Below, one piece after another: positions 1 to 64,000 of a DNA stretch of 64,000 nt (positions are counted from its first letter, which is position 1; every line of letters begins with the position of its first letter). Source of the DNA: Struthio camelus (lineage: Eukaryota > Chordata > Aves > Struthioniformes > Struthionidae); assembly GCF_040807025.1 (NCBI RefSeq), contig NC_090956.1, positions 2,468,517 through 2,532,516 of the forward strand. The letters are read 5' to 3'. The position numbers and the translations under genes were made by a program. The notes beneath the pieces were generated by a model. That model was not told the origin of the DNA. It made no database searches and saw only the letters and a program-made list of their open reading frames with translations.

Positions 1-689
1 CGCAGTAACGAAGCGCACGTCCCTCACCAGCTTCTTCTCCCGTCCGCACCTGGTCCTGCACCAGCCACGGGGCACCCAGCAGAGCAACCCTGCGGTGTCT
101 ACGCAGTCCCCGAGTTCAATCGGATGCTAAGGCCTGCCTCTGTACCTGACGGTACCCCGTTTTTCAGTGCAGAGCTACTTGGCTTTGCTTTTGTCTTTTC
201 ACACCCACAGCGGAGGGAAACAAAGCAGGACGTAAGCCCTTATGGCTAGTATGAAGGGAGACTACTCAAACGGGTGGTTTGGGAGAGCCCAGGGCTGGAG
301 CCTGGAGCCCAGCAGGCTGCCCGGCCCCTCTGCATCGCTGGGACAGCACCCAGGGAGCCTTTACCAGCCAGATCAGAGCTCGGGGAAGGAAAGCTTTAAC
401 TTAGGGCAAAATGAAAAAAGCAGACGCAGCACATGAGGCCTGCCAAGGAGCCTAATGCATACGTTAACAGAAGTAAAGGGAGAAAAAGATCGTATTAGGA
501 ACATGGAAAGCAATGTGTATGTGTACTGTTTTTTTTACAGTGAGACACCAAGCGCCCACCCCTGCTGACAGCCACCAGAGCCAGATTTACACGGATCAGG
601 GCACTTCACTCTGCTTGTTGTGGGTGAACGTGGACAACAAGACGTACATAAAAGTACAGCAACCGCTTAAAAAAGAAATGAAACAAACA
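1..689. other. Downstream flank, no gene seen
   Basis: Mixed-composition sequence beyond the proposed 3' end. Short open frames only; no splice-flanked exon and no RNA gene recognised. Confidence 0.5.
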
Positions 690-1858
690 TAACTTCTACA
701 AAGTTTTTATTTAACACCTTATTGTTTTACATACATCTACACTTTTATAGAAAATTTGAAAAATAATTTAGCTGACTTAGGATAAAGAAGCTGCAAAAGC
801 CACTGCAAGTCGTAAGTGTGCAAAATACAGTACATCACATGTTAGTATTTTTTTTGCCCCTCGACTACCAAACCAATGCAGACAGATATTACGGTGCAAC
901 TAAAAAAGAGTATAATCAGGCTACAAATATATCTCTATTTCTAAATCCACAGTTCAAAAGTCAACTGTTAAACTGGCCATTATAAGGATTCAAATAACCA
1001 AGAGAGGAATCAGTACCATCCTATCAGTCAACTATTGCAGTATTGTAGTAAAAACAAAGCCCCGCAGTTTAAAAACCTAGAAAACTAGATTTTCTATATA
1101 CAAGCAAAACAAGCTATTTACTGCATTAGGCCTTTCTAAATCTGATTTCTTGATACAAGTACAAAAAAAATGGAGGCTGAAGATACTACTTGAAGAGTGG
1201 GTTTTTTTTTTTTTTTTATAATTATGTATCCAATAAAAGAGGGAAGGCAAACAGCATTTTAACACATACTGTTGTACTCTTCCCTTCACTTAGGAAACTT
1301 CTACCTCCTCGGCGGTTGCTCTGCTGCACATATCTCCTCCAGAACCCCATTTGGGCAACACAACAGAAGTAGAGTCGTGCTGCTACTTTGTCCCTTCCTG
1401 TTTCTCCCCCAACCCCAAACAGCATCTCTCTGTAGACTGAGTTTTCTTAGATTTATGACCACTAACTCTAAAAACAACTGCTTAATACACAGCCCTGAAA
1501 GAAAGGAAATTTCAAGAACACTTACTGAAATAGAGACACTGTTCGCCTAAACCTAGGATTTTATTTTTAGCTTTGAAGTCAATTCTTCAGCTGAAGGTAT
1601 TTAAGGGAAGAAAGAGAAGACAACCAAGGCAGAACGCATGGGAATCTAGGAAGAGATTTAGATTAAGACAAATTTAAAAAAATCCTTATGAATTTTGCTA
1701 AATTACAATTTTTCCAAAATGTTTATGAATTTGGAGACTTCATGATGAGCTGTGGTGCCAAGGGGTAGGTGCCTTAATCCCTGTCAAGAGAAAAATCGAT
1801 TAATACACTTCAGTAACTTGTCATTTTTATATAGAGGAACTTGGGCTCAGATACCTCC
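690..1858 (-). other. Probable 3' UTR of the minus-strand gene
   Basis: AT-rich sequence between the proposed stop codon and the distal poly(A) signal, with no convincing exon on either strand. It includes a T-run at 1203-1217 (A-run in the mRNA). An alternative AATAAA on the minus strand at 1565-1560 would give a shorter transcript. Confidence 0.5.
706..711 (-). terminator. Poly(A) signal AATAAA
   Basis: AATAAA on the minus strand followed by an A/T-rich stretch. It is the most distal such signal before the sequence becomes featureless. It probably ends the minus-strand transcript near position 685-690. Confidence 0.5.
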
Positions 1859-1954
1859 TCAGGCAAGCTCACTTGTGAGCTTATTTGTGGGATGTGGTTT
1901 TAAAGAGAGGGGCTTATTCCCCTTCAAGCTGTGCCTGACTTTCGGTGTTTCTGA
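1859..1954 (-). CDS. Probable last coding exon; residues 624-654 and stop
   Basis: The acceptor is TTTCTTGTAG, ending at 1955. Phase 0 continues from exon 16 and reads [20 protein letters not shown] and on to a TGA at 1861-1859, a short basic tail. This is the only phase-compatible acceptor with a good pyrimidine tract that I found before the poly(A) signal. A different last exon, or an extra small one, remains possible. Confidence 0.42.
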   Translation of the reverse strand, partial: SETPKVRHSLKGNKPLSLKPHPTNKLTSELA

Positions 1955-4900
1955 CTACAAGAAAATTCATCTTCTAAAGGCTCCACACGTAATGATTCCT
2001 CCCAAGAGAGGCAATAAACTAGATGAACTAAAGTTATCTTCTCTTTACAAATCTGAGCTGGCAACTAATTAAAATATGTGCTGAGCAATTCAGTATGTAG
2101 TTAGTTTTATCTTAGCCTGCTTGGGGGCAAAGGGGCTGTCTAGACGGACAGCTGATGAGCTCTTAGGGACAAAAAGGGTTATTAGGCTGCTTTACTGAAT
2201 ACCTGCGACGTGACAAAAATCACAACCAAACGCTCAGTGGAAATGCACAGAAACTAGTCAAACCAGTTTTATGCTATTAGGAAGAGTAAAGTTAGGATCT
2301 GGTAAGAGCTAGTGTGTTTGGCAATTCGATTTCTTGTGATCATCATGGAATCCAACCTCAATGCAAGGGTATACAAACAGACAAGCTGTCAAAATCAACT
2401 CTTTCAACCAGTTTGAACATACGCTGAGTACAATTTTCATTGGTATTAACATGGACCCTTAGAAGACTTGAATTCATTAACCTTCTCATTCTAGCTTCTC
2501 CATATACACTTATTAGGCCAACTGTCTTGCCTCAGCCATTGCAAGCAAATGACAGAACACATTTGCCTCTCAAGTACTAAAGTCTGTCTCTTATGCTTTG
2601 CTGTTAATTCTGAAATACAGAGATACTTACTGCATTGTGAAAGAAGTTGCAAAGATGCTTTGCCCATGGACACCTAAAAAATAGATTTAGATTCTTAATT
2701 CATTTTTTCTTAGGGACAGATCTGTCCACTTTCAGCCACTCCCTAAGTTGTTCATACTCCAGTGCTATGCTTGAAGGCTAATCCAGCAGTTCACTCCAAC
2801 TTCCAAATGGAGATGATTTCAATACCAAATTTAAAGAATTTAAAAACCAAGTTAGACCATCACAACAGGATTTCACCAGATTTCCTCTTGGACCTCTGAC
2901 AGAGCATACTGTAAAACCTCACAAAGAGTTGCTTCTAATCTTTGACTATTTGAGTTAAAAAGAGACAGTCATTAGAACTGTAAATTTCTTCAGTGTAACC
3001 AAGCTCATACACAACTGAATAAAAGCAGCTACTTTATTTTCTCAGCTACACACAGTTAAGGGGGAAGAGAGGAAGCAGAAAAAAGCATTTTTACAAAGAA
3101 GGTTAACTTATACCTCCTAGATTTCCAGTTAAGACAGCTCAGGAAGCGAATTCTCAACATTACTCTGCTGCCATCTGCTACATATGAGAATTAAAAATGC
3201 AGGAGCAGGCAATCATTCTGCCTTCCCGTACATGAGCGCGGAGTCCTTTGATTTTAAAACTATTATGTCAATACATGAAAGTCCATCGCTCTAAAGCTTA
3301 TGCTTTACTGCATAACACAAGAGAGCAAGGATTATACTAACAAAGAGCTAGGGGTCTCAAAGGTAATAGTGTGCTCTATTACCATTTGTAATCTAGATGT
3401 AATCCTTAGACTCTTCCAGAACTTCATTTTCCCTGCACACTCACTGAAGCTTTTTGCTATTGCAGAGTAAGTGGTCTCTCTTCTTTTAAAAGAGAAGAAT
3501 GACAGGCATCAACTTAAGGCTGTCCTCAGTTTGCATTACAATGCACAGATGTTTCTGAATCCCACTTATGGGGATCTACTCCTCTCATTACCTTGTGAAG
3601 TACTTCTTACAAAGTAAAAAGAAACGTTGACATCTGTGCACCCACTGTATTTTGGTAGATATAGAACAATACAGATTTTGAGCTACTTTAGAATATTCTC
3701 TTTAAACAAGTATTTGAAGTATTATACCTTTGTCGGGTTCGACAATTTTTTTCTGTAAATCATAATTTTTTTTTAAACTTAAAGAGAATGAAGGGATATG
3801 GATAGTGACATTTGAGTAACAAAACTAGACTGTATGCTATCATATGTTTTCCTGTTGACTGGTCATAGTTCTCCGAAATAGATAACATGTCGCCCTAACG
3901 CAGGACACTGGGAAGTTAGAAGTCCGTTTGGTTGCAATAGGTAACACAGAAAAATTTGTAACCTACCAAAGACATGGTGCTCAGCATCTTTACTATTATT
4001 AGTAATGAGGATGTGAAAAAGCAAGAATGAACTGTGAGTTAAGACTGTGTTAACCAAAAGAAAACTATCAGCACTGTCACAACACTTAATGATTTACTGT
4101 TTAACTAGGAAGATACACACTTACATATGCAGGTTCTCTGTAATAATACTCAGAGTGAACAAGCCAATGGATTGCATTTTCTTATGCCTGCAAGTCAGGA
4201 ACAGGCAAAGGAATTCACCTACATACTGAGGACCAAGGTTTTGCCACCTAATGAATATAAAACACAAGAATAACCATACTGTGTAAAAAATACAGCCCAT
4301 TTAACTCAGAATTCCATCACCAGCGATGACTGAGAACAGATTCTTTGCAATGAGCTTAAGAGCAGGACAAATCTTAAGGCTTTCTTGGTATGTGAACAGC
4401 TGGACTGGGTCAGATCTATGGCCCACCTAGCCCAGTGTCGTGCTTCTTGCAAGAAGCACGACGTGCATCTTGGCCTTCTGCAAGCCAGACATACAGAAGG
4501 GGATGCCCTAGGTGCCTTTCGTTTGAAGGAAGACAGCTGCTGAAGAACAATGGTAGCTCATATAGAGCTGAACAAAATTCATAGTCTTCTAGGTATACTC
4601 GCCCCACCTTCAGTGATTCACAGCTCAAGGGCCAACTCCTTACATCAGGAGTGCTGTTTCCATGCCAGTCATACTTTACAATCTTCTAGCAATGCATCTA
4701 ATTGTTTTTCAATCTGTATAAACTTAGCGTTTTTAGTTTTAGCTGTAGATAGTGTCCATAACATCCTGCATCAACAAAATCCACAACTCTATGCTGTATA
4801 TACACTGAACTATAAGCTTTGAGACGTATAGCCTCAGACTGCTTTGTTCTGTCGCATTAGAGTCTCTTTATGCTCCCTGGTTCTTGTACCAGAAGAGAAG

Positions 4901-7900
4901 ATGAACAATTACTCCCAACGCACCTTTTGCTGGACACACGTGATTTAACAGATCAGTATCACAACCCCAAGCTCAGATGGCTGTGTCAAGGTTAAGGACT
5001 CCTCTCATAGAGGTTGTTCCACATCTCTGATCACCCTTGTCATCCTTCTCTGTCTTTTCTAGCTCTACAGTATTTTCGAGAAGAGGAACCAGAACCACGC
5101 ACAACACTCAAGATACAGATGCAGCATTTACACACAAAGTTTTGTCCATTAGTTTCCTATTAATTCCTAACATCCTATTTGCACTCTTGGCTTTTCTAAA
5201 GCACTGAGCTGGCCATTTTCAGAGTTATGGATTATATCTTTGCTGAATATTACTGCTGTGGGACCACTCTTAATGCATCCATGAACAAACAGCCAGACTT
5301 CAGGAAGCAAATGCTTACTCACAGTTTTAGCATCGTTGCTTTTCGACAATCCAGATCTCTCAAAATCAAGTTGACAGTGCCATGGAGAACATGTTCTTCA
5401 TAGGAAAGATGGTCTAATAATAGCCTCAGAGCCCAGAAGTTATTCTAGGAAAAGATAAAATTAAAAGACAAAATGAAAAATAAAAATTAAACCTATGATT
5501 TAACCTCGGCATCAGTCATTTCTTAAGGAGAAAAAAACACCCACAAAAAACCACATACACCAAGCAGAAATTAAAGGTCAGCAAAGCTTAAATAAAACAA
5601 AGCTAAGAAAGAGTTAAATGTGCCTAAAAGCTCTAAGTGATGTTACATGGATTTTAAGTGTCATTTGCTTTAATCTGTTAGAACAGAACTCAATATCTAG
5701 GACTTACCCCAAATGCCAGGGCTATCTCTAGGAAGGAATTCAAATATGGAAGATCACAGAAAAGCATCTGCTGTACTGCTTGCACTGCGAGAATAAGACA
5801 AGCCTCACGGTGCAGCTACAGGAAGAAATATCAATAAGAAGTACGCATATGTAAAAGCCCACTTTCCCACTACTTGTCCATTGCATCTATTCAAATCAGC
5901 AGGAAATTACTACCACTCCAGTCAGAAAGAGGTTGGACGTCACACTACATCCAGAAGAATCTTAGGAAGACCACAAGATAGGAGAACAGAAAGGGTACTT
6001 CATTATACAGCATCTTTCACCTGATGCTCTCCAGCTCCTCACAGAAACATGAAGTCTGACACCATCACAGTAAAGCAGGACTACAATTAAGTGGAAAAGG
6101 AAAATTCCGGCCCAGGAGCCACAGCAGTTGAGTAAGTTAAGTGTAATTTCCTCAAAAGCAGTGACAAGTCAAGCAGGATAAGATGGCTCCTTAGGTAGGT
6201 GACTGCATCCTTATTCCAAACAAACGGCTTCTACCCGCCTTGTTTTTCCAAATCATTGCGATTTGCATACTTCAGATTAGAAAACCTTCTGACTGTATTT
6301 ACTAAACCCATTCCAAATCACCTTTAGAGATATCCCACTACACTTGAAATCATCGCTCAAAAAACTTCAGAAATTCCAGGCTATTCTGATAAAATCACAT
6401 ACGTTTGTTTTGAGACAAGCAATACTGCCAACTCTCAAAAAACGGCCTCCAATTTGAATCAAACAACGCAAGATGACTCAACCTGAGAAGTAAATACAGG
6501 ATTGAGAACTGCCAACTGCTGCATTTTATAAATGCATAAGTTTAGACAGCAAGGCATTAAGACTTTTACCAGGGTGAAGGCAGTGTCAGACCAGAACAGA
6601 CTACAGGTCGTTTACTTTCAGATACCTGGTCCAGCTTTCAGACTATGCTAAGAATAGTCTTATGCCACTTCCCAGAAATCTTCAAGCCCCCCTTAAAAGC
6701 TTGTCATAACAGTCTGACTGTCTGCAATATGGCAATTTCTTAAAGTACAATACAACAACTGGTTAGTTTTCTTATTGCCATGCACACACTTACATGAGAA
6801 GAGAAAATAGCAGATGGCAAAGAAATATTAACTTTTGCCTTCAGCTCATCCAACAGACCACTACTGGCAGCCAGCACTCCCTGCAAAAGAAGTATTGAGT
6901 CACAGGTAAAGAAGGCTGCCCATATAGTCTATATACAAACACTACTCAAGACAATTCTGTGATGTACTACTTTAATGTGATTTTATCTATTTTTTGCAGC
7001 ACCTTTTACAGATGAGGTTGATTTTTACAAGGGTGTCCTCAAGCCTCTTTGAGATTCCACAGCACCTACTAAGCAATATCACATAACCTCTTCATTTTAA
7101 CCTACTATGCTTAGCAGACGTTTATTTTTGCACCTTTGAAAAAATACCCAGATATTGGCTCTTTTAAACTATTAGAGTACATTTTTCATAAAGAAAGGCA
7201 ACTGCTTTCCTATCTATTCTGCGGTTATCTGATTTATCTTAACACTAGAAGATACAGAATCAGTATTAGGCACTCTGCAGGCAGAGTTAACTTGTTTACC
7301 ACAACATTTAATGCTTCTTTGCGCTCACCATGACATATCTGTGCTGTGTGTTAGATGTAAGAAACAGAAGTGAGCTTCCCAGTAGACTGGTTCTGTAGGC
7401 GCAGACTGAGGTATCAGCTATATCCTAGCAGGTACAACATCTACATTTTAAACACAATCCTGAAGAGCTCTTATGAAGCTTTGACGCTTGGGGGGAAAAG
7501 CTGCATCTGTGACAAAGGTACTACAGCATAGCTTGTCCAAACAATAGATCATGCACAGGGACTTTGGGCACAGACAGAGGAACAGGTCACTGTGCATCAA
7601 CTTTGCTAAAAAAAAATGGAGATTTACACACCCTTTCATCTCACAGAAAGAAAAACAGACATACAAAGTAAAATAAACCAACCTAAACAGCTTTCACTAG
7701 AACTTAAACATAGCTTTTACTAGATATTTGCAACATGTCTTGTGGGAGGACAGTTGTTTTCAACAGGTGAGTCTGAATAACTGACACCTGAGTCACCACA
7801 TTTTGCAGGCAAAGGATTAGATTCAGCGCATACCAAGAGTATTTGATAATGCACTGTAAAGCTAACCTCAATATTTAAAAGAATGAGCCAATATCCACAC

Positions 7901-10900
7901 CAAATGAAGCCTAATATAAAACCAAAACAACAAATGCTTCCATCTTATAGTATTTTTTCCAGTTACCTCTTGGAATTCAAGTGGTGGCTCTTTCAACGAC
8001 AAGGGATGTAGGTATCCGTTTTTTCCCAGCAAACTGCTACTGCCCAAAATCATGATGAGAGAACTCCAACATTTGGGCTGAAACACAGCAGAACTTTTAC
8101 TTTATGAAGTCCTTCAGCCAACCAGATAGAACTAGGTAAATAAATTTATCCCCCCCCCCCAAAAAAAAAAACAAAACTGTACATAAACCAGAACCTTTTG
8201 CAATCAGAATATGCCTCTTTGACAATTAGACGGGCATTCAGTATTTTCAGAACAGCTAGGTTCTTTTGGCTTTCCTTAAATAACCTGATCAAAGGAAAAT
8301 AAAGTGCTTTCTTCATTCCCTTATATAATGGAAACATTACTTGTATGCGCTCAGATTGCACACTAATGTTCAGGGCTTCTCAGCCCCTGAATTCCGTCAG
8401 GTGGCAAACACCCCATCCATGTTACCTTATCTGTAGCAAAAGGCAACGCTTTCCTCATCTGTCATGTTTCTATTTTATGGCCGATGAACAGACCTGTAGC
8501 TGGTGTTATCATTACAGCCCCACTGACAAGTATCAGAGCATGCATAACTTAGGATGGAGAACTGCCTAAAACAGCTGAATAGCATAACAGTAAAGACATA
8601 TTCAATATACGTATGGCACTTTCGCTTGTTGTTACCTCATTACTACAGCATGCTGTTGAACTGAGTAAGCTTGCAATGACTACAAAGATACAACATTTGT
8701 CATAATTGTATCAGTAACCTCCCAGCTGAGCCAGTGGACAATTTACACAATTTGAGACCTGTATCTGGTTTGTGGTAAGTACATCATAGCACCTCAAGAT
8801 AGGAGCCACGAACTCCAAGGTCTACAGTTAGGGAAAAAAGGACTGAAGAAATGATACTTGAGAAAATTTTTTCGCTCGCAATTTTTTCCGAACGAGTGAT
8901 AAAAAACAAACAAGAACAAACAACCAAAACAACTCACAGGAGAAAAAAGTTTCAGGGAAGTGTGAACTATGTAAAAAGCACCCTGACAGTAAACTCTTGT
9001 ACTAGAGAAATAGCATGTGGACAAAGTAGACATGTGCAGAAATAGTCAGTGGGTCACAGAAACACAATTTTAATACAGACTCACATTCCTGTATAGCAAC
9101 ATATTGCTGTAAAGCAGTTTGAGTGCCTGCTTAATCAGAACACCGTCTTTCAAAGGAGACCCTGCAAGAAGAAAAACCCAAATATATCTTGCATCCTCCA
9201 AATAACTACAGTGTATAAACAAAAACAAGACATTAACTTCATTGCAGATACACTTCTACATAAATCTAACAAAAATAAGATAAGGGAGGGCCTGCAGCTT
9301 TTCTATACAGAGTCTGCATCAACCGTAAAACGTTATCCCAGAAAGCTGCCCAAAGGACTAAATACAATTTAGCGTAAGTCAATGTAGAGGATGATCCAAA
9401 ATAGCCTTCATTATGTACACCGTATCACGGCACAGCGTGGTACACACTGTCAATCTCATACTTCTAAGACTTCTACTAGTAACAGAACAGCATCTCTAAA
9501 ATAAGTCTTTTGTTTCAGAATACACCTTCTTGACAAATATCATGAACCAAGCCAGATCAGTCAGCAGCCGCTGATCTAACAACAAAACGCAATACACAGA
9601 TCATGAAATACACTGATCTTTCCATCAGAAAGCCTTCATCCTCAAGGTCAAGGTTGAGACATATCATGAGGCTAAGTTATAGACTGACATTGGTAGTGTC
9701 ATGATCTAATAAAGGGCTTTGTATTTCTTTTTTAAAGAGATTGCTTTGAGAAAAATAGATTCACAGCTGACCAAAGTCAGCTTTTTCTGCTAAGCGCGCT
9801 AAACAAATTTATGCTCAAATCTAAAGACTTCCTTCTTGCCTAGTGTTACGTACTACATGTTAGCCTGGAGAATTTATTGCTGAATTCAGAATCCCTTAGA
9901 ATGTTACTAAATTTAGTAAGAAAGTAAAAGCTGCAACCAAGAAAGGCTCTAAACCTATGAAAACAAAAAAGGATACTTGCCAATTGTAACCCAAGGCCCA
10001 GAGTCTTGAAAATCCTTTCCACTGGGGACACTGCCTGTTCTGAACATCTTTAAGTAGATTTCAAATTGTAACGGTGTTACCCGGCAGGCAGTACAGCACG
10101 CAAGGCTATTGACTGGAAACAACAGTGAATGTGCAGCATCAAGGAAGTCTCCAGTTTTACACAAATAGAATGGGATTTTATCTCTAAGGTCTCTTAACCT
10201 GGAAAGAAGAAAACTGATCATTTGATTTTTGTTAACATGGAAGTTTGATAGCACTTAGTATCCAACTACACTTAACTAATACACTACAACCGGTAAGGCA
10301 GAAAGCATTTGCAATGCAATGTTACTTTCCATGAGCAAACAGCCACCAACATCTTGCTGCTTTGCACTCTGCCATTCTATTTCAGGTTAAAACACAGACT
10401 GAGACAATCTGAAGGCAAAGAAATTAAGAGAGTCACTTACCCTTTGGCATCATTGCATTTCACAGCTCTCAGGTAGCGAACAACTTCTTTATAGCTGGGG
10501 ATGGGGGGGGAGAAAAGGAAGCATTAGCCTGTGTACAGGTTAATCAAATATTTATTACAATTAGTAAAATAAAACAGAAGTTCTTCCGACATGGAAGACA
10601 TTGCAAAAACAGTATAGAAGTACAACTGGCAGAGAAGAGACATTTGGCTGCAAATACAAAACTGAAGTGCTGTAAATTAAAACTGCCTTTGTGCCATTTT
10701 CTGATAAACTCAAAGAGCAAAATCTCTGGACAAAGACATACCTACCATTACAAATTACTTCATACCTATATCCAAAAAAAAACAACACTACCCTTACACT
10801 AGAGTAAGGGAAGATGACCTGAACGAAGCCTCAACTTGACCTGCCTCCATATCATAAAGCCGCAAAGAAACCACGTTTGTTTATATAGTATGGATGTTCT

Positions 10901-13900
10901 GCTTTGCTAATGAACTTTCCAAGGGACTAAGTTCCAAAAAAGACACTACTGAACACAGCAGATAGCTGAAATAAGCAGCTGTTCTCAGATAAATTATGTA
11001 CGCTGGCAAAACAGAATGAGATTGCCTTGCAATTTAATTAAGTCGCTTGCATTCACACTTAAAGACCCAGAGATCAGAACATGCTTTTTTGCCGTCTCCC
11101 ACCTAGTCAGCCTTTGATCAATAGGACTTATTTTAAATGTCAGCATCTAAGACCTACTGAGGTTATGTAAACAAAGTAGTTCTCTCCACTTTGCTATTCT
11201 TTTAGGGTCCTGAAGTACAAAGAGGGCTCTTGTTTCTGCTTTGGAATCATTCAAAAAAATACTAGACTTGTTTATAACAAGTAATAGGCACGAGAAGCTT
11301 TGAATACGTTTTCACTTTTTATGTTTCCCCATAATGCATAACTTTTGCAGAACCGAAACACAGTATTGCAGTCAATACTATGCAAAACAAAGTTGAGTTT
11401 ATAAAATGAAAAAACCAAAACAAGACCAAACCAATCTTACTTTGTTTTGTCTATCAATTTCTCCACTCGAGCCTGTATAACAGGAAGTGTTTCCCACAGA
11501 AATACTTTTCTTCCTTTCTGTGTTCTTTGGCCAGTAATGTTCTGGCCTTTTAAAACAGTGGTCAGTAATACATGGTCCCATGGTACAACATTTAAGCTGG
11601 AAGGAAAAAAAAAAAATGTCATTCTTAATGCACTTCATTGGCACAGTGTAATTTATTTTCTTTAAGTAGCATGATGATTTTACTAATAAAGTATTTTGAA
11701 ATTTATAGTTCATTTCTGAAAAGTGGCTGTATGGACAACAGCTCAGCCATAGTATTAAACAACAATATTCCACTATGGTAAGGACAGCTCAGGTAAAAAG
11801 TAGGTAAAAATTCTGAAACATTCCTTTAACAACACACACATCTCTAGAACCATCAGTGAAAGAACTATTCTCTATAGCTGTATTCAAGTTAGGCAACTAT
11901 ATAAAAACATATTCTAAAAACAAACAACATACCTATTTGAGAAGCCAAAACAGTGACATGGAAGTGATATGGATTGAAAAAAATTAACAAACTTTTCATA
12001 CAAGCTTTTTGGGAAGTCACACAACACCAGCATCCTTTGAAGTTGTGTTGTGATTCTGTGTTATAAAAAGAAAGAGTTAGATCCTTGAGGAATTAAGTCA
12101 GAATCTTTTAAAAGCAGATGAATCATGTAGACTACTTCTTCTTAAACCCATGGGAAACCAGTCTGTAGTTTTTTTGTTTTGTTTTTTTTTTAATATTTCA
12201 GGTAGACATTTTGGAACTAAGTTTAAATTCATAACTAATAGGATTGCATTTTTGTTATTATTTTTAAACACCAATGAAACCAAGGCTCTTTGCTATTGCT
12301 TTTTAAGACAGAATCCCACTGAGTGTATGGGAGAAACACTACTGCAGCAGCATACAATGAGCTAGATAAGCAACCTGATTACTGTCTGTGCCAAGAGAAA
12401 TGCAAAAAACTAAGAACAGTAAACATCAGTTGCATTTAAAATTTCCTTTAATGTCATTTCTGAAGTAAATCATAAAAGCAACAGCATGTCACTTCACAAT
12501 TTACCTTAAGTGTCATTAAACTATAACAATCCAGCATGACTACGTGATTACTGATCTGAACTCTTGGCAACTTTAAGAATAGCGAAGTCTTCATCACCTA
12601 CAGTTTTCAGTTAAGACAAAACACTGACACAAATCAGAGCCTACCCTTTTAAATCTGAGGGAGAGAGTAAAAAATAGCGTCTTGCCTTTCCTGTTCTTTT
12701 AAAGTCAGAAATTAATCAATTCACCAGTAGTCACTTAAAATGAAACTCAGTATAGGATTTAGGTTGTACCCATCATTAGTTCAAATAGGAAGTGGGATGT
12801 ATAATCGTTTTTGAGTGTTCCTAAAAAAAGTTAATTCCTATTTCATTAATCTTCTGTTGCAAGTGAGTTTCAGGTTAAAGGTGAAGTATAAAGCTAAAAT
12901 GAGAAATGAATTAAGCCAAGCGAGCTAGATGTCCTCATTCATCAGCCTCTGGGGGAACTTTACTATGTTACATCCCTGACTACTCCCCCCTTGCTGAGGA
13001 CTAGACGGCTCATGTTTTGATTCTTAACAGACGCTATATACTCTCAGGCTTACTAATCGCAAGTAGCTACACCATCTTCTGGTCTGGCCTTACAAAACAC
13101 TCCTAGACTACAGTCTAAAAGTTATCCAAGGGTTTTTGGATGTTTACATGGGGCTGATCAAGGCAGATATTGCCTTTGTTCTTCACAAAAAGTGGACTAA
13201 TATTCAACAGAACGGCTCCAAATCCCAATTTGTAGCGTATAACTGTAAAACACGATAGCATGCTAAGGTATCTGCCTATAGAGCAGACTGGTGCATATTG
13301 TTGTTGCTTTGTATTCTTCTGCCTTTCCCTACCCGTCTGCAGTTTACACCCAGGCAGTAGGCTCTCCTTGCTTTGGTGCTCTTCCCTGATAGTGGTTCCT
13401 GATGCTACAGATCCATAAGACTATATATATCTGTATTCTGGAGCTGTGCAAATTTACTTTTGGCCTTTAAGAGCTAAGGCATTCCCATTTTCCTTTATGC
13501 TTTTGGAGAAGAGTCATCTTAAATGTGTTTTGTACAAGTACCATAGCAGAAAGTTTGCGGCCACCAACCATCCTGTTGACACCTCAGCATTATATGAGAG
13601 GACAAGTCTCACCTTTGCAGCAGACAAGGGACAGCAATCTTTAATGAAGCAGTCTGACCAAGGTTCTGCCAGCTTCTAAGAAAATAAACAAAACAAACAA
13701 TGCACTGTTTAATGCTTATGTTCTCTTTCTACCTTTTTTCCTTCCCTATGCTCAACTGCTTAGGAAAACACTTCCTTAAAAGAGCAAAACACTTCCTTAA
13801 AAGAGCACTGGGAGCTAAAAAGGTAATAAGAATTATTCCAAACAGTTTTAGCAAGTGCTTAAATTGTAAAAACATTTTATATTCTAGAATTAACACTGTT

Positions 13901-16900
13901 TGTTTTACAGCACTAAAGTATACCAAAGTCACACACAAAGACAGTACAGCAGTACCTAATCACCTACCCTGCTTTATTAGGCCACCAAGTGCACATCTTT
14001 GACCGTGCAGGGTCCCAAAGGGTTGTACGTCATCAGCCCCCTGAGACGATCAAACCACATCCCATCTGACTACAGTGAAAGCTCTGGGACTCAGAAAAGC
14101 ATACAGAGAGAGACTTACTCAAATAATACATCCAGCCTGCTCCTTGCAAATCCTGACAGTTCCCCAGAAAAAAGAATTGCAGAGAAGATGCTGTGGTCTG
14201 AACTGGTTTGACAAGTCAGAAACATTTACTGCTGCTTTGCAGATACCCTTGAATTTAAAACCCAAAATATTTAGATTTTGCAAAGGAAAGCTCTGGGACC
14301 TTGCTCAAGCTAGGCAGTAAAGAAGCACGAAACATGCACGTGTGCATCACAACAAACACAAATGATGTAAACAGGAAAAGAAACAGCAAGATAAGTAGCA
14401 AAGACTGAAACATTTAAAGCCTTTTTTAAAAAAGTTATTAAGTATTGCATCCTCTCACTGAAACAGGTCAGCTTCCTGGAGGCTTACAGGAGGGCTCTAA
14501 GACCTGTCACCTGAAGAACATCACATTCTCACTTCCCTCCAGTTCGGAAGCAGAAGTTCTTCTGCACAACACAGCTTGTCTGTTCTCTCAGGAAAGCTCC
14601 CCTGCCCCTGTACGTTCTCCTGCGGAATCAGTTCCCACCCTCCACCATTTGCTGTCTTCCTGCCTCTCTCCTCCCAGTTCCCTCCCCTCATCTGAGATCA
14701 TCTCTCCCCCTCCTGACTCAATCCCAGTCAACTCCTTCCTCCCACATCCAGCCTCAGCCCTTCTCTTTTCCCTAAATCCCCCCTTGTAACCAATTTCATT
14801 TCTCCCTCAGGTGTACTCATGTTCCTCTTATTGTGCTGCCACCACAGCTGCGATATTTACAGTATCCTTTCCCTTAATACATGGGAAAACAGCATTCTTG
14901 CTTATTCTCTTCCCCTTGAGAGGCAAATGAGGATTACACATCAGTTGTGGAACGGGATACTTACAAAGCAGGGTCTTTATGAAGTGCTATCTCTTTAGCT
15001 GCTCCCAGAAACATGACAGCAGCAGCTTTAGGATTCTCTCTTTCTGCCTGATTTAAAAATCTGGTTACCAGCGCAAAAACTCCAGAATACCTAAGAAAGA
15101 TAAGCAGCCCATGATGTACTTTGTAAACAAATGGCAATTATGACCATTCTGTAGTTTGAAAGCAAGTTGATTCGTCTTTCCTTGATGAGAATCCAGGAGA
15201 CAGTGACAGAGCATTTGCACAAGTTTTCTTTTAAGCATTCTGGAGGCACACACTGGACTAAAAGTGGAACCCAGTCCTAGCAGACTAGAAAGAATATGGG
15301 CTTTAGTTTCATGCTTCCCTAAACTATAATAATGAAGCATATGATAAAATTATCAATAACCTAACAATGCTAAGATCCTTGATAATAATCAAGCATCTTA
15401 GCACAGCAGGAGAGATTTATTTAAAGATGTAGTTAGGGGGCTGCTTAAACTACATCCAAGTGCAACCCAACTTCCCACTGGCTAAACCGTCTCAGTTACG
15501 TTTCAGCTATTTTCAGGTTGCCATGATTCTAATTATTACTTGACTAAAGGAAAACAAACCTGCTTTGACCAAGATGTATTGCTAGTAGCCGAGTAACTGA
15601 ATTCTGCCGTCACTTACTTGTACACAACCTCCATTTGGCGTGATTTGCAGGTATTGCATTGCCCAGGTGGCAGTTTTGGGAGACAAAAACATTCGTATTG
15701 TTTGGGAGGCATTTTTTCTCCAGTCAAATACTTATTATATTCCACCGAAAGTTCACGGATAAAATTTATTAGAAGACTTCCTAGAAGGGTGAGCAGAGGA
15801 GATGTGAAACTGTTAGTGCAAAAATCTTCTTCAAACCATGAAGAAACAGACGGTCATTCACATGCACCTTATATAAAAGGTTTTGCAAGTTATTTGTGCC
15901 CAATCTTATTGGCCAGGCAAACTTTTCTGCTTCTTCCTGGAGGAGGAAAACGCGTGACTAGACCTGCAGATTTGTGTCTGGTTTGTGTACGCCCCAGGAA
16001 AAAGGTAGCAAAAGTAAGCTACCACCCAAACAATTCACCAAGCCTTAGCAAAGAGGGCTGTGGACCGAAGAAATTGCCCTTGCAGGTTACAAAGGTCATC
16101 AAGCCACAGACTGAGCAGCCATTGTGAGCCACTGGTCTTCCGGGACAATATGAGAGCATAATACTCACCACCATGCCGAAGGTCTGCATCTATGTCTGTG
16201 AGCTCCAAATTGAACATTACAAGAACACCAGCCAAGGCAAAATCACGCTGGTCCTTCCAGAATTTGCTTTTGTTATGCGCATTGCAATGACAAAGGGAAG
16301 GGGTTGTCCAGTTCTGGCACTATTTCACAAAAAGTGAAAGACAGGAAAAGTGTTTGTTTCAGCTGAGCAAATCAAGAGTTAGTTCCTCTCTGAGTGAAGG
16401 ACTATAATTCACTTCATCCTTTACATGACTAGGCAAAGGCACAGTGAGACGTATTGACAGGAGGTCAATATGGCAATACCTCGATACCATGGCATGAAAA
16501 GAAAAGGAAAAAAAAACCCCACTAATTCCCCCTCATTCCCAAACACCTTACAGGAACACTTAGGGCCGGCATTCTCCCAGTGGGTTGGTAACAGAGTACT
16601 GTTTTCGGATGCTCCCCCCTACATCTTTCACAGTTCAAAAACTTTTGAACTCTTAAAAACCGAAACAAACAAAAAACCCAACTTCCCCTCACCTTAGTCT
16701 CAGGTTAGAAAAACCTAAGAGTTTGACCTTCATCTACTGCTGTGAAAAGGAATCAGATTACTAAAACAGACAGCATGAAATACACCGTGTGCCTCAGGCA
16801 AACAGGAGCTACGTTTTTTTAGATCAAGCAAAGAGCCGTTCCAATAACTTCCCAGTTTACTAGAAGTAACCTCAGACATTGACCAAATGGAAAGTATTAG

Positions 16901-18164
16901 TAGTATTGGGAAGACGACAGATCCCAGCGTTTGGGATCTGTACCAAAGACGACAGATATCAACGTTTTGGAGGGGAACTGTTAAAATAATCAAAATGTCA
17001 TGTATCATTTGTTCTTTTAATTGTGCATAAGAATTATTTCTTTCAAAGCCTGTTGAGGAATTCAGTTTACTCAAAGTTGTGTGTTTCTTTGCTATAGCTC
17101 TTCCTTACCTCAGAAGCTAGCTTATCACAAATGTAGCAGTAGCACTGATTACAAATATCAGCATTTTTTCCAAGGGGTGAACATGTATCACATTCCATTC
17201 GCCTACAGAGTTGAAAAACAAAACATTGTTTACGGCACAGGCTACATATCTATCCAACTCTATTTCTGCTTTCAATTCTTAAAATCCTAACAGGATTACT
17301 TGCAAGGTGGACTAAATGTGGAAAAGGAAACCCCCATATTATCCTCCACATCATTGAACATACTCAAACGGATGTCTTGTACAGTCGTATCTTGCATGAG
17401 GCATAACTTTGGCTTGTTTACAGAAAGTAACCATTAGTTCACCCTCCTCATCCACAACCTCTCCAGATTTCTCCTCTTCCAGGACAGTCGTCTCTGTAGA
17501 AAAGAGAATACCCAGGATAAATCAGTACAAAATAACTACAGCTTCATTACAAATTAAATCAGCTATTGACATTTATTTCTGAAGCACTTCAAGGCAGGGA
17601 TTTTGTTATGATTTCATATCGTGACAATAAAAAAAGGTACACTGACCTGGGACAAAATCCTCCACCTATCGAGAGAGATAATTTAACTAAAAGGGGTCCA
17701 ATGAACACCAAAAAGGGCCCAGTCTCAGACAGCTTAGTGATATTTTTGAACCTATACAGCAGTATTCTTTAGCATAATTAGTGCTGTTGGAAAAATTCCA
17801 AGGTATGAAAAAACGCTCCTTTCTACGGACTTCAGGAGAATAAGTATGTTTCATTTTGTCTATTATTGCGCCACTTTCTGCTCATTGAAAGACCTCAAAA
17901 TTGTGTTGGGAAAATAACAACAGACCGTGCTGTTTGAAAGTACAGGTTGGACCAGAGACATCCTAAAGTCTCTTCCAATCCTAGTTACTCTGTGATTTTA
18001 CTTCAGCTTATCTTAAAAGTTACCAAACTTTACAAAACTTCATAGATACAATACTTACCTAATGGGTCTACTAACACAACTGAACTCCCAAGCGTGTTCT
18101 CAGCTTCATCATCACTGATCAGGATTACACTCTTCTCTTCCTCGTCTCCATTTGATGGCCCCAT
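1859..18164 (-). CDS. Unnamed SIM- and Cys-cluster protein, 17 coding exons, about 654 aa
   Basis: Spliced gene assembled from the sequence. Coding exons (minus strand, 5' to 3'): 18164-18059, 17493-17364, 17202-17109, 16319-16169, 15780-15618, 15090-14965, 12055-11933, 11596-11441, 10494-10441, 10198-9981, 9161-9085, 8077-7967, 6880-6794, 5815-5708, 5444-5323, 2673-2631, 1954-1859. Coding length is 1965 nt and every junction keeps frame. Visible parts: two SUMO-interacting-type motifs (residues 13-20 VILISDDE and 29-34 VVLVDP); acidic linker 40-54; Cys/His cluster 60-125 with CNQCYCYIC at 96-104; a second small Cys group 191-205 (CxC, then CxxC); CCxxC at 402-406; and a long Leu/Ala-rich, probably helical body to the C-terminus. 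There is no signal peptide or membrane segment, so it is probably nuclear/cytosolic. I cannot assign a named family. A role in SUMO-linked nuclear complexes is inferred only from the SIM-like motifs. Coding status is very likely; function is unknown. Confidence 0.88.
2631..2673 (-). CDS. Coding exon 16; residues 610-623, 43-nt micro-exon
   Basis: The acceptor is ATTTTTTAG and the donor is GCA|GTAAGT. It completes the split Leu codon of exon 15 and adds [14 protein letters not shown]. Phase and splice sites fit, but the exon is small and sits 2.6 kb from its neighbour. Confidence 0.68.
2674..5322 (-). other. Intron 15, with an old CR1-like repeat
   Basis: Intron between coding exons 15 and 16, bounded by GTGAGT and TTTTTTAG. 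The half nearest exon 15 is filled by a degenerate LINE-like repeat, described separately. The rest is AT-rich with nothing recognised. Confidence 0.65.
4390..5290. repeat. Degenerate CR1/L3-lineage LINE-like fragment
   Basis: Text such as CTGGGTCAGATCTATGGCCC with CCACCTAGCCCAGTGTC, and later AGAACCACGCACAACACTCA with TTCCTAACATCCTATTTGCA, matches from memory a repeat family common in bird and turtle introns. Boundaries are approximate and orientation is not certain. No intact reading frame is left. Confidence 0.5.
5323..5444 (-). CDS. Coding exon 15; residues 569-608
   Basis: The acceptor is TTTTCCTAG and the donor is ACT|GTGAGT. It encodes [20 protein letters not shown] followed by [13 protein letters not shown]. 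An old repeat lies in the next intron, only a few tens of bases from the donor. Confidence 0.87.
5708..5815 (-). CDS. Coding exon 14; residues 533-568
   Basis: The acceptor is TTCCTGTAG and the donor is GGG|GTAAGT. It has 36 codons in phase 0 ([20 protein letters not shown] and onward to LEIALAFG), strongly helical in pattern. Confidence 0.88.
6794..6880 (-). CDS. Coding exon 13; residues 504-532
   Basis: The acceptor is CTTTTGCAG and the donor is CAT|GTAAGT. It has 29 codons in phase 0 ([20 protein letters not shown]...). Symmetric exon. Confidence 0.87.
7967..8077 (-). CDS. Coding exon 12; residues 467-503
   Basis: The acceptor is TGTTTCAG and the donor is GAG|GTAACT. It is exactly 37 codons, phase 0 at both ends ([20 protein letters not shown] and on to PPLEFQE). 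As a symmetric exon it could be skipped without frameshift. Confidence 0.87.
9085..9161 (-). CDS. Coding exon 11; residues 442-466, helical
   Basis: The acceptor is TTCTTGCAG and the donor is AAT|GTGAGT. It encodes [20 protein letters not shown] and then LLYRN. The split Gly codon is completed only when exon 10 ends at the GC donor. Confidence 0.87.
9981..10198 (-). CDS. Coding exon 10; residues 369-440, ends at a GC donor
   Basis: This is the largest coding exon (218 nt). The acceptor is CTTTCCAG. The peptide includes [25 protein letters not shown] at 402-406 and [10 protein letters not shown]. The donor is TTG|GCAAGT, a non-canonical GC donor. A nearby GT (GGCAA|GTATCC) would break the frame to exon 11, whereas the GC site keeps it. 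Confidence 0.87.
10441..10494 (-). CDS. Coding exon 9; residues 351-367, 54-nt micro-exon
   Basis: The acceptor is ATCCCCAG and the donor is GG|GTAAGT. It encodes [17 protein letters not shown], one short helix. It joins exons 8 and 10 in phase through split Asn and Gly codons. Confidence 0.85.
11441..11596 (-). CDS. Coding exon 8; residues 299-349
   Basis: The acceptor is CCTTCCAG and the donor is AA|GTAAGA. The peptide runs [20 protein letters not shown] and then a basic, Gly/Gln-rich loop ([12 protein letters not shown]) and [18 protein letters not shown]. It looks like a compact folded segment with a charged loop. Confidence 0.9.
11933..12055 (-). CDS. Coding exon 7; residues 258-297, helical
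   Basis: The acceptor is TATAACACAG and the donor is AG|GTATGT. The peptide includes [20 protein letters not shown] and then [10 protein letters not shown], amphipathic with several Cys. Phase matches both neighbours. Confidence 0.87.
12056..14964 (-). other. Intron 6, longest intron, no exon needed
   Basis: The flanking exons join in phase, so no coding exon is required here. It contains a perfect 21-bp tandem duplication at 13765-13806 and a pyrimidine-rich stretch near 14550-14820. Short open frames inside look random. Confidence 0.6.
13765..13806 (+). repeat. Perfect 21-bp tandem duplication
   Basis: Two identical adjacent copies of AAAACACTTCCTTAAAAGAG plus C. Probably a recent replication-slippage event in an intron. 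Confidence 0.9.
14965..15090 (-). CDS. Coding exon 6; residues 216-256, helical
   Basis: The acceptor is TTTCTTAG and the donor is TT|GTAAGT. The peptide ([20 protein letters not shown] and onward to HKDPA) reads as two amphipathic helices. The intron that follows is the longest in the gene at 2.9 kb, and no further exon is needed inside it because exon 6 joins exon 7 in phase. Confidence 0.88.
15618..15780 (-). CDS. Coding exon 5; residues 162-214, second small Cys group
   Basis: The acceptor is CCCTTCTAG and the donor is ACAA|GTAAGT. A helix ([17 protein letters not shown]) is followed by YECFC at 189-193 and CNTC at 202-205, a CxC-x8-CxxC arrangement that could bind a further zinc ion. 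Confidence 0.9.
16169..16319 (-). CDS. Coding exon 4; residues 111-160, end of Cys cluster
   Basis: The acceptor is GTGAAATAG and the donor is GGTG|GTGAGT. Cys111, Cys120, His121, Cys122 and His125 (LCHCNAH) close the cluster. [12 protein letters not shown] and an amphipathic helix ([17 protein letters not shown]) follow. It ends one base into a Gly codon. Confidence 0.9.
17109..17202 (-). CDS. Coding exon 3; residues 80-110, core of the Cys cluster
   Basis: The acceptor is CTCTGTAG and the donor is GAG|GTAAGG. In 31 codons the exon carries C83xxC86 and C96xxC99xC101xxC104 (CNQCYCYIC). It is missed by simple ORF calling because it is short, but without it exons 2 and 4 cannot be joined in frame, which strongly supports it. 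Confidence 0.87.
17364..17493 (-). CDS. Coding exon 2; residues 37-78, acidic linker and first Cys/His
   Basis: The acceptor is TTCTACAG and the donor is TTTGA|GTATGT. The exon encodes a Glu-rich stretch ([17 protein letters not shown]) and then the start of the metal-binding-like cluster, with Cys60, His68, Cys73 and His76 in [12 protein letters not shown]. It ends two bases into a Glu codon, completed by the next exon. Confidence 0.87.
17925..18000 (+). repeat. CR1 LINE 3' end fragment
   Basis: GGTTGGACCAGAGACATCCT followed by CTCTTCCAATCCTAGTTACT and CTGTGATTTT is the recognisable 3' end of a CR1 element on the plus strand, antisense to the gene, within intron 1. The many mismatches indicate an old copy. 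Confidence 0.7.
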
Positions 18165-18190
18165 GCTTATTAAATTCCAAAGGAAAGGAA
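18059..18190 (-). CDS. Exon with start codon; residues 1-36, two SIM-like motifs
   Basis: The ATG lies at 18164-18162. It is preceded by 26 nt of 5' UTR and an acceptor (TGCTGCATAG) ending at 18191. The exon encodes 35 codons plus one base, and the donor is AG|GTAAGT. The peptide has VILISDDE then VVLVDP. A hydrophobic tetrad followed by acidic residues is the classical SUMO-interacting motif pattern. The start was chosen because it is the first in-frame ATG after the acceptor. Confidence 0.85.
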
Positions 18191-18599
18191 CTATGCAGCA
18201 GCAAATAGGACAGAAGGATGTTTCCCAGTTATGAAGGTCCTTTCCTCAACAGAAGACTCAGATTCCTCATCTATGTTGAGTAAATTACACTTGGGACAGA
18301 AACATTTAACCCTCACAGGAGTCAGCAGCTCAGAAAACGTTGCGCTTCCCATCCAAAGCAGAGAGAAATCTAAAAGCAAGGAAGCAGGAACAGAACAAAA
18401 TGTGACACCTGCTATTCCTTTGGTGGGACAGCCTTTGAAAAGAGCTATTAATTTAATAATAAAAACTATTATTTTTTCCAAATACTTTAGCTACCCTTCG
18501 CAGATTACCTGCCAGAGGCATCAGAAAGGCTTAGCACAGGCCAGCCTGCTCTCACCGCTCACGGAGTCCCAGTCCTTCAACAACTACTTCCCCCAAATT

Positions 18600-19950
18600 C
18601 ACCCCCGACTCCCCCACAATCCATCCTGTGTCCTCCCATAACAGCCCCCTGCTCCCATCGGCCCGACTCCCCTCATCCCCTCCCCTCTTAACCACGGCAC
18701 GCCCCCCACAGCTGCCCCCCCCACAATCCCCTCACCCCAAAACCCATCACACCCCCACAACCACCTCCCCCACACCACTGCCTCCTCTCCACCTGTCCCA
18801 GGCAGTCCTAATCCCCTCTCCCACCTCCCCACGCATCAAGTCCCCCATGGCCACCTCCCCCAACCCACTCCTCTCCCCTCTCAATCCATCCTGACCCCCC
18901 TCAGTCTCACTCCCCCACTCCCCCCCCAAGTCCCCTCAGCTCCCTCCCCCACAGCCTCCTCCGGGCTCCCTCCTCCCCAGTCCACACCAAATCCTTCCTG
19001 TCTTCCTCCCTGCCCCAATCCACCCCACCCTCGGTTCCCAGCCCCTGCCAACCGCCTTTCGGCTCCCTCCTCCCCACTCCCCCCCCCCCAAACCCCCTCA
19101 GCTCCCTCCCCCACAGCCTCCTCCAGGCTCCCTCCTCCCCAGTTTCCTCCCCCCAAGCCCCCTCAGCTCTCTCCTCCCCACAACCCCCCCCAAACCCCCT
19201 CAACTCCCTCCTCTCCACAACCCCCCCAAACCCCCTCAGCTCCCTCCTCCCCAGTCCCCCCCCCCCAAACCCCCTTAGCTCCCTCCCCCACAGCCTCCTC
19301 CGGGCTCCCTCCTCCCCAGTCTCTCCCCCCACCCAAAACCCCCTCAGCTCCCTCCTCCCCAGTCTCCCCCTCACAAACCCCCTCAGCTCCCTCCTCCCCA
19401 GTCTCCCCCTCACAAACCCCCTCAGCTCCCTCCTCCCCAGTCCCCCTCCCCCAAACCCCCTCAGCTCCCTCTCCCACAGCCTCCTCCGGGCTCCCTCCTC
19501 CCCAGTCTCTCCCCCCACCCAAAACCCCCTCAGCTCCCTCCTCCCCAGTCTCCCCCTCACAAACCCCCTCAGCTCCCTCCTCCCCAGTCTCCCCCTCACA
19601 AACCCCCTCAGCTCCCTCCTCCCCAGTCTCCCCCCCCAAACCCTCTCAGCTCCCTCCTCCCCAGTCTCCCCCCCCAAACCCCCTCAGCTCCCTCTCCCAC
19701 AGCCTCCTCCGGGCTCCCTCCTCCCCCCAACCCCCCCCCCAACCCCCTCAGCTCCCTCCTCCCCAGTCCCCCTCCCCCAAACCCCCTCAGCTCCCTCTCC
19801 CACAGCCTCCTCCGGGCTCCCTCCTCCCCAGTCTCCCCCCCCCCCAAAACCCCTCAGCTCCCTCCCTGCCCCCCACCCCCTCCTGGCTCCCTTCACCTCA
19901 GCCCACCCCACACCCCTCCGGACTCCCTCCCTGCCCCCCAACCCCCCTAA
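18600..19950. repeat. C-rich minisatellite with higher-order structure
   Basis: C-rich on plus, G-rich on minus. The basic unit is about 39 bp, built around CTCAGCTCCCTCCTCCCCAG, interspersed with a CACAGCCTCCTCCGGGCTCC variant. That variant starts near 19289 and again near 19475, giving a higher-order period of about 186 bp. The minus strand has few stops in two frames (256- and 158-residue Gly/Glu/Arg-rich frames), which I read as a by-product of the repeat. It probably lies in the first intron of the minus-strand gene, near its promoter. Confidence 0.85.
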
Positions 19951-19959
19951 TTCCCTCCC

Positions 19960-20530
19960 CCGCCCCCTATCTCCTCTCCGACGCCCCCGACCGCGACCAC
20001 CGCACCTCGCCGCCCCGCCACTCTTTGAACCAATAACACCTTCCGCGGTGGCGACCCCGGAAGTGCTCCGCGCGCTGACGCTGGCCGCGCTACTTCCGCC
20101 CTGGCATGGGCGCCCTCGGCCGCCGCCTGCCGGCCATGTTTGGTGAGGGCAGGCGGTGGGCCTCGCGCCTCGCGTATGCCTGCAGGCCTCCCCGCCTTAG
20201 GCGCGGGGCTCAGCGGGAGGTGGAGGAGGGGTGTCGCCGTCCGCCTCAGGGCGGTAAAACGCGCCACCCCCTCCGCCACCTCCCCTGTGGCCTTTCGGGA
20301 GGCCCCTCGGTGTCCGAAACCCCGCAGGGCACAACCCTGCGCGTGTCCCCGCCGGTGGCGCCAAGGCCGCGTTCGGCCTCCTCCGCCGAGGCCGGCCTCC
20401 TGCCGCCGCTCCTCACGGAGCAGAGGGTTTCCGTGCGTGTTGTCGTCCTCCATAACCGCCAGGTCAATCCCAATTCCGGCTCTCCCCTTTGGAGGAGGGA
20501 AAAAGGAAAAGCCCTTTTGGCAAGGTGACA
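19960..20530. promoter_or_regulatory. CpG-island promoter, possibly bidirectional
   Basis: CpG-dense block just upstream of the minus-strand gene. Motifs: CCAAT at 20030-20034; CCGGAAGTG (ETS/GABP type) at 20057-20065; and an oppositely oriented ETS site ACTTCCGCC at 20092-20100. There is no TATA box. A candidate non-coding first exon on minus could end at the donor GCGAG|GTGCGG (20006/20005). The motif set is typical of broadly expressed, often divergent promoters. Confidence 0.65.
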
Positions 20531-20627
20531 CGTCTTGCGCGTTTAAAGAGCTCTGGTAACGCTAGATGGTACTAGAGGTCCGCAGTGCGGACGAGCAGGA
20601 CGTCTTCACCGTGCAGGACCAAAATTA

Positions 20628-20650
20628 CCAAAAAAAAAAAAAAAAAAAAA
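20628..20650 (+). repeat. Poly(A) tract
   Basis: Uninterrupted run of about 23 A. It could be the tail of a small retrocopy, but the bases before it are not recognisable. Confidence 0.85.
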
Positions 20651-23600
20651 GGGAGTTTGCAAAACATGGAAACCTGAAGATGTAAAGCTACAACACAGTA
20701 AATTGCTGTTGGCAAAATACTCGCTTTTTCCATGGGTATAGCAGGAGAGCGGACACTTTTCTGATACTCGGGACTACAAGTGTGACATAATATTTGTGGT
20801 TAAAAATTACCAGCAAAGTGAAGGAGTTAGGATCTGCTAGAGAAGCATTTGAGGACTAATTCCCAGAAAATTTTTCATTACTAGTAATTAGTTAACGGTT
20901 CAGGGGAATTCTAGCAGGTATTTTAATTTAAACAGAAACAGTCATTAAATCATAAAACTGATGTACATTTCTGGTATTGTTACTTTTAAAAACAATTGAA
21001 ACAACACTCAAAATACGATTCCTTTTTCCTATAAGTGGCTGCATGCTATACAATGTGCTGCCTGAAATACTCGTGTGTTAAAAAAATCTCTCTCTGCAAT
21101 GAATATTTATTCCATGAATAATCTTTAATGTCTTCATAGCTTTCAACACATTTGGGCAAAATGTTTCAAGTTTCTGTGCTTACAGTGAAAAAAATCTAAA
21201 TCTGACACCTAAATAGGTGGCCTGATTTCGCTGTATGGAGCACTTTTTTGTATAGACGTTATTTCCTTCACGTAGTTGCCTCTGTAGCATGACAGCACTT
21301 TAACAGCCTAGAGTAACGGCAATTTAGGTGATGAAATGAAGTATTGAGATAGCAGGGAGAAATAATAAAGGCAGAACTGGCACTTGGCCAGGATAACTTT
21401 TTAAACCTCCACTTTCATGCAGCAGCCCTATGAGATGATCTTATGGCTAAATATGGTCAGGACTTCAGTGCTGCATCTCATCCAAAACATAGCAACGCTG
21501 GTGTTTCCTCTCCTTCCAGATGAAGAGTTGGCGGCGGCGGCCTATTTTTAGTGGTGTGGGTGTAAAATATGTTGGTTCAATTTCACATAGCCTGAGCTCA
21601 GTCTGCCCTGTTCTGCCATGTCGGGTTTCACGCCTAGACCTAGCAGAGCTCAAGGTCCGAGGCTGACACCACGAGCTCCTGCCTCATCGAATTCATCCTG
21701 TAAGCCAGTGCCTCTTGCATGTGGGGCGCCAGGCCTGCTCTCCTGCTCCCTGAGCCCGCAAGCTGCAGCTCCCCATCCAGATCCACAAGCTGCGTGAAAT
21801 CTCAGGCGATCTGAGAACAAGCTTCCAGTGAACCCCCACAGTCACAGTGTAATACCGGTCACTAAGGCCGGCATTCAATCCAGTCAGGGTATGTTTGAGG
21901 ATATTTAAGCTCAGAATAAAGAAGTAGAAGATAGACCATAGTTAGCTACAGGCTGGAAGGTGAAACATTAAGGAAGATATATGCAGCTCTGCGCTTCAGT
22001 CAAGCTGTTGCCAGGTGTTGGGACCAAGCCAGTGACTTCTCCACAGAGCCCTGCCATGTTCCTGATTTATTTTACAGGAGAGAGGCGCAAGCGGGTCCCA
22101 GACTGAACCCATGAAGGTGCTTCCAGCAGGCCTGACAAAGAGTGATCTACTCCAAGTCAGGGCATTAACTGAGGCTGCAGAAGACTTCAGCTACCTGGGA
22201 ATGCACTGCCGAGGGGCCAGAGGAACGGGTTTCTAGCCACCAGCTCCTGAAGTAAAACTGGAATGTGTCTGTGACCGCAACAGCAGAGTTGTAGAGCGAA
22301 CAGACCATTAAAATGTCCATTCAAGAAAATATTCACGTCCCATTTATATTTACTGCTGCTTCATTCTGTTGAAAGTCAAAGGCCCGTTTGTACCCGATGA
22401 AAGGCTCAGGATAGATCAATTGCCTGGAAAAGGCTCTGAGGATTGAAACCTACAATTCCACACGGACAAGTGCTAATCCATCAGTGCGCTGAGCCCAAAC
22501 AAGGTGTCGCAGATCTTTCCAGGCGTGCTGAGCTGACTCAGGACTCTTTTGCTTGTTCGGCCCAGAAAAGGATGTTCAGGGCTGAAACTGTAAAAGAGAT
22601 TCTCATAACTGAGCTTCTGGGAAAAGGGTTGTCGTCTTGTCTAGCTACCTTCGGCGTCTCTGCAGATTCATTGCCTCTGTTATGGGCAAACTTTCCATGG
22701 TGACTTGAAGGAAGGAGGGTTCCCCCCCTCCTTTAGTCTTTGAAGTGCCTTGCAGCGCATTGCAATGGGCTGACGAAGTGTCGTCTGCTGTGTGGAATCA
22801 GCTCTGCTCAGGTTTCATAAGGAAACAAGACTTACTCGATTATAACGTGCGTATGAGTGAATGACGGGCCCCCGGTTGTATCCTAATGTCACCGAGGTGG
22901 AAGAAAACCATCCTTATTCTCCAAAAAGCAGGATACAGGAGGAGGGATTGAGAAAAAACATACCTCACTATGCAGGGGAAGAAAATGGTGGCAGAGCAAG
23001 GAAAACAAGGAAACATGCGTTAGCAAGGGGTCTGCCGTAGCAGCTCTGTACCACCGTCTAAATCAGAAACAAGCTTGAACCCTGGTTTCATGAGGAAATG
23101 AGATTTATGTGGTGATAGCCCACGTATGAGCGCATGTTTCCCTTACAGCCCCAAACCCCAGTAATTACTGTATTCTGGTGCCAGTTTCAACCAAACTGAC
23201 AGCAGGTAGAAATCCCAAAAGTAGCAAGTCACTGAAAGTGTTGTGAAAAGAGAGATGTGTGTGCGTGTGCGTGAGAGAGAGAGAGAGAAAGCGAGAGAAA
23301 CCTGCTATTTATGCCTTCTCCGAGTTCCACCTTGATGAGAAAACTTTGAATCCGGACAGAGATGCTGTAAATGCCCCAGCCGTGGAAAAGCCTCGATGGC
23401 ATTTGTGCGTATGAGATGCCAGAGACTCCACACAAGAGACGACGTAGATTTTGGGGTGGCTAACCAGGCAGGAATTGCGGTGGTTAAGGTATTCCTAAAG
23501 TCTTTTTCCTACATGGCTTCTCTGGGGTCCAAAAAAGGGGTGAATGCCCGCTGCAGCCCTAGTACAATTCAGTTTAAAAGTCCATCAACCATGAGGCACA

Positions 23601-25530
23601 GATCCATTGCAAACCAGGCTTCATTAGTTCCAGCACTCACAGGATAACATGGGCTTTTTTACGCTTGAAAGAAAATGGTTCATTTAGCTCCTTCCCCTCA
23701 TAATTTCTTTCCTTCTCCAAGACCAAATAAAGTAGAAATGAGACGCCATAGAAAGATTGCTCTAAGGGTATTTCAGGCCCTGTAAAAATGGTGCGGTCTG
23801 CTGGCTTTTCAGGGGGACAAGCATGGGCCAGGGCAGGAGAAAGGCAGAGACCCACCAGCGCTAATTGCTCGTTGGCTGCGAGCCAGCTCGCGTTCGGAGT
23901 GGGAGACAGAAGAGGTGGAGATGCTCCCTACCTCGGCACAGCGGCAGCCAAGAGCTCTCGATTTAAGAAACAGATGAATATGAACCGTGTTGGAATGCCT
24001 TCAAAAATCTGCTAGCACTCTCCTCCCCACCAAAAACTGGATAAATCCCCTTCGTATTTCAGGCTCCTAGTGAGTCCCTGAAATATTATCAGTGCTCCTT
24101 GACACTCTACCTGCCCCTCATCCCACCTGGCTTTCCACAGAACGCATTTCCTCTCCGTCAGGGAAAAAGTCAGGTTCATTCAAACTAGACACTTCTCTAG
24201 CACTAGGGTGATCAAGTCTCCTCCGTTTTATATTTGGTATTTTAATAGGGTTTTCTTTTAGACTTTTAATGAGTTTTTATTCCCCTTTGTATAGCAGACG
24301 CTTCAGTCCGACCGACAGTTTTACTCACCCCGTGTGGAGTAATATGAACAGTCAGGACAACCTTTTATTCCTGTGGCAAGGTTTTCTCTGCCAACATTTT
24401 TCTTTTGCTTGCAGTCAGGAAGATGTGTTTTGACCCTTTCCTCACCGCCGTAGCAGCTCCCCTTACCCATCTCCCTGCCTTTGAGCAAGGACATTCCCAC
24501 CGGTGCAGAGGCAGGACCAAACCCAGCCCTGCCATCCATGCTCTCAAATGTTTGCAGCTTTTTTACTGAAAAGGAAAAAAAATGCAAACCAAAACAAAAT
24601 CAAGTGTGAGATTTGGCTTATCAGAACAGCTGAGTTTTCTTGCAGTCCTTCAGCCTCAGTTCAGACTCACATTTTATTACTGTTTGTAGCAAGCAAGTAG
24701 GGCTGGGGGCTGTCCTTGTGCCTCTGGGGGCTCAAGGACCCTGTAGGCTTGTGGCTGTGCCAGGGATTTGCATCGTTTGCCCAACATACGTGTGCTGGGG
24801 AGTTAAACGGTTTGCCCAACACACACTGACAGGCTAACGGTTGGAGAACAGGCCGTGTTGCGACTGCCCAGTTTATTTCTCGCCCCAACCATGGCACAGA
24901 GAGAGGTCACAGATGAGGTGACCGGCCTCGCTGCTGTGCTACATGGCCCATGGGCCAAGACCCCCATCAGAGCCCGAGCTGCTCTGGGGACGAGGCTGGC
25001 CCCATCAGCCGCAGCCTGAACTCAGCCAAGAGGTGCCCAGACCCTGTTTTCTTCAGCCACAGACAGCAAGCAGTCAGTGACACCATGCAAGAGGGCTGTG
25101 AGAGGACACCTGGCTGGAGTTACTACAAATTGCATACATCAGGCTGGGTGCTGTACACATAAACAAATCATTAGGTGCCAGTTCTGGCCCCCAAACACTG
25201 CTAAAAGCGACAAGATGGGCAGCGTGGAATAGGAGGGGTGCGTGAAGGAGGTGGGTAAAGGCAGAGCCACTGCAGGGCTGACCATGAGACCCAAAATACA
25301 TGGATGGATAGGGACTGAGCCCTTGCTCCAGGTGGTCTTGGGCTATCCACGTTCTCCAACCACAGGGGTTCACTGCAACATTTTTTAAAGGCAAATTTTG
25401 GGTGCCTTTCCCCCCTTGGTGCAAATCTGGGAACACATTTTATTTTGTTTTGTTCTGCATTTGGGAATGGGGGAATTTCTAGGTTCCTTCTCCTATCTGC
25501 GAGGCAAGCAGAGTGGTTTCCGGCATTTCT
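20651..25530. other. Intergenic, no gene seen
   Basis: Mixed-composition sequence with only short random-looking frames. It holds a GT/GA microsatellite at 23255-23298. No splice-flanked exon with protein-like content was found. Confidence 0.5.
23255..23298 (+). repeat. (GT)n/(GA)n microsatellite
   Basis: GTGTGCGTGTGCGTGAGAGA followed by further GA units. Confidence 0.9.
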
Positions 25531-26190
25531 TGTGCTTAATTACACAGGTCTAATGGAGTCGTACAATTTAAAAACATATGCCATTAAACATTACATATTA
25601 AACGTGGCCTTGGTTTTTTGATGTTGCAGAAGGCTTATGCTCATCTGCTGAGAATTAGGAGGTTATTACTCTGCGGAAGCTAATCCAAATTGCCTGTTAT
25701 CCACAGGCAGAAAATTAAAGGAATATTTAAGCCCATTCCACAGATTACAAACTTGGTGGCATAGCTCTGAAACCAGTAGTATTAGTATCTTGCATCTGAT
25801 AGTTGCCAATAATTTAAGTCAACTGTTTAACATCTGGCATTACTATATAATGTCTGGCTTAAGCTGTAACCTTTTTTTTTTTTTTTTCCTGCTTTAAGTA
25901 AAGCTTTTTCTGCTTTGAGAGAATTTTGATTACTAAAGCCCTTCCTAGGACAGATTTATCCTGTGATTTAACATTTTGTGATGGAGTTTCATTTTGAATC
26001 AGTTGAATAATTGGCAGTGACTTCAATATTAAACTGATTCATGATGTACATCCAAGCCCTTATATAATTTAACGTTATTGTCTTTATAATTGAAGGTCCT
26101 TTTTTTTTCCTCATTAAAAGGTATTGGAAACAGTCTAGTGATCTGCTTTGATTAAAAATAAAGTGCAGGGGATTGGTAATGATTAGAGAT
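25530..26190. promoter_or_regulatory. Candidate conserved non-coding element
   Basis: AT-rich, non-repetitive, with no open frame. Many homeodomain-type TAATT/ATTA cores and TTTAAGTCAACTGTTTAACA-like text, the texture of vertebrate developmental enhancers. A T-run at 25871-25888 interrupts it. No alignment was possible, so conservation is inferred from composition. Confidence 0.35.
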
Positions 26191-29100
26191 GGTCTGCCTT
26201 CCCCACTAGGTCACCCATCCAGGCCTGGGCCAGGTCACCTATACAGCAGTGCTTAGCTTTGTGCAGCTTCAAGCATTAGCTTATGGGCCTTATGGTTCCT
26301 AGACGGTGCACATGTTAAATATGCAACACTAACTGAGGCTCCATGGCCTGCATGAGAGGAGTTTGAAAGGTCTCAGTCCAAGGGGTACAACCTAGAGATG
26401 TCTTTGCATTAGATGAGCTCTACCACTCTCCTCACCCCTGAGAGACTAACTCGTTGGGTGAACAAGGTGGTTCAGGTAGAAAGCAGAAGTAAATGGGCCA
26501 AAACTTGTCTCTTTGGTAAACAACGCTACAGCTGCCGTTGCTGGAGCCTGGCTGTTACCTGGTGAGCTGATGCCTGGTGGGAGCCCACTGGATGAACTGG
26601 TGCGCCGAGTCCTGAGAAGTCCCTGCCGCCGCTCTGGGAGGGGAAGGCTCAGTGTTGCGGAGTCCACATGCCAAATTAAAACGTGTCCGTTTCACACTCC
26701 CCTCTTCCCCCGGCCTTTGGCAGGGGCTATGATATAACAGGTTTTGCATAGCTGCTAGACATCTTCCTAATAGTATCCCCTGTGAATTCTAAATTTCAGT
26801 CACAGCCTCTAAATTTTCATTAAGAGCAGTCACACAGAGAGAATGATGGATTAGATTTTGTTGTTGGAAAATCTCCAGATAAAATTAAAGTGCTTCTTTC
26901 TTTTCTGAAACCTTTACCTTTCCCCTGTGGTGCCCTATAAATAAGGTATCAAATAATGTTTATCCTTTTGAATTCTACAATCTTACATGCTTCATGCTTA
27001 CTTCTGACCACTTTCCTGCCTCTTCAAAGATGTCACTTTTCAGCTAAAGCCCAGGAACAGACACACTACCTAATGGACTTTGTTTTATTATAAAGCAGCC
27101 TGACGTTGTGTTCCAGTAGCACCGAGGAGACTTCACTGAAGCTCATGTACGTGTTTTTAAATACAGTGTTGTCTTCTCCTCTCTGAGACCCTTGTTGCTC
27201 TTGCCTTGCCGGGAAGCTTGTATTTCCTTCCTCCTTTCCATCCAGTTCCTTCTGTCTCTCACTGCCTCTTTCTCCAGGCCTCATATAGTCTTTCTTCTTC
27301 TCTAGCTCTCCATCCTCTCTAAATACATGTAATCTGTCCAGATTGCAGACAGATGAGACACTGCTTTGGTACACACTGGGGTCATGTGGCTGTGCTGAGG
27401 CAGCAGCCACTGCCTCAAATAGCCCAATTGTGATAAGTGGTATCCGCTCTCACTGCCCCTGGCCAGCAGATTCTTATAGCAGATGTTATTTCTTCTTACG
27501 CTGAAAAGAAGATGAAAAAAAAACTATTCTGCTAGGACAGAGGACTAAAAACAGTTTTAGATGCTTTTAGTCCTCACTTTTAACTCAAGCAAGCCAGAGC
27601 TCTGCAGGCAGTTGTTAGGAAGTGTTCAAAAGCTGGTAGTGCTGGCATGATTCATACTGGTGTCAGCTCGTTTAAATTAAATTCCACGGGGATTTATCCA
27701 GCAAAGGCTCTGAACAAATTTTAGACAGCACCCCCCTCACCTCCCCACCTCTCACTTCACAGCATCTTAAATTAATATGGTGCAGAAAGGCCAGGATTGT
27801 ACCAAGACAAAGGGTTCGCCAAGAGACAAGTTTTCTCCCCAAACAAGAGGGAAAGATCCCCGCTGCCTGCGGCGCTTGGCCGAAGCAGTGCACGTGTGCA
27901 AGGAGTCAGCAACTGTACCCAGAGGAGAGGGAAAAGGAACTTTTCCTGTTAAGTTACTGATGTCCTTGAAATGGGGGGTCGTAGCACGTTGAGTTAGAGC
28001 CAGGGTCCTGCTCGGGACTCTTGGCTGCCACCTGTGGGTGCTGGGGTGGCCTGGGGCACCCTTCTCCCCCAGTCGGTCGCTCAGCTCCGTGGTCCTCGGA
28101 CCCGCTGACACCAGCATGGGGCGGCTGCAGCTCGGTTCCCGCATCACCCTTCCTCTCGGCGTAGAAGGAGGTAGAAAGATTTCTGGGAGAAGAACAAAAC
28201 GGCCTTCTCCTCCACAAAATGCCTCTTGCCAGGAAAACACAAGGGTGCCATCAGTGCGAGGGATCTGATGACGAGCTTGTTAAAATCATACCAGCTTGGC
28301 TAATTTGCACCAGCTGGATATCAGCCCCTTGGTTTTCACTCCATTTTTGATCAGCTACCACTGGCTTAAAGGCTGGTTAGCAGCGTCCCCAGGCTGAGCT
28401 CAGCAGCGCCACAGCAGTTGTCTCCATAACTGTTTTCCTCTTTCAAAAATTCCTCAGATCTCTTCTTGCACCAGCGGAAAAATTGTACATCAGCTGGGAA
28501 ACAACAAAAAAGAAGTATACAAATCTCATCCCCTCTTTGCTGCATGTTAATGTCATCCCAAAGGAAATGGCGCTGTCTTGGCCACTTGCAGCGAAGGAGA
28601 GAAAACTCACGGAGTTTATTGGCTATTTTTATTGGTTTGTCTGTGCCACGTTTCACAGGCAGCTGCGCCAAGAAAACACGGTGGCTTTGCAGAGCCCAGG
28701 CCTCAGAGAGGCAGAGGTAAGCCCAGGAGAAGAGTGAAAAGCTGGAAAGAGGAACCCTATAAACGTGGTACCAGCGAGGATGGAGAGGGGCCAGAGCTGA
28801 CCGAAATCTGCCATGAAATACATCAGATCGCAGACTTCCCTGCGCAGAAGTCCCAACGCCCACAGCTGGGAGAGCGGCCAGTGTTATTTTTGGGCAAGCT
28901 TTACGCAAGTTCCAACCAAAGTCTCCGTGCACAGAAATTGAGGGGGAGAGAGATGGAGGTTTCTTTTTAACAAAGAGATGTTGGACAGACATTGAAACAG
29001 TTGAGCAAAGCTTTAGAAAACCTGCCGTGGGGCTCCAACAACTCTGGGCCAGGACAGACGGGGACAGAGAGCCGTAGACCAGAGGTGTGTCCCCAGCTCT

Positions 29101-32100
29101 AGCTGCCGAGCTGCGGTGAGGGTCTCGGGAAGGCCTAACGCAGGTTCCCCCAGGCTGGTCCCGATATCACACTGCTGCTGCAGGTCCCGCTGCCCACTCG
29201 GAGGGTGCCACGAGAGGGAACGCGAGGCAAGTCCTCTGCGGATACAACCTAGCACGGGAGAGAAAGAGGCTGAGTCGCTCTGGACACTCCCCAAAAGCTA
29301 CTCTGCACAGCCAGGCTGAGGAACAACGGGAGAGCAAGGGGCACTGCTAGGATAACACCTTCAACTCCATTTTCTTTCAGGAGGGAGGTGCTGAAATTTT
29401 ACATGCCACGAGTGATAGATAACTGGCAGTACCTTGGGCTAAACAAGCCAGTGGAAAGCAAAAAAACCCCCCTTTTTTAATGCTTGCAGTCACAACCCAG
29501 GATGAGGTTATAAGTGGCTCGAGCAGATGATGAGCAGTGGCGCGGTGCGCTCGGGGCCAAGGCACGGGTGTTTCGCAAGGATCGGCTGGACATGGCCAAG
29601 GAGCAGACCAGCTGCTGCTGCATGGGAATCATCGCCATAGCCTGACTGCACCAGTGCAACCACACTCTTAGAAACAGCCTCGTGCATTGGCTCTGTTGCC
29701 CTGAAACCACTTAAGAAAGCCTTCACGACCCAAAGCTGGCAGCTTTGGAGACAATTGGACAGTCAGGACAGCAGTGGGAACTGGCAGGTCAAAGCTGAAG
29801 GGGCAAGAAATGCAAACACCAGGGATGATGGAGCAATTTACTTTACCAGCATACCCCAATTTTCTGTAACATTGCCTGATCCTAATCCCAGGCACACTCA
29901 GAGAAACCTCAGGATATCAGTGAAAGAAACAGAGCTGCTTGAAGTTACATGTGTACTTTGGCTTTATCTCCTCCGTGCCTCCATCTGATTAAACCTGTTC
30001 CAAAGGTGCATCCATAAATACATTAAAGGAGAAGCCCTGACCCCCCTCTAGGGAGCTTGTATATCCATGGAGTCTACAGGGGTGCTGGTTTGGCCTTTTG
30101 GAAAATGGACTGAAAGTCAAAACCTCACAATGCTATTCCAGTTGCACCAAACCATTCATCCCCCTATGCTTAGCTTAGCTTTCCTGTTTATAAAACCTAA
30201 ATAATTAATACTGAATTACCAATGAAGGATTTCACAAGTCTCTGTGAAAGATCTATTATTTACTGAGATGTGGAAGTTTACTGAAGTACTTGGAGAACAT
30301 CATGTGAAAGCCATTGTGAGTACAAAGCTGTAAGAACATTTTCATCAAATTGAAAAGGAAATGATTTGTGGCAATAAGGAAGTTATGTTCAGGAAAAAAC
30401 AGCAAGCTGAAGTTATTCCTAGTGTATTAGCTGGAGCAGATATATTTTTGTTTTGATGTGGAAACATGTATGAAAACAGACCAAAACTCAACCATGTATC
30501 CATATACCAATAAGAAAAGAATATCTTTGCTAAGGAGCTCACTATGAAATTTTAGAAACAAAGTCATTTCAAGGAAAACCATCCCAAAAATTAACTTCTA
30601 GTTTTCCTTTTTTTTCCTTTCATCTAAAATAAGGTTCTGACTTTTACCAACAACAATAACCTTAAAAAAAGTTCTGGATTAACTCGAAAGCTATTTCACT
30701 TTCACTCCATTTCTTTTGCTCCTCCACAGGGAAATCCTCAGTGCACAGTTTCCAACCGTTAATGAACAACAGTCCTTTCCCTGTACCTTTCAGGGCCTGA
30801 TTCACTGTGATCATCCATAAATATTACTTTAAAAACTTTCCTGAGGAATTCCCGGGGGCCTTGAGAGCAGCCGATGTCAGGAAATGTCAGCGATTTCTCC
30901 CTCTCCTCCTCAGGAGGCTGGTAGTGCGGCTGGGAAAGACCAGATGCGTTAAACGCTGCGAGATTTACAGCACCCCCCGCACGCGGGAACCATAAAACGA
31001 CAATTTGTTCGATTTCAAAAGCAGACCTCTGCCCGTTGCAGCACCTTTCAGCACCCTTTATAAAGCTGGGCTTAAAAAGCCCAAGATCTTTTATGATAAA
31101 ATGGATCCTAAGTTCATTTTTCAAGTATCACAGCGGCTGGAAGGTGGAGAGGTTGGCAGGGGAGGGAGGCCGGTGCCAGCAGCATCCCCGGCGCCAGGGC
31201 AGGGTGGCCGGATCCTGCCCTGGGCTCGCTCCCTTTTCCCTCTGGCTGGAGGTATCTCTTGTTGGGCAGCTGTAACGTAACGAGGCCTGGAGAGGTTGGG
31301 GAGCCCTGATTTAGGGGATGAAATGTCACACTAGGACTCCGGAGGCACCAGACGCTCGGATTTTTGATGTGAAACCTGGGTGAGCGCTTGCAGAGCCTGG
31401 ACCTGTTTTCGGGCTCGAAAATGGGGATCGTTCCCTACCTCAAACTGGCGCTGAGAGGATGAATAGCGACTAATGCCTGAGAAATGGTTTAGCATCACAA
31501 CATGACAGTGACAGTGCAGTCTAGTAAAACCTGGCCTTGAAGAAGATGTTTGCACTTGAAGGCCCAAATCCCTGTGTTGCATTTTGTCCCTTGAGCTAGT
31601 TTTCCCATCACCTTGGTGTCTAAGATGAGCCATAAAGCAGCCAGGCTGGAATACACATCCATCAGGAGATGGATACATCAGCAAACGCAAGGTGAAAGGG
31701 AATTTTCGCATTTTTATCTTGATGGTTTCTTCACCTCCTCAGATTCTGCAAGTGTTTAGCTTCAGCCTCGATTCAAGGTGGCCCCAACCCAAAATGCTGG
31801 ATCACCCGACCTCTCTACAGGGAGGGTGGGCCCTCCTCTGGCATCCCAGGCTTGGAAACCAATGGAGAAGTGAAGCAAGGCTACCCACGTAAAGGATGGA
31901 TAAGAGCAGAGTTCTGCATTCATTGCTCAAGTGGTTTGAAGCGATTGTAATGCAGCCAGATTTATTTCTTACATACAGTGGTGGACTTATTAAACTTCCA
32001 AAGGAGCTCTTTAAGCTGTCATTTGAGGTTTAATTGCTGAATATAACTACCTGCTTCTAAAAAGCTGCCATGAAGCAGCCTCCCCTTCACACATCGTACT

Positions 32101-35100
32101 CTTCTGCTCAGCAAGAGGAGATTCCCCCCAAGTGCAAAGGGTTAAAGCATTGGTCTGCCTCGTCCGGTCCACTCCCTCCTTCCTCAGGTTGCAAATAGGA
32201 GAAAGGAAAGGATTAGAGAGGAGAGATTTATGGCATAGCCCATCGCAGAGCCTCAGTTTGCACTTTGATGCTGGGGGACCAGCCCCTGGCTCACAAAGGC
32301 GCTGTGAAGCATGCCCATCAGGCTGCTATCTATGGGGCGAGCTAAATCCCTCCTTGGATTAGTAAGGGCTCTGCGAGTCCTCGCAAAGAAAGGCTGCACC
32401 TTCTTTATTGCCGCATTATTAATAAAGAGCTGGTGAAATACTTACTGCTGCTCCGTAAATCTTCCGAGGGCAGGAGTAGGTTGCTCAGACATTTGGGCTG
32501 GAAGGAAACGGAGAGGCCGTTGGGCTTGACCTACATCCCCCATCCCTGCCATGGAGGAAGACCCTGGAGCTGCGGCATGGCGGGAGCCCCACTCTGCTCC
32601 CAGCACCCGGCCGGACCCACAGGCTGCCTGCATGCCGTCGGGGACCCTCCTCAAGCCCCCAAGCCCCCGAGGTGTCCCCGGGCTGCTCCCTCCCCACCAT
32701 GCTGTTGCAAAAGCCACGTGGAGTGGACTGCAGCCTTCACGGAGGCACTGCTGTTCACGCCAGTGCTGTGGCCTTGAACCGTGTCCCGAGGGACGGGGAG
32801 CAGGCAGGGACAGACGCACAGTCACCTGGCCGAGGCCCTACGGCAAACACATAACGTACTTTCCATAGGGGACTGCTGCGGCTCATGCCTACCCTTCAGG
32901 GAAGAAGAGCTACAGCTCTTCTGAGCACCTCCAGATGTAGTAACGCCTTGGGCTCGCTACTGCTCACCCCGCGAGGAAGGACAGAATAACCTTTTCAAAC
33001 GTTTCTGATTTTTTCACCCGTTTTTTTTTTTTTTAAGAAGGGGAGGGAGGAATTCATGCAAAAAAAAAAAAAAACCCTTTAAACTGAGAGGCTACAAAAA
33101 GAAGTCAGCTGGCACTACCCAGCCAGCAAGCAGCTGCTGCTGGAAACAGGCTCAGACCAAATTATCATCCATCAGCTTTGGATTTACAAGGGAGGCTTAG
33201 GGGAGGGAATAGATCCCACTTCAGCTTGGACTGCTTTGCTGCCCATCTCATGGCCTGAGACGTTCCCGGCTGGGCTCCCCGGGCCTGCGCCCAATTGCAG
33301 TGAAACGCGTTTGCTCTCATACCCAGGGCCTATTCTGCAAGAGCAGCTCCAATCCCGCTCGCTCTGCAGTGACTCACTGGTGCCTGCCCTGTGCACGGCC
33401 TGCGGCTCAGCTTTGCCCGGATCAGCACCCATCCTGCGCAAGCACCCCGAAACTGCCTGCTGTGCTGAGACCTTGGGGAGGTGGCTGCCTTTGTTTTAGG
33501 GGGGGAAAAAAAAGCAAACTCTCACCACTATCAAAAAAAATCCAACCCACGACAACAACAAAAAAAAGTTTCCTTTCTAATTTCAGCTTCTGGTCATAAA
33601 AATTTACTTTCATGTAACAGCATGAAATCTGCACAACCGGGGCAGGGTTTCTTAATAAAAGGCAGAGTTGATGTAATATCCGAGCCAAGGTGTTTTTATA
33701 AGCCAGAACAAGAGAGACAAAAATACAGAGAGAAAATAATTTTCTTGAATTCCTTCCAGAAAGGAATTTTATTTAGATTTGCTTTAACTGTACTGAAATT
33801 CTCCTTCCTCTTTGTGCAAAGGTTTTTCCCATCTTAAAAGCTCTTCTTCTTAACCTGTACATTAGCGCCAGCACATCCAAGCCATTCCTTGCTTTTGCAT
33901 CTCCACCTTAATTAGTTTGCACCCCAAGAAAGGGAGGAAGCGCCAGCCAGAAAAGGGCCATGGCTCCACCATGCCTAGAAATCCTGAACCGGAGTCCCCA
34001 GAGGAAGGTGCAAAGTATCTTGCATCCAGCAAGCCTGGGATAACCTTCCCAGAGGGAAAATTCCTCCCTTGCTCCCAGGCACGAGGAGCTCCTATCTTTT
34101 CTAAGGCACGTGTTTTGGCTGGGCCGGACCTGGCTCGCTTCCCTTTCTGTTGACTTCTGGGGGCAAAGCCTATGCGGAAGGCTGAGTCGGAAAAGCTGAG
34201 CTATCCCATCACGGACACTGGAGAAGAGGGCGACTTGCTCCTTTTATTTCTCTAATCTGTCGAGCACTGATACTTTGCCAGTGCCCAGCCAGGGCAGCAG
34301 GACAGCAGCCTCCAGCGTGGGCAGCAGAGGGAAGGGAGGATGGATGGATGGACCAGGGTTGCTGTCCTCCCTCTGCCTCCAGCCCCCTATCATCATGCTC
34401 CACCCACATCACTGCCATCTTTCAGGGCTTTTTCACCAGCAGAAAAGACAGTAGAACTCCCTGAGAACTGCAAGCTGGGCGATGCCTGGGCTGCGCAGGT
34501 GCCCGACCTCTCCAGAGCCAGAGCTGCTCCTGGCATCCCGTCCACTCCAGAGTGAGCTCTTCAAACACCATGTGGGCAGACAGAAAGTGCTTCCCCGTAT
34601 CCCAAAACAGGAGGTTCAGAGGAGAATAATGTCTGCTAAAGGGCCAGAAACAGGTCTCAGCTCAGTGAAAAATGACTTCCAAATGCCCCCTGCTCTGAGG
34701 ATTGTATAAGGGAAGATGGATCTTCCTATCTGTTTTCCTTTCTTCTTCATTTTTCAACTCTTGACCTACACTGTGAACAGAAACCTCCCAAGCGCAAGCC
34801 ATCGGCAGAGGAAATGCTTCCTCTAGTTCATTTGTCTTCGGTGGTCTGCACAGCTGAAGAGACACATATGGCCAAGGGTACGCGTTCCCCAGCCCGACCA
34901 GTTCTGGTCTCCTCTCCCGGCTGCCTGTAGGGCTGATTTTGCAGCTAAGCTTAGCTGGGATGGTACCTGCCATCCCTCACCCGGCCCTTTGCGATGAGGA
35001 GAACAAGAATCAGAGCAGCCCTGGCCCCACATTGGGGAAGACACGGGGCCTAAGACAAACAGAGGCTGTTTTATTTCAAAAAAGAAGAGGTTTCAGTTCT

Positions 35101-38100
35101 AACTTGGGCCTGAAGAACCAGATCTTCAGTGGTCTCAGATGATGGATGCATCAGCACCAACTAGCTCTGCTGACACTAGTTCAGGACCAGCTGGTGGGAG
35201 TTAGGGCTGGAAAAGGTATTTTGGGGCACTGCCTCCCCCAGGCAGCGGTGTGAGGCTGATGACACCTGCTCTGGCTGGCTTACAGAGCCACCCAGGTTCA
35301 AAACATCCTTTCTCTAAGGTCAGAGCATGACAGGAGTCACAAATTTCGGATGCAGATTTGAAATGCCTTAAAACTGTGATTCTCAACTCAAGATTCAAGG
35401 GCAACATATTGCCACAAGATGTTCTAGCTTCCAGCATTGCACGGTCATTGGAAACCACCATTGCAACAGGCCAGATAAGAGAAAGGACGATGCACTGGTT
35501 GCAGCATCCAATTTGGGAGCTAATCCAAGCTGGATGACTGGGAACCAGCAGCTAAAAGTTGCTGTGTGAGGGAATTTCTGCTTAGCACCTTACAGAAATA
35601 GGACCAACTGCAATAACATTACAGAAGAAGTGAAATAACATTGCCTTTGCTACAGCAGCAAAACTGGGTGTTCTGACTTGTACGCTCTGCCTCCAAAGAT
35701 TGTCTCACACCGTATCATGAGGATGGAGGTTTTATTTACATTTAGGGTGGAAATAACAAAAACTGGAGAATTCTGTAAAATTCAGACCTTGCATGGGTTT
35801 GTTGTTGCATTTTAGATGCTCCCAAACAGACATCACCTGAGGCGGTCTCCAATGCCAGGCACAGAGCAAGGATGGACCAGGCAGGAAGGGGAGGAAGGTG
35901 CACAGAGGGGGATACTGGGGCCCCCAAACCCAGGCCTTCCCCTCTCGTAGTTTGTACATGGGGCCTTATTTTGTTATTGTTTGTCGGAGTGTCTTGAGCA
36001 TGACCAAGGATGGGGACTTGAAAAGAACCCCATCCTGAAAGAGCCGCATGGCGCAGGCAACACAGGAATTTCACAGCACGAACAGGAAGTGATCGATCTC
36101 TGGCGAGAAGCGATTTATCAGCAGCTGGCAACCCATAGAGCTGAAATCCCGGCTGCACTTGTCCACGTGTTACGTCGTGAAGCTAATGGGATAAGCAGGG
36201 AGGCGCACAGATGTGAGCAGCCCCACCACTGACAGCAAGACAGATGATATCCCGGGTGGCAGGACAGGGCTCCTACTCCTTTGGCTTTTTGGCGAATATA
36301 TAGCATGACTTGCAAGCTAGATGTGGAGAGGAAGAGACTGGGGGCAGCACTTCCCATCCTCACCCAAAATTACCTTCATGGAAGATAATGGTGAGGCTGG
36401 ACCATATCCCTCAGTGTTGACACTTGGGCCAGCAGCTCTTGTGCCTTCTCAATTGGAAGATGAAGCGGAAATGTTCTTGCACTGTTTTCTGCTTTATGAC
36501 AGCTGCTGAGAGGTTGAAGTAGCCGGGGGCTTAGTTAAACCCACAGAACGAGCTTTACACTGCCAGGAAAAGGAAGCCCAAATGCAGATTTCGGGAGGGA
36601 GAGCAGCAGAATCTGAAGACGCCTGTTAGATTTCAGTGTCATAGATGTTGGACCATACTGTCCATTTAAGAGTGGGAAATTTTAGTCCCAAGTTTACAAG
36701 ATGGGCCTGTTTCCTTAGAAAAATAAAATTCAAGAAAAGAATTTTTATGGGACAATTTGTTGCTCTCCACGAAGACTTGAGAAAGCCAAACTGCACGGCC
36801 TGCAGGGCTACAGCTCTGGTGTGGAAACGGATATGGCAGCGTCCTGACTGCTCGCTCCCTCTTTCAGCAAGAAGTTTTCCTTTGGTTTACAGCAGCCCAT
36901 GCTCCAGGGGAAAAAACAACAACTGCTGCTGTTATTCTTTATGAAGGCAGCAAGAAGACTGAATAAAAGAGGCTGCATCCAAAGCACAATATGAGATGAA
37001 AAAGGCATCCAAGCACCATGGCGCTAGATAAAACAAAGCACACAAAAAGAATCAAATGCTGAAATATGTATTTCTTGTGGGTATGAATAGAACTGTCTAT
37101 GTTTGCCTTGGAGACAGGGGGAAGGAGGCCAAATGGTTTAATCTCAGCAGGTATTGCTTTTCAGTACAGAGACATCGAGCAATTTAAAGACCTCCTGCCA
37201 GGCCTTTTCAGCAGTCGCAGAGCTCTGCTCTCTTGGAGTGGCTCAGCTGTGGCCTGTGGAGAGGTCATTTCCAATCTGCAGCCCATGCACAGGTAGACAC
37301 TCACACACCTCTTTCCCTAGCACAGATGTTAGCAATAAGAAAAGCCCAAGAAGTTCAGGGTAGCAAATCAGCCATTTCCGTGAACTTTAGCCTGCCTTTG
37401 CCTCACTCTTCCCAGCCTCGCTCCCATCACCAGGCCGTGCTGGACTATCTGGTGTGCTGTCGCTTCTTTGAAGTTGGAGACTTTGGACCAGACTGAGTTA
37501 GTGCAACGAAACACAGTGGGATGATGCGGGGTGGGCAAGCGGGCTTTGTCTTCTCGTGAGCAATAAAGCTCCAGACCACAGCAGGCAGCTGGAGAACGCT
37601 GGTGTGTCTAGAAGTTCCCATAAGGATGTGCAGGAACCAAGATATACAGATTTATGGCTTCACAGACTAGCCACAAGACAAACAAGCAAACACAAGAAGC
37701 TCGGTTTTCACTCATGCTAAAAGTTGATGTGGACATGATAAAAAATCCAGAGGCCCTTTCAAACATGAAGAGTTCTTATTTACAGAAAAAAACCTCAATT
37801 TTTTCAAAATGAAAGAAGCTTGGAAATCTAGTGACACTACTGCCATCAGATAAACCCTTTTTTTTTTCTTCCTCCTAACAACTTCACCCACTGCCGTTTT
37901 GAGGCTGCGTGTGGTCACTTTTCCTTTCGCAGCTCTCATCTTGGCTCCATCTTCACTAGACGCACCTGCAGGCTGTGGCTTTCAGCCCCCACCATGCACA
38001 AGCAGCCGCCCAAGCTGGCCTCCGGGCAGGTGCACATCATGCCGGCTTGGCCCTGAAATCACACGGTGCTCTCGTGCACTTGAAAGGCAGGATCCCCCAT

Positions 38101-40390
38101 CTGGGGTGGCGTGATGAATGGGACTGGAGGAGCAGGGCCAGAGCTCTGAAGTGATGAGTGAGAGTAATCCATCATTCAAAGAGGTGAGGGGAGAAGGTCT
38201 CCAGGAGTAAGGGTGGGGGAGCAGATGCCCTGCAAATGTTTTGCACATATTTGCCTGGACCTGCAATGCGCACACAGATGTTACCATTGCAAGGGATGGT
38301 GTATCATCTGTGAGCGGAGCCATGCACACACCGAGGGCACCCAGCCACCAGCCAACTTGTTGGGCACATTATTAATTCTGTGTGCACTGTGAGTCTGGAT
38401 TTAACGGGAAGTATCCTTGTCTCAATTTAAAGAATTTAGCAGCTTTGGAAGAATTTGTGTTTTAGAGATCTTTAGCCAGGGCCTGAGCTGTCACCTCTTC
38501 CAGCCCGGGAAAGGGCTATCACGAGCTATGTTGTCCAGGTTCTGCTGGGGTGAGCAGGAATAGACTGTCTCATTGCTGTCCCATGCTGAAACGTACAGAA
38601 ATGTATCGCTGTTAGTGTACGTCTCACAGACCTGAGACTGCAGTGTAGTCAGGCTTGGTGAGAAAAAGCCAAATACGTTGCATCCTTACAGAAAGCACAC
38701 GGTTGGATCAGTTCACTACCATTTGGATCCACTTTCCTCATCCCAGGCCATATTACTGTCTCTGGCTGCCTTTGAGCAGCCCATCCACAAGCAGAAATTT
38801 CATGCCTGACAGTGATGGAGAGCAGGACCAGCTGATGACTGACATTAACCGCAGCAGGAGGTGGGAAACGTTTCCTAGCTAATCCATTCCTCCTGAGTGA
38901 GGGTAGACCTGTTTGAGTGTCTCTTCTCTAGTGATTTGGGTCAACCCGTTACCAGCCTTATTACTGTTTATCTCCATTAAGAGGCCAGGTGGTCTGCAAA
39001 ACCCTCCCATCCTCCTCAGTCCTGTTGCCTCCAGCACCACCCACTGCTTACCTCACGATGTGAGGCTGAAAATATGGTTTTAATAATGTGTCCATAAATC
39101 ATTCTGTCTGTAGTAGTTGATGTGACCAGTGGTGCTGGGAATAGGCCCAAACTTCCCAGGTGCAGGAAAACCTACAGAGTCAATCACAGCCTGGCCAGCT
39201 GCATGTCAGCTCCAGCACTGGCAGCCATGTCCCCTAGCAGCCCATGTCCCTGTGGCATGAAGGGGGCTGCCAACGACACCCAAGGGCAGTAGTCATGGCC
39301 AGGTCCACCCTACAGAGCGCCGCACCCACCACTTCTACGCCTTGGGCAAGTCTCCTCTCCTCCTAGGAGACCATGGGACAACCCTGCTTCTCCCCCTGCT
39401 TATCTCAGCAGCAGAGAGAGCCATAGCAGGGACCCTAGTGCTGGCTAGTAGAAATAACACGTTCCACCTGCTGTGGCAGGAAAAATCACTTGAAGCTTCC
39501 TAAAAAGAAATGTCCCATCAAAACTACTGCATCCATGCGTTTTTTACAGCCATTCCCACATTTTGTTATGGATTCCCCCAATGGAGTCATGCTGGCCTCT
39601 GTCAAATAAAGGGTACGTCTCATAACAGACTGGTTGTTTTAAAAGTAGCCTGTTCTCCAGCTCTAATACTTTGGAAAGCTCATTTGCAGCCTTGAAAGCC
39701 GTTAGCCAGCAATCCTCCGAGTCTGCACACAGTTCACAGCCTGTCTGACTCCCTAGTCCCCGGGCATCCGTCACTCTTACGCTTCACCATGAGCTATGGG
39801 GTTTCTAGCACCAACATTTTGAAATAACAAGCGAGATCCTGCACCAGTGCGAAGTACCCCCACTGAAGCCGGCAGTCCCCTCAGCTGCACCTTAGGATGA
39901 TGCGCCAGCAAACAACCCATCTGGAACAACCTTCTTCCTGCTCTCACAAAGGATAATTTTGGGTTTTGAGCATAGGTTGGGTTCAGGGCAAGGGGGACAG
40001 CTCCTGATAGACGCTGGGCTTGCGGACCGTCACACTGGGCTGCCTGCAAGAGCAGCGTCCATCACTGGTGCACGGGTGCCGTGGCTTTCCCACGCACCAT
40101 ATCCTTTCCTTCACCTGCTTGCATCTAGCACCAACCAGCACAGTTTTTCTAGCGAGGAAAGGAAAAAAAATCACAGAGAAGGCATATGCCTCTGTGCCAC
40201 CTTTTTGGAGCACGAGGCCTGTTTGCCACCCTTACAGACATTTGAAGGGAAGAAAACATACCACACTGAAGGCTTTTAATCTGTCCAGACTGTTTCTTTG
40301 TCTCTTGCTTTAAGAGGAGTGACTGGAAAAGCAGCTGGCCAGGCGAGGGGTCTTCGCAGTGGGACTTTGCCTGATATCAAGGCAACAAGA
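26190..40390. other. Intergenic, no supported gene
   Basis: About 14 kb of mid-GC sequence. Open frames are short and overlap on both strands. A/T homopolymers occur at 33020-33034 and 33060-33074. A frame at 35981-36232 reads as somewhat protein-like and is discussed as a finding. No tRNA or rRNA was recognised. Confidence 0.5.
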
Positions 40391-40399
40391 GGGGTTTTC

Positions 40400-40750
40400 A
40401 CCTGATGCTGGAAACAATGCCATCTATAGAAGCCCACATTGTTACCTTGACATTTGGAAGCAATTACCTGCATGTTATGTAAAACTTTTATTAAACGACT
40501 GGAGAAATTCGGTAATGTGTTAATCATTGGTTGAATGACATCTGCTTAATACCAGAGATTTTTGAACTGCAGGAGAAGGGTTCAGCAGTTCAGAATGATT
40601 ACCAAAACATATTGCTCCTTTTTTCGTTCTCCTACGTGTTAATTTTTCAGATTTATTATCTTAGGCTCCTGCGTCTAGTATTTTCACTACATGTCAACAT
40701 CTGTTATATCTCTGCATTTCGCAGCTCTTTAGTCTTTGCCCCATGAAGCC
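40400..40750. promoter_or_regulatory. Candidate conserved non-coding element
   Basis: AT-rich block with GGAAGCAATTACCTGCATGT, TTTTATTAAACGACTGG and GTGTTAATCATTGG, giving several homeodomain-like ATTA/TAAT cores, between more GC-rich flanks. Judged by texture only. Confidence 0.25.
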
Positions 40751-40759
40751 TTAGGCACT

Positions 40760-43700
40760 CGGATGAGAGAAGCAGCCAGCTATAACCCAGGGCTTATGCA
40801 ATTTTCCAAACTAATCCAAAGGACAATTACCAGGGAAATTTGGCTTGAGGAGGCATTTCTGGCATCAAAGAGGGATCGATAGATGGACTCAAACCGAAAG
40901 AAACCAGTCAGGGTTAGAGACAAACTTGGCTGTCAAGACACAACTTGGAAAGTCTGGGGCACTGCGAGTCTGCTGCTGTTTGAGACAGGTATAGTGGGTG
41001 GAAACGTATCATGGAAAAATGTTCGGTTCTTCCCTGCTCCTTTTATTGTGTGTAGACCAGGAGTCACGCCGCCTGGATGGCACGTGGTAAAACCCTCCAG
41101 GGACACTCATCCTTTTGAAATGCAGTGTAAGGAAAGAAAGGATATTCTGAGCAAGCTGTTATGGCCAAGGGGATAACACGTTTGGTGCAGGTGCTTATTT
41201 ATGGAGATCTAGGACTTGGCTGGGGCACTGTGCTCCAGGCTGAATACGAACTCACGGCACCTTGGCAGAGGTGGGGGACTGGGCAGGAGGGTTATTTAGA
41301 AATAATATTAGTGTGCTACTTAGGCTGTGCGCGATTTCAGAGCTGCCGACAACTCGATGGAGCTGGAAGCTGCTGGTGGGCAGCACCGGGAGGACGCGGT
41401 GCTGCCCCGGAGCCCTCCTGCAGCACAGCTGCCCTGATCTGAGCTATCCGGGCCCCTTGGATCTCATGTCTTGCACTGAGACTTTCACAGGAGACAAGAG
41501 GTGGGAAATCAGTGCCAGCTGTCCTGGGGAAAGGGCAGAGACACCAAACATCTCTTGCACAGGCCACCAACCCGGTATAGGGGGTTGGGTTCATGACATT
41601 GTTGTTTCTGCTGTGGGTCCACAAATGCCTCCAATTTCTGCCTTCCTCCAGGCTGTGCCACCATCCTTCCTTGCACTGATCAAGGTATCCTGAGTTTAGC
41701 TCTCCTCTCTTTGAGGCAAGGGCTTATTTTCTGTTGACTTCGCCTCATATTTGGTAATCTTGGGATGAGGAAGGGAAACGGAGGACACCCCAGGCTGGGG
41801 CCATGGCGAAACTCTGAGCGCAGCTGGGCTGTGAAGCCGAGCAACCTCCAGCCCTCTTCTAGCTGTTCCCATAAACTCACAGCCCCTTAGGGCTAGGATT
41901 TGTCCTACTTTCATTTTATACATTCAAACGATCAAGAGATCAAATCGTCAGAGGGAAAAGGGAACTGACAGGGCTAAGCCTGTCTACCAGGCAGGGCTCA
42001 GCCGCAAAGCCAGGGCTTAATGACTGGAAATTTCAAGATAAATAAACAAATAAAATCCCAGTCTGCCCTTCACAACAACCAGCTTTTAACGAGTATCTGT
42101 ACCCTGATATCCACCTTCTGAGAGTCCTGTGGCCACAAAAAGGGCCTCCCTTTTTTCCGTCTATTTTTTGGGGATGGGGGAAGGTTGAGCCCTACAAACA
42201 AGATGCCATCGTTTCTCCGCTGGTGAGATCTTTGCCCTCTTGCCCTGCTCCCCTCAGTCCTGGGGCCGTTTTTGCAGGCAGCCTGGTGGGAAAGGCCCTT
42301 TCCAAGGAGGGGGTCTGTGATGAGCACAGCTCCTGGCAGGGGGTGACGGCCAGCAAAACCCCGCCAGGAAGGCGGGTGAGCGCTCCCGCGTGGGCGCAAA
42401 GGCAGCTCCTACCCCACCAGCGCCCAGCTCCGGGCTCTGGCACCACCGCTGAGGCAAACCGGGATCCTGCCAGCTCCTCAGGCAACGCACCAAGAAGCCA
42501 CGGTCCGGAGCTGGAGGGAAGAGACGTCCCGTTAGTGCACAGCATCCTTCGAGCTATGCGAGCCAGCAATAACCCGAGAAGTTTAAATGATCTTCCCGTG
42601 CTTCTCTGGCATGGAGGGTCCCCATGCAGGCAGCAGGGTGGCCCAGTGACCACCACTGCCCCAATTTCCTCCTTTTACCAGACAAGACGAGCAGCCCCGA
42701 GAGGCAGCGCGGTGCCCAGCGTCACGGGGTGACCCGGCAGGACAGGGCCAGAGCTCAGTCCTGCCCGACGGGTGCACTAACTACCACATCCTGGTGCCAG
42801 ACCATGATCCCCTTTTTTCCACTAGCCCTCGGGTGACAGCACCTTGCTGTTGCTCTCCGGCGCTGGCTGCAATGTGCAGACCACGCGGCACCAGGGCTCT
42901 TCCTCCGGAGCCATCCTGGCTGTTAGCACTGTCGGGGATGAAATTCAGCCCTTCGGCATCTGAGGAGACCATCAAAGCCTCTCCGAAGGCCATTAGGAGA
43001 ATGCCAGAGCATCCCGCTGGGCTTATATTGGGCTTAAAAGGTGCACGGGTGCTGCACTACAAATTTCATCCTGTCTGTGTTTATGCATATGGACACTGTA
43101 AAGCAGAGCGGCTCCGCGTGGGACAGCCGAGCGCTGGCTATTAGCAGAGGGTGGCTGTTGCAGGACACGGTTCAGTAACGGGAGGAAGCAAGGTGCAGCC
43201 ACCTCTCCTGGGGGATCAGTCCATGGAGCCCTTTTAGAGAAAGTTCACCGTAATATGACTTAATAGAAAATCTTTTTGCAGGTAATTTCCATGCACCGCA
43301 CCGGATCATGTTCCACCAGAAACTCACATTATATACGAGCCAAACGCTTTCGACTCCCAAATGTCAAGCCACGTTTCTAATTTATGCTTTTTTTATTATT
43401 TTGTTCCCTCACCCGTGATCTGCCCCTCCTCCCCAATAAAAATTACAGCTTCCATTTATCATTTTTCTGAGAGGGTTGCTATAAATTCAGCTGTGCCCCG
43501 TCTGCACTGAGGAACCTGCTTAACGTAACACAAACTTTCCTTCTGCCTCTCTTTGTAGATTGTGTTATTTTTGTAACCTTACACATCTCCTTTCCGCATC
43601 CTTCTTGGGAGAAAAAAATAAAAATAAAATAAAACCCAAATCTTTAAAGGCCATCTCCAAAACCGCAGAATGGCTGGTATTACATACAAATAAAACTTGT

Positions 43701-46700
43701 GGTTTCTAACAGGGGAACTTCCTGCTTTTTTAAAAAAGCTTGCGGTAATTAGCACCAGCTTGGAAACGAAGGCAGTGACACTTGCTGCCCTCTGAACCCG
43801 CCGGAGCAGGGGTCATTTCGGGAGGGCTCGTGTCGGTTTTGCTCGGAGACAGTTTGGTAGATTTAACTTGCAGAGGCTTTGCACCACGTTCAGGAGGCAC
43901 AGGCAGAAAGGACAGCGGAACGGTCTGCTTTCTATCGCCGTAGTGCCGTGAGACTGAAAACACTTAAACTCCCTCCTGGTTTGCTTAGGGAAGACAAAGT
44001 AATTAAAAGAAATCATTAAAAACATGGGGATAGCTATACTTCCCCCAGGCCAGTGGTCCCATATGTGTCCTCCGACAGTTGCTAGTGGACTTCACAGGGA
44101 AGCGGAGAAGACTCCCTGCACTGGGCAGTTACGGGATGCTCGTCTCAAGGGGGAGTTTCTGCCTAACTTTAAACAGAGCCTGGCTTGAGCCCCGAAGCAC
44201 ATGAGTTTATTCTGAGGGTTGGCCAGGAAATGCTCTTTTCTCCCTGAGAAAAATGCTGATGGAAACAAAAGATTTTCCTGCTTGCTGAAATTCGCTGCGT
44301 TTTTGTTGAAAAATCCTCTTTTTCTCCATTTTAAAGCACTGTAAAATCAACTTTTCAAAAGATTTTCCAGGAGGAGGAGAATAAGGTCTGCAAGCTCTCC
44401 CTTTTGCATGTTGTCCTCCTGACGGGGAATGCGAGGAAGGAACAAGACTCACACTCAAACGAAACGTCTCTCCAGTGGGCAAGAATTTCTGCGAGACTCT
44501 AGTTCAGTCTTTCTTTTTAAATTCAGCTCTTAAAGATGCTGCTCTTGACTTAAAAATGATTTTCAAGTGCTAAGCTCTGGCAGTAGTTCTCCTAAGGCAC
44601 AAATGTGTGACCTTGGATGACATCAATCTGCCAAAAAAAAAGGGAAAAAAAGGTGTTGCTGATATTTATTTATTTTATGCTCTGGTTCCTCATTCATCAT
44701 CAGGTAAATTTGCTCTTGGCAGCACTGGCAACTTCCTCAAATCCAGCCAAGGTGACCACTAAAATTAGCATCAAATCCCAATAACACTCTACATCATGTA
44801 CACGTTATTTTTCACTGGACATAAATTGTGGGGTGTTTCGCTTTTGTTTTGACTCCCCGGGGAAGGCAGTTCATTAACGCAGGCAATGGCCCATGATGGG
44901 GAACGGACCCGGCCGATGGAACTGACTCCAAATGTAGAAGTTAAATTTTTGTTTCACCGGAGAAATTTTCTAAGTCCTTGCCAAGATGAATTACTGAAAC
45001 GTCTGAAGAAACAGCACTGACTGAGACCTCAGACAGTAAAACATAATTTTCATCCTCCATCATAAATTTTTGCTTAATGAAAAGGCCTCTAGGAGCACGT
45101 TTCTCTGTCAGAGCCAGGGCAAGTAAACGTGCGCGTGGTTAAACAACACCGATAGCTGCGAACGCTAACGACACTTAACATGTCCCCATGTTATTAAACA
45201 TCTGCATCTGAATTCCTGCTAGAAACTCCTCCTCCCTCCGCACAGCTAGCAGGTAGGAAAGCAGAGGGACACTGCAGAGAGGGAAGGACTTTTTTTACAT
45301 CATGCTCGTGCCTTGCTAGGAGTGTTTAATACTCCAATTCCAGGCAGTTTTAGCAGCGAGCTAGTCAGAAAACACATACTTATGTCCAGTAGAAACAATG
45401 ATGTTCAGCTTCAGCTGTTGGGAAAACCCCGCGGTAGGAGTACGGCGTTCGGTGAACCCGGCCCCGACCGGCTGCAGCTGAGCGTTGGCCCGTGCCAGGA
45501 GGTCGGAGCAGCCGGTGGGATGCTGTCCCGGCGGAAACGGCTCCGCTGCCCGAGGCAGCCACCTCCTCCGCGAGAGATCCCAGGGGAGCCACGAGCTCCC
45601 TTCGCTCTGCGATGGCGGCAGACCTTGGGCACCCTCGTCCTCCAGGGAAGCAGCAGGCACAAAAGTGGGGAACAGCGATGGGAAAACAGGCCATCACTGC
45701 CGGTGCAAGGTGGCACAGGGACACCACTGGAGCCAGGTGCTCCCCGTCTCACAACCCCAAATCTCCAGGCATCATCCAAGAGCAGAGAATAATCCCAGTC
45801 CCACATGAGCAATGGGGGCACCTACTGGGGCAGCTGTGGAGGAGAGATGAGACACCCCAGGGTGTCATCCCAGGGAGATGAAGTGGGGATGGGATTGCTA
45901 CCTACCACCACCCAAGAGCAGGAAAGAGCTGCCTGAACTCCAGCACAGCACTGGCATGAGAACAGAGGAGGGAAGCGCTGGCCACGGCTACACTTAGGCT
46001 GGGAAACAGAAGAGGGTTTCTGAACTTCTGCAGGGAGGTTGCAGAACGGCCTCCCGAGCGAGCAAGACAGCAGAAACCTTAAAAGGAATTTAAAATGGAT
46101 CTTGATCAAGTTGTGATTAGGATTATAGTGAGGGTCTCACTTGAGGGGCCAGGAAATCCCTTTTGGTCCCGTGTCCCAGCACACGCTCCCACGCACAGCT
46201 GCTGATTGCCTAGGCAGCCCCCGTCCCCTCCACCACCCCGTGTCCCCACGGGTGGACAACAGCCCACTCTCAGCGCTCGACCACCAGCCTAAGCCCACTC
46301 TGACCGTGTCTCCTGGCCTCAGGGAAAGGGCTTCTCCAGCTGCCCTGAAATCAGAGCAGTGGGAAGGGGCGTCGTGCTCTCACTCCCAGCTCCCGAATCT
46401 CAGCAGAGACCTTTACCTGTGCGTGGGCCTGGCAGGACCTGGTGCCTGGAGCAAAAAGATGGAAGGAAAGGAGCAACGTCCTGCTGGTGCTGAGCACCGG
46501 TGTCCCAAGAGGGCAGCTCCCACCCGCCCAGAGCCATTCGGTCTTGGCGTTTGCTGAATCCGGCCCCCCACCAGGCTCACCGAGTGGCATCGCACTGCCT
46601 CGCCTTGATGTCCTTGTCCACGAAAACCACCTTCCTTCTGCCCCGAAAGGCCAAGGAGGGACACGGGGATGGAGGACAGCAACACCAAAGCACGAAAGCG

Positions 46701-46950
46701 GGAGCCGGGCGCTGCGCTCGCCTTGCAGCTCGGTCCCAGCGCGGGTGAGCTGGAGCCGCTATCGCGTCCCGCCGCCGGAGGGACCTGGTGGGGGGGGGAA
46801 ACAAATGTGATGATGAGGATGTTCATTTTTTCTATTTAAAAAAAAGAAGGGGGAGGGAAAAAAACCCGACAGCAGGTGACGGTGCTGCCAGCCGGGGCGT
46901 GTGGGATGGGGCTCCGGCACGCACATGGTCCTGCCTATTAAGGTCCCGAT
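40760..46950. other. Intergenic, no supported gene
   Basis: GC rises through this stretch and frames of 100-169 codons appear on both strands, overlapping each other, as expected from GC-rich non-coding DNA. An AT-rich block at 43380-43720 could be another regulatory element. Confidence 0.45.
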
Positions 46951-46959
46951 TTCATGCTG

Positions 46960-47780
46960 CTAAGCAGAGCTGGCACGGCCGCAGGCAGCAGGAAGTCCCA
47001 GGTGCAGCTTGGCCGCGCGGCCAGGACACGGGCGGGAGCGGACGGCCGGACGGCCGGCCGGACAAGCGGAGCCGGGCGATGCCCGGGGCCGCGCCGCGCT
47101 AGAGGGCACTGTTGCCTGCGGATCGCGCAGGGTTCAGGCGTTTTGTGTCCATCTGGAGATTTTCAAGATGCTTTTCCATCACTTGTCGTGCCCGCTGGCT
47201 GCAGGGGCAGCTAAGGGCGCTCGTTAGGCGGGGACGAGCGGCCGGGGCCGTCGCGCGCCGGGATGGCCGCGAGGCCGGGGGTGCCCCCGCCGCCGCGTCG
47301 CGTCCCCAAACCGCCTCGCACGGCACCGCGGGCCGTCTCGGGGTGAAAGAGCTCTTTCAAGCTGCGGCGCTGCCGGCTCATGCCGCCGTCGCCGGCCGGC
47401 TGGGGTCGACCTGCCTCGTGCACCCTCCACCGCTGCTAAGTCGGGCGCGTTCGCTGGCTTTCCGAGGCCCTAAATACAGAGCTGAGGTCTCTTTCTTGAG
47501 AAATGCACGTAACTAAATCACAAGCTATTCCTCCCGCTAAGCCGCAGGGACGGACGGGGTGCAGCGGCCGAGCCTCGACTCGCTGCGTCCTGATACCTTC
47601 TCGTGCCAGAGGGGCTCTCGCTCCCTGCGGCACGTCGGCTCCGTGCGCTCGGTGGGGACGAGCGGTTGCTTGTGCTGGCTGCCGGCGCAGGTCCAGCGGA
47701 GACACCGGGTGCTGCCCGCAGCCCGGCTCCGTCCCGTTAACGGGATCCACCCGAGCCCGGCCGACCCGCCACGGGGCAGT
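46960..47780. promoter_or_regulatory. CpG island
   Basis: CpG-dense blocks at about 46960-47420 and 47520-47780. They surround a less GC-rich core that contains a CTCF-like string (CAGCTAAGGGCGCT) near 47208-47221. No exon with convincing splice sites. Confidence 0.5.
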
Positions 47781-47875
47781 CGGCAGCCTGTGCCGCTGGG
47801 ACACAACCCAGGCAGCATCTTCCCGCTCCCCCGAAAGGATCCTTTGGCTGGATCCTGTCCTGGCTGGATTCTGAC

Positions 47876-47878
47876 TTT

Positions 47879-47907
<29 letters not shown>
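47876..47907 (+). repeat. (TTTA)n microsatellite
   Basis: About eight TTTA units. Confidence 0.95.
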
Positions 47908-47911
<4 letters not shown>

Positions 47912-49287
47912 TGTTTCAACCCAGAGACCCCCCCCAGCCTTATGCCGGCTCTGAAGGTAGCCAGGGAATTTCCTGGGTTGGCGATGGCCAGACCGTGGGA
48001 AGGTGCCGCTGGGCTGTGTCCTGCTCTGGATTGCTCTTCTGCAGGAGTGATTTGGTTTGGGATTTGGCATCGGAGTGACATGAAGCAGCCCTAGAAGCGG
48101 AGGAAGGCGGCTCGGCGCAGGTACAGAGCAGCCGCTTGTGGAAAACCGGTGGAGCACATTCTCACAGACTAAACAAACTAAACACAAAATCACTAGCTAA
48201 ACAAACCAAACAACCCCCCCGGCCCCGAGACGCAGCTTTCTCTGGGGCCCAGGGTGGTGGCTGCTCCCGAGAGCGCCGCGAGCGTGCGCGGGCTGCGTCT
48301 GCAGTGAGCTGCGCTGATTTGCCCGGATGACGCCGCGCGGGACTTACGGAGACAGAATGCAAATTCCCACGCTGGAATTTGGCCAGGACCCCAGGACTCA
48401 CACTCCTGGCTCTTGCTGGAAGTGCCACAAGACTTCTAACCACGAGGTGGTCAGGATTTGGGTTTTACATCATACCTATTTGTAGAGGAAAAGATTAAAG
48501 GCCTTGCAGACTCTTACGAAATCCCCAGTAGTAGCAGCTCTGGTGACGGGACTCAAATCAGTTCCAGACTGAGACCTTCCGTTAACGGAGACCATTCAGA
48601 AAGAAGGGGAGAATATTTCATTTGCCTCCCTGAAACGGTGATTTCCTCCAAGACCTTGGTGTTCCCAATGCTCTCCGGAAGGGCTGGAGAGGAGCTCTGC
48701 AAGCTCAGACATGTTTCTGAGTAACCTCACTCACGTATTTCAGACCTACCCACAGCAGGAGAGAAAAAGGCCTAAAGGACAGAAAAAACCCTGATACATT
48801 TTGCGTTGCGTAGCTGTCCTCTGTGGCCTGAACGAACGTCTCCAGAGCGTGGAGACAGTTAGGAAAAGCCACAGCATGGGACAAGTCCAATTCACGATCT
48901 TCCAGGAGAGCTCACAGCACATGTCCTTCTGCGTTTCTCAGGGGGCCATGTTTTAGCAGGAGAGACTGAGGAGCACAAGCAGGAGGAGCCCAAGGTGCGA
49001 AGGGTCCCCTGGAAGCCACGTGCTCCTCCGCTGCCCGTTTCAAGCCCGGTGAAATCAGGATAAACGCTGTTTCGGGACGGGGGCACCAACCGTGGTTAGC
49101 TCCTCATTCCCCTTGCGGCCTGGTGCACTTCTCCATCTCCAGCGACCAGATGCTATCTGCAGGAGATTTATTTCCAGTCCTCTTTTCAAGACATGATGTC
49201 AGGATTATAATAACCTGACTAAGGCAAACACTGGATGGAATTACTATTCTGTTTATCAGTTTCCTTTTTCTTTTTCTTTTCTTGTCT

Positions 49288-49420
49288 CAATTAATCATGG
49301 AACAGCATGATGGAAAAGTCCTGTTAGACCAACCTGTCTCCCAGCCAAGGCAGGACTGATCCTCGCATCCACTGCCTTGTGTTTCAGCCAGGCTATTTTT
49401 AAAAAATCTCTAGTGACAAG
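49288..49420 (-). repeat. CR1-like LINE 3' fragment
   Basis: AATCATGGAACAGCATGATG followed by GTCCTGTTAGACCAACCTGT resembles the reverse-oriented 3' end of a CR1 element. Degenerate. Confidence 0.5.
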
Positions 49421-49545
49421 ACTTCTTGAATCACAGGAGCGAGAAATGGAAAGGACCTATTAGATCATGCAGTCTGTCTGCTGGCCAGCGCAGGCCGTTC
49501 CCTGCAGCCCAGCTTTTCGTGGTTCAGCTTCCACCTTTCCTTCCC
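49420..49545 (-). repeat. Second CR1-like LINE 3' fragment
   Basis: AATCACAGGAGCGAGAAATG followed by GGAAAGGACCTATTAGATCA and TGCTGGCCAGCGCAGGCCGT is the familiar avian CR1 3' tail in reverse orientation. It lies directly against the preceding fragment. Confidence 0.6.
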
Positions 49546-50135
49546 TCGGGAGATCATTTTGCTGGCTCACAGATCTCACACTCAGGTTTGCTTGATGTCA
49601 TGCTGGAAAGCAAAAATGTCCGGCACCGGCCTCGACTCACTGAAAGAGCTGGAGAAACTCTGCTTTAACCCTGAACGACGGAGGGAAGAAAACGGGGGGG
49701 TTTCAGGGAGAGCAACTGAGCAGGAGTCAAACGCTCCGGGCAGAAACAGCAATCTGCGGCGCCCAGCGCAGGGCCGGGCGCGGGAGCAGAGCGGGGCTCC
49801 CACGCGGACCCTGCACCGGCGCCCACCGCGCCGGGCACCGCTGCGGCCTCCTGCTTGGGAACGGCCCTGCGCTTGGCAGGCTCATGCCGGGCAGCGAAGG
49901 GGCCGGGGCCGCGCGCCGGGAACCCGCAGCCTCCGTGTTTCTCTGTGCCGACTCCGTGCCTGCTTCGAGGGCCGATTAACTAGGCAGACTGGCCAGCCTC
50001 GGACGGACTCGTTAGCTCTGCAGTATCAGTGCCACATGTTTTTTAGGCAAAAACGGCCATGCATCCGCCCGCAAACGGTCCCGCAAGCCCACCTGCGGCA
50101 CACGTGTGCACCCTGCGCCCGCCCCGTGTGTGCGT

Positions 50136-50276
50136 GCAACACCCCCTGCACGGCTGCAACACCCCCTGCACACGTGTAACACCCTGTGCACGGCTGCAAC
50201 ACCCCGTGCACATGTGCAACACCCCGTGCATGGCTGCAACACCCCGTGCACACGTGCAACACCCCGTGCACACGCC
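50136..50276 (+). repeat. 20-bp minisatellite in 40-bp dimers
   Basis: Seven near-copies of a 20-bp unit of the type ACCCCGTGCACACGTGCAAC, alternating with a version carrying CGGCTGCAAC, so the true period is 40 bp. The reverse strand stays open in three frames and reads Cys-rich repeats. I treat these as repeat artefacts. Confidence 0.9.
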
Positions 50277-50379
50277 ATGTGGCCAAAACCCCGCCGTAGC
50301 CCCTAGCATGACCAGCGGCACCGTGCCGCGAGCCACAAGGTAACCAAAGCCAGCCTGTCCCCCGTCTCCCGCAGCCCTT

Positions 50380-50910
50380 GGTTTTCTACCCTGGCCTTAT
50401 CTGCCTCGAGCAATCACAAATAATTGGTTGCTCCCCAGTGGACTGATCTAATAGCAGTACAAATAAAGTTATTTTGAACAGTTGTTCATGAGTTCATCTC
50501 CTGGACAGCCTCAGCCCCAGCTGTTGCTGTGCTTTTGATTAAAAAAAATAGATATATATTAAACTCAAACTGGGGATTATCAGGGCTAAGCACGTCTCAG
50601 CCCTCCCTCCCTCCAGTGTCAGGTGCCCGGCCCGGCTATAAACCTCTCTTTGTGTGCAGCTTTTTTGCCCCTTTCTCTCCGAATTGGCACCAGCGCCGCT
50701 GAGATTTGGCACCTCTCCGTCAGCAGCCGAGAGAAGGGCTCCTGGCAGAGCCGAGCACTTGTGCACGCCGGTGCCCGGGGCCCTGGCGCGCGAGCAGCCG
50801 CAGCAGGTTTATCATGCAAATGGTCCCCCAGGCCTCCGGCCAAGTCCATTTGTTAATGGTCAAAGTATGGGAAGCTGGTTAGGGAGAAGCAAATTGAATT
50901 AGCCGCGATC
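50380..50910. promoter_or_regulatory. Candidate enhancer-like blocks with an octamer site
   Basis: Two AT-rich blocks (about 50390-50570 and 50800-50910). They contain AATCACAAATAATTGG, TCTAATAGCAG and a perfect POU octamer ATGCAAAT at 50814-50821, followed by CATTTGTTAATGG. Non-repetitive, with no gene. Confidence 0.3.
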
Positions 50911-50984
50911 AGGGAGAGGGAGGGTGGGAGAGGGGCTGGGGGAAGCAGGCTGCGGCTTTACCCAGCCTTTGGGCTGGCAAGCAA

Positions 50985-51090
50985 GGAGGAAGGGGGGGAA
51001 GGCGAGGAGGAGGGGGGAAGGCAAGGAGGAAGGGGAAGGCGAGGAGGAGGAGGGAAGGCGAGGAGGAAGGGGAAGGCGAGGAGGGCTGCC
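50985..51090 (+). repeat. GA-rich low-complexity repeat
   Basis: Imperfect repeats of AAGGCGAGGAGGAAGGGG-type units. Purine-only strand, able to form triplex or G-quadruplex structure. Confidence 0.85.
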
Positions 51091-51164
51091 AGGAGACGGG
51101 AGCAGCGGTGAGACAAGGGATGCCCTGCGAGAACAGCCTCCGACTGTGCTTGTGTGCGTGCAAG

Positions 51165-51307
51165 CAGCCGTGCAACGCAGCCGTGCAACGCAGCCGTGCA
51201 ACGCAGCCATGCGATTCAGCTGTGCAATGCTGCCAAGCAATTCAGCCGTGCAACGCAGCCGTGCAATTCAGCTCTGCAACGCAGCCGTGCAACGCCGCCG
51301 TGCAACG
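51165..51307 (+). repeat. 13-bp minisatellite, 11 units
   Basis: Eleven head-to-tail copies of CAGCCGTGCAACG or close variants, with no gaps in phase (143 bp). It shares the core GTGCAAC with the minisatellite 0.9 kb to its left. Confidence 0.93.
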
Positions 51308-51589
51308 CAAGGCGAGGGCAGCCCTCGGAGGGGTTGCCCTCATCCCTGGGGCTCTCTCCTTGCCCCCGCGCAGACCGTGCCAGCTGCTGACCATTTCCCC
51401 CAGCTAGGACGGCCAAGCCTCTGCCTCTGCCCCCCACCCACTCGCCCACACGCGGGAGCTTTTGCAGCGGCAAGGCGAGCGGATTTTCCTAGCGACCCCT
51501 GACCCACGACCCATCACTCCGAAGCAGCAAACCCACTCATTTCCTGGCCGGTTCCTCGGGGACCGCACTCGGAGCCTAAAGCCCACCCC

Positions 51590-52010
51590 GGGGCAGGGAG
51601 GGCGTCGCGTGCCGCCCCTCGCCGTGCCCCGGCGGCGATGCCGCTGCCTGGGCGGGCGCCCCGCGCCGGGCCGTCCCCGCGGGAAGCTCGGGTGACACGT
51701 TCCCTTGGTCGCGGGCTAAGCGGCAGAGCCCCGGTCCTCCGCCCGCCCCCGCCGGAGCAGCTGCTCTGCTGCTCGGCGGCTGCCTGCCAGCGGCGCGGCA
51801 CACCGTCGCAGGCTGCAGTCTTCGGTTTGAAAGCATCCTGCGCTAACGGCCCTCGGAGGAGGCAGGCGAGAAACGTCCCCTCCGCGGCGACCCTCTCTGC
51901 GGCACAGCCTCCGCGCGGCCCGGCACCCAGCTCCGGGGACGCCTGGGCCCCGAGCGGCGCCGCGTCACCCCCTTCCCAGGTCAGCGCGGACCGAGCGCGG
52001 CTCAGGCTGC
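51590..52010. promoter_or_regulatory. CpG island
   Basis: Dense CpG with long overlapping frames on both strands caused by high GC. No exon supported. Confidence 0.5.
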
Positions 52011-53199
52011 CTGCGCCACCGCACTCGGAGACCCTTACGGAAGTCATAACTGAGCAGCTTGGACATTCGGAGAAATTCTTGCTGAGGCGGAAGCGGGAGC
52101 GAGCGGACACGGCGCGGGCACCTGGAGACAGTCTCGCTGCGGCGGAATAATCAGCGCGAGGCTACGGACAATAAAGAAGAGTTTCACACTTCACTTTCCT
52201 TGTCCAATCAATTATGTAATAGCAGAGTTATTCCACACGTGCTCCTAAGGGTGGGGGGGGTAACTGTAAAAGCAGACCAGTGAACTCACACCAACACTTG
52301 GCCCAAGGTCAGAAAAACTGTGCTTGGGAGCGATAAGGTGAAAAAGGGCGAATCTGAGCAAAAGGCAGAAAAAAATGCCTGGTAGCAGGAAACCCTGAAT
52401 ACGCTCAAGGCTGCTTATACCTATTGTTTTAAAGCAAAACTCTACGGTCGCACGTAGGGAGCCTGCGGGTTGGACGAGCACTCATCACAGCACCTATTAA
52501 GACACTAATTCACAGTGTCTGAATCTCGTTCACTCATTTTTCTCCCCGGTTGGAAAAGAGACGTATCCTGCCCCAAGCGGTGCAGGTCTCCAGCAGCAAG
52601 GTTCACACAGCATCCCCACGCTCTTGGCTTTCTCTCCGCGGCTCTTGTTCCTCCTTTGCAGCACCAGCATCTAAACATCTGGGTCGAGGTGGAGCTCAGA
52701 GCTGGAAGCGACACAATGCAGTGAGAAAGGGCGGTTTTGTGCTACTTCCAGCCTTACCAGCGCGGGGAACGTCAGAAAGCCCCGCGCGGGGGCTGCGTTC
52801 TTCCCCTCCGCTGCTTTACAGAGAGGGGCGAAACCCTCCGTTATCTGCCTCCGCCGGGGCTCTACGAGACGGAGACCATCAAAAAGGAAGGGGGAAGGGA
52901 GCCGTGAAAAACAGGGCCAAAGTGTTTTTCTGTTCGCTTGTTTGTTTTAGTTTCTTTTGGCTAAAGCTGTTAATTCTGGAGCGATCGCAGCCTGCTGCAT
53001 GCTTGGGGCAGGCAGGGCGCTGGAGCACCTTACTCAGGTCCCTGCTGACATTTTCCTTCCGTGTTTGATTTTTTTTTTTCCCCTTCCCTGCAGAAAAAAA
53101 TTTCACCTTCTTGCAGAAATGTTGAACCTGAGCTGATTTTGGCCAGGTTGGAGGAAGAAACCCCGCTCCTCAGCAGCACCCGACAGACGCGGGTAGGAG

Positions 53200-53770
53200 A
53201 ACATCTCGCCCGCTGCTCGAACCCGCTGCTGTGATGCCAACCGCAGGCGACCCGGAGCGCTTCGCCTTTCCGAGGGCGATGCCGGTGGGCTCGCGCAGAG
53301 GGCTCGGGCCGCTCTCCTCCGCCCGGCCGGCGCCGTCCCCGGCTCCGCTGCCGCGCCGCGCAGCCGACGCTGCTGCGTCCAGCCGGCGCGGGAAGCAGCG
53401 ACGCTCCCGTGCTTGGGAAACCGAGCGATGTTGCTTTTGTACCGCGTCCCCTTTTTTGCCGGCTGCCTGCAAGAGACAGGCCAAAGAACATATTTTATCA
53501 TATGCATAATCTCGAAGAAAAAAAAACCCAAACCCTCTCCCTCCAGATTCCCAGACAGTACACTCAGCATCCTCATGCTACTGATGTAATGTTGGCGCCA
53601 GGTCCCCGGGGCCCATCCGCGCTAACCGGGAGCTGCCCCGAGAGCTGGGCGTCAGCCCGCAGCCTGCTGGCGGAGGTGGGTCGTCCCCCCGGCAGCCCCT
53701 CCGCACGGCGGCTTCGGGACGCTGCCGGGCCCGCTGTACGGACCCGTTCATGCACCACGCGCTTCCGGAG
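53200..53770. promoter_or_regulatory. CpG-rich block pair
   Basis: CpG-dense at 53200-53420 and 53590-53770, separated by an AT-rich gap with TTTTATCATATGCATAATC near 53492-53510. No exon supported. Confidence 0.4.
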
Positions 53771-54199
53771 CGTCTGAGCACCCCACGGGGAGCGGCACCA
53801 GCTCAGCAAAACGCCTCGTTAAAGCTCTTCTTGCTATCGCTTGGGCTCGGCCGCAATGACCATTAGCCACGACTAAAACTGAAAGGGGACCCAGGAGCAG
53901 GTCCCTTAGGTACGTTTGCGCAAGCAGGTGCCCGCCTGTAACGCTGAAGCCTTTACAGGTAACTAAAAGCACGATAAGGCAAACGCCGAGGTGAGGCAGA
54001 ACAAGTGAAACGCAAGATAAGCCCATGGAGCTGCGCCAGGGTGCATATTTGACCCAAATTGCTTGAACTACAGCTGGTCGAGTGATTCACTGCGCACAGC
54101 TCTATCAATGAGCTTGGCCTGGCTTTCTGTTTGCGACTTGTCTCCAGAGAGACCGAGGGTTTTTTTGTTTTGTTTGTCTGAACGCCTTGGTTATTCGGG

Positions 54200-55270
54200 G
54201 AACCGTGACACCGACTGTGGGAACATTGGCCGGCTCTTCCTCGGGAAGGCGCGCTTGACGGAGCCGTATTTGGAGGCGGCTGCTCGAGGCTCCTGGGACG
54301 GTGCCTGCGCCGGCCTGACCTCAGGACCTTCCCGCGCGCCTTCGTGCGACGCTTGCCGCCGCGCGAGGAGGAGCAGCTCCACGGCCGGGATAGGAAATCG
54401 CCACCGGGGGAATCGATCCTTTTTTTTTTTTTCTTCTTCTTCTGGAGCCAATTCACGGGAAGAAAAATCTGCCTGACTTCAGGAGCGGGCTGACGAAGGA
54501 GACGCAAACGGTCGGCCGCCACCTGAGCTGCTCCGCCGGTGCCCCGGCAGGCCGCAACCGGCTCAGCGCTCTCGAGGACATTTCCGTAACGCGGATTGCT
54601 ACCTCGAGGCCTTTCTGGAAATAACCAAACACAAATACGCGGCGGGATGCTGGCGGTCCCCTGCGCCCGTGGCGCCTTCGCGGGGGGGAACCACTGCCTC
54701 ACCTGGACCACGGCCGTCCTCGGCGACGGACTGACAGCTCGGGGCGCCGGCGCTCCCTCCCGCCCATTCACGTGGCCTTGCTCCTTCTCGTTTCAAGCAC
54801 GTTCTTCAGTTTAAAAAACCAGCTTTTCCAGGAAAATGGAAATTCCTGCAGGAAAAGGCCAAAGCCAGTGAAACTCTTCCTTTCTGTTGCCACGTTCAAA
54901 GCGCCTACGACTGAAATTCAATTTCTGCGGCAGCTACAACCAGGAGCGGTCACCGCTTGGTCTGTCTGGACGCCTTGGAAGAAACGGTCCGAAAACGGCG
55001 CGAGGTCGTGGCAGGCGGCCGGCGGGCGTAGCGAGGAAGCCGCAGAGCCCGCTTCGGCCGTGCGAGGGCGAAGCCGGGCCCCCCGGCGCTGGGCTCTGCT
55101 GCGGATTTAGGTGCAAAACGGCCCGGTTTTGGCTCGGCGCGCGGCTTTCCCGGCGGGGACGTTTCCGACGCGTCCGCGACGTCCCAGCAGCGCTGCAGAG
55201 CCCCAGACCGCCTGGTACCTCCCAACACCCCGAATCGCAGCCGAGACGATGAATCCCTCAGCCGCAGATC
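54200..55270. promoter_or_regulatory. CpG-rich region
   Basis: CpG-rich at about 54200-54760 and 54990-55260. The long minus-strand frame across it (272 codons) is interrupted by a homopolymer-encoded Lys run and Pro/Arg-rich sequence. I do not support it as a gene. Confidence 0.4.
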
Positions 55271-55779
55271 TCGCAGGACTTTGTAAGATCGATGCTCTTA
55301 GGCTGGCTAAATTAAGAGCCGACTCATTAGTGGCTCATTAGTCCTGTCTTATCGCAAGCAAACGTTCTGCTCCGGTTGGTTAGGAGCGGGCGGAAGGGAC
55401 TGGCATCCGCCGCCGCGAGGAAGAGCCCCGCCGGCATCTCCCTGGCGAGACTCGCTTGGGGACATATTGAAGGCTTTTGTTTCCAGGAGCTGTCAAAGCC
55501 CTCACCTTTCACAAGCACTAAAACGGCCAGGGGAAAAAAAAATATATATATGGAATAATAATTTCTCACTCATAAATTTGAACTCATAAATCAAGGATTG
55601 GAGGAGCAGTCGTTGTAATGTCTCGTGAGTTAACGTTGTAGGTTTTCTTTCACCTGAGGAAAAGGAAAAAAAAAACCCAACCCTCTGCCCTTCAACTCCA
55701 GAGATTGCTATAAATCACCCTAATGTTACAGTCTGGCTCTTAAATAGACCCAAAGCATGAGCACGGGGAACAGAGAGCA

Positions 55780-56640
55780 AAACAGATAGCCGGGGAGCGA
55801 GCGAGGTCGGCTGCACCGCGCTGCTTGCCCTGCCCTGGAGAGCAAAGCCACGAGGTCCCCGTCCCGCACCGTCCGCCCCCCGGCAAAGCTCCGCAGGGCC
55901 GCGGGAGCGATGGCGCCTGCTTCCGGCACGGGGCACAGCTGGACTTTTCCCATGGTTTCAAATGTCCCGTTGAGGAAACCGGATGAAACGGAGAGAGGGG
56001 GCGAGAGCGCCGGCAGGCACGGGCGAAGCAGGCTGCAGGCGCCGCGGCTCAACGATGCAGGACGCGCTGAGCTGAAACTAAACGCCCCCAATGCTGGCGC
56101 CGTTTTGACCCAACGCGGGCGCTCAGGACCAGAGCTGGGGCCGCGTCCATCACCGGTGCCAGTCTCCGGACACCGGCGACCACTCGTGCTGCGGCTCTGC
56201 CCCGGCCCTGAGCCGCCTGGGAAACCTGATGCTCCTGCTTTAATACCTCTCTGTTGCCCTTTACCTGAAACGAGTTTCTTATTCCCTCTCCGGGTTATGA
56301 GAAAAACAAAACACGAAATATTTTTCCATCAGAGGCCGTCAGAGCTGACCTGTTAGATAAACGGCTCCCTCCGCTTCCCGCACCCAAGGGAAAATGATTA
56401 AAAAGCCTAAAAAGTGAACCGAGCTGTGTATTTTCATCCCGGGAGGCCACCGGCAGCGGGCCACGCGTGGGCCCCTCTCGCGCCTCGCCCGACCTGCGGA
56501 CGCGAAGCTGCGTCCGTGCCGTCGCATCGCGTAGCGGCACCGTCCACCCGCGGGAACCCGGCCGCCGCGCCAGCCGCCCCCGTTAAACTCCTCGCTGAGC
56601 CGGGCGAGCCGTGGGCATCTGAGCCGCGCCGTCACTCAAG
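55780..56640. promoter_or_regulatory. CpG-rich region
   Basis: CpG-dense at 55780-56230 and 56440-56640. No exon supported. Confidence 0.4.
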
Positions 56641-56659
56641 CAGCCGCCAGCCCCCCGTT

Positions 56660-56960
56660 CCCCACTGTTAATTTCTACTTATCTGCATATTTTACTGAAA
56701 ATGAAAGTCCTTCTACATTCCTCCCAGGGCTCGCTGATGAAAAATCTTCCATCGGAGCCCTACTTGACTCCAATTAGTTGGGATAACAACGCTTCTGCTG
56801 TTTGGGGATTATTGACAAATGTTCAAGGGGAAAAATGGCAAGAGAATAGTCTAGTAAAATGACAGCTTTTAAGCCTGAAAACAAAAAAGCCTGACGTTTC
56901 ATAGGGCAGAGGAGGCACAGAAAATACAAATTCTCGGTTTTTCGCTGGCGTTTCAGGTGA
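56660..56960. promoter_or_regulatory. Candidate conserved non-coding element
   Basis: AT-rich island between CpG islands. Contains CCAATTAGTTGGGATAAC, GGGGATTATTGACAAATG and AAATGACAGC, giving homeodomain and TALE (TGACAG/TTGACA) type sites close together. Judged by texture only. Confidence 0.33.
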
Positions 56961-57719
56961 TTAGCCTGCTCCAGCCATTCCTTTTTGGATACGCCTTTTC
57001 CTTAGCGCACCCGTTCTTCAGCTGGTGTAAATCAGCGTCCCTCACTGGGTGCAGGGAAATAACAGGGATGTCCACCCGCCGCACAGTGACGCAGGACGCA
57101 AAGCAGCGAAGACTGAACGGACACGGAAATGAACGCTGCAGGGACATGACGCCTCCGCATTATTAGCATCATCCTAATTTGAACCCACGTAAGCTCTGAA
57201 TCCTACAGACCAGTTTTTCCAGGGGTTGCAACGGGGGATGGATTGGGCCTGCGGGCAACCCCAGGGGCGGCTCCGTCCAGCAGGAGCTCGGCCAACCCTG
57301 GCAGAGCCGGGAGAAACGCACCCGGCAGAGCGGAGCAAGCCCTCGGCCCGCCACCCGGCAGAGCGCAGCTGCCCTGAAAGTTTGGGGAGCTTTCGCTCCA
57401 GATTTCGGATGTGGCGCCTCCTCGAAAGGAAAACAAACGTGAAAGAAGTCCCAATCTCTTATATGAAGACGTCTCGAAACCTTAATCCTTTAGAAGCGCT
57501 ACTAAATTTTGAGGCCTCGTGCTAGTGTGGAGCTGGCCTTCGATACAGTTCCCATCGGCTCAGGCGCGCTGGGCTCCTGCCCTTAAAAACCTGCTCTATG
57601 CAGCTGCAACTATGGCACAAAAGGACTGAGACGCATTGAAAGCAGCACAACTAAATCACTGATAACTCATTAATGGCGTTTCATATTTCCCCCCTCCCCC
57701 CCCCGGCATTTTTTCCTTT

Positions 57720-58330
57720 TAAATAACAGAATAGGGGGTAAAAATGAAGCATACTTGATAAAGGGCAGTAAGTGTTATCCCTAAAATAAATAAATAAGTA
57801 AATAAATAAATAAATAACAGAGCTTTTTTTCTTTCGTAGGTGGCTTGGACAGCTGGCTCTTTAAATATTAATCAGGGTCTCATTGAGATGCAAATACGTT
57901 AACACCGAATAATGCTCTCGCAGCTGCACAGACTCAACCCAGCCCGGGCAGAGTGTTCGCCCCCTCTCCAGAATGAATGCGAATATCTGAGGACACAGGT
58001 GCAGGCAGCGGACCGCGAGCAAGAGCCGCCTTAATAAGGTAATTTGTGAGCGATGCTCTATAGAGACGAACCGGAGCAATCTTTTACCACTTGACAGTAT
58101 CTGACCACCACACAAGGTGTTAATCTTATAATTGTTTTGTTGACTGTTCCCTAACACAGCGTTCCTGGCCTTTTGCCCTGACACTCGGCCAGTTAAAATC
58201 AACTTAACTGACAAGTCGGACGGGCGCCAACCAATCGGCGGTAAATTATTTATTGTTCCATTTACCAAAATAACAAGTAAACAGGAAAGACGGGGAGACA
58301 GCTCCCCGTCGGGAGACAACCGGTTCTGAT
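57720..58330. promoter_or_regulatory. Candidate conserved non-coding element with POU octamer
   Basis: AT-balanced block directly before the strongest CpG island. Features: TTTAAATATTAATCAGGG, octamer ATGCAAAT at 57888-57895, TTGTTTTGTTGACTGTTCC, and AATTATTTATTGTTCC with FOX/SOX-like cores. An AAAT microsatellite occupies 57783-57817. The minus strand stays open for 165 codons (58358-57861), but the peptide shows no recognisable fold. Confidence 0.38.
57783..57817 (+). repeat. (AAAT)n microsatellite
   Basis: Eight to nine AAAT/AATA units with one AAGT variant. Confidence 0.93.
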
Positions 58331-59030
58331 CGGCGCTGGTGGGCCAGTTCCCGCTCACCGCCGCCCTCGGGCGCGTCCCCGTTTGCCGCGGGGACCGGCA
58401 GCGCCGGCCGTCAGCTCCTGCCGCGCGCCGGGCCCGGGCGCCCCGCTCTTCCCGAGGTCCCGCTGCCCGGGCCCGTCGCGGCTCCTCCCGAGGCCCTGGC
58501 AGCCGGGCAGGGCGAACGCGGGCTCGCCGGCACGCGCCTCAGTCGGGGTGCGAAGGGCAGGGACCCTCCCGAAAACCCGCGAGAGGCGGCCGGAGCCGTC
58601 AGCTGCAATTAAAATAACCGGAGGCAGCAGAGCTGCGGGCGCCGGAGTCCCAGCGGGGTCCAACGCGCGCGTTTTGCTCTTTCCCGTGATTTGCTCTTTT
58701 AGCCCGCACGGGTCTCGTGGGAAAGGCACCGAGACGGGCGGCACGGCGCGCGTCCCCGCGGGGAAGGGATGCCCTCCGCGCCTGCCGTGCCCCGTCCGGG
58801 CTGAGCGGCCCCTCCGAGGCGCGCGGGGGCCGCCGGCGCCGGAGCCCGGCCGAGCGCGGGGGGCACGAAGCCGCCTCGGCTCGCCGGGACCCGGGCAGGT
58901 CGGGCTCGCCGACCGCGGCGTGCTCCGCGCTCGGCGCTGGGGAAAGCCGGCCTCCCGGCGCTCCGGGAACCCGGCCGGCGTGCCCAGCGTCCGCCGCGGC
59001 TCCCTGTAAATTCAGGGTGGGGGTTTGCAA
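58330..59030. promoter_or_regulatory. Strong CpG island
   Basis: The densest CpG stretch of the window, about 700 bp. Frames over 120 codons occur on both strands in several phases with Pro/Ala/Arg/Gly-rich content, typical of GC-rich non-coding DNA. It could be the promoter of an unseen lncRNA or of a developmental gene to the right. Confidence 0.6.
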
Positions 59031-59639
59031 AGAGCCTCACGGCCTGGCTGGGAACGGAGAGGAGGCGCTCCTTCGAAGCTCTCCCTTGGGCCGGTTGGGT
59101 CGGCGGCGCTAAGCACCCTTGCACGGCGATGTGGGCTAAGCTTTGCAAGATCACCGCAAGCCACTTTGTTCCAGGAGATAGGAACATCTACCTTCAGCGT
59201 TACAAATTGGCCTCTTATTCGCAAAGTATATTTGCCTTCCCGAGTATTTCAGCGCTTGCCGTAATATTATTATCACACGATCGGGGTCTGACCCTGTAGC
59301 AGTGAGGGCTGCAGGATCTCATGTTTTTCAATGTTATTCCGGGAGCAAAACGGCATCTAGAAGCTGGAGTGGGGCGATTTCGCTTATGTCCCACTTCCCA
59401 TGACTTCAAAACAGCCGCTGGAGCTAGACTTTGGCCGGGGAGACAAGAAAAAGCTGCCAGCCGGCGCACAGCGCTGGGCTCTACCGGCCAGTACGGGGGT
59501 TTTTATGTCTTGCTATTAACCAACACGCTGCAACAGCCCTTCTTGCGTCACCTCAAAGGTCGGCGCTTCCCTGGCAGATCAGCACAGCTCGAAGCTCTCC
59601 TGCTCCCTACGGCTTTCTTAAAAGCGTGCAAGCCTCGTC

Positions 59640-60500
59640 CGACGTGACGGGCCGTCGACGCGGTCCTCAGCCCAAGTCGCCGTTTGGCTCAAGGCTCGCC
59701 GGTCGCTCGCGAGGGCCGGGCAAGGCAGCCCCCGGACACCGGAGCCGGGCTCCAAGGACGGAGCTTGCATTTCGCGACGCGTCCGTCTCCGCGCAGCTCG
59801 GGCTAACGTCTCTTTTCACCCTGGACCTCGGGAACGAACTAAAGCGTAGGACCGCGTGGGCGTCTGGGCTAGACGGAGAATAAACAGGGCGTTAGCGGCA
59901 CGTAGCCCCCAAGCGAGGACTGGGCTCGTTTTCCCTTTGCGCTTGAAACCCTAGTCCTGGCCGCGGCCGCCGACGGGTCGCTCACCAGCTGCGGGCGCTT
60001 TTTCCCCTTTCTACCGCTGCAGCCGTCAATACAGCGGCCAGCGCCCGCTCCCGAACCCAGCCCGGCCGGCGAAAATGAGCTTTTGCAAGAGCCAGGCTGG
60101 GGATTTAGCCCTCGGACTTCTTTTTTAATTCTCTTTTTTCTTTTTTTTTTTTTTTGTGCCTGTGGAAAAACACAGGCCAGGCAATGCCTTAGCCCAGGGC
60201 GCGCGCCCGGGTGCCCGGCGCAGCACAGCTCCGCTCCAGCCCGGCTCGCTCGCCGCTCGGGTAAAACTCTCCCCCCTGGATAAACGCGGAGGCAACTCTC
60301 CAACACCGCTTCCTAAAACCAACCAACTGGAAGCGGTCCGCCGGGAGCCAGGACGTACGAGTGTCCTGCGAGCCGTCGCGGCGGGCGCCAGCGGGGAGGC
60401 TCGGCTGGAGCCGCCGGGCTGCGGGCCGCGGCCGGCGAGATGGGCGCCGTGTCCTGCGTGCGCCGGGGCGCTGGGTGCTGGCGCTCCGGGGCGGGATGCC
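59640..60500. promoter_or_regulatory. CpG island
   Basis: CpG-dense at 59640-59830 and 59950-60500, split by a T-rich tract at 60119-60156. No exon supported. Confidence 0.5.
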
Positions 60501-61149
60501 TTTGCATCACCTTCGAAATAAGCCCAAAGCGTCTGCAGGAGGGCTCGTTTTTTGAAAAAAAAAAAAGTCACGGTTCGCCTTGCCATTTTAAACATCGGGG
60601 TTTAAAAAACGTTAAGGCGCCACAGGGCTGCACGCAAAACGCCTCCCGACCAGCTATTTCCGAAGCATTACTCGTGCAATCCAGACTTAACGGCAAAAAA
60701 CCCGCCGCCTTACAGCAAGCTCAGCCCTGCAAAAGCTTCCTGCTGCCCAAATGCCTGCTGTCGCGATCGTGCGCGGACACAAGCACGAAATCAGGAGCCA
60801 GGCAAGAGCCGGGTCCTGGCAAAGCGGGGAGGCAAGCGAGCGAGCAAGCAGCGCATCTCCCCCCCTCCCCGGAAGCTCACGTTGCAAAATGGATTTTTGT
60901 GCTGGATGGGAAGAGTGCACAGTTTGAAGCCTCCCGTGGCATGGAAATTGCATAAAAAAAATCAACTGGAAAACATCAAACTTCCATTTCGGAAATGGAA
61001 GACAAAACCAGCTGGAAACAATGAAATCCATTCTTTTCCCCCTTAGTAAAACCAAGCACTTTCGCTTAACAGGAGGAAAAAAAAAAAAAGTGAAGCAACT
61101 CACTGGGACTTTCCCCTCTTGGAAACGATGTTGTGACTGACACGTTCTG

Positions 61150-62240
61150 TCGAAACGTTGGCTTGGGCCGTGCCGGGAGAGGCGCAGCGAGGTAAGGCTC
61201 GGCGCTGGGCTAGCGCGCGAGAAACGCTAGCGCGCCTTAGCGAAACGGGACGTTCCCCAGCAGCGCTGCCGGCACCGTCCGATCGCCGACTGCCTACCGC
61301 TGGCGCTGCGGGTGACTTTTCACGGCAAAGGGAAGGCCATATGGTGAATATTTTGAAGAACTCTCATATATACATCCCTAAATGCTTTTTCAGATGATCA
61401 GATTTTGCTTGGTTAATCCAAGTTTGCGCGTGTATAAACAGCAGACATCTGTCCCGCATAACATACAGTCCCCTGCGCGCGAAGGTGCAGCTTAGCGACG
61501 GGAGGCAGCTCAGGCTCCCAGAGATATTTTTTTTCCCCCTGCAGATGCCACACGCAAACGGGCAGTCCCCGGCCGCGGGAGCGATCGCCGCGGACGGGCG
61601 ACGCCGGAGCGGCGCGCTGCGCCCTCGCTGCCCTCCGCAGCAGATGTCTTGCTCCAGTCGTGAGCCGCAAGTTGGCCCGTTCTAAAGCTCTCGCGGCCCC
61701 GGAGGTGCCCTCACGCCGCTGGGAAGAGCTAGTCCCGGCCTCTGGCGAAGCTGCGAGCTCAGCAGAGAAGCGGAGTCAGACGATGCTAACAAGAAGGGAC
61801 GCCCCGCGCGCCCCCCGCCCCCCCGATGCACGCGCGCTAGAGCTGCTTTAGCACTTTCTAAATTTCAGCATGTGCTTTCCAAGCTCTTTAAATAAGCCTT
61901 TCTGTGAGTTGGGTCTCGCTCTGCCCGCAAAGCGGAGAGCGTTGCTCAGGACGCGCGAGGTGCCAGCGAAGCCGCCCGGGCGCCGTGGCTCGCCCCGCTT
62001 CAGCCGCGCTGCGCGGGTGCCCGAGGGCCGCCGGGTCCGGGTTAGCGCAGACGCTCGCGCGCTTTGAAGTTTGAATTTCTGCTTTCCCTCGTTTTTTGTT
62101 CTCACCTTTCCTGTCCAGGCAGCCAGCTCCCCGCTGCGGGTCCGTGTCTGCCCCGGCAGCTCCAGCCTCGGGCCGGCGTGGACTGAACCCTTCCCGCCGG
62201 TGCTGAGGCTCCTCCGTAGCGCAGCAAGCCCCCCCGCCTC
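61150..62240. promoter_or_regulatory. CpG island pair
   Basis: CpG-rich at 61150-61320, 61550-61830 and 61920-62240, separated by an AT-rich block with CATATGGTGAATATTTTG near 61338-61355. No exon supported. Confidence 0.45.
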
Positions 62241-62379
62241 CTTCTGCAGGCATAACATGACAACGCCTCAAAGCAAGGCTCAAACATTGCACCCCCAGCC
62301 CTCGAGCGCCTCCGCGTTTGTCAGCCCAACGCTCCATTTCCCTTCTGGTCCCCTGTAGAGCTGCTAAAGTATCCCGTCC

Positions 62380-62720
62380 AGGCCGCTCCGTGCCTTATAA
62401 CGAGCAATTATTCCTTTTTAAAGTAAAATGAAATAAGAACCATTCCCATAATCACCTACTGGATTTTATCAGCATGTTTGGGTTATGCTTTTGCCCCTTT
62501 GGCTAATGCCTAATTGATTCTTTAATCTCTACAACTTTTTTATTGACTGATACAAGAGCTATTTAGCCGATCGGCGGCAGGAACGCAGCCTGCAAACCCT
62601 CCGAGACCCGCGACATGGTGCTAGGATGACCTCATCTGAAGCAAACACTTTATTTGATAATCTATCACTTATTTATTATTCTAACTAACTGCTTGCAGGT
62701 GGTGTGATTTTAGTGTAATT
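62380..62720. promoter_or_regulatory. Candidate conserved non-coding element
   Basis: AT-rich block between CpG islands with GAGCAATTATTCC, GGCTAATGCCTAATTGATTC, TTTTATTGACTGATACAAG and CACTTATTTATTATTCTAAC. Many homeodomain/HOX-PBX-like cores, no repeats and no open frame. Confidence 0.38.
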
Positions 62721-63234
62721 GTTTCAGCAACAGTTACACACACGGAAAAGCTCAGCGACTTTAGTGCAATCTTATCCCGAGCAGCTACTGCGGAGGAAGC
62801 CGGCTCGCGGACTCTGCTCAGAGGGGAAAAACCCTGCACCTAAACGATGTGAAGGGCATGACAAAATCCCACTAACTGCTGTAAATTTAACGCAGGGACT
62901 AACATGCCGTCCTTAACTCCTGCTCCCCGGGGGAAGAAAGGCTCCGAAAGAAGGGGAAAGTCTAATGCTATCAGCTGGAGAGCACGTTTGGACTGCAGAG
63001 TGCTTTGCTGATAGGGGAAGAGCCCCCAGATTCTCACAGCCTAACAAAGGCAAAATGTGACCAAATGGAGTATTTCAGGCAGCAACAAGGTACCACGACA
63101 TGGCATCAGCCAGGACTTGGAGCCCAGAAAGCTCAGGCTGCCGCTTCCGACATAAAATTCTGCATAAAGAAAAAAACATGGGTTTGGGTTTTTTTTTTCT
63201 GGAAGTCTCTCCAGGCTGTTTTGCAACGTGCAAG

Positions 63235-63450
63235 ATGGGCTGGGGCAGCTCGGCGGCGTTCCCGCGGTCTGCGGCCAAGCCGGCCCCGCAGTCCCGCCGG
63301 CCGGCCGGAGAAGCGCCAGGCGCCCGGTGCGGGCGCAGGTCCCGCGCGGCCGTCCTGCGCCGCGCCGCCTCCGCGCCGGCCCGGGAGGACAGCCGCGGGC
63401 GGCAAAGCGTGGGGGCTCCCGGCGCTCCCGGCGATTCCCCGGCCTGCGCC
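63235..63450. promoter_or_regulatory. CpG island
   Basis: Short CpG-dense block. The overlapping frames of 100-190 codons on both strands reflect composition only. Confidence 0.45.
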
Positions 63451-64000
63451 CCCGCTGCCTTGCATTTGCTGCCCAAATTTGCAATCCCGAGAGATGGCAG
63501 ATGGAAACAAACTGGGTCGTAAATTTGACAGAATGAGTCTGAGCCATCCTGCGATGGGCTTTTAAGATCAATTAGTTCTACATTAGTCTCTGAGATTTTT
63601 GAACTAGAAACCCCCCAGGATTCAAGCCACTTAAAGCATTTTCCCAAGGAGAGTGGGATTTGAGAAGAACAAGGCAGGTATCAGGAAGCCTGATTAGGAG
63701 AAGAGGAGACAGGTTTCTGGATTTTCTGCCTTATATTCTGCCCAATCTCTTTAAACTGAGCCAACCACCTCATCGGAGGAGGAAAATAGCATTCGGGTTG
63801 GCAAGACCCTACCACCAGCTCCATGCCTGGACCTCACCAGCCCTTCCCTGGACACACATCTGACAGCAAAGCAAGACAAAGCTGTCACTGCTTCATTTTC
63901 AACGCTGGCTGGAAAAAAAAAAAAAGGGCCGGGGGAGGAACCATTTTTTCTTTAAAATAAAAATTGATCCATAATGAAAATAGACATCCAAATGGGAAAA

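Follow-up and report, generated by a model that had tools for sequence, protein, structure and literature searches.

An intact-looking ostrich gene of an uncharacterised family that may encode a SUMO-reading nuclear scaffold

SIMC1 is a protein in which SUMO-interacting motifs (SIMs) are combined with an Nse5-like alpha-solenoid. The paper that describes it reports that no yeast homologue of SIMC1 came up in standard searches, and that HHpred had to be used (PMC9708086). The gene that we describe here lies on the minus strand of a 64,000-nucleotide stretch of DNA from the ostrich, Struthio camelus (the window), and its predicted protein resembles SIMC1, considered together with SLF1 and SLF2, in that SIM-like motifs, defined in our case by a pattern match, are followed in the same order by a helix-rich C-terminal region (PMC9708086). 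The two proteins also differ, in that the SIMC1 solenoid is preceded by a disordered N-terminus (PMC9708086). A Cys/His module lies between both parts in the ostrich protein only, and this protein has no match among PDB sequences at E<=10.

Two further comparisons can be drawn. SUMO-targeted ubiquitin ligases of the RNF4 type likewise place SIMs before a Cys-rich module of the zinc type, but the ostrich protein differs from them in giving no RING match and in having an added long helical C-terminal part. The uncharacterised zebrafish protein zgc:112980 and the plant RIN13-like proteins (RPM1-interacting protein 13) appear to resemble the ostrich protein in the Cys/His pattern PH.R..C....PF ... 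C..CYCY.CD ... HC.A....W that follows an acidic, hydrophobic N-terminus, and we take the Cys module to be the same in all of them; the plant members, unlike the ostrich protein, are not known to have the long helical body. We presume that the protein is best placed with the zgc:112980 type (the PANTHER family of that name), and the gene probably belongs to a family that is known by database numbers only.

Gene model and coding evidence

The locus looks like a real vertebrate protein-coding gene, functional and intact, that belongs to an uncharacterised family. Its chain of 19 coding exons (2073 nt) was assembled by hand from open frames and splice sites, using phase continuity, and runs on the minus strand from an ATG at 18164 to a TAA at 1705-1703, giving 690 codons plus the stop and a predicted protein of 690 amino acids and 77.9 kDa. 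The features of this model, all on the minus strand, are as follows.

18059..18164, minus, coding exon 1: ATG at 18164; both SIM-like motifs
17364..17493, minus, coding exon 2: acidic linker and beginning of the Cys/His module
17109..17202, minus, coding exon 3: core of the Cys/His module
16169..16319, minus, coding exon 4: last part of the Cys/His module (CHCNAH...W), after which the helical part begins
15618..15780, minus, coding exon 5: the second group of Cys residues, CFC...CNTC
14965..15090, minus, coding exon 6: helix-rich body
13613..13675, minus, coding exon 7
11933..12055, minus, coding exon 8
11441..11596, minus, coding exon 9
10441..10494, minus, coding exon 10
9981..10198, minus, coding exon 11: GC donor at 9979-9980 (TTG|gcaagta)
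9085..9161, minus, coding exon 12
7967..8077, minus, coding exon 13
6794..6880, minus, coding exon 14
5708..5815, minus, coding exon 15
5323..5444, minus, coding exon 16
4125..4187, minus, coding exon 17
2631..2673, minus, coding exon 18
1703..1780, minus, coding exon 19, probably the last and the least certain: TAA at 1705-1703
706..711, minus, AATAAA as a candidate polyadenylation signal, some 1 kb beyond the stop; a further one at 1560

Every intron of the chain ends in AG; 17 of the 18 are of the GT-AG type and one is of the GC-AG type. The GC donor of exon 11 was preferred to a GT a few bases further on, since of the two only the GC leaves an open frame into exon 12. When ranked among the sites of the region, the donors fall between the 77th and the 100th percentile (16 of 18 at or above the 90th) and the acceptors between the 70th and the 100th (17 of 18), which places 33 of the 36 splice sites of the chain at or above the 90th percentile. 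Exons 6-10 and 13-15 are phase-symmetric. Since phase guided the choice of exons by hand, the fact that all 19 join in phase is not independent evidence for the chain. The base composition of the joined frame is informative, with a base-by-codon-position chi-square of 39.3 that exceeds every one of 500 controls (mean 10.3, maximum 29.3), these being mosaics of stop-free intron pieces with lengths matched to the exons.

A naive exon chainer, which used a splice-site matrix and later also approximate human codon usage, returned a different chain of 15 exons that scored 81.0, against 37.4 for the hand-set chain under the same scheme. Seven of its exons are identical to ours, four have one boundary in common and four are absent from our chain. 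Only sites scoring above 0 were open to the chainer, and those that it ignored, scoring 0 or less, include three of the 19-exon chain, for which the codon term under this scheme was -21.3. Human codon usage suits the locus badly, given G+C contents of 38.6% in the introns and 40.2% at third codon positions. Naive exon finding was set aside, as it lacked the power to find every exon and favoured the other chain.

The sequence-only reading had drawn the gene as 17 exons and 654 codons that end at 1859, and this chain could not be reproduced. Position 1859 is the final base of a TGA in an open frame, and the exon from 1954 that would lead to it has no acceptor among those scoring above -2. The broader claim of a multi-exon gene on the minus strand stands, given the open chain and the codon-position bias, with an exon chain that differs from the one first reported. 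Our own C-terminus is provisional, because the acceptor of the last exon at 1780 (99.0th percentile) is outscored by a competing acceptor at 2116 (99.7th percentile), use of which would leave room for eight residues (AKIKLTTY) before the stop.

Upstream of the coding chain, a possible uORF of 53 codons plus stop (MGSATFSELL...) occupies 18191-18352 on the minus strand; it contains CFCPKC and an acidic stretch, and ends 26 bases 5' of the main ATG in a different frame. Directly upstream of the gene, at 18918-19810, lies a minisatellite that is rich in pyrimidines and has units of close to 186, 147 and 39 bp.

Protein features and family searches

The N-terminus of the predicted protein is acidic and carries two SIM-like motifs, VILISD(DE) at residue 13 and VVLVD(PL) at residue 29. 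The SIM-like pattern, which had been chosen afterwards to fit both motifs, occurred at least twice in 152 of 20,000 shuffles, and the pair may therefore be due to chance. These motifs are followed by the Cys/His module, in which 15 Cys or His residues fall within residues 56-125, a density matched by 25 of 5,000 shuffles when these were scanned at every second start, and by a second Cys group of the form CxC...CxxC (Cys 191, 193, 202 and 205). The sequence-only reading had named all of these elements, and all are present as sequence. It had also described a long helical body, and the remainder of the protein is indeed helix-rich, as judged solely from a crude Chou-Fasman propensity profile. 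No internal repeats were found in the helical body, with the observed score reached by 50 to 106 of 200 shuffles at five cut points, and a repeat solenoid thus gains no support.

Searched as a whole, the protein matches no Pfam family at E<=10, RING, PHD and SP-RING families included, and phmmer searches of PDB sequences gave no match at E<=10, so that no SUMO-binding or solenoid protein of solved structure is linked to it by sequence. Pieces of the protein gave sub-threshold matches only. The N-terminal piece aligns residues 75-122, within the Cys/His stretch, to profile positions 8-50 of the OBERON-type PHD finger (PHD_Oberon, PF07227) with E 1.4, a likeness that does not amount to membership, as its 9.2 bits fall short of the cut-off of 28.8; pAdhesive_8 was matched with E 0.12. 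Within Pfam and PDB sequences, then, the earlier impression that the protein fits no named family is borne out, and no well-described protein emerged at E<=10 over its whole length. Exact 8-residue patterns from the Cys module, an approach that finds close relatives only, gave no match in viral contigs (six patterns) and 13 matches in prokaryote genomes, none of which was confirmed. In the open-access literature we found no mention of PTHR33443, of zgc 112980 when written without its colon, or of six peptide strings of the CYCYVCD type, and the papers found on loss in mammals did not contain the term SUMO-interacting.

Copy number and genomic neighbourhood

When the whole protein was used to search the ostrich genome (262 contigs, 1.45 Gb), it returned 19 matches at E<=1, and each of them is an exon of this locus. 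The gene is single copy in its own genome, with no other copies at this threshold. It is located between GNG13 and LMF1, near CHTF18, RPUSD1 and mesothelin. These neighbours were identified in flanks of 80 kb per side, mesothelin, RPUSD1, CHTF18 and LMF1 among the ORFs of at least 150 aa that were listed there, and are given here in window coordinates.

near -47 kb: mesothelin-type ORF (PF06060, E 5.6e-10)
near -27 kb: RPUSD1, recognised by eye, no Pfam match
near -19 kb: CHTF18 (AAA, E 6.8e-9)
-7.5 kb: GNG13 (G-gamma, E 1.2e-7)
138 kb: LMF1 exon (PF06762, E 1.6e-17)

Pfam searches on neighbour ORFs gave matches for three of five (AAA, Mesothelin and LMF1); the other two, the RPUSD1 ORF and a second CHTF18 ORF, were recognised by eye. 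The names RPUSD1, CHTF18 and GNG13 are our own assignments. We take the order of these neighbours to be that of human 16p13.3, where the interval from GNG13 to LMF1 is not known to contain such a gene. A loss of the gene in mammals is thus a lead rather than a result. One paper on this region places Lmf1 next to Sox8 in mouse, and refers to a duplication at 16p13.3 involving GNG13 and SOX8 enhancers (PMC11849977).

Elsewhere in the window, no gene exon was spotted by eye among ORFs of at least 100 aa between 20000 and 64000, and Rfam gave no match anywhere in the window. Short tandem repeats are present at 50133-50274 (20- and 40-bp units) and 51157-51309 (13- and 52-bp units). A CR1-like LINE reverse-transcriptase ORF, of a kind that suggests a sauropsid such as a bird, was recognised by eye on the minus strand some 54.5-55.4 kb to the left of the window.

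Possible functions of the protein

A SUMO-recognising scaffold is a plausible product of this gene, given the SIM-like motifs. Our working interpretation, to which we give a little less than even confidence, is that the gene encodes a SUMO-reading nuclear scaffold of an uncharacterised family, in which SIMs, a zinc module and a helical platform may be arranged by the logic of SIMC1. The two N-terminal motifs would bring the scaffold to SUMO-rich places in the nucleus, whilst the Cys/His module and the second Cys group may fold around zinc and either hold the N-terminal part together or bind a partner. The helix-rich C-terminal two-thirds could then serve as the platform for a partner complex. 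Such a protein would follow SIMC1, which combines SIMs with an alpha-solenoid, in its general logic, but with a zinc-type module inserted between its SIMs and its helical part. We infer SUMO binding, zinc binding, a nuclear location and the existence of a partner from the layout of the protein.

The protein may instead be a zinc-binding adaptor or a transcription coactivator, whose acidic, hydrophobic N-terminal stretches would bind a target other than SUMO, for example as an acidic activation segment, as has been suggested for plant RIN13. The density of Cys and His in residues 56-125, the sub-threshold PHD_Oberon match and the presumed resemblance to RIN13 all lean this way, and we regard such a role as a serious possibility, if one that we would on balance bet against. 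What speaks against it is that VILISDDE fits the usual SIM pattern, and that the second motif begins 16 residues later.

It is unlikely that the protein is catalytic, with a degenerate zinc domain of the RING or PHD-like kind acting either as an RNF4-like SUMO-targeted ubiquitin ligase or as a SUMO ligase. RNF4 has its SIMs and its Cys/His module in this same order, and the PHD-type match is in keeping with this, but that match falls far below its cut-off and the whole protein gives none of the corresponding Pfam families. We think it similarly improbable that this is a known, well-described gene under a different name, lying outside the sources covered, which for eukaryotes were Pfam, PDB sequences and open-access papers; no Pfam family claims it, and the GNG13-LMF1 interval in human is not known to contain a well-described gene of such a kind. 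That the locus is a decaying gene or a chance chain of open frames is highly improbable, for although the naive chainer missed the full chain, rated another higher and gave ours a negative codon term, the codon-position bias and the high ranking of most of the splice sites argue against this.

Returning to the SUMO-reading scaffold, a much bolder version of this interpretation can be put forward, which we consider a long shot. The gene may have been kept in sauropsids and fish and lost in mammals, and its product may act in parallel to SIMC1-SLF2 as a SUMO-directed scaffold, recruiting a complex for chromatin or DNA defence to places in the nucleus that are rich in SUMO. The zinc module would in that case share common descent with that of the plant immunity protein RIN13, and animals and plants would have in common a SUMO-linked defence module that is so far unstudied.

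What is novel about this gene is less a new kind of system than the fact that it has been so little studied. If mammals are truly without it, then its function is out of the reach of mouse and human genetics, and if the Cys module is common to plants, then it represents an old eukaryotic module with no role assigned to it in animals. An intact-looking, single-copy vertebrate gene of 690 residues that matches no Pfam family is a concrete target for characterisation.
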